From: a virus | IMG/VR virus record: IMGVR_UViG_3300020188_000012 | Location: 1 to 49,864 of that record | Length of the DNA: 49,864 bases | Direction: 5' to 3' (one strand) | Shown: in pieces, positions 1-49,864 of the stretch | Layout of the letters: every line of letters starts with the position of its first letter | How positions within the stretch are numbered: position 1 is the first letter of the stretch | The notes under the pieces: generated by a model | What the model was told of the DNA's origin: nothing | Database searches by the model: none | Seen by the model: only the letters and a program-made list of their open reading frames with translations | Translations under genes and position numbers: made by a program

Positions 1-1092
1 AGCACGAGCATACTGGTCAGCAGACTTCTTCATCTCAAATTCTTTTACCATATAACCGACAGTCTTTTTAGAAGCAGCCTTGAGTTCAGTTACTTCATCA
101 AGAGTCGAGGAGTAGAAGAGTTCGTTAGAAGAACCATCATAGTTCGCACCAAGTTCCTCAAGACAGGTCTTGAAGGAAACAATGGTGTCTGCCGGAACAG
201 GAGCAATTCGACCATACATGCGATCCTGAGCAGTCTCATCACGCAACTTGTCAATCGCATTGTTCGAGTCTGTGTCAGTCTTGACGGGAACACCGCCCAC
301 ACCAGTAGACTCGACACCACCCTCAGTGTTACTTACTTCAGTTTCACCAGCACCAGTTTCGGAGTCATCATCACCGTTGTCACCAACAGGAGCATTGCTG
401 TTACCGTCACCATCTTCTTCACCTTCACCTTTTGATTCTTCAGACTTACCTTCACCCTCACCTTCTTCAGAAGAAGAGGACATTCCCTCAGAGGACTCAC
501 CAGTGTCACCAGCAGAACCATCCTCACCCTCAGAGTTTTCTTCCTCAGTGGAACGCTCTTCCATCCACTTGTAGATTTCTTCTGCGAGAGTCAGAACGTC
601 CTCAGTGGTTTCGAGTTCGTTGGTCTTCTTGACAAACACCTTCTCTTCATCAGAGAACGTCACACCCTTCTGCTTCTTGAAGAACAGGTTGATGCGGTCA
701 ATGACAGTGAGTTTAGAAATGTCCTCACCCTCGACATCGAAGAAGTTCTTCGCACCGAGTTCTGCGTATCCACGATTGAAGATACCGACAGAGCCGGGAT
801 ACTTCTTCTGGACCATCTTCTCAATGCGAGCATCCTCAAGAATGTTCACAACACCCTTGTTGAGATTGCGAGAGATAACCTCTTCCATCATCTCCAGAGG
901 CGTCCAGAGTGCGTGAGCAATCTCATGGCACACCATCAGGTCATAGATGTTGTTAGTCATCTCCTCATCTTTCCAGATAGGAAGACCAAGTTCACGACGC
1001 TTCACGTCAAAGTAAGCAGTAGGAGTCTGCTTGTGAACTACGAAGATATCCTCTTCTGCGAGGAGTTTTGCAAGTGTGTCTTTTTTCATCAT
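1..1092 (-). CDS. HExxH metallopeptidase / CobT-like protein (C-terminus beyond left edge)
   Basis: The reading frame is open from an ATG-ATG pair at 1092/1089 to the left edge, so the C-terminus is missing. Residues 56-60 read HEIAH, a zincin HExxH motif, and about 30 residues later NILEDARIEK fits the N-x-x-ED-x-R-x-E pattern of metallopeptidases fused to VWA domains. Residues of roughly 185-270 form a very acidic Ser/Glu/Gly/Asp low-complexity linker, followed by a more ordinary segment that runs off the window. T4-like marine phages often carry a 'peptidase' of this type next to cobS, and the acidic linker before a VWA domain is the CobT layout. The VWA domain itself is not visible, so that part is inference. 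It follows a 45-aa gene by 9 nt in what looks like one short operon. Confidence 0.75.
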   Translation of the reverse strand, partial: MMKKDTLAKLLAEEDIFVVHKQTPTAYFDVKRRELGLPIWKDEEMTNNIYDLMVCHEIAHALWTPLEMMEEVISRNLNKGVVNILEDARIEKMVQKKYPGSVGIFNRGYAELGAKNFFDVEGEDISKLTVIDRINLFFKKQKGVTFSDEEKVFVKKTNELETTEDVLTLAEEIYKWMEERSTEEENSEGEDGSAGDTGESSEGMSSSSEEGEGEGKSEESKGEGEEDGDGNSNAPVGDNGDDDSETGAGETEVSNTEGGVESTGVGGVPVKTDTDSNNAIDKLRDETAQDRMYGRIAPVPADTIVSFKTCLEELGANYDGSSNELFYSSTLDEVTELKAASKKTVGYMVKEFEMKKSADQYARA

Positions 1093-1101
1093 GTTTATAT
1101 T

Positions 1102-1239
1102 CTACTCGATTCCCTCAACATTGTCAAGAAGTTTTTTAGCATTCCACTCTTCTGTCTCAAAGAAACGGATATCTGCATCCGTGGTAAACGGGTCAGTGTT
1201 TTCGGCAATCGCCTTTTCAATAAGTTCTTCGAGCGTCAT
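1102..1239 (-). CDS. Small acidic protein, 45 aa, unknown function
   Basis: Translation from ATG 1239 gives 45 residues beginning MTLEELIEKAIAENTD and ending NVEGIE before TAG. AAGGAA lies 4-5 nt upstream of this ATG. An in-frame ATG at 1260 is possible, but the predicted transcription start from the promoter at 1270-1298 would be only a few nucleotides before it, so 1239 is preferred. The protein is acidic with a probable amphipathic N-terminal helix, and I recognise no family. It is first in a short unit with the downstream CobT-like peptidase gene. Confidence 0.55.
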   Translation of the reverse strand: MTLEELIEKAIAENTDPFTTDADIRFFETEEWNAKKLLDNVEGIE

Positions 1240-1269
1240 GTCTTTTTCCTTATTTCTCATCATATATAC

Positions 1270-1298
1270 ATAGTACACTATAGAACTAAATCTGTCAA
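1270..1298 (-). promoter_or_regulatory. Sigma70-type promoter for the small gene and CobT-like gene
   Basis: On the minus strand TTGACA (1298-1293), a 17-nt spacer and TACTAT (1275-1270) make a near-consensus host-type promoter. It lies just after the hairpin that closes the previous unit and about 30 nt before the first start codon. This suggests independent early transcription of the leftmost genes. Confidence 0.65.
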
Positions 1299-1301
1299 AC
1301 G

Positions 1302-1327
1302 AAAAAACGCCCTTTCAGGCGTTTTTT
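1302..1327 (-). terminator. Intrinsic terminator (symmetrical, probably bidirectional)
   Basis: AAAAAACGCC (1302-1311) pairs with GGCGTTTTTT (1318-1327) around a 6-nt loop, giving a T-run on either strand. It lies about 40 nt after the deformylase stop codon and directly before the next minus-strand promoter, so it should separate the def unit from the leftmost unit. Confidence 0.8.
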
Positions 1328-1366
1328 GTATTATTTATGAAATGTGTGACATTTTTGCAACTACTA

Positions 1367-1873
1367 TCACGATATCCGTGACGCACGTTTCCTAACCTTC
1401 TTTGACCTCTTCTGTGCCATATTGAGTTTCAATCTACTGACACGGCGAGTGAAATTGGTGCCTTCCATGTGGTCGTATTCATGTTGGAAGATACGAGCCT
1501 CAAGTCCATGCATCGTACACTGCACATGCTCTCCTGTCTCATCCTCATAACTACACACGATACCCTCTGGTCGTTCTACGAGTAACCAGACACCAGGCCA
1601 AGTCAAACAACCCTCATCCATCTTGATTGTTTCCTTGGAATACTCTGTGATGAATGGATTGAAGCAGGCGATAATCTCCTTCTCCTTCACATCCGAATAC
1701 ATCACGAAGGCACGTTCAGAAATACCCACCTGATTCGCAGAGAGTCCAACTCCGTTGTTCTTCTCCATGCAGTCAATCAAATCATCCTTTAGTTTCTGTC
1801 TATCCAAGTCTTCACTGCAAACCTGTAGTCTTTGTCTCAATGAAGGGTCATTATTTGGTAGTAGTTCCATCAT
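1367..1873 (-). CDS. def: Peptide deformylase
   Basis: This cytoplasmic metalloenzyme removes the formyl group from N-terminal Met of new proteins. The three family motifs are present: GVGLSANQ (41-48, for GxGLAAxQ), EGCLTWPG (87-94, with the metal-binding Cys) and HEYDH (131-135, HExxH-type with the other two metal ligands). The length of 168 aa is normal. The ATG overlaps the stop of the upstream methylase gene as ATGA, and GGGAG lies just before it; a second ATG three bases on is also possible. Deformylase is a known cargo gene of marine T4-like phages and is thought to support phage protein synthesis. A terminator follows about 40 nt downstream. Confidence 0.95.
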   Translation of the reverse strand: MMELLPNNDPSLRQRLQVCSEDLDRQKLKDDLIDCMEKNNGVGLSANQVGISERAFVMYSDVKEKEIIACFNPFITEYSKETIKMDEGCLTWPGVWLLVERPEGIVCSYEDETGEHVQCTMHGLEARIFQHEYDHMEGTNFTRRVSRLKLNMAQKRSKKVRKRASRIS

Positions 1874-2391
1874 GTTCTCCCATGAAAAATAGTAGCGTAA
1901 TTCATATTTGTTTCAAATCTATACCAAGCACAGTTGTCTTTGCCTGTCATATTACCAAACCATTTGATTCGTCCAACACTCACAATCTTCGAACAATACT
2001 TTATATATTCAGACGATTGTTTGGTGTGCATCCAATCTGCGTCAAACAATAACCATGTAGTCTTCAGTGACACAAAATGCTCAATCATTGGGTGCAGTAG
2101 TTTTCTGTCCCAAGGTGGATTTGTAATAATGAAGTCTGACTCGTATAGTTCTTTGTTACCAATATCACTGTAATCGTTTCTTGCGATACCATGTAACTGT
2201 GGTTCGATATCACTGGCCCACATGCAAGTACCACCAAAGTGTTCTAGATGTCTGCATAATTGTCCATCACCAGCACAAGGTTCTGCAAACGTGAACCCCT
2301 TTGGTAAATGGTCGATTAGAGGTTCTACCGCCGCAAATGGTGTGGGGTAGAAGTCTCTAGGTTTTCTCTCAAAATCTGAACGTTTACCCAT
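1870..2391 (-). CDS. DNA methyltransferase-like protein (NPPW type)
   Basis: A 173-aa SAM-dependent methylase-fold protein. It begins MGKRSDFERKPRDFYPTP; the DFYPTP segment and EPCAGDGQL (motif I, SAM binding) are followed by ASDIEPQL (motif II) and TNPPW (motif IV, the catalytic loop of adenine-N6 and cytosine-N4 methylases). No target recognition domain is visible, so specificity is unknown and it may be an orphan or inactive methylase. The ORF extends further upstream, but ATG 2391 gives the conserved N-terminus and only an 8-nt overlap with gp46. Position between gp46 and def suggests co-transcription with the recombination genes. Confidence 0.75.
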   Translation of the reverse strand: MGKRSDFERKPRDFYPTPFAAVEPLIDHLPKGFTFAEPCAGDGQLCRHLEHFGGTCMWASDIEPQLHGIARNDYSDIGNKELYESDFIITNPPWDRKLLHPMIEHFVSLKTTWLLFDADWMHTKQSSEYIKYCSKIVSVGRIKWFGNMTGKDNCAWYRFETNMNYATIFHGRT

Positions 2392-4096
2392 TTGAAATAT
2401 GACTAAAGTTTTTAATCTTCTCAAATTTAATGGTGCTTCGGAACTTGTCTGCGAGTGCATCCTGTTTGTGACTAATCACAAATACGTTCTCATCACCAAG
2501 TGTGTTTAGAATCTTTAGGAACTCATCTGTCCCTGTACCGTCCAAAGAACTATCGAAGATTTCATCAAGTATCAACAGGTTCGTGTTCGTACTGTTCTTC
2601 ATCTTTGCAACGGCTCTCCAAGTAAAGAGTAGTGCAAGGTCAATACGCATCTTCTCACCTTCGGAGAATGATGCATATGTAAACTCATCCCGATATCGTG
2701 ACTTTATGGTTTCGTTGAAGTTCTCGTCCAGTGTGAAGTTCACATAGAATTCCATCGACGTTAGATAGGTGTTGATGAGTTTGTTCATTACTGGAAGATA
2801 CTGTTTGATAATCTTTGTCTTGATACCACTATCCTGTAGCATGTTACGAACTGCATCAGAATACGTCTGGTCTTCACGCAACTTACTTCTCTGTTCGTCA
2901 AGTCCCTTCATCTTTTTGTTTAGACGTTTCAACTTGTCATAGTCAGACTTACTCAGTTCTTCATCTGCAAGTTGTGCAACCTCTGTAGATAGTGTGGCAT
3001 TGAACTTCTCTAGTTGCACGATAGATTGATTGTTCTTTGCAACCTGTACTTCGTTCTCTCGTATCTTCTCAACAATATCATTGATAACACTCTGTCGGTT
3101 CTTTGCATCTGAAATCTTGTCCTCAAGTTCTTCCAATGCAGAAGAGAACTTGTCCACCTCAAACATCTTGTCTTCAATCATACCAGACTTGAACGCCTCG
3201 TCAATGTGTTGTTGACAGGTAGGACAGTCTTCGTTGTTCTCAAAGAACGATACCACACTAGAGTGTGACTTGTGTTTCTCACGAAGAGTGGACTTCAGAT
3301 TGTTTAACTTACTCATCGTTGAGACAATCTTATCCTTGTCTGCAATCTCAGTGAGCCAGTTGTCCTTCTGTTGATTTAGTTTCTCATTCTCAGAGTTACG
3401 ACTGAATACTTCTTCCTCATTACTTGAAATCAGAAGTGTCTTCTCTTCAATCAACTTGTCCTTATTCTGTTTCACCTCAGAGATATACTTCTCCTGTAGA
3501 GAAATCTTCTCTCTGTTTAGTTCGATGTTGTAGTCCATCTCTCGTATGTCTTCAGAGATAGTCTTCATTCTCTGTTTGACCAACAGGTTCATAAGCGAGA
3601 AGATTTGGATGTCAAGGATTTCCTCAACAACCTCACGGCGGTGTTTTGCCTTCAACTGCATAAAGGGAATGAATGTCGAAGAACCGAGAATAACAACCTG
3701 TGTGAAACTCTGGTAGTTCAACTTTAAGATTTGCTGTTCTAGATACTTCTGGTAATCACGGGCATTCGCATCCTGATTGTACATCTTACCATTGATGTAA
3801 ATCTCAAACTTGTTTGGTTTGATACCACGAACAACCTTGATTTCTTTCTTACCGATATTGAACTCTACCTCTACTTCGCAATTACCGTTATTAATTGAGT
3901 TAAGTAGTTGGGGTTTATTGATATTACGAAAAGGCTTACCAAACAAACCGAAACATAGAGCATCAAGAATAGTAGACTTACCCGCACCGTTCTCTCCAAT
4001 AATGAGTGTGGTAGAACTTCTGTCTAACTGTATCTCTGTAAAATTATTACCTGTGGATAGGAAGTTTCGCCAACGTACATATTTAAAATGAATCAA
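2384..4096 (-). CDS. 46: Recombination endonuclease subunit gp46 (SbcC/Rad50-like ATPase)
   Basis: This is the SMC-type ATPase subunit of the gp46/gp47 nuclease that resects DNA ends for recombination-dependent replication. The 570-aa protein has Walker A GENGAGKS at 34-41, a long coiled coil, a zinc hook CPTC at 291-294, a second coiled coil, an ABC signature-like SFSEGEKMR and Walker B LLILDEIFDSSLD near the C-terminus. Length fits the family. The start codon is TTG at 4096, in a TTGA overlap with the gp47 stop; no ATG is available upstream of the conserved first strand, so TTG is the supported start. It follows gp47 directly, as expected for partners made in fixed ratio. Confidence 0.96.
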   Translation of the reverse strand: MIHFKYVRWRNFLSTGNNFTEIQLDRSSTTLIIGENGAGKSTILDALCFGLFGKPFRNINKPQLLNSINNGNCEVEVEFNIGKKEIKVVRGIKPNKFEIYINGKMYNQDANARDYQKYLEQQILKLNYQSFTQVVILGSSTFIPFMQLKAKHRREVVEEILDIQIFSLMNLLVKQRMKTISEDIREMDYNIELNREKISLQEKYISEVKQNKDKLIEEKTLLISSNEEEVFSRNSENEKLNQQKDNWLTEIADKDKIVSTMSKLNNLKSTLREKHKSHSSVVSFFENNEDCPTCQQHIDEAFKSGMIEDKMFEVDKFSSALEELEDKISDAKNRQSVINDIVEKIRENEVQVAKNNQSIVQLEKFNATLSTEVAQLADEELSKSDYDKLKRLNKKMKGLDEQRSKLREDQTYSDAVRNMLQDSGIKTKIIKQYLPVMNKLINTYLTSMEFYVNFTLDENFNETIKSRYRDEFTYASFSEGEKMRIDLALLFTWRAVAKMKNSTNTNLLILDEIFDSSLDGTGTDEFLKILNTLGDENVFVISHKQDALADKFRSTIKFEKIKNFSHISNG

Positions 4097-5148
4097 AGTT
4101 CTAAGTCCTGTGCCTCAGTATATAGTGAACGCATGGTGTTCTTAAGTCTGTCCTTACTCAAAGTAACATCCAGTTCATCTATATATTTCTCCAACAGAGT
4201 CATCGTGTCCTCTGTATTCTCAACAATGTCATCTGATACATTCTCTGCATCCAGTTCAGAGAAGTCCTCTACAATCTTCACCTCATGTGCGTCAGCCTGT
4301 AGGAGTTTGTCTACAAACTTATCGAACTGGTAAAGGTCTTTCTTGTTTACGACAATCACCTTTACATACATGTCCTTGAACTTGGACATGTCGTAGTCTG
4401 TGTAATCCGTTGTAGTGTCGTCATAGTAAACCTTCTCAAATAGATGATATGGGTTTACGATACGTTCTAACTCTCTCGTCTCTGTATCGAAGATATGAAA
4501 ACCTCTAGGGTCTTCAAAATCGCTCCAGTAAATTTCGTATGGTGTGCCGAGATAATAGATTTGTCCATCGTCTGACTTGTGATGAAAGTGACCACTCATC
4601 ACGATATCAAATCTACGAAACAGTTCTCTATCGTATGCACCATCGGCAAAGTGACCTTTGTGCATCTCAAATCCGTTTACCTCAAGATGTCCCATTGCAA
4701 TCTGTGCTGGGGACTTACTCAGTGCAGACATAGACTCTTCGTAGTTGTTTGCATTGATCCAAGGAATGAACTGAATAGGAACACCATCGAACTCCACAAC
4801 CTCTGGGCCTGTGTAGATGTTGCACCTGTCTCTACCGACAAGTTCTTCCATAGAGTTTACTTCGTTTGTATTCTTGTAGTAGGTATCATGATTGCCAATA
4901 ATAATATGTAAGTCGATACCCAACTCTGCAAAGCGATTGATGAACCGATTACGGAAATCATTGGCAATCTTAAAACTGATAAACTTACGTCTATCGACTA
5001 CATCCCCAAGATGCACACACGTCTTGATACCTCTCTTTTCCAACTCTGGAAAAAAGACGTTATCGTAAAATTTGTAGAAGTAATCATTCACATTCTGGTT
5101 ATCATTACGAGCACCAAAATGTGTGTCAGTCACAAGTGCGATTTTCAA
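4093..5148 (-). CDS. 47: Recombination endonuclease subunit gp47 (SbcD/Mre11-like nuclease)
   Basis: Metallophosphoesterase nuclease subunit that acts with gp46. Calcineurin-type motifs are clear: DTHFG (8-12), GDVVDRR, GNHDTY and GHFHHKS, which bind two metal ions. The 351-aa length is normal. The start must be TTG at 5148 because DTHFG is only eight residues in and the codon before it is the gp55 stop: gp55 TAA is followed with no gap by TTG in the same frame. This is an unusual coupling with no clear Shine-Dalgarno of its own. Both nuclease subunits therefore use TTG starts, which may keep their level low. Confidence 0.96.
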   Translation of the reverse strand: MKIALVTDTHFGARNDNQNVNDYFYKFYDNVFFPELEKRGIKTCVHLGDVVDRRKFISFKIANDFRNRFINRFAELGIDLHIIIGNHDTYYKNTNEVNSMEELVGRDRCNIYTGPEVVEFDGVPIQFIPWINANNYEESMSALSKSPAQIAMGHLEVNGFEMHKGHFADGAYDRELFRRFDIVMSGHFHHKSDDGQIYYLGTPYEIYWSDFEDPRGFHIFDTETRELERIVNPYHLFEKVYYDDTTTDYTDYDMSKFKDMYVKVIVVNKKDLYQFDKFVDKLLQADAHEVKIVEDFSELDAENVSDDIVENTEDTMTLLEKYIDELDVTLSKDRLKNTMRSLYTEAQDLEL

Positions 5149-5730
5149 TTAATCGTATCCTCTAACTGCATCTGTTTCATCCTCATCCATGAAACGCTCT
5201 AGACCATTCTTTGTTGTTGACTTCTTCTTTTCTTCTGTCTTTTTATTCTTTGGTTTGTAGACATCTTCATTAGGAAGATTTTCTATCGCAAAAGAATATG
5301 GAATACTGTAAGACCTGTCATCATAACTCATCGTGGTCCATGACTGATGGTCTGTTTCCTCAACAATTTTGTTTTTGACGTGGGTTTGCTTTTTCTCTTT
5401 TTGAATTCTACGCAAAAAGGCGTAGTAGATAATTTGCGTGAAGTATGCGAAAGGGTTCTTTGACTTTTCTGGATTGAAGTTTGAAGCATATTGTAAGCAG
5501 TTTTCGATGCCATCTGAAATCATTTCTTCTTTGTAAGTATAATTGATAAAATTAGGACGATAGGAAAGGTGCGTTGCAATCTTTAGAAAACACTCACCGA
5601 TATAATTCGTAACAGGTGGTCTGTCTTCTCCTGCCTCTTCTGCAAGAGCACACTTCTCTTTCCATTCAACCATTGCTTGGAGAAACACCTTATTATCTAC
5701 ATAATGTTCACCCTTTTGACGTTTAGCCAT
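5149..5730 (-). CDS. 55: Late transcription sigma factor gp55
   Basis: A 193-aa phage sigma factor that directs host RNA polymerase to TATAAATA late promoters. The sequence NPFAYFTQIIYYAFLRRIQK is the conserved region-2-like core of T4 gp55 relatives, and LKIATHLSYRPNF precedes it. ATG 5730 has AAGGAG 7 nt upstream. A sigma70-type promoter sits directly upstream (5758-5786), consistent with early or middle expression. Its presence explains the eight perfect TATAAATA boxes in the window. It is first in the unit gp55-gp47-gp46-methylase-def. Confidence 0.93.
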   Translation of the reverse strand: MAKRQKGEHYVDNKVFLQAMVEWKEKCALAEEAGEDRPPVTNYIGECFLKIATHLSYRPNFINYTYKEEMISDGIENCLQYASNFNPEKSKNPFAYFTQIIYYAFLRRIQKEKKQTHVKNKIVEETDHQSWTTMSYDDRSYSIPYSFAIENLPNEDVYKPKNKKTEEKKKSTTKNGLERFMDEDETDAVRGYD

Positions 5731-5757
5731 AATTACTCCTTAACTAAAACTTTCACT

Positions 5758-5786
5758 ACAATAACATATGAGTTATTATTTGTCAA
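5758..5786 (-). promoter_or_regulatory. Sigma70-type promoter for the gp55 unit
   Basis: On the minus strand TTGACA (5786-5781), a 17-nt spacer and TATTGT (5763-5758) lie about 28 nt before the gp55 start. The -35 box is one arm of the inverted repeat TGTCAAGT-N10-ACTTGACA at 5781-5806; the other arm holds the -35 of the opposite promoter. The shared palindrome could bind a dimeric regulator; that is inference. Confidence 0.65.
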
Positions 5787-5800
5787 GTACCCTAAGTGAC

Positions 5801-5828
5801 TTGACAATGCTGAAAAAATCTGTATAAT
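5801..5828 (+). promoter_or_regulatory. Consensus sigma70-type promoter on the plus strand, antisense to the Sm-like gene
   Basis: TTGACA (5801-5806), a 16-nt spacer and TATAAT (5823-5828) match both hexamers perfectly. Transcription would start near 5835 and run rightward into the 3' end of the Sm-like gene, where every gene is on the minus strand up to 22.6 kb. No convincing plus-strand ORF follows; the first ATG after the start opens only five codons. If active it makes an antisense or small RNA. Confidence 0.5.
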
Positions 5829-5844
5829 AGACTATGTTGAGTCT

Positions 5845-6240
5845 TCAGTGATATACCTTATCTTCACTATTATCTAGTTCTTCTAGAAGTTCATTATGAT
5901 CTTCTTCTTCGATTTCTTCTAGTTCCTCATGAGTGGGCTCTTCATGTATCCATTCGTCATGAGCCTGCAAACACTTTTCATAATAGATTGATAATCCAAC
6001 GGATGCATTTGCAGTGAGGATGATTTTTGATTTTTCAATCTCAAAATATTTTTGTTCTGTGAAGGGTTGAACCCACCTTGTCAATGCAAGGGATTCAGAC
6101 ATTCCTTCTCTTCTCATACGAGGAATCACATTCATAAGCAAAGGATTACAGATTTCATAATGTTTGCCATGATCAGTTACTTCACAGATGATATTCTCAC
6201 CACTAACTAACTTTACGATTTTATATTCTGTATCTAACAT
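5845..6240 (-). CDS. Sm-like (LSm/Hfq-type) domain protein
   Basis: The 131-aa product begins MLDTEYKIVKLVSGENIICEV, which reads like the first strands of an Sm fold (I-x-x-L-x-x-G-x-x-I-x-x-x-V). A second strand-rich segment ENPLLM-like (CNPLLMNVIPRM) follows, and the last 35 residues are strongly acidic. Phages of this group often carry Sm-like proteins of similar length; an RNA-binding or RNA-chaperone role is inferred from the fold, not shown. ATG 6240 is chosen because TAGGA lies 9 nt upstream and it avoids overlap with the PaaA-like gene. A perfect consensus promoter on the other strand points into its 3' end. Confidence 0.6.
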   Translation of the reverse strand: MLDTEYKIVKLVSGENIICEVTDHGKHYEICNPLLMNVIPRMRREGMSESLALTRWVQPFTEQKYFEIEKSKIILTANASVGLSIYYEKCLQAHDEWIHEEPTHEELEEIEEEDHNELLEELDNSEDKVYH

Positions 6241-6251
6241 TTGATTGTATC

Positions 6252-7172
6252 CTACCAAAGTTCTTTTCCCCAAGTTTCTGTTTGAACTTCTGTGATACTG
6301 GGGACTTTATGTTTACTTCCCTTCTTCCAAATCTTTAGTTGTTCTTCCCAAGTCATTGTATCTTCATAATCCCATTTTCTTGTATCTTCATTCAATCGAA
6401 TGGGTGCTTCGTAATCAAGAACATACTTGCCTAGTTCTGCATCATAATGAGCTGGAATCTTAATTCCAACTTCTTCACTATATGGAACAACTCTACTTAA
6501 CCAAATCTGCCGCATCTCGTCATTCGTTCCACCACGAATTCTATAAGTCTGTTGGTCAGTTCTTGTTTTATGTTCATCAGGCAAACCAAACCATGCAGCA
6601 CATAGAGGAAAATAAAAGTCAACGCACTCCTGTACTCTTTGTCTGCTTTCGTCATTCTGATTCCAAAAGAACTTTGTCCAGCGTTCTCCGTGTGCAACAT
6701 GAAAGGTTTCTTCAAAGTTTACCTTACGCAATCCACGAGCAAGTGGCGCATAACTACAATGTTGTTCTAGGTCCACAGTTGTGATATAACCAGCCCTGTC
6801 GCCGTAACACATACTCACAACAGTTTCAATGTAATCCTCATGAGGAAATTCTAACATTTGGAATGTACGCCATTCCTCTGGGTCACGCTCAAATAAAAAC
6901 TCATGAGTATCATATCCAAAGTCTTCTAGCAGTCTGTACATAACCTGTGCATGTCCAAGTTCATCCTGACAGGCAGAAGACACTGCAATCTTGTCTTCAA
7001 GTGTTGGTGAGTTTTTAATAGCAGGAAAATAAGTTGGTAGAGTAACAACCTCTAGGTCTGCGGCGATATGAATAGTATTTACCAAAACATCACGATAACG
7101 TGGAGTCATCTCATCAGGGTCTTCAATCTTATATCCTGTTGCGAGTTTTTCTTGTAGTCCTTGTTCATTCAT
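6252..7172 (-). CDS. PaaA-family ferritin-like diiron oxygenase
   Basis: The 306-aa product matches the catalytic subunit PaaA of bacterial phenylacetyl-CoA epoxidase along its whole length (E. coli PaaA is 309 aa). Diiron ligands are in place: E41, E71 and H74 in QDELGHAQ, and E155 and H158 in EETFHVAHGE; the YAPLAR, VDFYFPLCAAWFG and TNDEMRQ-x-x-L-x-x-VVP segments also follow PaaA. The known enzyme adds one oxygen atom to the aromatic ring of a CoA thioester and needs PaaC as partner and PaaE as reductase. No paaB, C or E is in this window, so substrate and electron source are unknown. Its ATG overlaps the uvsW stop as ATGA. Confidence 0.85.
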   Translation of the reverse strand: MNEQGLQEKLATGYKIEDPDEMTPRYRDVLVNTIHIAADLEVVTLPTYFPAIKNSPTLEDKIAVSSACQDELGHAQVMYRLLEDFGYDTHEFLFERDPEEWRTFQMLEFPHEDYIETVVSMCYGDRAGYITTVDLEQHCSYAPLARGLRKVNFEETFHVAHGERWTKFFWNQNDESRQRVQECVDFYFPLCAAWFGLPDEHKTRTDQQTYRIRGGTNDEMRQIWLSRVVPYSEEVGIKIPAHYDAELGKYVLDYEAPIRLNEDTRKWDYEDTMTWEEQLKIWKKGSKHKVPSITEVQTETWGKELW

Positions 7173-8644
7173 TTGAGTTTTACCTTGCTGATTTCATAAT
7201 CGAACTGTTCACTGTTGTAAATATTTAGTCGTTCTGTAAAATGGTTCAATGTGAAGTTGGGTTGATTACGAAATGTCATATCGTCAGCAATATCAAAAAT
7301 CAAAACGGAATCTTTATTGTCCCCCTTACGCAGTCCACGTCCAATTGATTGGAGCACTCTAATCTTACTTTTAGATGGGCTGGCGAGCACGATGTTGTTA
7401 ATGTTGCGAATATTAACACCAGTACTAAAAGTCCCATAACTCGCAATAGTGATAGAGTTTTTTTCATTTTCGACAGTTGCCCTAATATTCTCTCTTTCTT
7501 CAGTACTAGTATTACCATAGATAAAGAATATCTTTCTCATTCTATCGTCAAAGAAACCATTATCTCTGGCATCAATTACTTTGTCGTATAACAGTTGTCC
7601 TTGATTTTCTACCAACTGAAATAGACAAAGTGTGTTGCCTGGAATGTGAAAAAGAAGATTACTGATAAACTCATTGCGTATTTCAGATGTGCCAAGATAC
7701 TTTAGTTCATCTGCATATGTCATTCTCTCACGAATATTCGGATGTTTGAGAACCAGACATTTTATTTTCAAGTCTGCCAGTGACTTATTATCCATCAACT
7801 CCTTTGTTGTCGTAACTCGTTCTACAGGACCAAACAATCCCTCCAATACAAGTCGATGAGTCTCTGTCCCATCAAGTGTCCCTGTAAAACCAAAACGATG
7901 CTTACAACTATGTAGTTTACTCATAATCCCTGTGAGTGACTTTGCCTTGAATAAATGTGCTTCGTCACCAATCACACAACCGAAATCATCAAAGTATTTC
8001 TTTGGCATCTTGTATAGAGATTGCCAAGTTGATATCACCACATCCTTTGTAACTTTTGTATCATGTCCCTGATAAACTCTTTGACAGTATGTGCCGGGTG
8101 ACCAACCATAGTCTTCGAAGTCACTGTACATCTGTTCTACCAGTGAGGTTGTAGGAACAAGAATGAGCGTCTTGAGTCCTGCCATGTGGTAGTAACGAAC
8201 CAGTGAATAGATTATAAGTGACTTACCAGAAGCAGTAGGACTAAGAATAAGGGCACGATCATTTCCCACGGCATGAGAGAAAGCCTGAATCTGATAATCT
8301 CGCACCTTGATGGATTTTCCTTGCGACCTAGGCTTGAGACTTTTGATAAACCCTCTTGCCACAGAACCCACAACATTCCGTTCATTTTTTACTCCTTCTT
8401 CTAACTCATATGATACATTATTATCATCACAATACTTCGTGATGTAGTCAAGTAGTCCAACGTATATCTCACCATTTGCGGGTGAGAATAATCTTATCTT
8501 ACCATCCCAAATACGTTTGCGATACATGGGCATGAACTTTGCACCAGGCACCTCAAAGGTAAAGAATTCTGTGAGTTCACGCCTTGTGGACTCAGACATG
8601 TCTTCCAGTAGTAGATATACTTCATTCTTCTTAGATATACGCAT
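7169..8644 (-). CDS. uvsW: RNA-DNA and DNA helicase UvsW
   Basis: SF2 helicase that unwinds R-loops and branched DNA and switches T4 replication from origin to recombination mode. From ATG 8644 the 491-aa product has the UvsW N-terminal domain (FFTFEVPGAKF, WDGKIRLF), Walker A PTASGKS at 136-142, a DEAH box near 227-230, GFTGTL (motif III) and QSIGRGLRKG (motif VI). The ORF opens 18 codons earlier, but that would overlap the upstream oxygenase gene by 68 nt, and T4 UvsW aligns from MRISKKN. No strong Shine-Dalgarno precedes it, so translation is probably coupled to the upstream gene, with a 14-nt overlap. Confidence 0.95.
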   Translation of the reverse strand: MRISKKNEVYLLLEDMSESTRRELTEFFTFEVPGAKFMPMYRKRIWDGKIRLFSPANGEIYVGLLDYITKYCDDNNVSYELEEGVKNERNVVGSVARGFIKSLKPRSQGKSIKVRDYQIQAFSHAVGNDRALILSPTASGKSLIIYSLVRYYHMAGLKTLILVPTTSLVEQMYSDFEDYGWSPGTYCQRVYQGHDTKVTKDVVISTWQSLYKMPKKYFDDFGCVIGDEAHLFKAKSLTGIMSKLHSCKHRFGFTGTLDGTETHRLVLEGLFGPVERVTTTKELMDNKSLADLKIKCLVLKHPNIRERMTYADELKYLGTSEIRNEFISNLLFHIPGNTLCLFQLVENQGQLLYDKVIDARDNGFFDDRMRKIFFIYGNTSTEERENIRATVENEKNSITIASYGTFSTGVNIRNINNIVLASPSKSKIRVLQSIGRGLRKGDNKDSVLIFDIADDMTFRNQPNFTLNHFTERLNIYNSEQFDYEISKVKLK

Positions 8645-9197
8645 TTTGTAGTGTTCGAGGTTCACCGTAGTGTCCTCTGACCAATATGTTCCATGCAATA
8701 CTTATGCGTTCATTTGGAGTGGGTGGAACCCAATGCATAAGCCATGATGGAAAGAATAATGCAGTGTCTACAACAGAGTTAAACTGCAACATACCAGAGT
8801 TGTCCCAATCTGGCGTATTTCTAGGTTTGAAGATTGTCGCAGATGGTCTGGGGTCGAAGAACTGAATAGGAGCACCACTCTGTAGATAATAGACACCAGA
8901 CAGAACATTATTGGAGTGCGTGTGGGGTGGGTGCGAGTTTCCTTCTGAAAGAAGGTTTCCCCACATATTAGTAATCTCTACGTCCTCAAACTCGTATCCA
9001 CTGTTTGTTAGAATGGTCTTTGATGTCTTCAGAATCTTTTCTGCAAGAGGACGAAAAAAAGAAGTGTTGTGTAACTCATCATCCTTACTGCCATTCTTGA
9101 TATGAATTAACATATTCTTCTGGTCAAATCTATCAACATCCATTTTGACTTCATGAATAGATGTAGGAAAACACTTGTATGTTTTCACATCAACCAC
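8631..9197 (-). CDS. Putative 2OG-Fe(II) oxygenase (TIGR02466-like)
   Basis: Small non-haem iron dioxygenase common in marine T4-like phages. The N-terminal CFPTSIHEV, HPPHTHSNNVLSGVYYL (iron-binding His and the strand after it), DPRP and FPSWLMHWVPPTPNERISIAWN (second His and 2OG-binding Arg) follow the family pattern. There is no ATG before the conserved CFPT segment. GTG 9197 has GGAG 9 nt upstream and is chosen; GTG 9188, in a GTGA overlap with the upstream stop, and TTG 9212 are alternatives. The target is unknown: relatives hydroxylate amino-acid side chains or small molecules. It is translationally linked to the next 2OG oxygenase gene. Confidence 0.75.
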   Translation of the reverse strand: MVDVKTYKCFPTSIHEVKMDVDRFDQKNMLIHIKNGSKDDELHNTSFFRPLAEKILKTSKTILTNSGYEFEDVEITNMWGNLLSEGNSHPPHTHSNNVLSGVYYLQSGAPIQFFDPRPSATIFKPRNTPDWDNSGMLQFNSVVDTALFFPSWLMHWVPPTPNERISIAWNILVRGHYGEPRTLQNAYI

Positions 9198-9727
9198 GAT
9201 ACAATACTCCAACGTGTTCCCTTAGTGACAACTTCTGCTTCGTGTGGATACATAAAGTTTGATGGGAACACTACGGCAGACCTAGCCTTAGGTTTCATAG
9301 TTTTCGTTGCAACTGTGAACTTACCACCCTCGTAGTCATCATTCAGATACAACAGAACTGTTGCATGTGGGTATCCATAGTGTTGTCCGTGACTGTGATG
9401 AATGCTGTCGTAGTGTTTAGACATGAACCCACCTTCTGAATATCTATTGATACGAAAGTCTGTGAGATGTTGAACAGAGAAATATGGATGGTCTGTCATA
9501 TACATGTTGATGGCATTCACGAAACACTTCTTGAGAGGTTCATAGAGTTCGTGTGTGTTGCGAATCCAGAACTCATCCATGTTTACTCGTTCGTCTGAAT
9601 TGTCCACCTCACCTGTCTTATTTGCATATGTTGATTTCTGGTAATCTAGGTTTGCGACCATAATCTGATCAGTCAAATCTTTGGAAACCATATTCGAGTA
9701 TTCCATAATATATTTTTCAATGTCCAT
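9185..9727 (-). CDS. 2OG-Fe(II) oxygenase, prolyl 4-hydroxylase type
   Basis: The 180-aa product has the double-stranded beta-helix pattern of P4H-type dioxygenases. The HxD iron ligands are in SKHYDS, followed by HATVLLYLNDDYEGGKF (a P4H hallmark), then FPSNFMYPHEA with the distal His and TKGTRWSIVSWL with the 2OG-binding Arg. P4H-like enzymes are frequent in marine T4-like phages and may hydroxylate virion or host protein side chains; the substrate here is not evident. ATG 9727 shares one base with the stop of the AdoMetDC-like gene (TGATG), so the two genes are translationally coupled. Confidence 0.88.
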   Translation of the reverse strand: MDIEKYIMEYSNMVSKDLTDQIMVANLDYQKSTYANKTGEVDNSDERVNMDEFWIRNTHELYEPLKKCFVNAINMYMTDHPYFSVQHLTDFRINRYSEGGFMSKHYDSIHHSHGQHYGYPHATVLLYLNDDYEGGKFTVATKTMKPKARSAVVFPSNFMYPHEAEVVTKGTRWSIVSWLM

Positions 9728-10083
9728 CAAACGCCTCTTTCGATAAATGTCTTTTTGATTTCTTTGGGTTCAAAGAATTCGTATATCACTCTCTGTGCAA
9801 CATTAACGTTATACTCTTTACAACTAAAGATATCAATGTAGAAATCACCTGTCGCATCCACAAAGTGTCCTGTAACATTACTTGTCTCAATCATCTGACA
9901 AAAACTAAAACCACCAATCTTTGGGTCATGTTCAGCAAAGTGTTCTATTAGTAGAGGTCCATAAGCTTTCATATTAATTTCAAAAATAAGTTCTCCTACA
10001 AAATAACTAATATTTCCTTCACTAGAAATCTTTTCGATGTTGCCAGACTTACAATCAAACAGTGTGTGATAACCCCAAATCAT
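9727..10083 (-). CDS. AdoMet decarboxylase (SpeD)-like pyruvoyl enzyme
   Basis: A 118-aa protein with the fold pattern of bacterial class 1B AdoMet decarboxylase, a self-cleaving pyruvoyl enzyme of polyamine synthesis. S68, H73 and C88 have exactly the spacing of the Ser63/His68/Cys83 triad of the Thermotoga enzyme, and YIDIFSC matches the D-x-F-T-C segment. The residue before the cleavage Ser is Thr (E66-T67-S68) where the family has Glu, and the HTWPE motif is replaced by HFVDA. Since some SpeD homologues have become ornithine or arginine decarboxylases, the substrate should not be assumed. speD is a known cyanophage cargo gene. The start forms ATGA with the uvsY stop. Confidence 0.7.
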   Translation of the reverse strand: MIWGYHTLFDCKSGNIEKISSEGNISYFVGELIFEINMKAYGPLLIEHFAEHDPKIGGFSFCQMIETSNVTGHFVDATGDFYIDIFSCKEYNVNVAQRVIYEFFEPKEIKKTFIERGV

Positions 10084-10511
10084 ACCATCCCAGCCTCAAA
10101 CTTCTTCCAATCAGTTGCATTACGAATGTCCCACCCACGATTGTCAATAGACTTAATGATACCCTTGCAGTAATCCACACAGGTTTCATAATATCCAATC
10201 TTGTTCTGTAGGCGTAAAATATCCTCATCTGACTGCACATACATTTGCAAGTCAGTTTTCATTACCTTTATGTCAAAGGGTTTTGCAGCATAGACCTTTG
10301 CATCTGCCTTACCACCATAGTACTCCCACTTCTCACGATAGAGTTGTTGGTGGTCTGTCCGTGCTTTGATGAGCATCAGTTCGAAGTCGGATTTAAAATC
10401 TAACCACTTCTGTTTGATTACTTGGTTCTTGTAGGATTCTTGATCAATGTGTTCATCATTTGTAACTGGAAGGTCTTCTTTTGCAATACGCTTCAATTCA
10501 TCTAAATTCAT
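10080..10511 (-). CDS. uvsY: Recombination mediator UvsY
   Basis: UvsY loads the UvsX recombinase onto ssDNA coated with gp32. The 143-aa product is the right length and shows the helical, charged pattern of UvsY: an N-terminal MNLDELKRIAKEDLPV, a middle WEYYGGKADAKVYAAKPF segment conserved in marine T4-like phages, and a C-terminal QNKIGYYETCVDYCKGIIK-type helix. ATG 10511 has only a weak GGGA about 5 nt upstream. It lies directly downstream of a candidate structured RNA and a late promoter, so its expression may be affected by that leader. It overlaps the SpeD-like gene by ATGA. Confidence 0.88.
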   Translation of the reverse strand: MNLDELKRIAKEDLPVTNDEHIDQESYKNQVIKQKWLDFKSDFELMLIKARTDHQQLYREKWEYYGGKADAKVYAAKPFDIKVMKTDLQMYVQSDEDILRLQNKIGYYETCVDYCKGIIKSIDNRGWDIRNATDWKKFEAGMV

Positions 10512-10525
10512 GTTTATCCCATATT

Positions 10526-10648
10526 AAAAAAAGTGAGCAGAGTTGATTATACTCTCTTTGTATATATTGACCCTAGTGAGGCTTGCCGAGGTGTCACTAG
10601 AAATTAAGTCTCAGATTTAATAAATGTTAAAGTTTATCGCATCTGCTC
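10526..10648 (-). ncRNA. Candidate structured RNA or structured uvsY leader
   Basis: If the late promoter at 10654-10661 uses the same 5-nt spacing as elsewhere, the transcript starts at 10648 with GAGCAGA. That heptamer is complementary to TCTGCTC at 10541-10535 of the same transcript, which is followed by AC and seven Ts (10532-10526). The result is a transcript of about 120 nt whose 5' end pairs next to a U-tract. Inside is a perfect 7-bp hairpin CTAGTGA/TCACTAG (10600-10594 with 10579-10573) with a 14-nt loop. A small local hairpin AGAGT/ACTCT (10555-10551 with 10543-10539) competes with the closing stem. No known riboswitch or ribozyme core was recognised. Confidence 0.45.
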
Positions 10649-10653
10649 GTTTT

Positions 10654-10661
10654 TATTTATA
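10654..10661 (-). promoter_or_regulatory. T4-type late promoter upstream of the candidate RNA and uvsY
   Basis: A perfect TATAAATA box on the minus strand in the gap between the 2OG oxygenase gene and uvsY. The predicted start, six bases downstream, is the first base of the closing stem of the candidate RNA. Late expression of uvsY, or of an RNA upstream of it, would follow. Confidence 0.7.
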
Positions 10662-10665
10662 TTAA

Positions 10666-11283
10666 TTATTTTTTGACAAGTTCAATATTGAAAGCGATAC
10701 TGATTCTTTTATTTTCATCCTGTTGCGGCATCACCCCATGCATTAAATGACTTGGAAACATCACCATATTACTCGTTTCAGTTCTCACATAAATGTATGG
10801 AGTATTACGAGCACTGAGTTTTTTCAGTGGTGGTTGTTTCATCACATCTGCAATTGGAGATTTGAAAACTAAAGGACCATCCAACTCATTTGATGTTGGG
10901 TAATATATACCGCTTATATCTGAGCCTGGATGATTATGAGTCTCCTGAGTATTTCCCTTTTCATAAGCATTTAACCAACAGTCTCGAATCTTTAACCTGT
11001 AATTCTCTAAATCATAATCCATGTGTTCACAGAGAACTTTTGCATTTTCAAGTATCGGTTTCTTGAGTTCTCTAAACTCTTTCCTGTTCAACAAATTATC
11101 ATGAATACCTGATACATACAATTCACAAGACCAGTTCACTGGTTTTTTATTTTCATTCTCTTTCATAAAAACATCTATGTTATCAACGATGCTTTTATTA
11201 AAGTCTTCCATATTTTCAATCTTTTTTTGTAACACTGGAATTGTAAAAAATCCATTTATATTCAAACGTGTTCCCATATACAT
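10666..11283 (-). CDS. Putative 2OG-Fe(II) oxygenase (TIGR02466-like)
   Basis: A second member of the small dioxygenase family seen at 8631-9197, here 205 aa. It has GFFTIPVL at the N-terminus in the place of the family's F-P-T-P motif, ETHNHPGSDISGIYY with the iron-binding His, FPSHLMHGVMP with the distal His, and NKRISIAFN with the Arg that would hold 2-oxoglutarate. AGGAG lies 10 nt before ATG 11283. It follows the 75-aa gene by 13 nt and ends just before the late promoter of the next unit. The target is unknown; its place after tail genes allows a virion protein as substrate, which is inference. Confidence 0.75.
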   Translation of the reverse strand: MYMGTRLNINGFFTIPVLQKKIENMEDFNKSIVDNIDVFMKENENKKPVNWSCELYVSGIHDNLLNRKEFRELKKPILENAKVLCEHMDYDLENYRLKIRDCWLNAYEKGNTQETHNHPGSDISGIYYPTSNELDGPLVFKSPIADVMKQPPLKKLSARNTPYIYVRTETSNMVMFPSHLMHGVMPQQDENKRISIAFNIELVKK

Positions 11284-11296
11284 AATCTAAAAACTC

Positions 11297-11524
11297 CTAA
11301 TCTGGAACCCTCCCAAAATTATTACTGTAATTTTCAAGAATATAATCATATGCCTCATTCATTGCAGTATTATATTCATCTTCCGTGTATGTATCACTAA
11401 AATTATCCATTGCAGCCTGTCTTGCATCAAAAATTGAATTATCAGGTGTAAAGTTTGGATTTGGTAAATTTTCTTTGCCAATCTCAATGTATTTTGCTAG
11501 TAAAAAGTCATACGGTTCAGCCAT
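11297..11524 (-). CDS. Small protein, 75 aa, unknown function
   Basis: The product begins MAEPYDFLLAKYIEIGKENL and is acidic and Tyr/Asn rich, with no recognised motif, signal peptide or membrane segment. ATG 11524 is preceded by AAGGAG at good distance, so it is a real gene in the head-tail cluster rather than a chance ORF. It lies 10 nt after the 437-aa structural-type gene and may be a chaperone or small virion part; nothing in the sequence decides this. Confidence 0.6.
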   Translation of the reverse strand: MAEPYDFLLAKYIEIGKENLPNPNFTPDNSIFDARQAAMDNFSDTYTEDEYNTAMNEAYDYILENYSNNFGRVPD

Positions 11525-11534
11525 GATTTACTCC

Positions 11535-12848
11535 TTAATAAAATGCATTTTCAATGTAAGCCCACTGAGCGGTATCTTTATGCCAAATGCCGAGATCGCG
11601 ATTGTTTGCCATGAACACTGGGTAGACGGTAGTATCTGATGTTGAGGTAAATGTATGTATTGCTTCTCGTTTTTTTGTCACAGTATGGCTGCCATCTGAA
11701 TTTGAAAAGTCGATTGTAATAGTATCCATTGCAATATCTGAACCACTTGTATAAAGTCTTACTGTTCGATATAAATCCTGATTTTGTCCACTTCTATCTT
11801 GACCGCAAGTATACTTTGAAAAGTTGAGGCTCTTCCTCATGCCATCCAACCCTACAAGGAAACATTCTCCCGCTGGTATAGATGTTCCACCATCAAAAGC
11901 TACTGAACTGCCAACGGTTGCTGTACCACCTGACCATGTAATTGGAAATACTGCTGAGTTAGCTGGATTTGCTGTATCCAGATGTATTAAAACATTACCC
12001 CAAGTTGTGGACAGTAAAACAGGTCTTGCAGTACTACCAGTATGTGTTGGTAGAGTTACTGCACTGTCATTATCTGTTTTTGTTATTGCACCGCCCGCCG
12101 TACCTGTCCAAGACATATGGTTGATGTCAACTCGTGTCGTTGCATCAGTAAATGTGTTTGAGTCAGTATAATTTGTGTATATAAACTCATTTGTCGTTCC
12201 GACATTTGCATATGCCTTCCCAGAACTGCCTGGTGATGATATATCATCATGGTAGTGTGCAGTTGAGTTAGAGGTTATGGCTGATACCGTAGTACTTGCA
12301 CCGCCTTGGTACGTCCCCATAAGAAATTTCTGGCGATTAGAGTTTGAACCATGTACACCTTGCGTATCATTTATTCGCACACCACCGTTATATACTTCTA
12401 CTTCGGTGTATACGTTGACATTGTTATCAAAACTCTCAAGGTCGGCAGCAAGGTCGGTATAATACATTCTTGCCGTAAAAGCACCAGCAGCAGAACGCAT
12501 ACCCCATACACCTTGTTCTCGTCGCAGCTGCATCCCAGAACCAGAATGAGATGTGGACCCTAGATTATACATTGTCCAATCAGATGCAAGTTCCGTAAAT
12601 GTATGAGTCGAAGTATTATAAGAAATTGGTGTTGTTGCATAAAGGTTGGTATTGTATGGTGCGACCATCATCAACCAATTATCTGCGGCAGTTACAGAAT
12701 CAGTTTCACCAACATCATAAACCCAATCACCACCAACTGCCCAAATACCCTGATCAGATGAACTTGTAAGTGTTGTTGTATGTACTTTAGCTGTCGGGAC
12801 TGCGCCGCCAGAACCAAACCCTGCCATGGTATATCCAAAATTTGCCAT
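11535..12848 (-). CDS. Putative virion structural protein (fibre/appendage type)
   Basis: The 437-aa product is rich in Ser, Thr, Gly and Asn, has few Lys and Cys and no enzyme motif, as is typical of beta-rich phage fibre or appendage proteins. It begins MANFGYTMAGFGSGGAVPTA and ends with an aromatic WAYIENAFY. A Gly/Ser/Thr-rich middle alternates with short predicted beta strands, and GQDRSGQNQDLYRTVRLY stands out as a more polar segment. AAGGAAAAGGG precedes ATG 12848. It is between two recognised structural-type genes and probably belongs to the virion, but I cannot assign it to a T4 gene product. Confidence 0.6.
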   Translation of the reverse strand: MANFGYTMAGFGSGGAVPTAKVHTTTLTSSSDQGIWAVGGDWVYDVGETDSVTAADNWLMMVAPYNTNLYATTPISYNTSTHTFTELASDWTMYNLGSTSHSGSGMQLRREQGVWGMRSAAGAFTARMYYTDLAADLESFDNNVNVYTEVEVYNGGVRINDTQGVHGSNSNRQKFLMGTYQGGASTTVSAITSNSTAHYHDDISSPGSSGKAYANVGTTNEFIYTNYTDSNTFTDATTRVDINHMSWTGTAGGAITKTDNDSAVTLPTHTGSTARPVLLSTTWGNVLIHLDTANPANSAVFPITWSGGTATVGSSVAFDGGTSIPAGECFLVGLDGMRKSLNFSKYTCGQDRSGQNQDLYRTVRLYTSGSDIAMDTITIDFSNSDGSHTVTKKREAIHTFTSTSDTTVYPVFMANNRDLGIWHKDTAQWAYIENAFY

Positions 12849-12859
12849 ATCCCTTTTCC

Positions 12860-13447
12860 TTATATACTTTCAATCTCGTAAAGTGAGTATGCGAACGTTG
12901 CACTCACAACAATATAATCAACGTCAGTTGCAGCCTGAGTAAACTCTAGTGCGTCTAGTGAAGTTGGGTAGAGGTCACGAAAGAATACATTAACCACCGG
13001 ATTATTCTTGTTTGATAGAATACTCAAGGATGCATCAGAGAACATTGCTCTTGCAGCAGTTGCGGGTTGTACATCACCAATATCTCTACTTGATCCTCTT
13101 GTAGAAGATGGAGTTGCAGATGTTGATGCACGAAAGTTCTTGAACTGGTCTGTGCTTTTTGGAAAACCAATCGCGGTAATCCACTCATGTAATGACAGAT
13201 AGTTCTCTAGATACTCATCACATATAAACGATATTGTGAGGGGGTCATAGGTCACCTTATCACCCATCATTGGAAGGTCTGTGAGTCTTGTTGGCATAAC
13301 TGCATTACCCATACTGATAGATGGAATAGACGCAGATACAGTGAAAAACTCCACCTTTGGAAGTTGGTGAATGTTAAACTTAAATTGAGTTGGACTTAGG
13401 TAGTCTAACTTCTCAGGTTGTCTGTCTATTGTTCTTGTTGTTGCCAT
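12860..13447 (-). CDS. Tail-tube / baseplate-tube-like protein (gp19/gp54 fold)
   Basis: The 195-aa product resembles the tube-fold family of T4 gp19 and gp54. LPKVEFFTVSASIPSISMG matches the strand with A-x-x-x-P, and DPLTISFICDEYLENYLSLHEW corresponds to the gp54 segment for assembly with neighbouring subunits. It is more likely a second tube-type or baseplate protein than the main tube, which is encoded at 20076-20609. The ORF opens earlier with TTG, but the terminator hairpin of gp23 and the late box TATAAATA lie inside that extension. ATG 13447 is therefore the start, and the predicted transcription start is at that ATG (leaderless mRNA). Confidence 0.65.
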   Translation of the reverse strand: MATTRTIDRQPEKLDYLSPTQFKFNIHQLPKVEFFTVSASIPSISMGNAVMPTRLTDLPMMGDKVTYDPLTISFICDEYLENYLSLHEWITAIGFPKSTDQFKNFRASTSATPSSTRGSSRDIGDVQPATAARAMFSDASLSILSNKNNPVVNVFFRDLYPTSLDALEFTQAATDVDYIVVSATFAYSLYEIESI

Positions 13448-13452
13448 GTAAG

Positions 13453-13460
13453 TATTTATA
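13453..13460 (-). promoter_or_regulatory. T4-type late promoter placed for leaderless transcription
   Basis: A perfect TATAAATA is followed by CTTAC and then ATG at 13447. With the usual late-promoter spacing the first transcribed base is the A of ATG. There is no room for a ribosome binding site. The box lies directly after the terminator of the gp23 unit, so the tube-like gene starts a new unit. Confidence 0.75.
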
Positions 13461-13461
13461 A

Positions 13462-13493
13462 GAAAAAGGGAGACACCCTTTCGAGTGTCTCCC
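13462..13493 (-). terminator. Intrinsic terminator after gp23
   Basis: GGGAGACAC and GTGTCTCCC (13468-13476 with 13485-13493) form a perfect 9-bp stem with an 8-nt loop, followed on the minus strand by TTTTTC. It sits 33 nt after the major capsid gene stop and isolates this highly expressed gene from the next late promoter. Confidence 0.9.
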
Positions 13494-13525
13494 AAGTTTG
13501 ATCACAAACTTTCTTTTTCTTATTA

Positions 13526-14866
13526 TTACATAAGGTTTGTGACTTTAACGCGACGATACCAAGCGTTGGTGTTTGCGTCGAGTGAAGCGTCAGTATTGAC
13601 GGTATCACCAGCAGCAACGGCACCAGCAGCAGCAAATGGGTTAGCAGCCATTCCATAGCGTGTCTTGAACCCAATCTTTGGCTGGAAGGAACTCTCACCA
13701 ACGGCGCGGACCATCTGTAGTGGAACATATGGGCAATAGAAGAACCCAGCGTCGTAAGGTGATGTACCCTTGTAACCAACAACGTAGTACTGAGAAGCAG
13801 CAACGTTAGCAGAATATGGATCAACATATACCTTATAACGACCGTTCATTGTACCAGCGAATGTGTTGGCAGTGTCATCAACGTTTAGTGAGTTGTTGAG
13901 GGCAGGGGTGTAATCGAGAACACCAGCCATCTGTAGGGCAGAAGCAACGTCTGCGGAACAGATGATTGTGTTACCCTTACCGCGACGTGTCTGCTGACCA
14001 ATTGCGTTAGCATCACGTTCGATCTGGAACATTAGACCCTTGAACTTCTCAACTGACCAACGACCGTTTGAGTCAGTGTCTAGGTCGAAGATACCAGCAG
14101 TAGTTGTGTTAACTGCGGCACCCTTGACAGCGGTCACATATAGTGAACGGATGACTTCACGGTTGATTTCAGCAAGAATTTCTGTGCTGAGAATGTTGGA
14201 AAGTTCTGTCTCGGCGTCAAGACCGTGGATTGCCTTAAGGTCTTGTGCAAGTTCCATTGTGTACTCGGCCTTTAGAGCACGGGACACAGCAGTAACGGTT
14301 GACTTCTCAATGGAGAAAGCCATCTCACCGAAAGCATTTGCACCACTGTCACCAAGAGCTTCTGCCTGTGAGCGTGTCATACCAGTTGCTGATGTGTATG
14401 TGCCTGGGGAAGGTGAGTCGTTAAGAACAGCAGGGTTAGTTTCTGTTGCACCAACGTCGCCACCACCGATTGTACCAGCAGCGTTCTGGTTTGAGATGTC
14501 TGGCATTGCTTCATCAACGAGAGCTTCTGCACCATCCTGAGAGGTGAATGAAGAACGCATTGCGAAGATTAGACCAGTTGGACCTGTCATTGGCTGAACA
14601 CCGCAGACATCATAAGCAATGAGGTTTGGCATTGCGCGACGAACTAGGGAAATTAGAATTGGATCCCATGTGTCCATCTGTCCACCACCCATGCTGTTGA
14701 CAGGGGCGGTTTCTGCGAGGAAACCCTTGTCCTCACGGAGAGCCTTCTCTTGGTTCTCTAGGATAATTGTAGTAACAGCGCGCTTGTAAGAATCTTTGAT
14801 CTCTGGAAGATCAGAGTGATCTAGGACGGGCTGCCACTTTTCTTGTAGATGTTCTGTCTGAAACAT
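13526..14866 (-). CDS. 23: Major capsid protein gp23
   Basis: The 446-aa precursor of the head shell protein. The N-terminal delta region, an amphipathic MFQTEHLQEKWQPVLDH helix, ends at LAE-TAP (residues 50-52), which fits the cleavage site of the prohead protease gp21 (x-x-E), so cleavage after E52 is inferred. Downstream, PILISLVRRAMPNLIAYDVCGVQPM-type sequence and FAMRSSFT are hallmark gp23 segments of T4-like phages. AAGGAG precedes ATG 14866. The gene is followed by a strong terminator. It is the last of the head genes 20-67-21-22-23, as in T4. Confidence 0.97.
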   Translation of the reverse strand: MFQTEHLQEKWQPVLDHSDLPEIKDSYKRAVTTIILENQEKALREDKGFLAETAPVNSMGGGQMDTWDPILISLVRRAMPNLIAYDVCGVQPMTGPTGLIFAMRSSFTSQDGAEALVDEAMPDISNQNAAGTIGGGDVGATETNPAVLNDSPSPGTYTSATGMTRSQAEALGDSGANAFGEMAFSIEKSTVTAVSRALKAEYTMELAQDLKAIHGLDAETELSNILSTEILAEINREVIRSLYVTAVKGAAVNTTTAGIFDLDTDSNGRWSVEKFKGLMFQIERDANAIGQQTRRGKGNTIICSADVASALQMAGVLDYTPALNNSLNVDDTANTFAGTMNGRYKVYVDPYSANVAASQYYVVGYKGTSPYDAGFFYCPYVPLQMVRAVGESSFQPKIGFKTRYGMAANPFAAAGAVAAGDTVNTDASLDANTNAWYRRVKVTNLM

Positions 14867-14905
14867 TTGTTTCTCCTTATTAATTAATTACATCTAAGTG
14901 GTTTA

Positions 14906-16180
14906 TTATGAATTATTGGCGCGAGCCTTAGTCTTTGTGATTGCAGTCATGTACTTAGCCATGCTGTCACTAACACTAATGTCCTGTGCTGCGCTGTCAT
15001 GTACTTCATTATCAATAACTTGTTCTGTGATCACTTCTTCACGAACCTTGGGGAAATAATTTTCCTTAAGAGTGTCGAGTTTTGCACGGAATGCGTCTTC
15101 GTCAACGAAGTCAACATCCTCTACAAGTGACTTGAACTTTTCAACTTCTGTGTCGGTTAGGTCTTCAGAGACTTCAACGACAACGTGTTCGCGAACAAGT
15201 GAACCGTTCTTTTCTTTAAGAGCGATATTCTGTTCAAGAACCTCATTTACCTTCTCTTCTAGGTCTGCAATCTTATCAGACTGAGCACCTAGTACGTCAT
15301 ACTTCTCGTCAGGAACGTCAATGTAATGATCCTCGAAAAGTTGCTTAAGACCAGAGATGAAGTCTTCTGCGATTTCACCCTTGAGTCCACGCTCGATTGC
15401 GAGTTCATTTTCCTTTGTCCATTCCTCAACAACGTAGTTAAGATAGGTATCAATTTTGTCAGTCATTTCGTCCTTTGCTTCTTCAAGCTTGGCGTCGAAC
15501 TCATCGACTGTTGCCTGATATAGACGGGCGATTTCTTCGCGGGTCTTGGACTTAACGGCTGCTTCGAAGATTGTGGATGCCTTTGTCTTGAAGTCTTCAG
15601 AAAGGTCTTCACCTTCCATAAGTGCATCTACGTCTTCCTTGACGTTGATGGACTTGATCTTCTCTTCAATGGCCATCTTTGCAGCTTCGAGTTTCTTAAT
15701 CTCTTCCTGCATTTCCTTATCTTCTTCATCATCTTCTTCATCTGGGTGCATCGCGGACATGATTTTCCCATATGAAGCTTTGAGGTCTTTTGCCTTCATG
15801 GTTTCCATTTTATCATACATCGCCTTCAACATTTCCATCTTTGTACGGGGGGCGGCGGCTTCTTCAATTACCTCGTCTTCATCACTTTCGTGATCTTCTG
15901 AAACCTTTTTGACCTTTTTCATAGGCTCGGCGGGTTTCTCGCCTTTCTGTTGTGCATCACCACCAATTTCCTTTGCACCTTTTGCTGCAACATCTGTTGG
16001 GGATGACTTGGCTTCTGGATCGACTACAGGTGCGCCACCATCTTGGACTTCACCATCAACCTTCTTGCCCTTTTCTGCTGGGACGGCACCCTTTTTCTGG
16101 GGGTCGCTTTCATTCGCTTCTTCAAGCTCAGCAAGGACTTCCGCCTCCAACTCTTCAATTGTTTGTTCTAGTTCTGACAT
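14906..16180 (-). CDS. 22: Prohead core scaffold protein gp22
   Basis: The 424-aa product is very rich in Glu, Lys, Asp and Ala and largely helical. It begins MSELEQTIEELEAEVLAELE, has an acidic Pro/Gly/Lys-rich low-complexity region at about 25-105, and then long coiled-coil segments. This is the composition and length expected for the internal scaffold that organises gp23 and is destroyed by gp21. Its position between gp21 and gp23 matches T4. A late promoter (16220-16227) and an AGGAGG sequence 8 nt before ATG 16180 suit its high late expression. Confidence 0.93.
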   Translation of the reverse strand: MSELEQTIEELEAEVLAELEEANESDPQKKGAVPAEKGKKVDGEVQDGGAPVVDPEAKSSPTDVAAKGAKEIGGDAQQKGEKPAEPMKKVKKVSEDHESDEDEVIEEAAAPRTKMEMLKAMYDKMETMKAKDLKASYGKIMSAMHPDEEDDEEDKEMQEEIKKLEAAKMAIEEKIKSINVKEDVDALMEGEDLSEDFKTKASTIFEAAVKSKTREEIARLYQATVDEFDAKLEEAKDEMTDKIDTYLNYVVEEWTKENELAIERGLKGEIAEDFISGLKQLFEDHYIDVPDEKYDVLGAQSDKIADLEEKVNEVLEQNIALKEKNGSLVREHVVVEVSEDLTDTEVEKFKSLVEDVDFVDEDAFRAKLDTLKENYFPKVREEVITEQVIDNEVHDSAAQDISVSDSMAKYMTAITKTKARANNS

Positions 16181-16219
16181 AGGATGCCTCCTTTTTGCAG
16201 TAATAAAATTACTAATATT

Positions 16220-16227
16220 TATTTATA
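16220..16227 (-). promoter_or_regulatory. T4-type late promoter for gp22-gp23
   Basis: A perfect TATAAATA lies in the gap between gp21 and gp22. The predicted leader is about 35 nt and contains AGGAGG, so this is a conventional late promoter, unlike the leaderless ones elsewhere in the window. Confidence 0.75.
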
Positions 16228-16229
16228 AA

Positions 16230-16889
16230 TTATAATCTTTGTAGAAATTTTGCAAAGGCAAGTGCCTTCCGATTTTCCGAAAGTCTTGCCTGTTTTGCAT
16301 CAAATTCCCGTTTCATCTCAACCAATTCTGCTTCAAGTAGAGCACCGTTGTTCCAAACCCACTCCTTACCTTCCATGATACCTTCTACGAAAGCATTAGG
16401 AGCGGATGGATCAGCAACGATATCAGCGGCCGTTGCGAGGTAGAAGTCGTCACGAACGTAGTTTGCACCACCTTTTTGTTCTAGACTACCCATGCCCCGT
16501 GAGGAAACGCCGAGTTTAGCACCCTCGTCCATGAGATTCTTTACGATTTCACCCATTGGTGTGGACATAATCTTTGCCTCACCAATAAAGTTCTTACCGT
16601 CTTGTTCCAGACTTGTAATCATGTGTGAAACTCTTTCAAGGTTCACAGTTGGTCCGTCTGGGTGACCTAATTCACCAAAGGCACGATTCTCCTTGATGAA
16701 ATTCTTGTTGTACTTTGCAACTTCCTTTGCAAGTACCTGTTCTGGATAAACACGGCCATTTCGGTTCTTGATGTCCGATTGCATGAAGATACCACGAATC
16801 TTGTAATTCTTCTTACCGTCTTCTTTTTCTTCGCAGATGTATTCTACTTCTTCTACTTGTTCTGAGAACAATTTGACCGTGTTAGACAT
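16230..16889 (-). CDS. 21: Prohead core protease gp21
   Basis: Serine protease of the phage prohead protease family that degrades the scaffold and trims capsid proteins. The 219-aa product shows the His region ELGHPDGP, the Ser region LGVSSRGMGS and the DIVADPSAP segment with the acidic partner, all typical of T4-like gp21. RNGRVYPEQVL near the N-terminus is another conserved stretch. AAGGAT precedes ATG 16889. It lies upstream of gp22, as in T4, and follows the nitroreductase gene by 11 nt. Confidence 0.95.
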   Translation of the reverse strand: MSNTVKLFSEQVEEVEYICEEKEDGKKNYKIRGIFMQSDIKNRNGRVYPEQVLAKEVAKYNKNFIKENRAFGELGHPDGPTVNLERVSHMITSLEQDGKNFIGEAKIMSTPMGEIVKNLMDEGAKLGVSSRGMGSLEQKGGANYVRDDFYLATAADIVADPSAPNAFVEGIMEGKEWVWNNGALLEAELVEMKREFDAKQARLSENRKALAFAKFLQRL

Positions 16890-16900
16890 TTTTCTTATCC

Positions 16901-17557
16901 TTAATCTGATACACTATACTTAATTGGTTGTTTCTTTTGAACTGGAAAGGTGAAATCCCTAATGTGATGCCGACGACGATTTACCCCCTCTTGAGGAAAT
17001 CCTACGCCCATCAACAATGATGGTTCTTCTCTTAACAGTGCAATCTCTCTGATTGCTTTTGTGTCCATACACTGACAACACCCTGTTCTATATCCCAGAA
17101 GTGATGCAGTAAGATTAAGATAACCAGAAGCAATACCTAGTGCAATGTTTTTATCACGCATAATATCTTGATAAGTTTCTTCACACCATTCGCCATTCTT
17201 CAGATATTCTTTTGCTTTCTGTCCTCTTGTTTTCTTTGTTACTTGATCAACTAACTCTTCATAACTATAGTCTTCAAAAATTACCAACAAATTAGCAAGG
17301 GTTTGCGGATTTGACTCGATATCTTTACCATTATTAAATCCATAAGTATTTTCATGAATTTCTTCAATAAGATCACGATCCTGTATAAAATGTACCTTAT
17401 AAAACGCAAGATTTTGTTTACTAGGACAATTAGTTACAGCATGAAGTAGTGTATCAATATCTTCCTTTGGTAACTTTTTGTTCAAGTTGAAATTTCTCTG
17501 AGTATGTTGGCTTCGAATAACACTCTTTTCAATTTCAATATTTGTATGTACATCCAT
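16901..17557 (-). CDS. Nitroreductase-family FMN oxidoreductase
   Basis: The 218-aa product has the nitroreductase-fold signature. RSQHTQRNF near the N-terminus stands for the Arg-rich FMN phosphate site, NCPSKQNLAFYKVHFI for the A-P-S-x-x-N-x-Q-P-W motif, GIASGYLNLTASLLGYRTG for the central helix and MGVGFPQEGVNRRRHH for the C-terminal G-x-P-x-E-x-x-x-R element. Such enzymes reduce nitro compounds, quinones or flavins with NAD(P)H, and some act on iodotyrosine or in cofactor synthesis; the substrate is not evident. AAGGA lies 7 nt before ATG 17557. It interrupts the T4 order between the gp67/gp68 position and gp21, so it is cargo in a head operon. Confidence 0.82.
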   Translation of the reverse strand: MDVHTNIEIEKSVIRSQHTQRNFNLNKKLPKEDIDTLLHAVTNCPSKQNLAFYKVHFIQDRDLIEEIHENTYGFNNGKDIESNPQTLANLLVIFEDYSYEELVDQVTKKTRGQKAKEYLKNGEWCEETYQDIMRDKNIALGIASGYLNLTASLLGYRTGCCQCMDTKAIREIALLREEPSLLMGVGFPQEGVNRRRHHIRDFTFPVQKKQPIKYSVSD

Positions 17558-17567
17558 TGTTATATCC

Positions 17568-17948
17568 TTATACTAGGTTATCGTAACCAGCGACTTTTCT
17601 TAACTTGAGAATTAGAGTCGTTGCACCAGCAGAGGTTGCACGAATATCGCCAGTGGAACCAGTTGATGTTGGGTTGATTGCAAGAGTTGGTAGTCCATCT
17701 GCAAAACCCAACTTACCATTTCCGACAAGAGCAAGTGCAGTATCATCTGTGTCTGCATCAAACTCAATAAGTAGTGTTCCGCCAGTTGTACACCATGCAA
17801 CACCCACAATATCTAGTGCAGGACTTGAATCATGACCATCCAGTGCAGATGCATCAAGAATGGTTGCTTCTGTCTCTGCTGCGGTACAAGTTGCTTTGAC
17901 TGTCACTTCAAAGTCTTTATCCGATAGAATTTGTGTTGCCCAAGCCAT
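17568..17948 (-). CDS. Small putative virion protein, 126 aa
   Basis: A small Ala/Thr/Gly/Asp-rich, beta-type protein without Lys-rich or enzyme motifs, beginning MAWATQILSDKDFEVTVKAT and ending VAGYDNLV. LLIEFDADTDDTALALVGNG is the most distinctive segment. Composition and its place among head genes suggest a capsid decoration or other virion protein, but I recognise no named family. AAGGA lies 7 nt before ATG 17948. It is separated from the nitroreductase gene by 10 nt. Confidence 0.6.
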   Translation of the reverse strand: MAWATQILSDKDFEVTVKATCTAAETEATILDASALDGHDSSPALDIVGVAWCTTGGTLLIEFDADTDDTALALVGNGKLGFADGLPTLAINPTSTGSTGDIRATSAGATTLILKLRKVAGYDNLV

Positions 17949-17958
17949 ATCTTAGTCC

Positions 17959-18207
17959 TTAAATGTTTAGCATTTCTCGTTCAAAGTAAGACATTAGTTC
18001 TTTTTCCGACACTTTGAACCGTTTTGAAACGTCTTTTATTGTTTTTTCAAAACTATTTAGGAAATCTGAAGGTTTGGAATCCATAACACTGAAAATGGAG
18101 TCAACAGCGTCCTTCATCTTAGGAGAAAGTTTCCGATACTCCTTAGACTTACGGTGTTCATCCTTCTCTAGAACTGTCTGTTCGTAGATGTCCTCAATCT
18201 TCCTCAT
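17959..18207 (-). CDS. Small helical protein in the gp68 position
   Basis: The 82-aa product is charged and helical (MRKIEDIYEQTVLEKDEHRK, then SNPS-type break and FKVSEKELMSYFEREMLNI). In T4 the order is 20, 67, 68, 21; this gene sits where gene 68, a prohead core protein, would be and overlaps the gp67-like gene by 14 nt. Sequence alone does not prove homology, so a core-protein role is inferred from position. Confidence 0.5.
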   Translation of the reverse strand: MRKIEDIYEQTVLEKDEHRKSKEYRKLSPKMKDAVDSIFSVMDSKPSDFLNSFEKTIKDVSKRFKVSEKELMSYFEREMLNI

Positions 18208-18388
18208 TTACGTCAACTTCCTGATCAACATATTCAACAGGTGACTTGACAAAACTATTTGCAACGTCTCTGCGTTGCATCTCTAGTTTGTCACCCACTC
18301 TATTTGCCATATCGTCTTGAAAAATTCTTTCTGCCTCAATATTATTTCCTGAGACAATTGCGTTTAGTAAATCTTTTGTGGTGTTCAT
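18194..18388 (-). CDS. 67: gp67-like prohead core protein
   Basis: The 64-aa product (MNTTKDLLNAIVSGNNIEAE start, acidic VDQEVDVNEED end) has the layout of T4 gp67: a short helix with L-x-x-A-I-x-x-x-N, an A-x-R/E-x-F-x-x-x-M-A segment, an A-x-x-F motif and an acidic tail. T4 gp67 is an essential internal core protein that is cleaved to peptides. The position immediately after the portal gene matches T4, and the start overlaps the gp20 stop by 4 nt. Confidence 0.65.
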   Translation of the reverse strand: MNTTKDLLNAIVSGNNIEAERIFQDDMANRVGDKLEMQRRDVANSFVKSPVEYVDQEVDVNEED

Positions 18389-20037
18389 TGTTCATCTCCT
18401 TCATCACCAAATGCGTCATCATCAGATGGAATACCATCTTGTTCTGGGTCTTCGTAATCAGGCATTTCGTCTGGTGCAATAATACCACCAGCACCATCCT
18501 GTGGATAACGAGTTACACCATCGGAACCATCTGGAATATCGACGCCACCTTCTAATGGGTCCATATCACGTTCTTTCGCAATCTGATCCCGCATCTCTGA
18601 GATTTCTGCATCATTCATGTTCAATACACGTTTGAGAACATACTCTTTTGAGAAGAATGTTCCAATGTATGACTGAATGCTATCAAGTGTTTGAATTCTG
18701 TCGTTAAGTAGTTCTGCCTCTTTCAGTTCTGCGAAGTGACCATCTTCTAGGAAGTCAAACTGAATATGCTCTTGCATATTTGGCCAGTCTTCTGGTGAAA
18801 TTACTCCCTTCAATAGAAGGTTTGTCTTTAATAGGTCTACGAAGAGGGGGGTAAACTTCTTACGAATACGTTGTACGAATTTTGTAAATTTAAGTTCGTC
18901 TCTAGTAATTTCTGAGGTTCGTCCAAGACTAAATCCGTTTTCAGCTTCAAGTCTTGAAATCGGCACGTTAAGTGAACGGTATAGTTTCCGTTGGAAATAT
19001 ACGATGTCATCAATCTCTCCTAGATTAGAACCGCCGGGAAGTGTGGTAATCTCTGTACCTCTACCACCTTCTCTTCGTGGAAGCCAAAAGTCTTCCAACA
19101 TACTCATGTGGTTGCGGTCATCACGAATCTCACCTGTGCTTGCATCGTACACTAACTTGTTACGATAACGGTTCATAACGTCTTTTAGATACTGTTCTGC
19201 TTTAACCTTTGGTAGATTACCAACGTCAATATAGAAAATTCTACGTTCTGGCGCACGAGAGATACGATAAATGACCAACGCATCCTCAATCATACGCAAC
19301 TGATTAACAGGTTTGATTGCTTTGTGTAGATAAGAAAGAACCCGTCCTGATGAACTGTCGATCAAACCAGAAGGAACATAACAAATTGCATCCTTGGAAA
19401 TACGAATACCCTGTGATGTTGAGTTTGACATACCGCCGACACTTGAGTATCCCTTTTCATTATACACAAAATATTCTTCTACCTTTTCGATCATGTCAAC
19501 TTGCGTCTTCTGATCTTTGTTCTTCTTTACTTCTCTGACCTTCTTAATCTTCATAGGGTCGATATTACGAATTTGTGTAATACCACGCCGAGGATTATTA
19601 ACGTCAATAACTTTGTGATAGTAGATGCGACCGTCAACGTACCACCGTCTAAAGATATCGTGTCCCTTGACACTAAAATCTAATAGACGAAGGATTTCGT
19701 TGAACTCGTCACGAATTCTTTTTTTAATCTTCTCTGGATAGGGTAGATTGTCTAGTGTGATTTGTACTGCAACGTCATTCGTATTTGCTACGATTGATTC
19801 GTTTACAATATCCTCAACTGCGGCATCACACTCTGATTGTAATGCAATATCTCTGTATCTTCGAATAAGGTCAATGTCTGACCTTTCACGCCCGTCTGTG
19901 TTGAGTACAGACGATAAAAAACCACCGCCAGCAACGTCAATTGCGCCGTCATCAGGAGTAGGGGTGGTGAATGTCTTTTCACCACCCTCTACTTCTTTGG
20001 TTGCTCTTTGAATTTGGAACCCAAAAAGTTGTGCCAT
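18385..20037 (-). CDS. 20: Portal vertex protein gp20
   Basis: The 550-aa dodecameric portal through which DNA is packaged and to which the neck attaches. Typical gp20 segments are RSDIDLIRRYRDIALQSECD, DIVNESIV, FRRWYVDGRIYYHKVID, RAPERRIFYIDVGNLPK, the DFWLPRREGGRGTEITTLPG block and EITRDELKF. Length agrees with T4-like marine phages. The C-terminus is an acidic, Gly/Asp-rich tail. It is followed by the gp67-like gene with a 4-nt overlap and preceded by gp19 after 38 nt. Confidence 0.97.
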   Translation of the reverse strand: MAQLFGFQIQRATKEVEGGEKTFTTPTPDDGAIDVAGGGFLSSVLNTDGRERSDIDLIRRYRDIALQSECDAAVEDIVNESIVANTNDVAVQITLDNLPYPEKIKKRIRDEFNEILRLLDFSVKGHDIFRRWYVDGRIYYHKVIDVNNPRRGITQIRNIDPMKIKKVREVKKNKDQKTQVDMIEKVEEYFVYNEKGYSSVGGMSNSTSQGIRISKDAICYVPSGLIDSSSGRVLSYLHKAIKPVNQLRMIEDALVIYRISRAPERRIFYIDVGNLPKVKAEQYLKDVMNRYRNKLVYDASTGEIRDDRNHMSMLEDFWLPRREGGRGTEITTLPGGSNLGEIDDIVYFQRKLYRSLNVPISRLEAENGFSLGRTSEITRDELKFTKFVQRIRKKFTPLFVDLLKTNLLLKGVISPEDWPNMQEHIQFDFLEDGHFAELKEAELLNDRIQTLDSIQSYIGTFFSKEYVLKRVLNMNDAEISEMRDQIAKERDMDPLEGGVDIPDGSDGVTRYPQDGAGGIIAPDEMPDYEDPEQDGIPSDDDAFGDEGDEQ

Positions 20038-20075
20038 AATATCTCCTACTGTATCTTCTATTTAGTAGGTTTAAA

Positions 20076-20609
20076 TTAGAAGTTCACGCCTGAAGCTTCA
20101 AAGTGTTGATATCTCCATGTTACTTCAAATTCTTCAATCGCATCTGCTGTGTCAGATGTTAATTCGATTGCAGAAATTGTTGTTGGCCATGCACTTCTAA
20201 AGATATATGTCTTTAGCACTGTATCATCACGATCAAGTTGTTCCACTGTGAGGTCCGTCTGATAATCAGCAGGAGCAACAACACCAGTATTGTTTGCAAG
20301 ATCGTTGATACCGTTACTCCAACGTTCCATCGCATTGCGGATCATGAAGTCTGTGTCATTCATGAACGTAGTTGTCCATGTTTCTTCAAAAGTTCTGTCA
20401 CCAGCAATGTAGATGTTCCTGCCTCTGAATGGGATTGCAATCTCACCCAAAGTTTGTGCAGGAAGGTTGGAGGCACGAACTAGAAATGAGGTTCTACGAA
20501 CATCAAGTCCAATTGCAATGCCGGGTGGTGGAGTGACCGTTACACGAAACTGGTTCGCACGAGCACCACCACCGAGTAGGTTAGCTTTGAAATCGTCAAT
20601 ATTAGCCAT
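20076..20609 (-). CDS. 19: Tail tube protein gp19
   Basis: The 177-aa subunit of the inner tail tube. The segment GRNIYIAGDRTFEETWTTTF and following MNDTDFMIRNAMERW align with T4 gp19 (xxNVAGDRTFDDW, MNDEAHDARQKFVDW), as do the P-A-Q-T strand near residue 50 and the C-terminal FEVTWRYQHFE. It lies directly downstream of the sheath gene with a 2-nt gap and is probably translated from the same late mRNA as gp18. Confidence 0.95.
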   Translation of the reverse strand: MANIDDFKANLLGGGARANQFRVTVTPPPGIAIGLDVRRTSFLVRASNLPAQTLGEIAIPFRGRNIYIAGDRTFEETWTTTFMNDTDFMIRNAMERWSNGINDLANNTGVVAPADYQTDLTVEQLDRDDTVLKTYIFRSAWPTTISAIELTSDTADAIEEFEVTWRYQHFEASGVNF

Positions 20610-20611
20610 GA

Positions 20612-22615
20612 TTAACCTCCTACCTCACTAAACGATACGCCCGTTCTTACGGCAATAAAGTTCAGTGTAATAAAGTTAATGGAACGAGCAGGTTTGATGT
20701 AAATATCACCAATAAACTCGTTACGGTCAATCACCTCACCAGTGTTGTTTGATGCGTCACAAACTACACGGAAGTCGGTAATACCTCTACGACCTTGGAC
20801 ATCACGAAGGAATGGTTCAACTAGGTTACGGAACTGTGCCCGAGTGAACTCATCGTTGAATTCGAAGAGTTGGAACTTAGCAGCAGTTGCGATTGCCTTC
20901 TCAAGAACCAAGAACAACCGACGCACGTTAATGCGGTCAAATGCACTTGGTTTTGAAAGTGCAGTCTTATCACCGAATAGAACCACACCTTGGCCTGGGA
21001 AGTCCGTTACAGGATTAACTCTTGCACGGTATAGACGATCTCTCTCTGCCTTCGTTGGATTGAAGGAGAGTTTGATTGCACCACGGACATTACCACGATT
21101 GAAACCAGCAGGTGAGAACCAAGGGTCTGCAACACCATCTGTGTATGCACAAAGACCAGCAGTATCACCATTTAGAGGAACGAAGCGATACACATCGTTG
21201 TACTTGTCGTAAATGTACTTGTATCCACTGTCGTAAACCATGTAAGATGATGATGGGCAGAGGTTAAATGCATCAATCACATTGTCTGCCTGTGTGATGT
21301 TAGATGTAACATTCACTGTAGCAGCACGATATGGTGATACGAAACCAACACAGTCTTTTCTCAACTCAACTAGGTCTGTAATCATGGTCACATGAGTGTC
21401 CTGTGCAGAAGCACTATCTGCAACCGCTGAACTAGGACCACCTAGAACTAGGTTGATGTCAAGTGATTCTGTGTCTGCAAACTTGTCGTATGCAAGAGCA
21501 AGTTCACCAGCAGTTACTGCATAGTCATCTGTACCACTTGTAAGAGTAACCACAACAGGTGCATTGACAGCAGTGTATGCTGAAGTTGTATCCGTACCCC
21601 AGTTTGTACCAGCAGATGTGTGATCCATCCAGTAAATGTAGTTAGACTGACGGAAGATAACGTCTGGATAGTAGTTACCACCCCCCTGTGCAGTCTTTGC
21701 AACAGGGTTCTTAGACAGGTTGGCAAACACTTCAATAATACCGTTTGTACGGTTACCAGCAACATCTACGTCGAAACCAGTGATATCACCAGTTGTGTCA
21801 TAAACACAAACATGGAGTTCATCACCAGTACCACGGCCGTTTGCAGTGGCCCAATCTGATGTGCCTGGGGCAGCATCAAACAGGTCATAGAAACGCCAAC
21901 GTCTGCGAATGAAACTGTTATCAGGAATGATTGCCTTAACACCAGAACCGTTTGGATCGTCTTTTAGACGAACTGTAAGGTCATTTGAAGAAATTGCAGT
22001 AATTTCGTACTCGTTTCCTTCGTCACCAGTGTTAAATGTGAATAGTGTTGCGTCTGAAGATGCATCTGCACTTGAGAAGGAGATAAGATCACCAACACTA
22101 AAGGCAGTACCGTCATCAACACCGATTGTTGTTGAACCAGCAGCATCTTCACCAGTTGTCTGGTTAGAAGAACCGAGGTTCTCTTCGAATGCGGTAGCAG
22201 ATGGGCAGATGGAAACACCGATACCATTTGCCCAAGCACCGGCAGTTCTTGCAGCCCACTCACCAACAGTTGCCTGTCCAGTGGAATATGCGTTAAGATA
22301 ATGGTCTGTGTCCCGAATAAGGACCGCAGAACCAGATGCAACAGCGTTTACAATACCTGATTCTGCACGAACTACTCGTAGTGCATCACCGTATTGTAGA
22401 AAGCTTGATGCAGTAAACCAAAATTCAAAATTTGAACCATTAGGTTTACCAAAGACTTGTACCAATTCCTGTTCAGATGAGATTGCCGTTACAGTAGAAA
22501 CTGGTCCTCTTTCAAAAGGACCGGCAATAGCACCGATAGAAGTTGATACAGCGGGAACGACATTCGTAAGATCAATTTCTCTTACATGAACGCCAGGTGA
22601 AACTAGAAATCCCAT
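20612..22615 (-). CDS. 18: Tail sheath protein gp18
   Basis: The 667-aa subunit of the contractile sheath. The N-terminus GFLVSPGVHVREIDLTNVV and the AIAGPFERGPV segment are the usual start of myovirus sheath proteins. The C-terminal third (NPTKAERDRLYRARVNPV, FPGQGVVLFGDKT, INVRRLFLVLE, VVCDASNNTGEVID) is the conserved sheath domain with the arms that link neighbouring subunits. AAGGAG precedes ATG 22615, in a leader of about 35 nt from the late promoter at 22656-22663. Confidence 0.97.
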   Translation of the reverse strand: MGFLVSPGVHVREIDLTNVVPAVSTSIGAIAGPFERGPVSTVTAISSEQELVQVFGKPNGSNFEFWFTASSFLQYGDALRVVRAESGIVNAVASGSAVLIRDTDHYLNAYSTGQATVGEWAARTAGAWANGIGVSICPSATAFEENLGSSNQTTGEDAAGSTTIGVDDGTAFSVGDLISFSSADASSDATLFTFNTGDEGNEYEITAISSNDLTVRLKDDPNGSGVKAIIPDNSFIRRRWRFYDLFDAAPGTSDWATANGRGTGDELHVCVYDTTGDITGFDVDVAGNRTNGIIEVFANLSKNPVAKTAQGGGNYYPDVIFRQSNYIYWMDHTSAGTNWGTDTTSAYTAVNAPVVVTLTSGTDDYAVTAGELALAYDKFADTESLDINLVLGGPSSAVADSASAQDTHVTMITDLVELRKDCVGFVSPYRAATVNVTSNITQADNVIDAFNLCPSSSYMVYDSGYKYIYDKYNDVYRFVPLNGDTAGLCAYTDGVADPWFSPAGFNRGNVRGAIKLSFNPTKAERDRLYRARVNPVTDFPGQGVVLFGDKTALSKPSAFDRINVRRLFLVLEKAIATAAKFQLFEFNDEFTRAQFRNLVEPFLRDVQGRRGITDFRVVCDASNNTGEVIDRNEFIGDIYIKPARSINFITLNFIAVRTGVSFSEVGG

Positions 22616-22655
22616 TGTTTTACTCCTTAGTTAAAGAGTTGTTATTCTCTGAAAT

Positions 22656-22663
22656 TATTTATA
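22656..22663 (-). promoter_or_regulatory. T4-type late promoter for gp18-gp19
   Basis: A perfect TATAAATA on the minus strand 41 nt before the gp18 start. It is divergent to the plus-strand late box at 22707-22714, the two being 43 nt apart, so the island and the sheath genes fire in opposite directions from one short intergenic region. Confidence 0.75.
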
Positions 22664-22706
22664 AAAAAGTCGATTTGCAAACCGTCAATTTATAAGTGTT
22701 ATATCA

Positions 22707-22714
22707 TATAAATA
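22707..22714 (+). promoter_or_regulatory. T4-type late promoter for the plus-strand island (leaderless)
   Basis: A perfect TATAAATA followed by ACATT and ATG at 22720. The predicted start of transcription is the A of ATG, as at 13447 and 26583. It may also drive the ABC genes by read-through, since no terminator is seen after the HNH-like gene. Confidence 0.7.
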
Positions 22715-22719
22715 ACATT

Positions 22720-23019
22720 ATGAATGAACATTACGAAAAATACAAAGAAACCATCAAAAAGGTATCTAGGAGAAACTACCAGAAACGTAAGATACTTCTG
22801 GAAGAGTTTCTAGTTGATAAATCTTGTAGACACTGTGGTGAGTCTGAGCATGTGTGTCTCAAGTTCTATCCTCATGATGCAGAGATACGCAAGGTATCAA
22901 AGAGAGTTGGAACAAGTGATGATAGCCGAAAGGAAGTCTTTCATCTCATAGATCAGTCAACCATCCTCTGTTACAACTGTTATATCAAGAAACATCATGA
23001 TTTAATCGAATTTATTTGA
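22720..23019 (+). CDS. HNH-like zinc-binding protein
   Basis: The 99-aa product from ATG 22720 (an in-frame GTG at 22696 lies before the promoter and is rejected) has two Cys pairs: CRHCG and CYNCYIKKHH. Between them are LKFYPHD and a V-x-x-x-x-x-x-S-x-x-x-x-x-E pattern. This is the frame of small phage HNH proteins (C-x2-C, L-x-F-x-H, C-x-N-C-H), but the usual His after the last Cys is Tyr here, so nuclease activity is uncertain. It is the first gene of the plus-strand island and HNH genes often mark insertions in phage genomes, so it may have brought the ABC genes in; that is inference. Confidence 0.65.
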   Translation: MNEHYEKYKETIKKVSRRNYQKRKILLEEFLVDKSCRHCGESEHVCLKFYPHDAEIRKVSKRVGTSDDSRKEVFHLIDQSTILCYNCYIKKHHDLIEFI

Positions 23020-23025
23020 CCTATA

Positions 23026-23031
23026 TATAAT
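23026..23031 (+). promoter_or_regulatory. Possible -10 box before the ABC binding-protein gene
   Basis: TATAAT lies 33 nt before the start codon of the binding-protein gene, but no good -35 hexamer is found 16-18 nt upstream. The TTGACC at 23016 is too close to serve. It may be a weak or activator-dependent promoter; the ABC genes may simply be read from the late promoter at 22707. Confidence 0.25.
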
Positions 23032-23063
23032 TATAGTGATTTGAGTCATAAAGGAGTATCATT

Positions 23064-24032
23064 ATGAAATCATTAATTTATGGGGTATTTACCCTACTAC
23101 TATGCATGTCTTCAGTTCATGCATCAACACCCGCAAAATTTATTATCGACACTGGACCCCTTGGAGTCCACAGTTGGTTTCTGAAAGGCATCAAAGACGG
23201 TGCATTTTCTAAACGTGGACTAGATATTGAATTTGTAGGAAAGGGTCCAGGCAGTTATAAATCTGGTCTGACGCTCGCAACTGGAAGAGCAGATATTGGA
23301 TATCATGACTATAGTGGTGTAGTTCTTGCTAATAGTAAATCAGATGACCCTAAAGTTTTAGCAATCTTTGTCGTTGATGACAAGTTACAAAATGCAGTAC
23401 TTACACTTAAATCATCAGGTATTAAGACATTCGATGATTTAAATGGACGTAAACTTGGTAGTCATCCCACTAGTTTTACCAACAAGGCACTTTCTACTGT
23501 AACATCTGCCAAATGGGTGGATGTTCCTACACACATGCCTGCCCGTGTCCCTGCACTTATTTCTGGACATGTTGATGCTATCGGTGGGTTTCCGACATCT
23601 GTTCTTTTCAATCTGGAAAAGGCAGGGGTTGGTGTTGACGAGTTAAACATCCTTAAACTTAGTGACCACTTTCCAATGGCAGTAAGTCGAGTAATTTCTG
23701 TAAATGCAGATTGGGCATCAGAAAACCCACAAGCAGTGAAAGTTCTTCGTGAAGTGTCACGAGAACTGTTAAATGATTTTATTAAAAATCCTGCGGCAAG
23801 TGTGTCTGCATTGGAAGGTCCAATTGTATCCACAGATAAAAAAGTGAACACTGAAATCAGAAGGGCTCAATACGGTATTGACGAACTTGTTATGACACCA
23901 TTTGTACAGAAGAATGGAATTAGTAATGCTGGTGCGGTTAGTCCTCGTTTAAGTGAATATACAAATCTACTAGTGGAAAAATTGAATTTACCAACTCGTC
24001 ATCCAGACAACAAGTATTTTGTTCTAGATTAA
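23064..24032 (+). CDS. ABC-transporter periplasmic substrate-binding protein (NMT1/ThiY-SsuA-TauA type)
   Basis: The 322-aa product starts with a clear signal peptide (MKSLIYGVFTLLLCMSSVHA, cleavage after A20), so it should act in the periplasm of an infected Gram-negative cell. The mature part follows the NMT1/THI5-like binding-protein family: GVHSWFLKGIKDGAFSKRGL, GRADIGYHDY, AVLTLKSSGIKTFDDLNGRK and LISGHVDAIGGFP. Relatives bind thiamin precursors, taurine, alkanesulfonates, nitrate or riboflavin; the ligand cannot be read from sequence. The start has AAAGGAG 7 nt upstream. Its stop shares one base with the permease start (TAATG). A phage-borne importer subunit of this type is unusual, phosphate-binding PstS being the familiar phage case. 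Confidence 0.88.
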   Translation: MKSLIYGVFTLLLCMSSVHASTPAKFIIDTGPLGVHSWFLKGIKDGAFSKRGLDIEFVGKGPGSYKSGLTLATGRADIGYHDYSGVVLANSKSDDPKVLAIFVVDDKLQNAVLTLKSSGIKTFDDLNGRKLGSHPTSFTNKALSTVTSAKWVDVPTHMPARVPALISGHVDAIGGFPTSVLFNLEKAGVGVDELNILKLSDHFPMAVSRVISVNADWASENPQAVKVLREVSRELLNDFIKNPAASVSALEGPIVSTDKKVNTEIRRAQYGIDELVMTPFVQKNGISNAGAVSPRLSEYTNLLVEKLNLPTRHPDNKYFVLD

Positions 24033-24766
24033 TGAAACACACATTTGTAACTATTTCTGTAGTTGTACTAACATGGGAACTATTGATAAAGGGTGGTTAT
24101 ATTCCTGGCTTATGGGATATAACCACCACCTTCTTTGCGTTATCAGTTGATCCTAATTTTCTTTATAACCTATGGATTAGTTTGTTGAGACTCGTTGTAG
24201 GTTGGTCAATTGGAATGTTGATTGGAACTACCATCGGCATCTTCATGGGCAGTAACATCCATGTAAAGAAACTTACAATGCCATTGGTCAGTTGTTTGTT
24301 TCCCATTCCAAAAATCGCACTATTACCTCTGTTCATAGTTCTTCTAGGAATAGGGGAATTGAGCAAGATAACAACTATCTTCATTGGTGCGTTCTTTCCA
24401 AGTATATTGAACGCATACAATTCTGTCATAAGAACACCCACCATCTATGTGGAAGCATCTCGTTCTTGTGGTGCGGGTTATTGGCCCACTTTGCGGAAAA
24501 TAGTTTTACCATATAGTATGCCGACGATAATCGCAGGATTTAGGACAAGCGGTAGTTTGTCATTGGTTTTGTTGGTTGCAGCAGAAATGTTAGGTGCAAA
24601 ATATGGTTTGGGAAACTGGATATTCATGACCGGCGGAGAAATGGATTTTGCAGAAATGTTTGCTGGAATAATCTGGCTCAGTCTAATTGGTTTAGGAATT
24701 GGTTGGGGTACAGAGTTTTTGAAACGTAGATTTTGTAATTGGAGCACATATGGTGAGGGTGTTTGA
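24032..24766 (+). CDS. ABC-transporter permease (SsuC/TauC/ThiX type)
   Basis: The 244-aa inner-membrane protein has about six hydrophobic segments and the binding-protein-dependent permease domain. The EAA loop, which contacts the ATPase, is intact: YVEASRSCGAGYWPTLRKIV followed by LPYSMPTIIAGFR, matching E-A-A-x-x-x-G-A-x-x-x-x-x-x-x-x-V-L-P. AEMLGAKYGLG and WGTEFLKRR near the end are also typical. It is coupled to the binding-protein gene by TAATG. No ATP-binding subunit gene is in the window, so it would need a host ATPase. Its stop TGA directly abuts the gp17 stop on the other strand with no gap. Confidence 0.9.
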   Translation: MKHTFVTISVVVLTWELLIKGGYIPGLWDITTTFFALSVDPNFLYNLWISLLRLVVGWSIGMLIGTTIGIFMGSNIHVKKLTMPLVSCLFPIPKIALLPLFIVLLGIGELSKITTIFIGAFFPSILNAYNSVIRTPTIYVEASRSCGAGYWPTLRKIVLPYSMPTIIAGFRTSGSLSLVLLVAAEMLGAKYGLGNWIFMTGGEMDFAEMFAGIIWLSLIGLGIGWGTEFLKRRFCNWSTYGEGV

Positions 24767-26410
24767 TTACCAATCACTCTCATAGTTTCTGACAATAGGT
24801 GACCAACGAGTTCCATACTCGTCAACCATCTCACCAATATTCTCGTCTTCTAGTCCTGTGACTACAAAACCAAACGGAGCCATATCCTGTTCTAGTGCGT
24901 CCTGTTGTTCTCGCATCATAGTTCTACGAATGTCATTATCAGTGAGTTCTTTGAAGTACTGTTGGTCTGTCATCCATGCAAAGATGAACAGACATGCAAC
25001 CAAGTCATCGTTACATCCATCGTCTGCTTCATGGGAGTGTCCCTTTACGATGAATGTAGACAGTTCGTTGATACAGTCGTAATCTTCTATGATGAGTTTA
25101 TTATCCTCTACCAACTGTTTTAGGTTTGAACACCCAATCTTCTTGACTGCCTTGGTTGTTCTCACACCCAACTGAGCCCTACCACCAGAGAACCCACCAC
25201 CAAGAACCTGTCCTGCTCGTCCACGCATGGATGCCATAACTAGGTTATCATACTCTAGGTCAAACTGCATTGCGTTTGCGACCTGTTCACCAATGTCATT
25301 GACCTCAATCAATACGAATGCTTGATTGTATGCCCTTGCAACATCGTATATCTTTGAGGGAAAGATAAGAGGTTTCAGTTCGTTGTCTCTAAACTTTGCA
25401 ACCAACTTGTATGGCATCTGAGTTACATCAAACACACAGAATGCAGAATAGTCGTTTGCAGTACCTCTAGAAACGTCAGCAGTGAGGACGTAGGTGTGTC
25501 CTTGTTGTGGGGGTATGTGAACATCCAACCCTGCATTAGATTGTTTAGGTTCTCTATAAGTCATCACACGAAGTTTGGATGGTGAGATAAGTGTGTCAAT
25601 AGAACCAAGAAACTCACACTCAAACTCTGTGTTGAACTGCGCCTCTGACGTATTCTTGATTGTCTCTGCCTTCCATGCCTCGTCTCTACCAGGCACTTCT
25701 GACCAGTGAACCTCAATAGGAACGTATGTGTTACGTCCCTCTTCTGCATCCACCCACAACTTGTAGAACATATTCATACCGTGTGGTGTAGAAACAATCA
25801 TTACCTTCGTTGATTTACCTGATGAAATTGTGGGGTACACAGAGGAAAAGAACTGCTCAGCAACGTTGGCCGGAACATAAGCAAATTCATCAAGAAATAT
25901 GATGTTATAAGACCCACCACGCACAGCACTAGCACTAGTAGATGAAGCGAGTATCTTTGAACCATTTTCCAACTCCAAGGAACCTTTGTTCCATGCCATA
26001 ACACCTTGTTGCAACCATTTGGGCAAATGTTCGTATGCCAACTGCAAACGACCAAGAAGGTCACGAGCAGTTGCGGCCTTGTTCGCAAGGATTGCAACGT
26101 TCACACTATCGTTAAACAGAACGTAATGTAAAAGGTATGAGATAATTGTTGTGGACTTACCAGACTGTCTAGGAAGTTTGCAGATGGTAAAACGATTACT
26201 ATGGAAGGTTCCCACCATCTCCTTCTGAAAATCATACATCTTAAACGGTACAAGTCCCTCGTCAAGAGAAACAATCCTGACGTAGTTCTGAATGAAGTAC
26301 AGGGGGTCTTCCATGCACCTCTGATATTCTTGGAGTTCTTCTTTCGTCCAAGACTGTGCAACGTTAGCTCGTTTGAGGTTTGGGTTTCCTAGATAGACTT
26401 GTTCAGTCAT
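24767..26410 (-). CDS. 17: Terminase large subunit gp17
   Basis: ATPase and nuclease that packages DNA into the prohead. The 547-aa product has Walker A RQSGKST (81-87), Walker B NIIFLDEFAYV, the coupling motif STPHGMN, and in the nuclease domain TADVSRG, LIEVNDIGEQ and the C-terminal DDLVACL with catalytic Asp residues. It lies downstream of gp16 as in T4, but separated from it by three cargo genes. The ATG overlaps the stop of the 58-aa gene as ATGA. It converges with the plus-strand ABC permease gene with no intergenic base. Confidence 0.97.
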   Translation of the reverse strand: MTEQVYLGNPNLKRANVAQSWTKEELQEYQRCMEDPLYFIQNYVRIVSLDEGLVPFKMYDFQKEMVGTFHSNRFTICKLPRQSGKSTTIISYLLHYVLFNDSVNVAILANKAATARDLLGRLQLAYEHLPKWLQQGVMAWNKGSLELENGSKILASSTSASAVRGGSYNIIFLDEFAYVPANVAEQFFSSVYPTISSGKSTKVMIVSTPHGMNMFYKLWVDAEEGRNTYVPIEVHWSEVPGRDEAWKAETIKNTSEAQFNTEFECEFLGSIDTLISPSKLRVMTYREPKQSNAGLDVHIPPQQGHTYVLTADVSRGTANDYSAFCVFDVTQMPYKLVAKFRDNELKPLIFPSKIYDVARAYNQAFVLIEVNDIGEQVANAMQFDLEYDNLVMASMRGRAGQVLGGGFSGGRAQLGVRTTKAVKKIGCSNLKQLVEDNKLIIEDYDCINELSTFIVKGHSHEADDGCNDDLVACLFIFAWMTDQQYFKELTDNDIRRTMMREQQDALEQDMAPFGFVVTGLEDENIGEMVDEYGTRWSPIVRNYESDW

Positions 26411-26583
26411 TGTCTACTTTTCCAAAAATGCGTTCCGTAGTAATGATCTTTTGTATACGGTGTTTTTCTATTGTACCCCTGATTTGCCTTGTAAATTTTT
26501 GTTCCATCGTCATCATATTCCCAGACTCTTTCATCGGGATTATGACTCTGTATTGGACCTTCTTTTATATCATCTTTTTTCAT
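26407..26583 (-). CDS. Small protein, 58 aa, unknown function
   Basis: Translation from ATG 26583 gives MKKDDIKEGPIQSHNPDERV and a charged, Tyr-rich remainder ending HFWKSRQ. There is no recognised motif. The longer ORF is rejected because the late box TATAAATA followed by GAAAC lies just upstream of this ATG, predicting a leaderless mRNA. The stop overlaps the gp17 start by ATGA, so it probably sets gp17 translation. It is too short and unlike gp16 to be the small terminase, which is encoded at 28222-28647. Confidence 0.6.
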   Translation of the reverse strand: MKKDDIKEGPIQSHNPDERVWEYDDDGTKIYKANQGYNRKTPYTKDHYYGTHFWKSRQ

Positions 26584-26587
26584 GTTT

Positions 26588-27589
26588 CTATTTATATCTA
26601 ACAAATGTGCCGTCCTCATATACAATACTATTAAGAACATAATGACCTTGATCAACACCTAGATATCGTGATTGTTTCTTATATACTAAAGGAAAAGAAC
26701 TCTCTTTTTGTTTTGTGTTTAGATATTCCTCATTTTTATCATAGTCATATATGTATTTTTTCATTGGCCACTTATATGTTCCATAGTCACCATTATGTCC
26801 AGCATATGGATTAGATAAAGACCACTGTTCAAAATAGTCTGTGTAGAAAAATGCACGCTCTAGGTGGTGTGTAGAGGGGTCTTTTAAAAATCTTAGTGAG
26901 TGATGTCTTGTAGACAAATCATCTATACTTCTAGCAAGCCACCAAAGTAACTCCCAACATGTCTCTGGCACATATGGAGATGTATCAATATATTTCTCAA
27001 TAGTGTTTAAAATATCAGAGTCTTTTATAATATTAATCCAATCACTATCTTTAATCTTAAAGAATTCTTCCATAGACATTGTTGATGATATTGCAAGAAA
27101 TAATTCGTCTCCACCGTTACCATTCACATTAATTGATTGTCCATTCCACAACTCAATATTATCGTAGATATAGTTCTTATGAGAATGCCACTGTAAATTA
27201 ATTTTCTTATTCACCAACAAATCATAAAAACGTGGATTTTCTTGCACACTGTTTGTTGATAGATAAACTGTAAGACTTGTATCCAACCTTCTAGTTTTCA
27301 ATAGACTTACCAATGCACATGTGCTGTCTATACCACCAGACCACCATAATCGTATTGGTTTACCAATATCCCATAATTCTACAGCCCTGCGATTAGTCAA
27401 CTCTTCAAATGTACCTACAGGTTTTGGTGAGATATTATCTGGTAATGGGTTCTCTACCAAATCTAGTTGATTATCAAACCCATGTCTAAAACGTGGAGAG
27501 TGTAAACCAAAACTAGTTGCTAATTTATACTCATCTCTTGCACTTATTTCTGGAAAAGAATTTAGATGATAATATATAATCTTACTCAC
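26588..27589 (-). CDS. Asparagine-synthetase-like PP-loop protein without glutaminase domain
   Basis: The 333-aa product carries an ATP-pyrophosphatase loop, WWSGGIDSTCALVSLL, and NGNGGDELFLA, the G-x-G-G-D-E-L-F motif of asparagine-synthetase-type synthetase domains. The N-terminal Ntn glutaminase domain is missing, so it would use free ammonia or an amine nucleophile, or act on another acyl-adenylate. The product is unknown. The start is GTG at 27589, overlapping the DUF924 stop by 8 nt with no ATG alternative. The last codons TAT AAA TAG double as the late promoter of the next unit, giving a protein ending in RYK. Confidence 0.75.
   Translation of the reverse strand: MSKIIYYHLNSFPEISARDEYKLATSFGLHSPRFRHGFDNQLDLVENPLPDNISPKPVGTFEELTNRRAVELWDIGKPIRLWWSGGIDSTCALVSLLKTRRLDTSLTVYLSTNSVQENPRFYDLLVNKKINLQWHSHKNYIYDNIELWNGQSINVNGNGGDELFLAISSTMSMEEFFKIKDSDWINIIKDSDILNTIEKYIDTSPYVPETCWELLWWLARSIDDLSTRHHSLRFLKDPSTHHLERAFFYTDYFEQWSLSNPYAGHNGDYGTYKWPMKKYIYDYDKNEEYLNTKQKESSFPLVYKKQSRYLGVDQGHYVLNSIVYEDGTFVRYK
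26589..26596 (-). promoter_or_regulatory. T4-type late promoter embedded in a stop codon
   Basis: A perfect TATAAATA; with the next G it is read by the upstream PP-loop gene as Tyr-Lys-stop (TAT AAA TAG). After GAAAC comes the ATG at 26583, so the predicted mRNA for the 58-aa protein and gp17 is leaderless. Confidence 0.75.
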
Positions 27590-27605
27590 TTTTCCCCCTC
27601 AACAT
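27580..27605. repeat. Direct repeat, left copy, flanking the DUF924 gene
   Basis: A 26-bp stretch matching 28220-28245 at 24 positions, with a perfect 14-nt core AAAAGTGAGTAAGA (minus strand). It covers the end of the DUF924 gene and the GTG start of the PP-loop gene. Confidence 0.8.
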
Positions 27606-28229
27606 ATCAACAATCTCTGCTTCGTCCTTGGTCATACCCCAAGTCGGCGGGATTTTGAGATACTCTTCTTCTTCCGCCGTGTTCTCTCTTCCCAGAACCT
27701 TGTTGCGATGGGGGAACCGGCCGAACCGGGCGATTACATCACGGTGATCAATCGATGAGGCAAGCGACTTTTCGTCGTCAAACGCTTTGTATTTTTCAAC
27801 CGCAATGTCCTGATCGCTCAGTTTCTCGCTATGTACCAGCGGCAGGTAAAAGAATTTGCGCGCCTCGAGACTTATAGCAGCATCGAAGTCCTGCGCGAGG
27901 GCGTGATGCGACAAATTGCAGGCTTTGGCATCCGTGTGAAACGCCTTGCCGGTGCCTCGATAGATATTGCGCGGGAACTGGTCGAGTGAAATTACCAGTG
28001 CCAAGCATTCCGAGGGTGTTTCTTTCAGATGGTCCAACTCACCCGCAGCAGCACATTCATGCACGGAGGCAAACCGGGCGATCAATTCTGCATCGAATTC
28101 GGGCGTAGATTTAAACCAGATACGTCGTTTTTTCACACTCTCAGACATATCGGATGTGCCGAACCAGAACTTCAGGATGTCTTTGGCAATGGAGTCCATT
28201 AGGTCTTTGGTGTAGTTATTCTTACTCAC
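27582..28229 (-). CDS. DUF924 family protein
   Basis: The 215-aa product belongs to DUF924, a soluble helical family of bacteria with no established function. Recognisable parts are ILKFWFG near the start, WFKSTPEFDAELIARFA, ALVISLDQFPRNIYRGTGKAF (the family core) and VIARFGRFPHRN. By eye its G+C is about one half, while neighbouring genes are about one third. A 26-bp direct repeat flanks it, so it looks like a recent gain from a bacterium. The phage-side start is GTG 28229, overlapping the gp16 stop; ATG 28199 (MDSIAKDILK) probably was the original bacterial start, and the ten codons before it are AT-rich like the phage. Confidence 0.88.
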   Translation of the reverse strand: MSKNNYTKDLMDSIAKDILKFWFGTSDMSESVKKRRIWFKSTPEFDAELIARFASVHECAAAGELDHLKETPSECLALVISLDQFPRNIYRGTGKAFHTDAKACNLSHHALAQDFDAAISLEARKFFYLPLVHSEKLSDQDIAVEKYKAFDDEKSLASSIDHRDVIARFGRFPHRNKVLGRENTAEEEEYLKIPPTWGMTKDEAEIVDMLRGKSE

Positions 28230-28245
28230 TTTTACCCTTCAACAT
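28220..28245. repeat. Direct repeat, right copy, flanking the DUF924 gene
   Basis: Partner of 27580-27605, 640 bp away. It covers the gp16 C-terminus (MLKGKSE, against MLRGKSE in DUF924) and the GTG start of the DUF924 gene. Removing one copy plus the DUF924 gene would restore a gp16 stop overlapping the PP-loop start in the same way. Confidence 0.8.
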
Positions 28246-28647
28246 TTTTTGTAACTCAGCGGTGCTACCAACAAACAATGCATTAGTTACACTCTTAGGT
28301 CCGTGGTCTGGAACCTCTTTGAGTTTCTTCATCTTCTCTTGTAGGTCACCTAGTTTCTCAGTGACCTCTGCAACATTCTTAATTAACTGTCCTGCAACCT
28401 CGTATGCTCTTGGATGCTCACCCTCTCTTGCAAGTTCAAGGATACCCTCAATCGCAGTGGAACCCTGTTCAACCAACCGATAGAAATTCTCTCTTTGGTA
28501 TTTGTAGTCAGCATCAATATCTTCACCACCTTCTATCTCTACTGGATAACGGGAAACATCAGACATTTTAGGCTTTTGGTTTAAAGATGACTCTGGTGGA
28601 ATAACATCCCCAACCACTCCAAGTGCTTTCTCTATTTCATTTACCAT
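28222..28647 (-). CDS. 16: Terminase small subunit gp16
   Basis: Ring-forming regulator that recognises DNA for packaging and stimulates gp17. The 141-aa product has the gp16 layout: an acidic start, DADYKYQRENFYRLVEQG matching the D-D-Y-x-x-x-R-x-N-x motif of T4 gp16, a central coiled coil (PRAYEVAGQLIKNVAEVTEK) and TNALFVGSTAELQKML matching N-A-T-V-F-M-G-S-P-T-E-L. The start has AGAGG upstream. It lies after the asparagine-synthetase-like pair and not directly after gp15 as in T4, so cargo was inserted on both sides. Confidence 0.9.
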   Translation of the reverse strand: MVNEIEKALGVVGDVIPPESSLNQKPKMSDVSRYPVEIEGGEDIDADYKYQRENFYRLVEQGSTAIEGILELAREGEHPRAYEVAGQLIKNVAEVTEKLGDLQEKMKKLKEVPDHGPKSVTNALFVGSTAELQKMLKGKSE

Positions 28648-28662
28648 ATTAATTCCTCTGTA

Positions 28663-28670
28663 TATTTATG
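28663..28670 (-). promoter_or_regulatory. Probable late promoter variant for gp16
   Basis: CATAAATA differs from the late box TATAAATA only in the first base. It lies 16 nt before the gp16 start codon in a short gap, overlapping the last codons of the previous gene; the predicted leader of about 10 nt would include AGAGG, close to the 5' end. Confidence 0.4.
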
Positions 28671-30045
28671 ATGGGGCCCAAGCTTTATATGGAAGTTTTA
28701 TTTCTCTATCGCGTAAATATTTTTTTTGAAAAACTTTGGGTGTTTGATTTTTAATCCATGGCATAACATGCAACCATTCTTGTACGAACTTTTTATCATA
28801 AAATACATTTCTATTCTCCAATCCATAGGCCAATGACAAAGTTTCAAACAGGTCAAGTAAACGTCTTGCTTGTCCTCCATAAAAGTGTTGCCACGGAAAT
28901 ACTGTTGATAAATCCTCTGGCCAGATAGAAAAACCAGCTGGGTTTTTATTCATAATGCCGTTGTACTTCAAAGGATACCCAGCTGGTAACGCTGGATAAT
29001 TATCAAAAATTTCATCTCCTCCGTTTCCAGTAAATATAACTTTACTGTTAAATTCAGAAATACATTTTTCTCTCATTACCCACTGAGCTCGCAGACGTAA
29101 ATTTGCAGACACTAATCTGTTTCTATTATTACTCCATTTGGATTTTGATTTTTTTTCATCCCAATTGGGGGGACAATCGGTGGGGAAGCTTTCTATCTTA
29201 ATATTTTTATTATATGTGTCTGTATATTTAATAATTTGATTCAATGATTCAATATCTTCGTTCCACGGACTTGCTAAACAAGTTACACTGTTAAAATGTT
29301 TTTTATGGTCAGATAAACACAATGCAATAGGTGAACTATCTAAACCACTACTGAGAAGTATAGTTAAATTTTCTGTATAGCGTTTAAGAACTGCTTCTTC
29401 GAAGGAATTGGTAAGATCATCCAAATTATCTTTATACTGATTTAAATCCCATTTATGAAGTTCTGTATTAACTGGTTTCAATATACCAGTTTTTACATTA
29501 TAATTATGATGGCTATTATGTGGAATTCTATAGAATGTGTTATTCCATTCAGTATCGTTGTACATAGCAAACTTGAGATCAAAGGGTTGAGACACGCCGG
29601 GCGGACCAAATCTTCCACCTTTAGGGTCTGTCATTGGAAAAGTACTGAAATAGAAATAATCATCAATTTTATAATAAAATGCTTGTCTTGTACTCCACGG
29701 ATCAGTAAATAAATCTATATTATTAGTTTTCTCATCATAAATTATGAACAAGAATTCGCCATCTAAATATTCTGTAAATTTGTCACCATATTCTAAATAT
29801 TTGTCAATGCAAAAAAAGATACTACTGAATAATGGATGACGATTATAAATTTCTCCAATCAATATATAATACTTGTTATTATGTTTGAAAGGTTGTACAA
29901 CATCTTTTCCAGTAATACTTGATAGGTGGTGTGTTATATAAACACCGTTAACATCTATAGTATTACTAGCATCTGGTCCACCCAACTTCAAATAATCATC
30001 AATTAATATTGAGTTTGGGTTGTTAGTTATTTTGAAAGTAGACAT
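28666..30045 (-). CDS. Asparagine-synthetase-like protein, glutaminase Cys lost (Ser2)
   Basis: The 459-aa product has the two-domain layout of AsnB. The N-terminal Ntn-type domain is recognisable from IGEIYNRHPLF, LDGEFLFIIYD and LFTDPWSTRQAFYY; the synthetase domain has LLSSGLDSSPIAL (PP loop) and FTGNGGDEIFDNY. It begins MSTFKI, so the catalytic Cys2 that AsnB exposes after Met removal is replaced by Ser, and glutamine hydrolysis is doubtful. The neighbouring paralogue begins MCTFKI. It may still form amide or other acyl bonds from ammonia or an amine. The late box ending the upstream gene lies 4 nt before its ATG, so it likely has a near-leaderless mRNA. Confidence 0.82.
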   Translation of the reverse strand: MSTFKITNNPNSILIDDYLKLGGPDASNTIDVNGVYITHHLSSITGKDVVQPFKHNNKYYILIGEIYNRHPLFSSIFFCIDKYLEYGDKFTEYLDGEFLFIIYDEKTNNIDLFTDPWSTRQAFYYKIDDYFYFSTFPMTDPKGGRFGPPGVSQPFDLKFAMYNDTEWNNTFYRIPHNSHHNYNVKTGILKPVNTELHKWDLNQYKDNLDDLTNSFEEAVLKRYTENLTILLSSGLDSSPIALCLSDHKKHFNSVTCLASPWNEDIESLNQIIKYTDTYNKNIKIESFPTDCPPNWDEKKSKSKWSNNRNRLVSANLRLRAQWVMREKCISEFNSKVIFTGNGGDEIFDNYPALPAGYPLKYNGIMNKNPAGFSIWPEDLSTVFPWQHFYGGQARRLLDLFETLSLAYGLENRNVFYDKKFVQEWLHVMPWIKNQTPKVFQKKYLRDREIKLPYKAWAPS

Positions 30046-30048
30046 AAT

Positions 30049-31326
30049 CTATTTATACCGTTTACGGTTGCTTTGGAGGTTGCCTTGGAACCCAAATCCA
30101 ACATCGGGGTTAGACCATTCGAATATACTACATTTTCTTAGATACTCTTTAGTAATATGTTTGTATTCTATATTTTTATAATGCGGTTTCATATTTAACC
30201 AATCTTGTGCGAGTTGTTTATCATAAAAAACGCTTCTTACTTCTTGTCCAAAAAAACAACAATATGTGTAATGATAATCTATGGAATTTATATAACCATA
30301 TAATTCTCTTTTATCTTCATACAATCTTCTGTATGGAAAGATTTCATTTTGATTTTCAGGCCATAAATCAAAATCAGAATTAGTTTTACTCCTATACATA
30401 TCAATAGTTTCATCACTACCGCTACCCATAAGAATTACCTTACTACCAAAAGACAATGCAAGTTTTCTTAGTTCAGATGATATTGTATGTTGTTGAGTCG
30501 GATAATAATTTTTATCTCTCATATGTTCCTCTGTTACATAAGTATGGTTAATATAATCCCCACAATACTCAACTACTTTGTTAATTGCTTTTTGATTTTC
30601 AAAATTCTTAACAATGGATGTGAGTGCATTAAAATTTTTCTTGTTTTTTGCTAAACAACATGCAACAGCCAAACTATCAACTCCGCCGCTCATAAAAAGT
30701 GTAGAATTGGGATACCATCTTTTATTTACAGCATCTTCGAATGACATGATAACATTATCAAGGTTATCACTATTCTGTTCTAAATTCCACTTGTGTAAAT
30801 GATCATTTACAATATTAAATTCTTTTATATCAATATCAAATACAACATGTGAATTTGCAGGCAATCTGTAGTGACCTTCCAAATTTTTAAAATATTTGAA
30901 AATGTCTGGTGTTTTGTTTATTAGAGAAGTAAAATAAAAATTATCACCATCTTCAAAGTAATATGCTTGTTTTGTAGAAAATGGGTCAGTGAAAAAATGA
31001 ATTTTTCTATTATCAACAACAATGAATAGGAATTCACCATCTAAATGTTCTGTAAATTTATCACCATACTCATTGTATTTTTCAATACCAAAATAGATAT
31101 CACTTGGCCAAGAATCATCGTAATTATAAATCTCACCGATTAATATAAAATATTTCCCACCGTGATAAATTGGTTGTGGTGTTATTTCACCAGTAATATT
31201 TAACAAGTGATGTGTTATGTAGATACCGTTAAGTTCTACGGTATTTGATTTTGTAGGACCACCATCTCTCAGATATTGATCTACAAAAATTTCATTTGAG
31301 TCATTAGTTATTTTAAAAGTACACAT
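30049..31326 (-). CDS. Asparagine-synthetase-like protein with Cys2
   Basis: The 425-aa paralogue of the next gene (shared TFKITN start, NGIYITHHL, IGEIYN, LDGEFLFI, FTDPFSTKQAYY). It begins MCTFKI, so the Cys2 nucleophile of glutamine amidotransferases is present. The synthetase domain has MSGGVDSLAVACCL, but the second motif reads GSGSDETID in place of G-x-G-G-D-E-x-F. This may alter substrate binding. The two genes thus divide defects: one keeps Cys2 with a weaker synthetase motif, the other the reverse, so they might work as a heteromer; this is inference. It ends KRYK because TATAAATAG is the late promoter of the following gene. Confidence 0.82.
   Translation of the reverse strand: MCTFKITNDSNEIFVDQYLRDGGPTKSNTVELNGIYITHHLLNITGEITPQPIYHGGKYFILIGEIYNYDDSWPSDIYFGIEKYNEYGDKFTEHLDGEFLFIVVDNRKIHFFTDPFSTKQAYYFEDGDNFYFTSLINKTPDIFKYFKNLEGHYRLPANSHVVFDIDIKEFNIVNDHLHKWNLEQNSDNLDNVIMSFEDAVNKRWYPNSTLFMSGGVDSLAVACCLAKNKKNFNALTSIVKNFENQKAINKVVEYCGDYINHTYVTEEHMRDKNYYPTQQHTISSELRKLALSFGSKVILMGSGSDETIDMYRSKTNSDFDLWPENQNEIFPYRRLYEDKRELYGYINSIDYHYTYCCFFGQEVRSVFYDKQLAQDWLNMKPHYKNIEYKHITKEYLRKCSIFEWSNPDVGFGFQGNLQSNRKRYK
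30050..30057 (-). promoter_or_regulatory. T4-type late promoter embedded in a stop codon
   Basis: A perfect TATAAATA; with the next G it encodes Tyr-Lys-stop at the end of the upstream gene. ATG 30045 follows 4 nt later (GATT), close to the predicted transcription start. Confidence 0.7.
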
Positions 31327-31329
31327 TTC

Positions 31330-32103
31330 TCATTCATAAATTAAGTACGGCAATTTTCCGTCCTCATTTCGACCCCTATACATATAAGTTTTTGGGTCAG
31401 CTTCATGTCTCCAAGGACCATAACTGCCGTGTTTAGCACAATACAAATCAAAATCTCTTCCTGTCTTACCCTCACTGACGAAAGTTTTATAGGTTCTCCA
31501 GTATGCAATCTCACGGCCGCTACGAGACTTTGAATGTCTAATACACAAATCTCGCAACTCTTTTGGTAAGAATTCATATTGTTCAAACCGACCCATCATA
31601 TGTTTTGCGACCTCATCATAGTTAAAATCATCACCAATTGATACTGGAACTAATTCTTTTACACCCGCTAAATATATATCAACTCCGGCGCTCTCAGGAT
31701 ATTTTCTCAACACATCGTACCCGCAAGTTGAAGTATTTTCTAATGATATACCAATTGATATTGCGTCAACACAAGTTTCTTTAATCCATATTGGATAACC
31801 TTGAAATCGTGGTTTAATAGAACCAATATCATAAGTTCCTTTTATGAACCCCTGTCTTATAGGAACACGTTCTTTGACGTAATTATTTGGCCAGTTTATA
31901 CGCTCAAAATTAAAATCTCTAGTTTCAGATTTTAGAAAAAGAATAATGTTTGTAAGTTTATTAGACTGTTTTGAGTTGTACTCTTTACTTTCAAATTCTT
32001 CATAAGAGTATCGTGCAACAATATCAGCGTCAGTTTCAGTTAACCAACGATAAAGTGAATAAGTTGAGTTTATACCACCTGAGAATGGTATGAGTATTTT
32101 CAT
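31330..32103 (-). CDS. PP-loop ATP-pyrophosphatase family protein (QueC/adenine-nucleotide hydrolase-like)
   Basis: The 257-aa product begins MKILIPFSGGINSTYSLYRW, an N-terminal PP loop (SGG-x-N/D-S-T) of the kind that adenylates carbonyl or carboxyl groups. Later segments are KPRFQGYPIW, SIGISLENTSTCGYD, LPKELRDLCIRHSK and a Trp/Tyr-rich end. It is related to the protein at 35573-36376 (same TETD/TETR segment after the loop, RDF-N/D-F and PKEL motifs). A Cys cluster for zinc, usual in QueC, is not obvious here. The function is unknown; its position next to two asparagine-synthetase-like genes suggests a shared amide- or nucleotide-activation pathway. One base separates it from the upstream stop. 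Confidence 0.7.
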   Translation of the reverse strand: MKILIPFSGGINSTYSLYRWLTETDADIVARYSYEEFESKEYNSKQSNKLTNIILFLKSETRDFNFERINWPNNYVKERVPIRQGFIKGTYDIGSIKPRFQGYPIWIKETCVDAISIGISLENTSTCGYDVLRKYPESAGVDIYLAGVKELVPVSIGDDFNYDEVAKHMMGRFEQYEFLPKELRDLCIRHSKSRSGREIAYWRTYKTFVSEGKTGRDFDLYCAKHGSYGPWRHEADPKTYMYRGRNEDGKLPYLIYE

Positions 32104-32104
32104 A

Positions 32105-32929
32105 CTAATCCCACAAATTTGTGTTTACCTTCACAAGAAAACAGTCTTTACCAAAACAATCTTCCATATAAGAACTACAATGAATTCTTGAAGTCTCAAA
32201 CATTACAACTTGACCAATATTCCAAGGAACAGATTCCGCAAAACTAAATCCATGTAACATCTCAATTGGATGGTGTTGCAAATGTTTTTCCCAAATTTCT
32301 ACATCAAAGGGTTCATCGGTATATCCAACTAAATCGCTATAATCATAACCAAATTCCCATCCTTTTGCACCATGCTTTCTATAGAATTTTTCGTCGTCAT
32401 TTTCGGGTTCAATTCCAGACTTTGCAGACCAAGGAGTTTTTTGATGAAAATATACAGTCTCAGTTGTTCCCGCACTTCCATCTTCTTTGTAACATCTTAG
32501 TGGAAAGAATACTGTTGTGTTTGCGGGTCTTGGCATTTGTCCTGTTTTGTTGTGTGATTTCCAATCATCACCTAGATAATTTTCACCATCATTGTGTATA
32601 TGAATTGGTTCTTTGTAATACCCATACCTACCTTGAGTATTTGGTTCAAACCCAATAATTGGTTTTAGAATTTCATTAAAAAGATTACAAGCTTTGGTTC
32701 TTTCATCTTCAGTGAAAATTTCGAAATTAGTATGACCTTGCATAGAATCACTTATCTCATCTATTGGCAACCCACTATCGGATATTTTTCTATATCCCAA
32801 ATAATTTTCGTTAATTTCATACGCGAATTTTCGAACTCGTTCTAAAACTTGTAACTCTTCTTCTAAATTTATTAGATTATCAATTACCGATAAAGGCACA
32901 TCTGCATAATGAAACATGTTATCACTCAT
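32105..32929 (-). CDS. Putative 2OG-Fe(II)/cupin-type oxygenase
   Basis: The 274-aa product from ATG 32929 has YGYYKEPIHIHNDGEN, with a plausible H-x-D iron pair (HND), ANTTVFFPLRCYKEDGS as a following strand, and a late VPWNIGQVVMFETSRIHCSS with a second His; the last residues LVKVNTNLWD could supply the basic 2-oxoglutarate ligand. This order fits non-haem dioxygenases but the match is loose. The ORF is open 97 codons further, inside gp15, and that part is rejected as a frame shadow. The start overlaps the gp15 stop by 8 nt. ATG 32917 is an alternative start. Confidence 0.5.
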   Translation of the reverse strand: MSDNMFHYADVPLSVIDNLINLEEELQVLERVRKFAYEINENYLGYRKISDSGLPIDEISDSMQGHTNFEIFTEDERTKACNLFNEILKPIIGFEPNTQGRYGYYKEPIHIHNDGENYLGDDWKSHNKTGQMPRPANTTVFFPLRCYKEDGSAGTTETVYFHQKTPWSAKSGIEPENDDEKFYRKHGAKGWEFGYDYSDLVGYTDEPFDVEIWEKHLQHHPIEMLHGFSFAESVPWNIGQVVMFETSRIHCSSYMEDCFGKDCFLVKVNTNLWD

Positions 32930-33722
32930 CACTTCCTGTTTCTGGATTAAAGTTCTTTGCATCCTCAAAGAATGATGTTGTCTCACTGAAACCAAAATCA
33001 TCATCAGCATCAGCACTCGTTGGGTTTGGTGTAACTGTGTATCTCTGTTCCCTCTTAGGTGACTGATCAGGTAGGTCTGTATACTGGTCAACCTGTACAG
33101 TCTTAATAACCTTACTAGAGGTAACAGGTCCGTAGAGATGGAACTTAGCAGTAAAAGAGAGAGTGTAGATAATAGCTCTACGGTTTGCAAAGTCACCCTG
33201 ATAATCGTCTTCGTAACCAATACTATTCAGAACAACAGGGACATCTCTCTTGATACCCATGTCTGTGTTGTCATTGATTGTGACTGTATAATCAGGTTGG
33301 AAGTATGGTAGAATCTGTTCTACAATCTGCAACGCATCATCTGACTGTTTTGAGAGAATGTAAAGTTCAAAGTCAATGTTGTATGGAACAGGCATGTACT
33401 GCGTGTCCAACTGGTCAGACTTTGCACCCTTCACCTTCTTGAACTTCTGCACACGTTGTAGTTTGCGTGATGGGTCATATGTCATACCAGTAATCTCAAA
33501 CCCAATACGAGGTAGAGTTACAGCAGTCTGATTAGACAAAGATGGATCATCATTCAGACGGACAAGGAACTTCTGCCGTGGACCATATGCAAGAGGAACC
33601 TTCATAGACTGTTGAATAGTTCCACTGTTGTCCTTACGAACAAGATGAATATCATTGAAAAGTGAGCCGAAAGAAACGACCACCTTACGAATTGTTTCGT
33701 GGTAGAACTGCTGTCCTAACAT
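32922..33722 (-). CDS. 15: Tail completion / sheath terminator gp15
   Basis: The 266-aa product corresponds to T4 gp15, the hexameric ring that closes the tail and joins it to the neck. Shared segments are FYHETIRKVVVSFGSLFNDI at the start, RQKFLVRLN, LPRIGFEI, PYNIDFELYILS and QIVEQILPYFQPDYTVTIND, with DVPVVLNSIGYED and the YTLSFTAKFHLYGPV C-terminal strand. The start shares one base with the gp14 stop (TAATG). Its neighbours gp14 and gp13 are in T4 order. Confidence 0.94.
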   Translation of the reverse strand: MLGQQFYHETIRKVVVSFGSLFNDIHLVRKDNSGTIQQSMKVPLAYGPRQKFLVRLNDDPSLSNQTAVTLPRIGFEITGMTYDPSRKLQRVQKFKKVKGAKSDQLDTQYMPVPYNIDFELYILSKQSDDALQIVEQILPYFQPDYTVTINDNTDMGIKRDVPVVLNSIGYEDDYQGDFANRRAIIYTLSFTAKFHLYGPVTSSKVIKTVQVDQYTDLPDQSPKREQRYTVTPNPTSADADDDFGFSETTSFFEDAKNFNPETGSDE

Positions 33723-34717
33723 TACGATGGTTCTCCTGCATCACCGAATGGGTTTGATTCGCTGAAGTCTAGGATAGTATCATCCAGACTGTCGAATAGT
33801 TCATTCTGATTGACCTTATCCGTTGATTGGTCACCTACTATATAGTCCTCATTGATAAAGTATGATGGATCACCAGTATCAGCAGAACTTTCAATTAGGA
33901 TAGACTCACCAACAGAACTGCTGTCGTCTTCACCAATGATGTTGTCTCCGTCTGTCTCCTCAAGAAGAAGACCAGAGTTATCTTCGAGTCTGATATTCTC
34001 ATTGACTGCACTTGACTGTTCAAGTGTGAACTGATAAGTGAGTGCATCCATTGAGTCTGCATCTTCGATTGCATCAATTGCAGCAATGTCTGTGTCGAGA
34101 ACTTCTGAACCATAATCAAATGTGCGACAACGCATTTTGTATACTGGGTTGTTGTCGAGTTGATGGAATGGCTCATCGTGGTCAACGAAGTTAATCTCAA
34201 ACAATTTACCGAGGATGGGGTGGTAGATTGCATCACCCTCTTGTGGTCTATCTGCGTCTGTAGAAGATGCCTCTGAGATTAGATACCCACTCTCGTATGA
34301 GGATGGAATGTCAACCTCGTCACTGTCTAGTGTTCCATCCTCAAGTAGAATAGAACCTGTGAGTGTATCTGTACCACTCTCAATCGTGAACTGTTTGGTG
34401 ATGTCTCTAAATCTACTCTTACTGACAACGAAGGTGACTTCACTGAGGTTCTGCAAACCAAACTGAGTCATCAATTCTCGTTCACCAGCATACCCACCAC
34501 CAGAGTTCTCAACATACATTTCAATCTTTGACTGAGTGTTGAACTTGGATAGAGAGTCTTCACCAAGGAACGTGTCCTCAGCCACAAGTGTGCGGTCAAG
34601 ATAATAAACATCGTGACCGTAAATCTGAATTGCTTCTGCAATCAAATCTGCATACAGATTTTTTTCTGTGGTAAGTGCATGTTGATTGCTTGTGTGAAAT
34701 GCTTTATTGACTGCCAT
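33722..34717 (-). CDS. 14: Neck protein gp14
   Basis: The 331-aa product matches the neck protein family of T4-like phages. NLYADLIAEAIQIYGHDVYY and LDRTLVAEDTFLGEDSLSKF are the usual N-terminal stretch, followed by FGLQNLSEVTFVVSKSRF and the PILGKLFEINFVDHDEPF block. gp14 with gp13 forms the collar that seals the filled head and binds the tail. The C-terminal third is acidic and Ser/Asp-rich, a longer low-complexity part than in T4. It follows gp13 by 2 nt. Confidence 0.93.
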   Translation of the reverse strand: MAVNKAFHTSNQHALTTEKNLYADLIAEAIQIYGHDVYYLDRTLVAEDTFLGEDSLSKFNTQSKIEMYVENSGGGYAGERELMTQFGLQNLSEVTFVVSKSRFRDITKQFTIESGTDTLTGSILLEDGTLDSDEVDIPSSYESGYLISEASSTDADRPQEGDAIYHPILGKLFEINFVDHDEPFHQLDNNPVYKMRCRTFDYGSEVLDTDIAAIDAIEDADSMDALTYQFTLEQSSAVNENIRLEDNSGLLLEETDGDNIIGEDDSSSVGESILIESSADTGDPSYFINEDYIVGDQSTDKVNQNELFDSLDDTILDFSESNPFGDAGEPS

Positions 34718-34719
34718 GT

Positions 34720-35541
34720 TTATCCAATCATGTAGTTAACTGGTAGTTCGAACGCAAGTTTCATCTCTTCTTCAAGTCTAATAATCTCTTCTTGCGCCTG
34801 AGTGTAAATTGTTTCACCGTTCATCGTCACACCACCGAGCATCTCTACGCCACTAAACTTGGAAAGGTTTGCACCCCACTGTCTCTTAATCAGTGCGGTT
34901 GCGTACTTCTTTAGATACATGTCATTGTATAGGTCTGTGAATGTGCCGGGATCAAGTTTACGATAACAATCAATGATAATATAATCAACGTCAGCAGTTA
35001 CCTTATTCTCCCAATCCATGTCAATATACAAACGGTTTTGATGTTGATTAAAACGAAGTGGTGTCTCCCCAACAAGAATATGTTCTAGTAGGTCTAGGTT
35101 ATCCATAGCCATCTGATATTGAATAACAGATGTAGATGAGAGGTCAAATAAATCATTTAGTCGTAACTGATAACGTAGATCGAACATACTTGAACCACCA
35201 CCTGTATCACTAAATGGAAAAACTTGCATTACTGCAAGTACTGAATCGGGAACAGGAATCCAGTTCTTACCTTCGTACCACACGGCAGTTGTTGAACCAT
35301 CAACATCAGTTACAGTTGATAGTGTCTCGTTAGACCTTGCCCGTGTAACGTCTGCGGTTGTGATAAGATGTTTAAGGTACATCCTTTCACATCCATCGTA
35401 GTGATATTCTGCAAAGAATTGTAGTGCCTCGTCAATACGGTCATCAACTTGGTCATCTGACACGTTAATGTCGATAACCCCATATCCAAGGTTCCGTAGA
35501 CAATAATTCTTGAAGTCTGCTCTGGTAGAAGGTATTGCCAT
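34720..35541 (-). CDS. 13: Neck protein gp13
   Basis: The 273-aa product begins with the family hallmark: RADFKNYCLRNLGYGVIDIN and VSDDQVDDRIDEALQFFAEY. Further conserved parts are NDLFDLSSTSVIQYQMAMDN, ETPLRFNQHQNRLYIDMDW and the KKYATALIKRQWGANLSKFS segment. gp13 acts with gp14 to close the head after DNA packaging. AAGGAA lies before ATG 35541, in a leader of about 15 nt from the late promoter at 35562-35569. It opens the neck unit 13-14-15. Confidence 0.95.
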   Translation of the reverse strand: MAIPSTRADFKNYCLRNLGYGVIDINVSDDQVDDRIDEALQFFAEYHYDGCERMYLKHLITTADVTRARSNETLSTVTDVDGSTTAVWYEGKNWIPVPDSVLAVMQVFPFSDTGGGSSMFDLRYQLRLNDLFDLSSTSVIQYQMAMDNLDLLEHILVGETPLRFNQHQNRLYIDMDWENKVTADVDYIIIDCYRKLDPGTFTDLYNDMYLKKYATALIKRQWGANLSKFSGVEMLGGVTMNGETIYTQAQEEIIRLEEEMKLAFELPVNYMIG

Positions 35542-35561
35542 TAGAAGATTCCTTTTTTATA

Positions 35562-35569
35562 TATTTATA
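35562..35569 (-). promoter_or_regulatory. T4-type late promoter for the neck unit
   Basis: A perfect TATAAATA in the 31-nt gap upstream of gp13, with AAGGAA between it and the start codon. It separates the modification-enzyme block at higher coordinates from the neck genes. Confidence 0.75.
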
Positions 35570-35572
35570 ACA

Positions 35573-36376
35573 TTATGTATTGTGAGGTTTCGTTGGTAGT
35601 ATTTTCTGAGAGGTTAACTCCGGCGTATAGTTATGAGTTCGATTCCAATAGGGATAACTTTTGCCTCTAAATTTATGACCCACATAAGCAATGTGTCTTG
35701 TTTCTGGATTACTTTCTTTTGTGAAATATTTCCCGTATTTTCCCTCTTTCATAATCAGATCATCAAGTTCCTCTGCACCAAAACCCTCTTTTTTCTTTTC
35801 ATTATACCATTCCCAACATTTACATTTAGAGCATTCTCCACAAGGACAGATAGATACTAGTTTTTGAAGCTCTTTTGGTATCAACTCCCAAGTTTCCCAT
35901 CTTCCTATAGGTTTATCATTACGACTCATTAGAGGCCAGTCAATAGTAATATCTGTATAATCCCTAAGAATAGAATGATCTAACCTAGTATATGAATTAT
36001 CCTTTTCATAAAACTTTCCAATAGGGTCTGTAGTTTGAAAATACCAGTTAGAGGGACTCCAGTTATATGTATTATATCCCATACATATCAAATCTACACC
36101 ATGCATTTCTGATAACAGTGCAATATTATAAAATTTTGACCTTATGGTTTCTAACTTGATATCACTAGCATGATCTTCAAACTCTGCAAAACCAAAATCA
36201 AAATCACGAACGTTTTCTCTCAACCAATTGCAGACAATAGGATATTGTTCTAAGTCCTGATCGGATGCGTCAAGGTGAAGTATTCTTGATATTACATGAT
36301 CCCTAGTTTCAGTGAGAAGTTTATATAAAAGATATGTACTATCTGAAGAGGAACTAGATGCTGCGAAAATTTTCAT
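35573..36376 (-). CDS. PP-loop-like protein with a degenerate nucleotide loop
   Basis: From ATG 36376 the product begins MKIFAASSSSSDSTYLLYKL. The position where the relative at 31330-32103 has SGGINST holds SSSSSDST, so the Gly-Gly pair that binds pyrophosphate is lost while D-S-T stays. The rest is alike: LLTETR, RENVRDFDFG, MGYNTYNW, PKELQKLVS. The C-terminal part has CPCGECSKCKCW, a zinc-type Cys cluster as in QueC, which the other copy lacks. ATP use is therefore doubtful, but substrate or metal binding may persist. The last 60 residues are rich in aromatic and basic residues. It overlaps the upstream glycosyltransferase-like gene by 23 nt. Confidence 0.65.
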   Translation of the reverse strand: MKIFAASSSSSDSTYLLYKLLTETRDHVISRILHLDASDQDLEQYPIVCNWLRENVRDFDFGFAEFEDHASDIKLETIRSKFYNIALLSEMHGVDLICMGYNTYNWSPSNWYFQTTDPIGKFYEKDNSYTRLDHSILRDYTDITIDWPLMSRNDKPIGRWETWELIPKELQKLVSICPCGECSKCKCWEWYNEKKKEGFGAEELDDLIMKEGKYGKYFTKESNPETRHIAYVGHKFRGKSYPYWNRTHNYTPELTSQKILPTKPHNT

Positions 36377-37055
36377 AGTCTTTCCACTCATGTGGCTTGT
36401 TTAGTCGATTGGTGAAATGGACATATTTAATATCTGGATGAAACTCTCCGCCCATGTATATGTAGTCATTACCCGTGAGTTGTTCATACTTCTGTGTCAT
36501 GTTATAGTTCCATCGATTAACACTACCCGATATTACATCGTCACTGACAACCCATCGTGTGAACCACTCGTTTGGTAATACCACAAGGTCCAACTGTTCC
36601 CTGACACTATCCTCTACAAAATACTGCTCTCCGTTCACTGGTCCTGTTGTTGTTCCATTCTCAATGTAGAACTTCTGCCAGTAATGAATGTCACTCATAA
36701 ACTTGTCGTAGATATATCGACAGTCCTTCGGATAGTATTTGAAGAACCCACCATTGATGTGATACTCGTTGACATCGTTTCTCCACCATCCCGGCATCGC
36801 AACAAACTGACCTCGTTCAATTGGGTAATCAAAAATTTTCTCGTAGTCGTTGATGAGAAGAACGTCAATGTCCATCACACAGATAGGTTCGTCAGTCTCC
36901 ATCTGCATACCCCACATCTTATTCCACTGTAGAGTTACCTTCTCATGATATGGCTCTCGTATCCAGATGATGTTATGCTTCGATAACTTTCTCTCTAGGT
37001 ATTCTTCGTACTCTGGTCCATATTTGTCACCGATACGAACACATACTATATCCAT
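36354..37055 (-). CDS. Glycosyltransferase-like protein (DxD type)
   Basis: The 233-aa product begins MDIVCVRIGDKYGPEYEEYL and has CVMDIDVLLINDYE, a D-x-D metal/nucleotide-sugar motif like that of GT-A transferases. HINGGFFKYYP, NGEQYFVED, LPNEWFTRW and IKYVHFTNRLNKP resemble acceptor-loop parts of GT8-type enzymes. It is a paralogue of the protein at 39649-40362. The donor and acceptor are unknown; a surface glycan or virion glycoprotein is possible given the cluster. It overlaps the upstream gene by 10 nt. Confidence 0.65.
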   Translation of the reverse strand: MDIVCVRIGDKYGPEYEEYLERKLSKHNIIWIREPYHEKVTLQWNKMWGMQMETDEPICVMDIDVLLINDYEKIFDYPIERGQFVAMPGWWRNDVNEYHINGGFFKYYPKDCRYIYDKFMSDIHYWQKFYIENGTTTGPVNGEQYFVEDSVREQLDLVVLPNEWFTRWVVSDDVISGSVNRWNYNMTQKYEQLTGNDYIYMGGEFHPDIKYVHFTNRLNKPHEWKDYENFRSI

Positions 37056-38329
37056 TTATCAAATCTCTGTTTTGTTGGAGTCCATCCTCGTAAGTAAGCA
37101 CCATCAGCGTGTTTCAAAACGTCCAGTAAGTTATTAAATGAATCAACCAATTCATCTAGAGTATAATATGCATGTGACATATGATAACTGAAGATGTTAG
37201 TTGCATCAAAAAACACAGTTTTCCCTTTAATTTTTTCGGAGATTCTATCATAGTCTGGTGATATTAAGTCCATCAACCAATATTCAATGTCATAATCATC
37301 GTGCATTTTTTGTTCTAATTTTCTCAAATCTTCAAATGCAGGCATATCTTTCTTTGCGTTTTTAGATGAAATAGAATCCGGCATTACCATATTGTGAGTG
37401 AGTCTTTTACTATAATAATTAATTTCCTCTAAAGACATGTTCATCTCTACAATCATTTGTTTTATGTCTAGATTTTCTTGACAATAATCAAACAACACAA
37501 TCTCACCGTCAAACTTCAATCTGTCTACAATCAACGCAGCACGTTGACCCGCCGTAGTAGAAAATATAACATCGAATTTTTCGGTGGGTAACTCTCCAAC
37601 ACTTTCTGTGTTCTCTATATAAAACTGTTTCGTTATCCTTGTCATAAATCTACTAAAATAGTAGTCATTTAAATCTACATTATCAAGGTCTTTCCAAGAT
37701 TCAGTTTGATGATCTCTATAATATGAGAACGACTTTCTTGATCTTTCATCATTAGTAAAATTTGTGATAGTAGGCATACCCTCTACATCAATCCACGGTG
37801 GGGTGTAGTCATCATGAAAATTATCAGGGGATCGTTTAACAACATCATATCTCTCTGACATGTCGGGAGCTCCAATTTCTCTCCATATCTTCAAATTCAA
37901 ATTCATATGTTGGTGATGGAAATACGCTTTACGGTTTGGTCTAGCCATTATGTGAGCTTTGCAAAACTCACCACTCTCTACAAAATCGTAAAAGTCTGTT
38001 ATTGATGTTTCTCTTTTCTCTGGACCACCAGATACCATATCAAATACCATACCAACTGATACAATCATAGCATGAGTATGATCACAACTTAAAAGAATAT
38101 CATGAACTTCACTTCTATAACAAAAACGGACATCATGTCCAGTACCAGAACCAGTTGCACCACCAGAAACCATAAATGTTGTGGTTTGAGTTTGTTTCTC
38201 TATTCCAAAATCCCACTTTAGTTTATCTGGATAAACTACCAGAAATAACATATGTTCAAATCTTTTGTATATTTTTTTATTATATGATTCACCTACCCAC
38301 AAGGTAACAAACTCATCAAAACTATTCAT
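37046..38329 (-). CDS. Conserved-type protein of unknown function, 427 aa
   Basis: The ORF opens with TTG at 38332 but ATG 38329 is the better start. The product has no motif that I can name with confidence. KFDVIFSTTAGQRAALIVDR and LKFDGEIVLFDYCQENL look like the beta strands of a Rossmann-type domain (nucleotide or methyl donor), preceded by a 200-residue domain with a Gly-rich loop SGGATGSGTGHD. It lies in an overlapping run with a hydroxylase and glycosyltransferase-like genes, so a role in the same modification pathway is plausible but not shown. Confidence 0.55.
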   Translation of the reverse strand: MNSFDEFVTLWVGESYNKKIYKRFEHMLFLVVYPDKLKWDFGIEKQTQTTTFMVSGGATGSGTGHDVRFCYRSEVHDILLSCDHTHAMIVSVGMVFDMVSGGPEKRETSITDFYDFVESGEFCKAHIMARPNRKAYFHHQHMNLNLKIWREIGAPDMSERYDVVKRSPDNFHDDYTPPWIDVEGMPTITNFTNDERSRKSFSYYRDHQTESWKDLDNVDLNDYYFSRFMTRITKQFYIENTESVGELPTEKFDVIFSTTAGQRAALIVDRLKFDGEIVLFDYCQENLDIKQMIVEMNMSLEEINYYSKRLTHNMVMPDSISSKNAKKDMPAFEDLRKLEQKMHDDYDIEYWLMDLISPDYDRISEKIKGKTVFFDATNIFSYHMSHAYYTLDELVDSFNNLLDVLKHADGAYLRGWTPTKQRFDKWI

Positions 38330-39026
38330 CAATCTCTCTCAATACATCTTTACCAAACTGTTTTACAAGAGACTTTCTCATCAACTCTTCACGTTCTTTA
38401 TTGAAACCACCATGCATAATAAAGTGATATCTGTTCTCATTTGAACTGTTTAGTGCTTCATGTTCCACACCGTTATCAAACCAGAAGCCAGTGCAGTTCT
38501 CAAAAGGCAATTCTTCTTTTGTGTCTGCTCGTCTTAGGTAACAGTTCTCTGGTTGATAGAATGCAATGTTAATTGCACCAGCAATGTTTCTAATTCTGTT
38601 CTCTCTTATTCTCTGTGGACTTGCATCATTATGTGCGTCAATACCAGCACCAGGCTCTAACAACATGAAACGTAAACGTCTATAAGTTTTGTGGGGGAAG
38701 TCCTCCAACCACCTCTTTGTCTCTGGACAGACCTCTGCAATCTCTGTCCAGCCCCACTCAACATCTTCCTCTTTCAGTCCATGACCTTCTGGGTTTTTGG
38801 TGTGAAACCACCCAAGAGAAATATCACTACCTTTCTCCACAAAACTGTGAATGGATGCAGACTTCCAACCGCCATGTCCACCGTCACCAAAACGATGCTG
38901 TACAAAGAACCCCTCGTCGTACACTGCTTGTGCCTCTTGAATGCAAACCTCTGGTATCTCTATGTCCATCTTGAGATACCAGACATCATTATCTCTGCAC
39001 CAATCTACAATCTGTTTATGACTCAT
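38322..39026 (-). CDS. Aspartyl/asparaginyl beta-hydroxylase-like protein
   Basis: The 234-aa product fits the Asp/Asn hydroxylase-type 2OG oxygenases: RRLRFMLLEPGAGIDAHNDA (the G-x-x-x-x-x-H-x-D stretch), RNIAGAINIAFYQP, then FDNGVEHEALNSSNENRYHF with the distal His and an Arg for 2-oxoglutarate. It would hydroxylate side chains of a protein or a peptide-like substrate. It overlaps its upstream neighbour by 4 nt and its downstream neighbour by 8 nt. Confidence 0.72.
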   Translation of the reverse strand: MSHKQIVDWCRDNDVWYLKMDIEIPEVCIQEAQAVYDEGFFVQHRFGDGGHGGWKSASIHSFVEKGSDISLGWFHTKNPEGHGLKEEDVEWGWTEIAEVCPETKRWLEDFPHKTYRRLRFMLLEPGAGIDAHNDASPQRIRENRIRNIAGAINIAFYQPENCYLRRADTKEELPFENCTGFWFDNGVEHEALNSSNENRYHFIMHGGFNKEREELMRKSLVKQFGKDVLREIDE

Positions 39027-39661
39027 TTGCCTATCACCATAAACCTTTCCATACCATTTGCCAGTTTCTTTGTCCCACTATACATGATGTCCACAAACTC
39101 AGCCTGCTCTGCAAGTTCTTCTGGACCACTCACACAATTAATGTGATCCTCATATTTATCTTCATTTGTTGATTGTAAAACATAGACAGCATCATTGAAG
39201 AAACCTCTATTGAGTTGTTTAAATCTAGTCATTGGAAACATGTGTTCACAAGACGTATTGATAATAAGATTAAATACAGGCTCCGTTTTCTTTTGTTTGT
39301 TCCATATAGGATCAAACATCGTGTTTACAATATCACACTTATATTGTTTTTTATCTTTATATGTCTTGTTAAATTTATAACCAATTGTCTTTGCATCCTC
39401 ATCAATCTCAAAATTATGAATGAACTCGACGCCGTGTTCTATCAACAAGGGAACAATATAGTTTGCATACCAACCACCAAGAAGAGCAACTGACTTTGGA
39501 AACAACATAAGTTCTGACAACTCATTTACAATCCACAACTTACTTTCTAATTGAGATTGGTTCATAGAAACCATTACTCTTTTGTACAGATATGTTTCTG
39601 ATGATGATAATGCGTTTTTCCAATCGTGAGCCAACTCTGGAGTAAATTTCAAATATTCCAT
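39023..39661 (-). CDS. SAM-dependent methyltransferase-like protein
   Basis: The 212-aa product has a Rossmann-type core: SVALLGGWYANYIVP in the place of motif I (G-x-G-x-x), FIHNFEIDEDAKTIG (motif II acidic end that holds the SAM ribose) and FNLIINTSCEHM (motif IV). The first motif is not canonical, so activity is uncertain. It overlaps the glycosyltransferase-like gene upstream and the hydroxylase gene downstream, in a single translational run. Methylation of a sugar or protein is inferred only from context. Confidence 0.6.
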   Translation of the reverse strand: MEYLKFTPELAHDWKNALSSSETYLYKRVMVSMNQSQLESKLWIVNELSELMLFPKSVALLGGWYANYIVPLLIEHGVEFIHNFEIDEDAKTIGYKFNKTYKDKKQYKCDIVNTMFDPIWNKQKKTEPVFNLIINTSCEHMFPMTRFKQLNRGFFNDAVYVLQSTNEDKYEDHINCVSGPEELAEQAEFVDIMYSGTKKLANGMERFMVIGK

Positions 39662-40362
39662 AAAGATTTCATCTCCTCAACATCATTATTTTCTGCACTA
39701 TTGTTAAACAAACAAATCTTATGATCAGTCCTAAGTTTATTTTTCTCCATATCATCTGGAAACACATTACCCTTATACCAAGAGTAAATATCTCCTTGTG
39801 GGAATCCTTGAACATAACCACTATCTTCCCAAGGATTATACCAGTGGTGAGCAAAGTAATTGTCTAAACTAGGATATGTGAAGAAGATAACCTCTGCATT
39901 ATCTTTAACGTGTTGTAACACGGGTTTCATCTGCCCTCTGTTCCATCGAATGACAGAGGAATTTAGTGGAGTTGAACTATGCTTTGCATAGTTCTTCTTG
40001 ACTGTTTCCATGTCATTCCACCACCCACGGACAATCCAAGGTTTGTTCATAGGCAACTCAAAGAAGTATTTTAGGTCTTGATGTATGACCACATCTAGGT
40101 CAACAAAAAGAAACTTGTCACCTTCCACATAATCATCACTGAACATATAACACTTACGCCAGGCCCAGAAGAAGTTCTTACTTGGAATGTAGTGGTGGTC
40201 AAGATATGTTGGGAGTTTAATATCGTATTCATGGGTCGGTTTGTCAGTAAAACAATAGAAGTTGAAATCAACAGAACAGTTTTTTTCGCACTGCTCTTTT
40301 AGTTTCTCCACATAACTATCGTCGTACTTATCACCCCACTTAATACACAGTATGTTGTTCAT
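39649..40362 (-). CDS. Glycosyltransferase-like protein (DxD type)
   Basis: From ATG 40362 the product begins MNNILCIKWGDKYDDSYVEK, parallel to MDIVCVRIGDKYGPEY in the gene at 36354-37055, so the two are paralogues. KFLFVDLDVVIHQDL carries the D-x-D motif, and SSVIRWNRGQM and YNPWEDSGYVQGFPQGDIYS correspond to later parts of GT-A-like enzymes. The ORF extends 19 codons upstream, but that would lie within the radical SAM gene and ATG 40362 matches the paralogue. The sugar and acceptor are unknown. Confidence 0.65.
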   Translation of the reverse strand: MNNILCIKWGDKYDDSYVEKLKEQCEKNCSVDFNFYCFTDKPTHEYDIKLPTYLDHHYIPSKNFFWAWRKCYMFSDDYVEGDKFLFVDLDVVIHQDLKYFFELPMNKPWIVRGWWNDMETVKKNYAKHSSTPLNSSVIRWNRGQMKPVLQHVKDNAEVIFFTYPSLDNYFAHHWYNPWEDSGYVQGFPQGDIYSWYKGNVFPDDMEKNKLRTDHKICLFNNSAENNDVEEMKSLWNI

Positions 40363-41590
40363 AATATGGTTTCCACTCAGGAGCAAGGTCAAGCAAACAT
40401 GTACCTCTATGTAGGTCACGACTCTTAACGTCTTTGAGCATCTCGTACATCAGCTCTTCATCATAAGGGACAGTTTCCAAATAGTCAACGATCTTTTTGA
40501 AATCATCGTTGTACTCACTCTTCCAATTAGAAAAATATAAGTTGATGTATTCTTCTCGTATCTCTGGTGGTACGGTTGTTATAACATACTCCTCACCCTG
40601 TCCCCAAACGAGACTTCCAGTTGAAAATGGAAAAAACTTGCCTGGATATTTTTCCATGAGTCCACCTAAACCGTGTGCAATCTCCCATAGATACCCTATA
40701 TTTAATGCATTGATTGTAGATACAAATAACACTTTTGTGTTAGGCAGAGAAGCATATCTTTCAGAATTCTTATAGATTACATCCCACTTAGATGGGTATC
40801 TAAGATACTGATTACGTTCTCCCCATCCCTCAATAGAAATGTTTATCAGACACTCCTTGAACTCTGGAATATAATCGAAGATATTCTTACCATCATACTT
40901 AGGAGTGAGGGTTCCGTTAGTGGTAATTCTGAGGTCCATGTCCTTTGCTAGCCCACGGTCAACAATACGTTTCATCAAATCATAATTATATTTGATTGCC
41001 AGTGTCTCACCACCAGTTAATTTCAGTTCTACTAGATTGTCGATTACAAAGTCATCACACTCTTGTATGAAACTCTCTGCTTTCTCGTCGTTCTTGTATA
41101 GAGTATGATTACCAAGAAATTTAGCATTAGAACGCCCTATGTGTTGGTTCTCACGAGCAATACTAGATGAGTTTGCAGACCCACACATATGACAACGAAG
41201 ATTACAGAAGTTGGATGGTGCAATCCACTCCATAGTACGAACAAAAGGAGTATCCATATCTGTTTCAAGATACTCTTCCAGTTCTTCCTTGAGTTCTGGT
41301 TTGTTATACTCTAAGTATTTGTTGTAAGTTCTACGATGGCTCTCTGGTGAATGTTTTTCTTGTTCTATACAAACCTCACAGTTGGATTCAACTAATGGAC
41401 CACCACCCGCCATCATCTCCTTACGAAACTGTTTAACTTTATCAGACTGCCAATAATCTTTGATTGTTCTTTTTGTATCCACTGACTCTTTAATAACACA
41501 ACATGGTTTTATACGCCCAGAAACATCTGTAACAATATTCATGAAAGGTTGTGGACAGAACCAAGGATAATCTTCAATCTTCTTCTTCAT
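40340..41590 (-). CDS. Radical SAM protein
   Basis: The 416-aa product has the radical SAM cluster motif CNLRCHMC (C129, C133, C136; C-x3-C-x2-C) that binds the [4Fe-4S] cluster, ELKLTGGETL (the glycine-rich SAM-binding GGE) and ITTNGTL. An N-terminal segment with GRIKPCC and ESNCEVCIEQ adds further Cys residues that could hold an auxiliary cluster of SPASM/Twitch type. Such enzymes modify peptides or sugars by radical chemistry and occur in T4-like marine phages. The substrate is not known. It overlaps its small upstream neighbour by 17 nt and the glycosyltransferase-like gene downstream by 23 nt. Confidence 0.85.
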   Translation of the reverse strand: MKKKIEDYPWFCPQPFMNIVTDVSGRIKPCCVIKESVDTKRTIKDYWQSDKVKQFRKEMMAGGGPLVESNCEVCIEQEKHSPESHRRTYNKYLEYNKPELKEELEEYLETDMDTPFVRTMEWIAPSNFCNLRCHMCGSANSSSIARENQHIGRSNAKFLGNHTLYKNDEKAESFIQECDDFVIDNLVELKLTGGETLAIKYNYDLMKRIVDRGLAKDMDLRITTNGTLTPKYDGKNIFDYIPEFKECLINISIEGWGERNQYLRYPSKWDVIYKNSERYASLPNTKVLFVSTINALNIGYLWEIAHGLGGLMEKYPGKFFPFSTGSLVWGQGEEYVITTVPPEIREEYINLYFSNWKSEYNDDFKKIVDYLETVPYDEELMYEMLKDVKSRDLHRGTCLLDLAPEWKPYYEQHTVY

Positions 41591-41675
41591 AGATAAAATT
41601 ATGTTCCTTATGTTCGTATTTTCTAAAACGAGATAAGAAAAATCTCACCCTGTAAATAAATTTCTTAATTTTCAT
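41574..41675 (-). CDS. Possible small basic protein, 33 aa
   Basis: From ATG 41675 the frame encodes MKIKKFIYRVRFFLSRFRKY and then 13 more residues ending EEED. It fills the gap between the SGNH hydrolase stop (11-nt overlap) and the radical SAM start (17-nt overlap), in the same tight-packed style as its neighbours, and AGAGA precedes the start. A basic amphipathic N-terminus and acidic C-terminus could act as a small partner protein. Coding status is uncertain because of the short length. Confidence 0.35.
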   Translation of the reverse strand: MKIKKFIYRVRFFLSRFRKYEHKEHNFIYEEED

Positions 41676-42507
41676 TATATATCTCTTTGTATTTGTCGTA
41701 TAAAAAGTCTGCAATAAATTTATGTCCCACAGCATTCGGGTGGGGATCAGTTTTAGAAATCCTAAATTCGCCGCCGCCCTTGCGCTGTTGTGACCATCTG
41801 CCGGGTTTATTATGTGGGGATGCTTCATCAAGAATATGATCAATACAATATCCACCAATTTCATTCATTATTGGCCAACCTATAAATTTGTTTCCTATAT
41901 TTTTTTCAATGTAATTGATATAAGGACTTTCAATTATTTCTTTTGCAGCCATTATACGACTGTCGTTTACTTTATAAAAATCGAGGGTTTCATTTGGACC
42001 TCCTACAGAACAATCAATAGTTTCTAATTCGGTTGTGCTATAAAGGGACATATTAAAAGTTCCTTGAATAAAAATATAAGGTAAATCTTTCAAAAGTTTT
42101 TCAGCATGTATAAATGTTCTCAGGGTGTTGCGAGTTGCATGAAAAACATTTTGGTTTTCTAAAATAAATTTATTCAAACCCTCTGTATCACGAGGATTAA
42201 CATGACGCCATTTATTCCAACTTTTACGGCGTTGAAATCCTATTCTCTGCCATTCACTCCACATCAAAACAATAAGACCAATGTTCTTTTCGTTTAATAC
42301 AACATCAAGAGTTTTTGCTAAAATTTGGTCATTACCAGAACCAGATTTGCCAAGATTTACACATTCCATATCAAGCATATTTGAAAGATGTTCCGGCCAT
42401 CTTGGAAAGTCGAAGTTTACATCAGGACTTTGTTTGGAGAACAAATTGTGTTCTGTGTAACTACATCCAATGGCAATGAGTTTTTTTCTAGAAGACTTGA
42501 ACACCAT
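41665..42507 (-). CDS. SGNH/GDSL-type hydrolase-like protein
   Basis: From ATG 42507 the 280-aa product has IAIGCSYTEHN (block I, nucleophile S16), NLGKSGSGNDQI (blocks with the oxyanion Gly and Asn) and DPHPNAVGHKFIADFL near the end (catalytic D-x-x-H). This is the SGNH esterase/acetyltransferase fold, often used to remove or add acetyl groups on sugars. In the cluster with glycosyltransferase-like proteins and a carbamoyltransferase it suggests glycan editing; this is inference. It overlaps the carbamoyltransferase gene by 20 nt. Confidence 0.7.
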   Translation of the reverse strand: MVFKSSRKKLIAIGCSYTEHNLFSKQSPDVNFDFPRWPEHLSNMLDMECVNLGKSGSGNDQILAKTLDVVLNEKNIGLIVLMWSEWQRIGFQRRKSWNKWRHVNPRDTEGLNKFILENQNVFHATRNTLRTFIHAEKLLKDLPYIFIQGTFNMSLYSTTELETIDCSVGGPNETLDFYKVNDSRIMAAKEIIESPYINYIEKNIGNKFIGWPIMNEIGGYCIDHILDEASPHNKPGRWSQQRKGGGEFRISKTDPHPNAVGHKFIADFLYDKYKEIYNEN

Positions 42508-43810
42508 ACTTCTCAATAAATCTAGTAGCGTCACGGGGTGAGTCAACCATTGGTTCACCCTTGATATTTAGTGATGTATTCAAAAGCATTGGACAACCTG
42601 TTGCATCGTACCACTCTTCTAGAATAGGACGAATGACAGACTTACAGTTCTTCTTTACAACCTGCACTCTCGCAGTTCCATCAACATGAGTGACAGACTT
42701 GTAATCGTGTTTTGCAGTGGCAACAAACTGCATGTATTCGTTCATTGGTCCTTCGAAGTATTCGTCTGCATACTCCTCTAGTATTGATGGTGCGAAAGGA
42801 CGAAACCTCTGTCGTCTCTTGATGTCATTTACTGTGTCTTTGATGTCATATCTTGGGTCGCCTAGTAGAGAACGATTACCCAAGGCTCTAGGTCCAAACT
42901 CTGCTCGACCATGTGCAATACCGCATACTCTGTTATTCAGAAGTTCTTGAATGACACCACGAACCCATATTGGGCGGTCTATGTCAGTTCCAAGATATGG
43001 ACCTTCCCACTGCAACTTCTTTTTTTGTACAAGTGCTGCTGCACCTAGAGCAGACCCCGCATCACCAGGCGACGGCATAATCCATATGTTCTTGTCTTGT
43101 ATCTTACTGTTTGCAACACAGTTCAACGCACACCCACCCATCAGAATGATATTCTTCTTGGGACACATATTAACCAGTTCTAAAAGTTTTTTCTCGTATA
43201 GAGATTGCACAGATGCAGCAAGGTCTTCTGGTCTTGCGTCTTTCCAGACATCACCAACTCCACGATGATTGTTCATCAACAGAAGGGGTTCCAAGTCATA
43301 CAAAGGTTCACCAAACGCAGACATACCCATCGTGATATATTCATCCTCGTTGGGTTTCAGTCCTATACGTTGTGTGATTGCCGAGTACAGAAGTCCTAGT
43401 GAGTATGGATACTTCCACGACTTCACCTTCTTCATGTTATCCCAAATGGATATAGTGTCCCACTCACCGATTGCATCTACAACAATAATGTTGCAGTCAT
43501 CGAATGGTGCAGTGTAATACCCTGCCGCAGCATGAGACTCGTGGTGACGAAAACTCACATCATACCTGATGCGAGGTTTCTTCCACTTCTGTCCAGCGTA
43601 AAGTCGTCTTAGATTTTTGGAAAATGGTTTCTCATAGTATGCAACTACTGCGTCACGATTATCTCTTATCTTTGACAGTTGATACCAGTGAAGGTATTTG
43701 TCACCTTTTTTTCTACTGTGTCTCTCTGCATGAGATGCAAAAATAATCTTATTATCTTCTAGGACACAAATAGCAGCATCATGAAAACCTTCTGATATAC
43801 CTATAATCAT
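42488..43810 (-). CDS. O-carbamoyltransferase (NodU/CmcH/TobZ family)
   Basis: The 440-aa product transfers a carbamoyl group from carbamoyl phosphate to a hydroxyl through a carbamoyl-adenylate. Hallmarks are the N-terminal GISEGFHDAAICVL, HHESHAAAGYYTAPFDDCNI with metal-binding His, VVDAIGEWDT, GGCALNCVANSKI and the YrdC-like C-terminal GRAEFGPRALGNRSLLGDPR and RFRPFAPSIL. Usual substrates are sugars or antibiotics. Members occur in marine T4-like phages near fibre genes. The start overlaps the 190-aa gene by ATGA. Confidence 0.93.
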   Translation of the reverse strand: MIIGISEGFHDAAICVLEDNKIIFASHAERHSRKKGDKYLHWYQLSKIRDNRDAVVAYYEKPFSKNLRRLYAGQKWKKPRIRYDVSFRHHESHAAAGYYTAPFDDCNIIVVDAIGEWDTISIWDNMKKVKSWKYPYSLGLLYSAITQRIGLKPNEDEYITMGMSAFGEPLYDLEPLLLMNNHRGVGDVWKDARPEDLAASVQSLYEKKLLELVNMCPKKNIILMGGCALNCVANSKIQDKNIWIMPSPGDAGSALGAAALVQKKKLQWEGPYLGTDIDRPIWVRGVIQELLNNRVCGIAHGRAEFGPRALGNRSLLGDPRYDIKDTVNDIKRRQRFRPFAPSILEEYADEYFEGPMNEYMQFVATAKHDYKSVTHVDGTARVQVVKKNCKSVIRPILEEWYDATGCPMLLNTSLNIKGEPMVDSPRDATRFIEKYGVQVF

Positions 43811-44379
43811 GTAAAGGGAACGAATACTCCTGTGATGTTACCCTCATCATCTTTATGAATTTCTGTATTTTCATTTCTAAAAACTTGATAAAGTGCAAGA
43901 ATTTCAATTGGACTACTTGCTTTTCTGATAGCAGTCTTTGCATTCTTTGACCTTTCAGATGTGTCAGAATCCTTAACTTCATCTTTTTCGAAAATACTAA
44001 GTTTTAATGAGAACAATCTCTCTTTGTCTTCTGCACTCTCAAAATCAAAATTACTAAAGAACCTAAAGACTTCTGCATTCCTTTCTACTGGGTCACCTAC
44101 TGGGTCACTACCACTATATAAACCAGAACGTTCTGCATAACGATCAAAAGCATCCTTAAATTCTTGACGAATAATATCATTTGCGGCCTTAGTGCGACCT
44201 TCAATGTCCTCATAAGAAGTTACTTCTAGAAGAGCCTGAAACTGTTCATCTTCTTCATCTACCTTAAGATAGTGTTCACGGTAGATGTTCATATCATCTT
44301 TCCAGAGAATCTTTACAGTATCCAACTCTGAATTTGTGTAAGTAACATCTGCGATTTTGTCTTCCCAAAAATATGCCAT
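43807..44379 (-). CDS. Protein of unknown function near fibre genes, 190 aa
   Basis: The product begins MAYFWEDKIADVTYTNSELD and is acidic, charged and mainly helical, with no enzyme motif. AAGGAA precedes ATG 44379. It lies between a fibre-type gene (11-nt gap) and the carbamoyltransferase gene (4-nt overlap). It could be a fibre chaperone or a minor tail part; the sequence does not decide. Confidence 0.55.
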   Translation of the reverse strand: MAYFWEDKIADVTYTNSELDTVKILWKDDMNIYREHYLKVDEEDEQFQALLEVTSYEDIEGRTKAANDIIRQEFKDAFDRYAERSGLYSGSDPVGDPVERNAEVFRFFSNFDFESAEDKERLFSLKLSIFEKDEVKDSDTSERSKNAKTAIRKASSPIEILALYQVFRNENTEIHKDDEGNITGVFVPFT

Positions 44380-44390
44380 TTTAGTATTCC

Positions 44391-45350
44391 TTATACCTGT
44401 GTAATCTTGAAGGTGTATGTTGAGATGGTTGTGGGTGAACCATCTGGAAATTCCTGTGCCCGATAATCATCAAGACCAACCTGTAGAGTCTGATAGTTAC
44501 CACTGCCATTAAGTCTTGTATCAACCATTGCCGTACCTCTGGAGTTACCAGAACCATTAATGTTATATGATAATTTATTCCCTGCCGTATCTTCTGCTGC
44601 ATAGTGACGAATATCATTCTTTAGAATTGCATTAAAAGAACTCGTATCAGAAGTCAAATCAACCTGATTTAAGTTACCATCTGTGTCTACAAGAAGAAGT
44701 GCTTGTGATGGAAAAGACCTTGCATCACTACGTCTCTGTAGATAATAACTCGTGATGGTAGTGGGTTGGTCAAGTGTTTCTGGAATACCAGCAGCAGTAT
44801 ACAAAGTTGTATCTGCTCGTGTATCAAGAAAGATTGGAGTGGACGAACCAGATACTTCAGTATAGTTTGCAACTGATGCAGAGGTAGAGATCGTATATGT
44901 TCCGTTAGTATACGCACTCTCACTAGCGGCAACCATTCCAGTTAGAGTTGCATAGATAAAGGTGTCCACATAGTCTGTGGCAGACATTGCAACAATATCA
45001 TTACCATCATAGTATGCAGGGAATGCAACGTTGTTTGTATCACCAGTTGCACTGAGTGCCGTATTATATGTTGGTCCTGTAACCTTGTCGTAGTTGACAG
45101 TCACAGTTGAAGGTTCTGCTGTTGTTGCCTCATTAGGAAATGCAGATGCATTAGTTGAGTATGCACCAGCCTGTAGTCTGGTATCTGCCATTGTTGGGGA
45201 TAAAGTACCACTAGAAGCAACGACACTTACCGTTACAGAAGGAGCTGTGCCGTACAGATACGCAATGTACTGTTTCCACTCGTTAATCTGAGTGGCATTC
45301 ATCTCTTGAATATCTGTTCCATTATAGTATATTGGTGTTCTTACAGTCAT
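44391..45350 (-). CDS. Putative tail-fibre/structural protein with internal repeats
   Basis: The 319-aa product is rich in Thr, Ser, Ala and Tyr, as in fibre proteins. It has an internal repeat: PIYYNGTDIQEMNATQINEW near the start recurs as PAYYDGNDIVAMSATDYVDT about 110 residues on, and DTR occurs three times in similar places (MADTRLQAG, FLDTRADTT, MVDTRLNGSG). No catalytic motif is seen. The start shares a base with the upstream stop (TAATG), so it is translationally coupled to the fibre-like gene before it. Confidence 0.65.
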   Translation of the reverse strand: MTVRTPIYYNGTDIQEMNATQINEWKQYIAYLYGTAPSVTVSVVASSGTLSPTMADTRLQAGAYSTNASAFPNEATTAEPSTVTVNYDKVTGPTYNTALSATGDTNNVAFPAYYDGNDIVAMSATDYVDTFIYATLTGMVAASESAYTNGTYTISTSASVANYTEVSGSSTPIFLDTRADTTLYTAAGIPETLDQPTTITSYYLQRRSDARSFPSQALLLVDTDGNLNQVDLTSDTSSFNAILKNDIRHYAAEDTAGNKLSYNINGSGNSRGTAMVDTRLNGSGNYQTLQVGLDDYRAQEFPDGSPTTISTYTFKITQV

Positions 45351-46258
45351 TATCCAATTCCATTAATTGTTTTAAGTGTTGTGCCGCCTGAGTTTTTAAC
45401 TAACAGAGTTGCAGTTGCTGTTGCGGCAATTGTTCCAGTAAAAGTTGCATTACCATTTGATGCAAACGTTAAAGCATTTGTTGTGGTTGCAGGACCAATC
45501 GTACCAGTGTCATCAACAATCAATCCACCTACTCTAGTTGATCCAGGCGTAATTGTCAAGTCACCTGATGATGCACCAGTTGCGGTTGTTGTACCAAAGA
45601 TAACTTGGTCTGCACTTTCATCCCAACCAAGGAACACATTGTCACCAGTAGAACCACGTTCAATTACAATACCAGCATCACTGGATGCAGACGTAGTGCC
45701 TGTTCCAAGTTCAATGAGGACATCTTCAATCGTTGTATTTGTTGCACTATTTGTTACTGTTGAACCGTTAACTGTGAGGTTACCTGTGATTGTAACATCG
45801 TCTGGGAGTCCGATTGTGATTGTACCAGAAGACTCTGATACCTCAACTTCGTTTGATGTACCAGCAAAAGTAACTGTACCACCAAGTGATGCAGAGGTTG
45901 ATGTTCCACCACTTGCACCAAATGTAATACCACTGTTTGTTAGAGAAGAGTTACCAATATTACTTAGAGTATTAGATGCACCACTTATTGTTTTGTTTGT
46001 AACTGTTGCAGTACTATCTGAGGTAAGAACAGTACCACTAGCATCAGGTAGAGTAATAGTTCTATCGGCGGTTGGGTCTGCTGCAACAAGAGTGGTTTCG
46101 AAATCATCTACTGTAGCACCCTCAAAAACAACACCGTCAGAGAAACCTAGTGATGCAAGAGTAACACTACTTACATCTGATCTAAGAGTGTTAAACTGTT
46201 CTTTGAACTGTTCAAGAGAACTATCAAGTGAAAGTTCTGTTGCTGTTACTGTTGCCAT
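45350..46258 (-). CDS. Tail-fibre-like structural protein
   Basis: The 302-aa product has low sequence complexity (Ser, Thr, Gly, Ala, Val), almost no Cys or Trp, and the DRTITLPDASGTVLTSDS and VTNKTISGASNTLSNIG segments that recur in tail-fibre-type proteins of marine phages. The C-terminus, with LLVKNSGGTTLKTINGIG, resembles the closing part of such proteins. It likely forms a trimeric beta-rich fibre or its attachment. AGGAT precedes ATG 46258. Confidence 0.72.
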   Translation of the reverse strand: MATVTATELSLDSSLEQFKEQFNTLRSDVSSVTLASLGFSDGVVFEGATVDDFETTLVAADPTADRTITLPDASGTVLTSDSTATVTNKTISGASNTLSNIGNSSLTNSGITFGASGGTSTSASLGGTVTFAGTSNEVEVSESSGTITIGLPDDVTITGNLTVNGSTVTNSATNTTIEDVLIELGTGTTSASSDAGIVIERGSTGDNVFLGWDESADQVIFGTTTATGASSGDLTITPGSTRVGGLIVDDTGTIGPATTTNALTFASNGNATFTGTIAATATATLLVKNSGGTTLKTINGIG

Positions 46259-46480
46259 TTACTTATCCTCTACCAGTTTCAATAACATATTCTTAATTTC
46301 ATGCATTTCGGATTTAAGACTATTTAGTTCTCTTGTAGTCTCACGAATTTCATCACGTTGTCTTTGAGCCTCTTCTGCACGTTTCTTTGCAATGAGGTAT
46401 GCAGACTTGTTTGTGTTCACAATTGCATTTGATCTTTCATCACGAACCAAATCATTATGTCCTTCAACTTGTATTCTCAT
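46259..46480 (-). CDS. Small coiled-coil protein, 73 aa
   Basis: The product begins MRIQVEGHNDLVRDERSNAI and continues as a long helix with a heptad pattern (AEEAQRQRDEIRETTRELNS, then LKSEMHEIKNMLLKLVEDK). It probably forms a coiled coil and may connect or fold fibre parts. It is separated from the large structural gene by one base and from the next stop by none, inside a fibre operon. The family is not recognised. Confidence 0.6.
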   Translation of the reverse strand: MRIQVEGHNDLVRDERSNAIVNTNKSAYLIAKKRAEEAQRQRDEIRETTRELNSLKSEMHEIKNMLLKLVEDK

Positions 46481-46481
46481 C

Positions 46482-49400
46482 TTATGTTGCCAGTGCTAGA
46501 ATTCTAAGGTCTTTAATCCTTGGTGGTCTTGCAGAGTTTGTTGCTCGCATTACAATCTTAATCTGGAAAGCAATGAATTCATCAAGTGGTGTACCGATAC
46601 CGTCATCTGTTACACCCGCCGTAAACTCATACTCATTAAACTGACCAATACCAAGTGATGGAGAAACACTTACGTCTGGTCCACCAGAACCGGAAACGGT
46701 CCCATCATCATTGAAGAACCTAAAGTCTAGTTCATCAAAGTCATTTGCATCATCAGTTCTTAGAATTTTATAGAGAACCTTGATGTCAGCAGTGTCCTCT
46801 CTATTTGCATCAAAGATAACTCTAAGTGATGTTGCAGGATTTTCTAGTGTTGCACGTTTTGTCAAATAGATTGCATCGTGGTCATCACCAGATGGGTCTG
46901 TCATTGGATCGTAGATTGCTGTAGGATATACATCAGCAGATGAGTCAATCTCATTAATTCTGTTTGCAATGGCCAAGAACGTCATTCTCTTCAAGTCGAT
47001 AACTGGAGATACATTACTATTTGTTGAAGAGAGTGTCAATGGCATAATCAAAGACTTACTACCAGACAGTTCGTTTGTCTCGTTAATCTCAGAGGCAACC
47101 ATATATGGTTCTTCATAGTAGTAGTTATCATTCAATGGAATTGTCTCTGCATTAGCAAGAGTAGACTGTGTGAATGAAGTTTGAGAACCACTAGAACTTG
47201 TTGCGGTGGTAGGTCTAATCTTTGAAACAATATCACACTCTGGTGGAATGAGAGTTCCAATGATTGTACTACTCACATCATACATTGCATTTTCTGTTGC
47301 AGTCACAGAACTTCCACCAAATGTAGAGTCACCACTACTTGCAACAACTGGTGTTGTTGAAAGAGAAATTGTGTAGTAATCCGTAGATGGATTTGCAATC
47401 GCAGTATGTGTTTTATTGATTTCTGTAAATGGAACTTTGTGTAACATGTACAATTCTACTGTTGCACCATTTGAGTGAGCTGCAGCAGTTGTTCCACCAA
47501 CACCTCTTGTTGCACCAGTAATATTATTACCTGTGATTGAGGTGTAAGAAATAATCTCGTCATCAATCTTGATGTAGTAGATACTACCAGATGCAGTTGG
47601 TGCATACTTACCTGTGGTATCATCAAAGTTTGTACCAGAGGTTAGTGTGATTGCAGTTGCATCACTTGCAATAGCACCATTCAGTGTAGTCTCCGCACCA
47701 GACACCACACCACTAATCGTCACATTATTTGATGTAGAGTGCATCTGGTTATCAAAGTGATTTACCTTTAGAGTGGTACTACTATTTGTCATCACCAATG
47801 GATTTTTACCAAGAGTAAGTGTTGGTACTGCATCATTAGTAAGAGTGACTGCACCATTAGCACTTGTATCAAATTCTGCAGCACGAAGAGTAAACTTCAT
47901 ATCTTGTGACGGTGCTGGAGCCCAAGTCCTATTATTATGTCCCTTGAAAAGAACACCAACATGTGGTTGTTCTGAAACAAGATTACCATCTGAATCTTCT
48001 TGACCCAAATCAGAAATCCATGCAAGATAATCTGTGGTCGAGGCTTGAACAACAAAACAATACTCAGCCATAGATTTAAGATATACAGGTGATGGGAAAT
48101 TAAATGTTGTTGCAGTCTTACCATCAGAAGAGGTATTGACTTGAGACGGTTGTAACGTAACTCTACTAAATGGCACAACTCTTGGGCCCGGATAACCATT
48201 TACAACGTTTCTAATTTCAACCATAATTGGTAATGTTTCTGATTTTGCAGAAAAGAATAGGTCAATAGATGTAACAAATCTACCAGCATCTTCATCTGAT
48301 CCAACAGCATCAGATATAAATTGTTTATCTTCATCTGCAATAATAAATGTTTGTGCAAGAGGATCATCCATACCGTCGCCGTCGCCGTCGCCGCCGTCGG
48401 TGATGATCTCATGAGCTCGTTCAATTGCTCTTGATTGACTCACATTTTCACGGGCAAGTCTACCATTACGAGTTGCAATAATAGTTTCTTGATTTGTTTC
48501 AAGAACGCCTTCAGCAAAATAGAAAGTTGTTCCTCTAGTATCAGTATTTCTTTCATTCGTTGAACTTGATGTTAATATAAACGGGATAGTTCCTGTTGAG
48601 AACTGTGGGTTACCAGAAATTTTTGGGTCTGGAATTGCAAATGTACCACCACATTGACTATTTGCCTTAACAATCAATGGACTTCCTGCAGCGGGTGTTG
48701 AGTCTGTGGTTGAATCTGCATCTGGTGTAATATATGAACTTATTGACACACCATCAAAAAAACCATATATTCTACTAAAGGGTTTCATTCCCAAAACGTC
48801 AAATCGAATATTCCTTGCACGAACAACAGGAATTGCAACTCTAGAAATTGTTCTGAAACCCTGACTCTCTCTTTCAACAGATTCTTCAACAAACGTTCTT
48901 GTTCCACTTCTTCTTGAAGTGCCGGTTTCAACTGTGCGAACGGTAACGCCGAAGTCCTTGTTACCTTCGGTCCAGTCCCATGGCGTTCTGGTAGTATTAA
49001 TTCGACCACTCCAAGTATCCTGCCATGCATTCCAAACAGTTCCTAACTGGTTTCTGTTTGCATTCACAACTGCATCAAAGTTACCTTCGACATTGATAAC
49101 AAGTTCTGGTGCAACCTCTGTCTCAAACCAAGAGTCTTGGTCTGGGTCAAGTTCTATTGTACCCTGCCATGAAGCAGTTAGAAATGGTGTAACCCTCTCA
49201 ACACTCGTTGCAAAAGGTTGCTCTGTGAGAACTACCTCTGTATAAGGAAGTGTAAGTAGATCGCCTGTCTTCTGATAACCAGCAGTAGTTCTTGCACTAT
49301 CAGTTGTTGCCTGTTCAAGAAGATCAATACCCTTTGTCTTATGAACTGGACGTAACTCACCGAGTTGCGTATCCATAGAATTTCTGTAGTCTGGATGTCT

Positions 49401-49864
49401 AGAATCACCAACAGAGTGTCCACGGAATGGGTCAACGATGAAACCAGACTTAAATCTGTTTAATCCATTTGCATCAGTGACCTCAAAAGACTGTGCATCT
49501 TTCTCAAGTAATGAAAGTGTGGTAACTCTTTCAACATTAGTAAGTCTTTGTTCAATTCTACCAATGTCACGCATCGTAAATCTTTGAGTTCTTTCTCTGG
49601 TCAAAAGTACATCTTGTGGTTTGAACGTAAATGCGGGTAAAGAAAGGTCTGCAAGTTTCATTGCATTATCAACAGGAGTTGGTAACCGAGGTCTTTCAGA
49701 AGACGCCCCTTCTCTTACAATAATATTACCTCTATCATCCATGAAGATAGATGCACGTTTTGGTAAATAGTACTCAAGGTCTGACTGAACGTTAGAAGCT
49801 GGTTTACCAAAGTTAGAGTATGATGAACCTGTACCAGTGTAAACTCTAGAGGTAAAGTCAAAAG
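46482..49864 (-). CDS. Large virion structural protein (N-terminus beyond right edge)
   Basis: The frame stays open from the stop at 46482 to the right edge, so at least 1,127 residues are encoded and the start is missing; ATG 49742 is internal because LEYYLPKRASIF precedes it in frame. The protein is a very large baseplate- or fibre-associated structural protein of the type marine T4-like phages carry (LPKR-x-S/D near the start, VLLTRERTQRFTMRDIGRIE, DPLAQTFII, RVIFDANRE). A (Gly-Asp) run, GGDGDGDGMDD, near residue 460 from ATG 49742, is a Ca-binding-type loop encoded by a GC-rich repeat. Later Thr/Ser-rich beta regions suggest several repeated domains. Confidence 0.78.
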   Translation of the reverse strand, partial: FDFTSRVYTGTGSSYSNFGKPASNVQSDLEYYLPKRASIFMDDRGNIIVREGASSERPRLPTPVDNAMKLADLSLPAFTFKPQDVLLTRERTQRFTMRDIGRIEQRLTNVERVTTLSLLEKDAQSFEVTDANGLNRFKSGFIVDPFRGHSVGDSRHPDYRNSMDTQLGELRPVHKTKGIDLLEQATTDSARTTAGYQKTGDLLTLPYTEVVLTEQPFATSVERVTPFLTASWQGTIELDPDQDSWFETEVAPELVINVEGNFDAVVNANRNQLGTVWNAWQDTWSGRINTTRTPWDWTEGNKDFGVTVRTVETGTSRRSGTRTFVEESVERESQGFRTISRVAIPVVRARNIRFDVLGMKPFSRIYGFFDGVSISSYITPDADSTTDSTPAAGSPLIVKANSQCGGTFAIPDPKISGNPQFSTGTIPFILTSSSTNERNTDTRGTTFYFAEGVLETNQETIIATRNGRLARENVSQSRAIERAHEIITDGGDGDGDGMDDPLAQTFIIADEDKQFISDAVGSDEDAGRFVTSIDLFFSAKSETLPIMVEIRNVVNGYPGPRVVPFSRVTLQPSQVNTSSDGKTATTFNFPSPVYLKSMAEYCFVVQASTTDYLAWISDLGQEDSDGNLVSEQPHVGVLFKGHNNRTWAPAPSQDMKFTLRAAEFDTSANGAVTLTNDAVPTLTLGKNPLVMTNSSTTLKVNHFDNQMHSTSNNVTISGVVSGAETTLNGAIASDATAITLTSGTNFDDTTGKYAPTASGSIYYIKIDDEIISYTSITGNNITGATRGVGGTTAAAHSNGATVELYMLHKVPFTEINKTHTAIANPSTDYYTISLSTTPVVASSGDSTFGGSSVTATENAMYDVSSTIIGTLIPPECDIVSKIRPTTATSSSGSQTSFTQSTLANAETIPLNDNYYYEEPYMVASEINETNELSGSKSLIMPLTLSSTNSNVSPVIDLKRMTFLAIANRINEIDSSADVYPTAIYDPMTDPSGDDHDAIYLTKRATLENPATSLRVIFDANREDTADIKVLYKILRTDDANDFDELDFRFFNDDGTVSGSGGPDVSVSPSLGIGQFNEYEFTAGVTDDGIGTPLDEFIAFQIKIVMRATNSARPPRIKDLRILALAT

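Follow-up and report, generated by a model that had tools for sequence, protein, structure and literature searches.

Cyanophages carry pstS (PMC3429862), and complete pstSCAB clusters have been described in soil phages and in Campylobacter phage A18a (PMC10987575). These phage-encoded ABC importer parts include the substrate-binding protein (SBP) and have been read as boosting uptake during infection. The locus described here also encodes parts of an ABC importer with an SBP, but its SBP is of the NMT1 type rather than of the PstS family, it is accompanied by one permease and by no ATPase gene at the locus, and the pair sits in a hot spot which is also used by a TRAP importer. The bacterial SsuABC, TauABC, NrtABCD and ThiXYZ systems share with it an NMT1-type SBP and a PF00528 permease with an EAA loop. 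Unlike these systems, the phage operon has no ATPase gene and its products do not reach the cut-offs of the SsuA, TauA, SsuC and TauC models; the phage SBP is about 27% identical to its best plasmid homologues. The alternative cassette of the slot resembles the TAXI-TRAP system VcGluP/VcGluQM (PMC11574862) in having a TAXI SBP and a fused DctM, but it is phage-borne and takes the place of the ABC pair. Phages Melnitz and HTVC008M (PMC9004378) have the same terL-gp18 order and Melnitz has an HNH-like gene in the slot, but neither carries a transporter there. New here are the pairing of an NMT1-type SBP with a permease in phages, the constant position of this pair within an exchangeable slot, and a TAXI-TRAP alternative in that same slot.

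Results

The window analysed is the entire linear IMG/VR record of 49,864 nucleotides, a fragment of an incomplete phage genome. It comes from a T4-like marine myovirus; the best cultured relatives of its terminase large subunit (TerL) are those of OM43 phage Melnitz (71%) and Pelagibacter phage HTVC008M (68%). Coding on the plus strand is confined to 22,707-24,766 and comprises three genes (22720-24766), and the remaining convincing genes are on the minus strand. A long plus-strand open reading frame at 45306-46367 was rejected as the shadow of a minus-strand fibre-like gene. The preliminary description had reported a plus-strand island between gp18 and gp17, against the strand of its neighbours, and all of its elements were found in place:

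20612-22615, minus strand: gp18 tail sheath (PF04984), left flank of the slot
22656-22663, minus strand: late-promoter-like TATAAATA for gp18 (motif match), divergent from the cassette promoter
22707-22714, plus strand: T4-type late-promoter-like TATAAATA just before the HNH-like gene, the sole plus-strand copy in the window
22720-23019, plus strand: HNH-like C4 zinc-finger gene (PHROG 3106), resident leader gene of the slot
23020-23063, plus strand: SBP leader, in which CCTATATATAAT and the Shine-Dalgarno sequence AAAGGAG are conserved (from the sequence and related loci)
23064-24032, plus strand: secreted NMT1/THI5-like SBP of 322 amino acids (PF09084), signal peptide at about 23064-23123
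24032-24766, plus strand: type I ABC importer permease of 244 amino acids, TauC/SsuC/NrtB-like (PF00528)
24452-24511, plus strand: permease EAA loop EASRSCGAGYWPTLRKIVLP, docking site for the ATPase (from the sequence)
24767-26410, minus strand: terminase large subunit gp17, TerL (PF03237), convergent right flank of the slot

The SBP stop and the permease start overlap as TAATG, the coupling originally noticed, and the stop codons of the permease and TerL abut with zero spacer. Elsewhere in the window, a DUF924 gene (27582-28229) has 50% GC compared with 39% for the phage and may be a recent acquisition from a host. Two adjacent paralogous genes without known function (28666-30045 and 30049-31326, about 39% alike) vary in copy number in relatives L019 and L020.

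The late promoter proposed ahead of the island withstood comparison with chance and with relatives. The window has 8 copies of the motif TATAAATA where 2.7 would be expected, a number that 0 of 100 shuffles reach, and the cassette copy is kept in 20 of 20 class A loci read (class A being the window's own group). The same 20 loci keep the SBP leader TATATATAAT with its AAAGGAG ribosome site. Because of these promoter and leader motifs, we infer that the cassette is expressed late.

The SBP matches Pfam NMT1 PF09084 over residues 39-245 (E 1e-20, 74.8 bits, cut-off 20.5). Its start, MKSLIYGVFTLLLCMSSVHA/S, resembles a signal peptide by inspection rather than by a predictor, with K2, a hydrophobic core and a VHA-S site; a start of this kind was also seen by inspection in all A1 members and in class B, the other T4-like phages described below. 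The claim of a secreted NMT1-type binding protein thus holds, the signal peptide being putative. The suggested sulfonate and taurine ligands gained no support: the SBP is far under the cut-offs of the curated NCBIfam models for SsuA (TIGR01728, 42.3 bits vs. 163.5) and TauA (TIGR01729, 29.5 bits vs. 304). The best PDB matches are 4nmy (E 3e-9), which we take to be a thiamin-bound SBP of C. difficile, and ThiY 3ix1 (E 4e-4); both align with the N-terminal half and fix no ligand. An AlphaFold model built with 14 sequences had a low pLDDT of 41, and no riboswitch was matched by Rfam in the window. The nearest plasmid homologues are 26-28% identical and some of them lie close to ureide or purine genes. 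A ligand read from these neighbours was rejected because the homologues are too distant. As a weak first guess, the ligand may be a nitrogen heterocycle akin to ureides or to precursors of thiamin.

The permease matches BPD_transp_1 PF00528 (E 5e-24, 85.5 bits) and contains the intact EAA loop attributed to it; its score is below both the SsuC and the TauC cut-offs of NCBIfam, and its nearest solved structures are CmpB/NrtB. Class A permeases keep the loop, and so do three of the four from class B (two class B rows were read directly). The exception is G002, whose atypical DVTVSCKGNLWTVVKYVVIP is the sole such loop among the phage permeases read. A search for a transporter ATPase found none in the 49.9 kb window, part of an incomplete genome, none in class A contig G001 (50.7 kb), and none in class B contigs G012, G013 and G014. 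An ABC_tran match at 3953-4033 of the window was rejected as a transporter ATPase because it is gp46/SbcC-like. The scan of viral contigs yielded the ATPase of G002, one 37% match and one short partial 37% match.

The SBP was found in 21 further viral contigs with 80-100% identity, and wherever the flanks are visible the order is gp18 (minus), HNH-like gene, SBP and permease (all plus), and TerL (minus). The search for the island at the gp17/gp18 junction of related marine contigs, advised in the preliminary description, thus gave a positive answer. Against the window, the SBPs of the class A group have dN/dS values of 0.15-0.29 and the permeases values of 0.10-0.20, which indicates that both genes are under purifying selection. 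The pair accordingly has two marks of auxiliary metabolic genes, location in a viral genome and purifying selection, and the view of it as phage-borne and driven by a late promoter gains from both the shared junction and the low dN/dS. In L004, synonymous divergence is 0.05 for the SBP, 0.29 for the permease and 0.40 for TerL; such differences between neighbouring genes indicate that recombination, too, exchanges the cassette. Two loci show other changes. In L007 (7704-9753), an intein-like stretch (CVDGETVV ... VISHNC) splits TerL near residue 265, where the reading frame breaks up into two ORFs, and there is an additional gene between the HNH-like gene and the SBP. In L020 (3507-4468), the SBP is frameshifted at about residues 60-66, while the permease and flanks are intact.

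The content of the slot was then counted in the best 80 TerL relatives among the matches listed, 72 of which were informative. These are counts and not carriage frequencies: 63 slots have the HNH-like gene without a transporter, 2 have the ABC pair, 6 have the TRAP cassette, and 1 has other cargo. TerL and the HNH-like gene are usually 7-12 bp apart. The slot is empty in L070, the neighbour of the window on the TerL tree, and in other relatives with almost identical terL. Two contigs (L071/L072) have a deletion scar in which the end of the permease gene, about 27 bases, is joined to the SBP leader at an imperfect 7 bp repeat, with about 1.7 kb deleted. The scar indicates that the cassette can be lost, and such frequent loss shows that it is dispensable. 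A tree of 84 TerLs requires the ABC pair to have been gained or lost at least 5-6 times and the TRAP cassette at least 2-3 times. By this comparison of relatives, the slot between the HNH-like gene and terL is a hot spot which gains and loses cargo; neither this nor the TRAP cargo figures in the preliminary description.

The HNH-like protein has weak PHROG matches to HNH endonucleases (PHROG 3106, E 6e-6). In an alignment of 67 rows, the four cysteines of CxxC/CxNC are invariant and the last histidine is present in 15 only, the window copy being one that keeps it. An HNH-like gene does lead the island, as had been described, with the nuance that most relatives miss the last histidine of the motif. 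The idea that this gene was the route by which the island was gained was rejected because relatives carry the gene beside an empty slot, as in the 63 of 72 above and in Melnitz, whose homologue (57%) lies at the same junction. Assignment as an HNH homing endonuclease was likewise rejected, as the last histidine is lost in most rows and the gene is mostly found without cargo. The gene is best described, from its distribution, as the resident of the slot.

More than 20 contigs (L089, L097, L139, L141, L165-L184) have a TAXI-TRAP cassette in this slot, behind the same HNH-like gene and on the strand that the ABC pair also uses, opposite to the flanking genes. It consists of a TAXI SBP (PF16868) with a signal peptide which overlaps a fused DctM (PF06808, 9e-53), both over the cut-off, and at several loci the HNH-like gene runs into the start of the TAXI gene. 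Together the two proteins are predicted to be a complete secondary importer, which would require no ATPase. In L183/L184 all that is left of the cassette is an in-frame fragment, with the junction at an 8 bp repeat. Against the phage collection the cassette gave two partial 40% matches in unannotated faecal records and nothing more, and our literature search found no relevant paper on phage-borne TRAP transporters. Other slot cargo includes an oxygenase-like gene (L127/L128, 639 bp insert) and, in L137, a methyltransferase accompanied by another gene. In L113 and L149 a spacer of 150-172 bp holds a small Cys-rich gene resembling DUF1289.

The coupled pair also occurs in four contigs from T4-like phages of another group (class B: G002, G012-G014), where it has a different genomic place, lies on the same strand as its neighbours and precedes an uncharacterised gene. 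Compared with the window, their SBPs are 53-64% and their permeases 66-72% identical. That these phages keep the coupled pair elsewhere suggests that it is retained as a unit. In G002 the SBP and permease occupy 5.5-7.3 kb. Some 22 kb beyond this permease, at 28.8-29.7 kb, the contig encodes an ABC ATPase. This ATPase (28839-29672; 10087-10917 in L038) is of the SaoA/TauB/NrtD kind and lies right behind a leaderless NMT1-like protein (27938-28867). The leaderless protein (L150-L164) has relatives in 14 other contigs, and in those read they lie behind gp23, which encodes the major capsid protein; the ATPase was found in 0 of these 14 contigs, and the family had no match in the phage collection. 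In L158 the next gene after the leaderless one is aspartate-carbamoyltransferase-like.

A pattern scan of 84,980 species genomes, limited to what the pattern can detect, found no close cellular relative and one 30% partial match only. Tblastn against the phage collection gave weak matches only, mostly to unannotated or host-like records. In trees, the phage SBPs form one clade and the phage permeases another, and their nearest relatives differ among the few plasmid operons sampled. This suggests that the pair may not derive from one known operon.

Discussion

We think that the locus is probably a late-expressed, exchangeable nutrient-uptake cassette in the terL/HNH hot spot, the ABC form of which borrows an ATPase encoded by the host or elsewhere by the phage. 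The late promoter at 22707 would drive the HNH-like protein, the periplasmic NMT1-type SBP and its permease. The permease would dimerise and its EAA loop would recruit an ATPase of the SsuB/TauB/NrtD type, either from the host or from elsewhere in the phage genome. The hybrid importer would then bring in a small metabolite while virions are produced, presumably to the benefit of the phage. Host ATPases common to several importers are established for some systems, e.g. MsiK. With an intact EAA loop and no ATPase in the window, a hybrid importer on a host ATPase is the simplest working model, and the use of a host ATPase by the ABC pair is plausible.

An importer encoded wholly by the phage, with its own ATPase in the unsequenced part of the genome, is rather unlikely. 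G002 may be such a case, since it encodes the SBP and permease and, apart from them, an ABC ATPase, and its loop DVTVSCKGNLWTVVKYVVIP could reflect adaptation to that ATPase; moreover, the class A contigs are fragments. However, the loop argument is one sequence, no ATPase was found in the window, G001, G012, G013 or G014, and outside G002 the viral contigs gave just the two 37% matches. The missing ATPase could also mean that the SBP and permease have a role other than import, such as competition with transporter subunits of the host, a change to the envelope, or exclusion of other phages whose receptors are uptake systems. Late expression beside structural genes would suit such a role, as would the patchy presence in near-identical phages, which is typical of accessory functions. 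We consider it improbable, because the same slot holds a complete TRAP importer with SBP and DctM intact, and because two phage groups keep the pair coupled, its dN/dS is low and the EAA loop is mostly intact; for exclusion there is no evidence.

The scars in L071/L072, the TRAP remnants in L183/L184 and the many empty relatives are what one would expect of neutral passenger DNA, picked up by chance and now being lost. The dN/dS of 0.10-0.29, the preserved promoter, Shine-Dalgarno sequence and coupling, and the sharing of the slot by two unrelated importer classes make this very improbable. A chimeric assembly, the objection raised in the preliminary description, can be set aside because 21 other contigs, from different data sets, carry the pair at the gp18/terL junction; with no close cellular relative in the pattern scan, the chance of a chimera or a host island is negligible. 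The uptake cassette remains our preferred reading.

More tentatively, and at slightly less than even chances in our judgement, this phage lineage may keep a promoter-equipped uptake slot in its late region. The slot would be filled interchangeably by an ABC half-importer working on a foreign ATPase or by a self-sufficient TAXI-TRAP, and the module would be lost or changed by short-repeat deletion and recombination to match hosts and nutrients.

Phage nutrient-uptake genes have so far been mainly single pstS genes and pst clusters. The swapping of two unrelated importer classes in one slot of closely related phages suggests that selection acts on uptake itself and not on one particular gene. 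Related phages with an ABC pair, a TRAP cassette or nothing in the slot are a natural experiment. The slot makes it testable whether a host ABC ATPase drives a phage permease, and which dissolved nutrients limit the late infection of marine bacteria.
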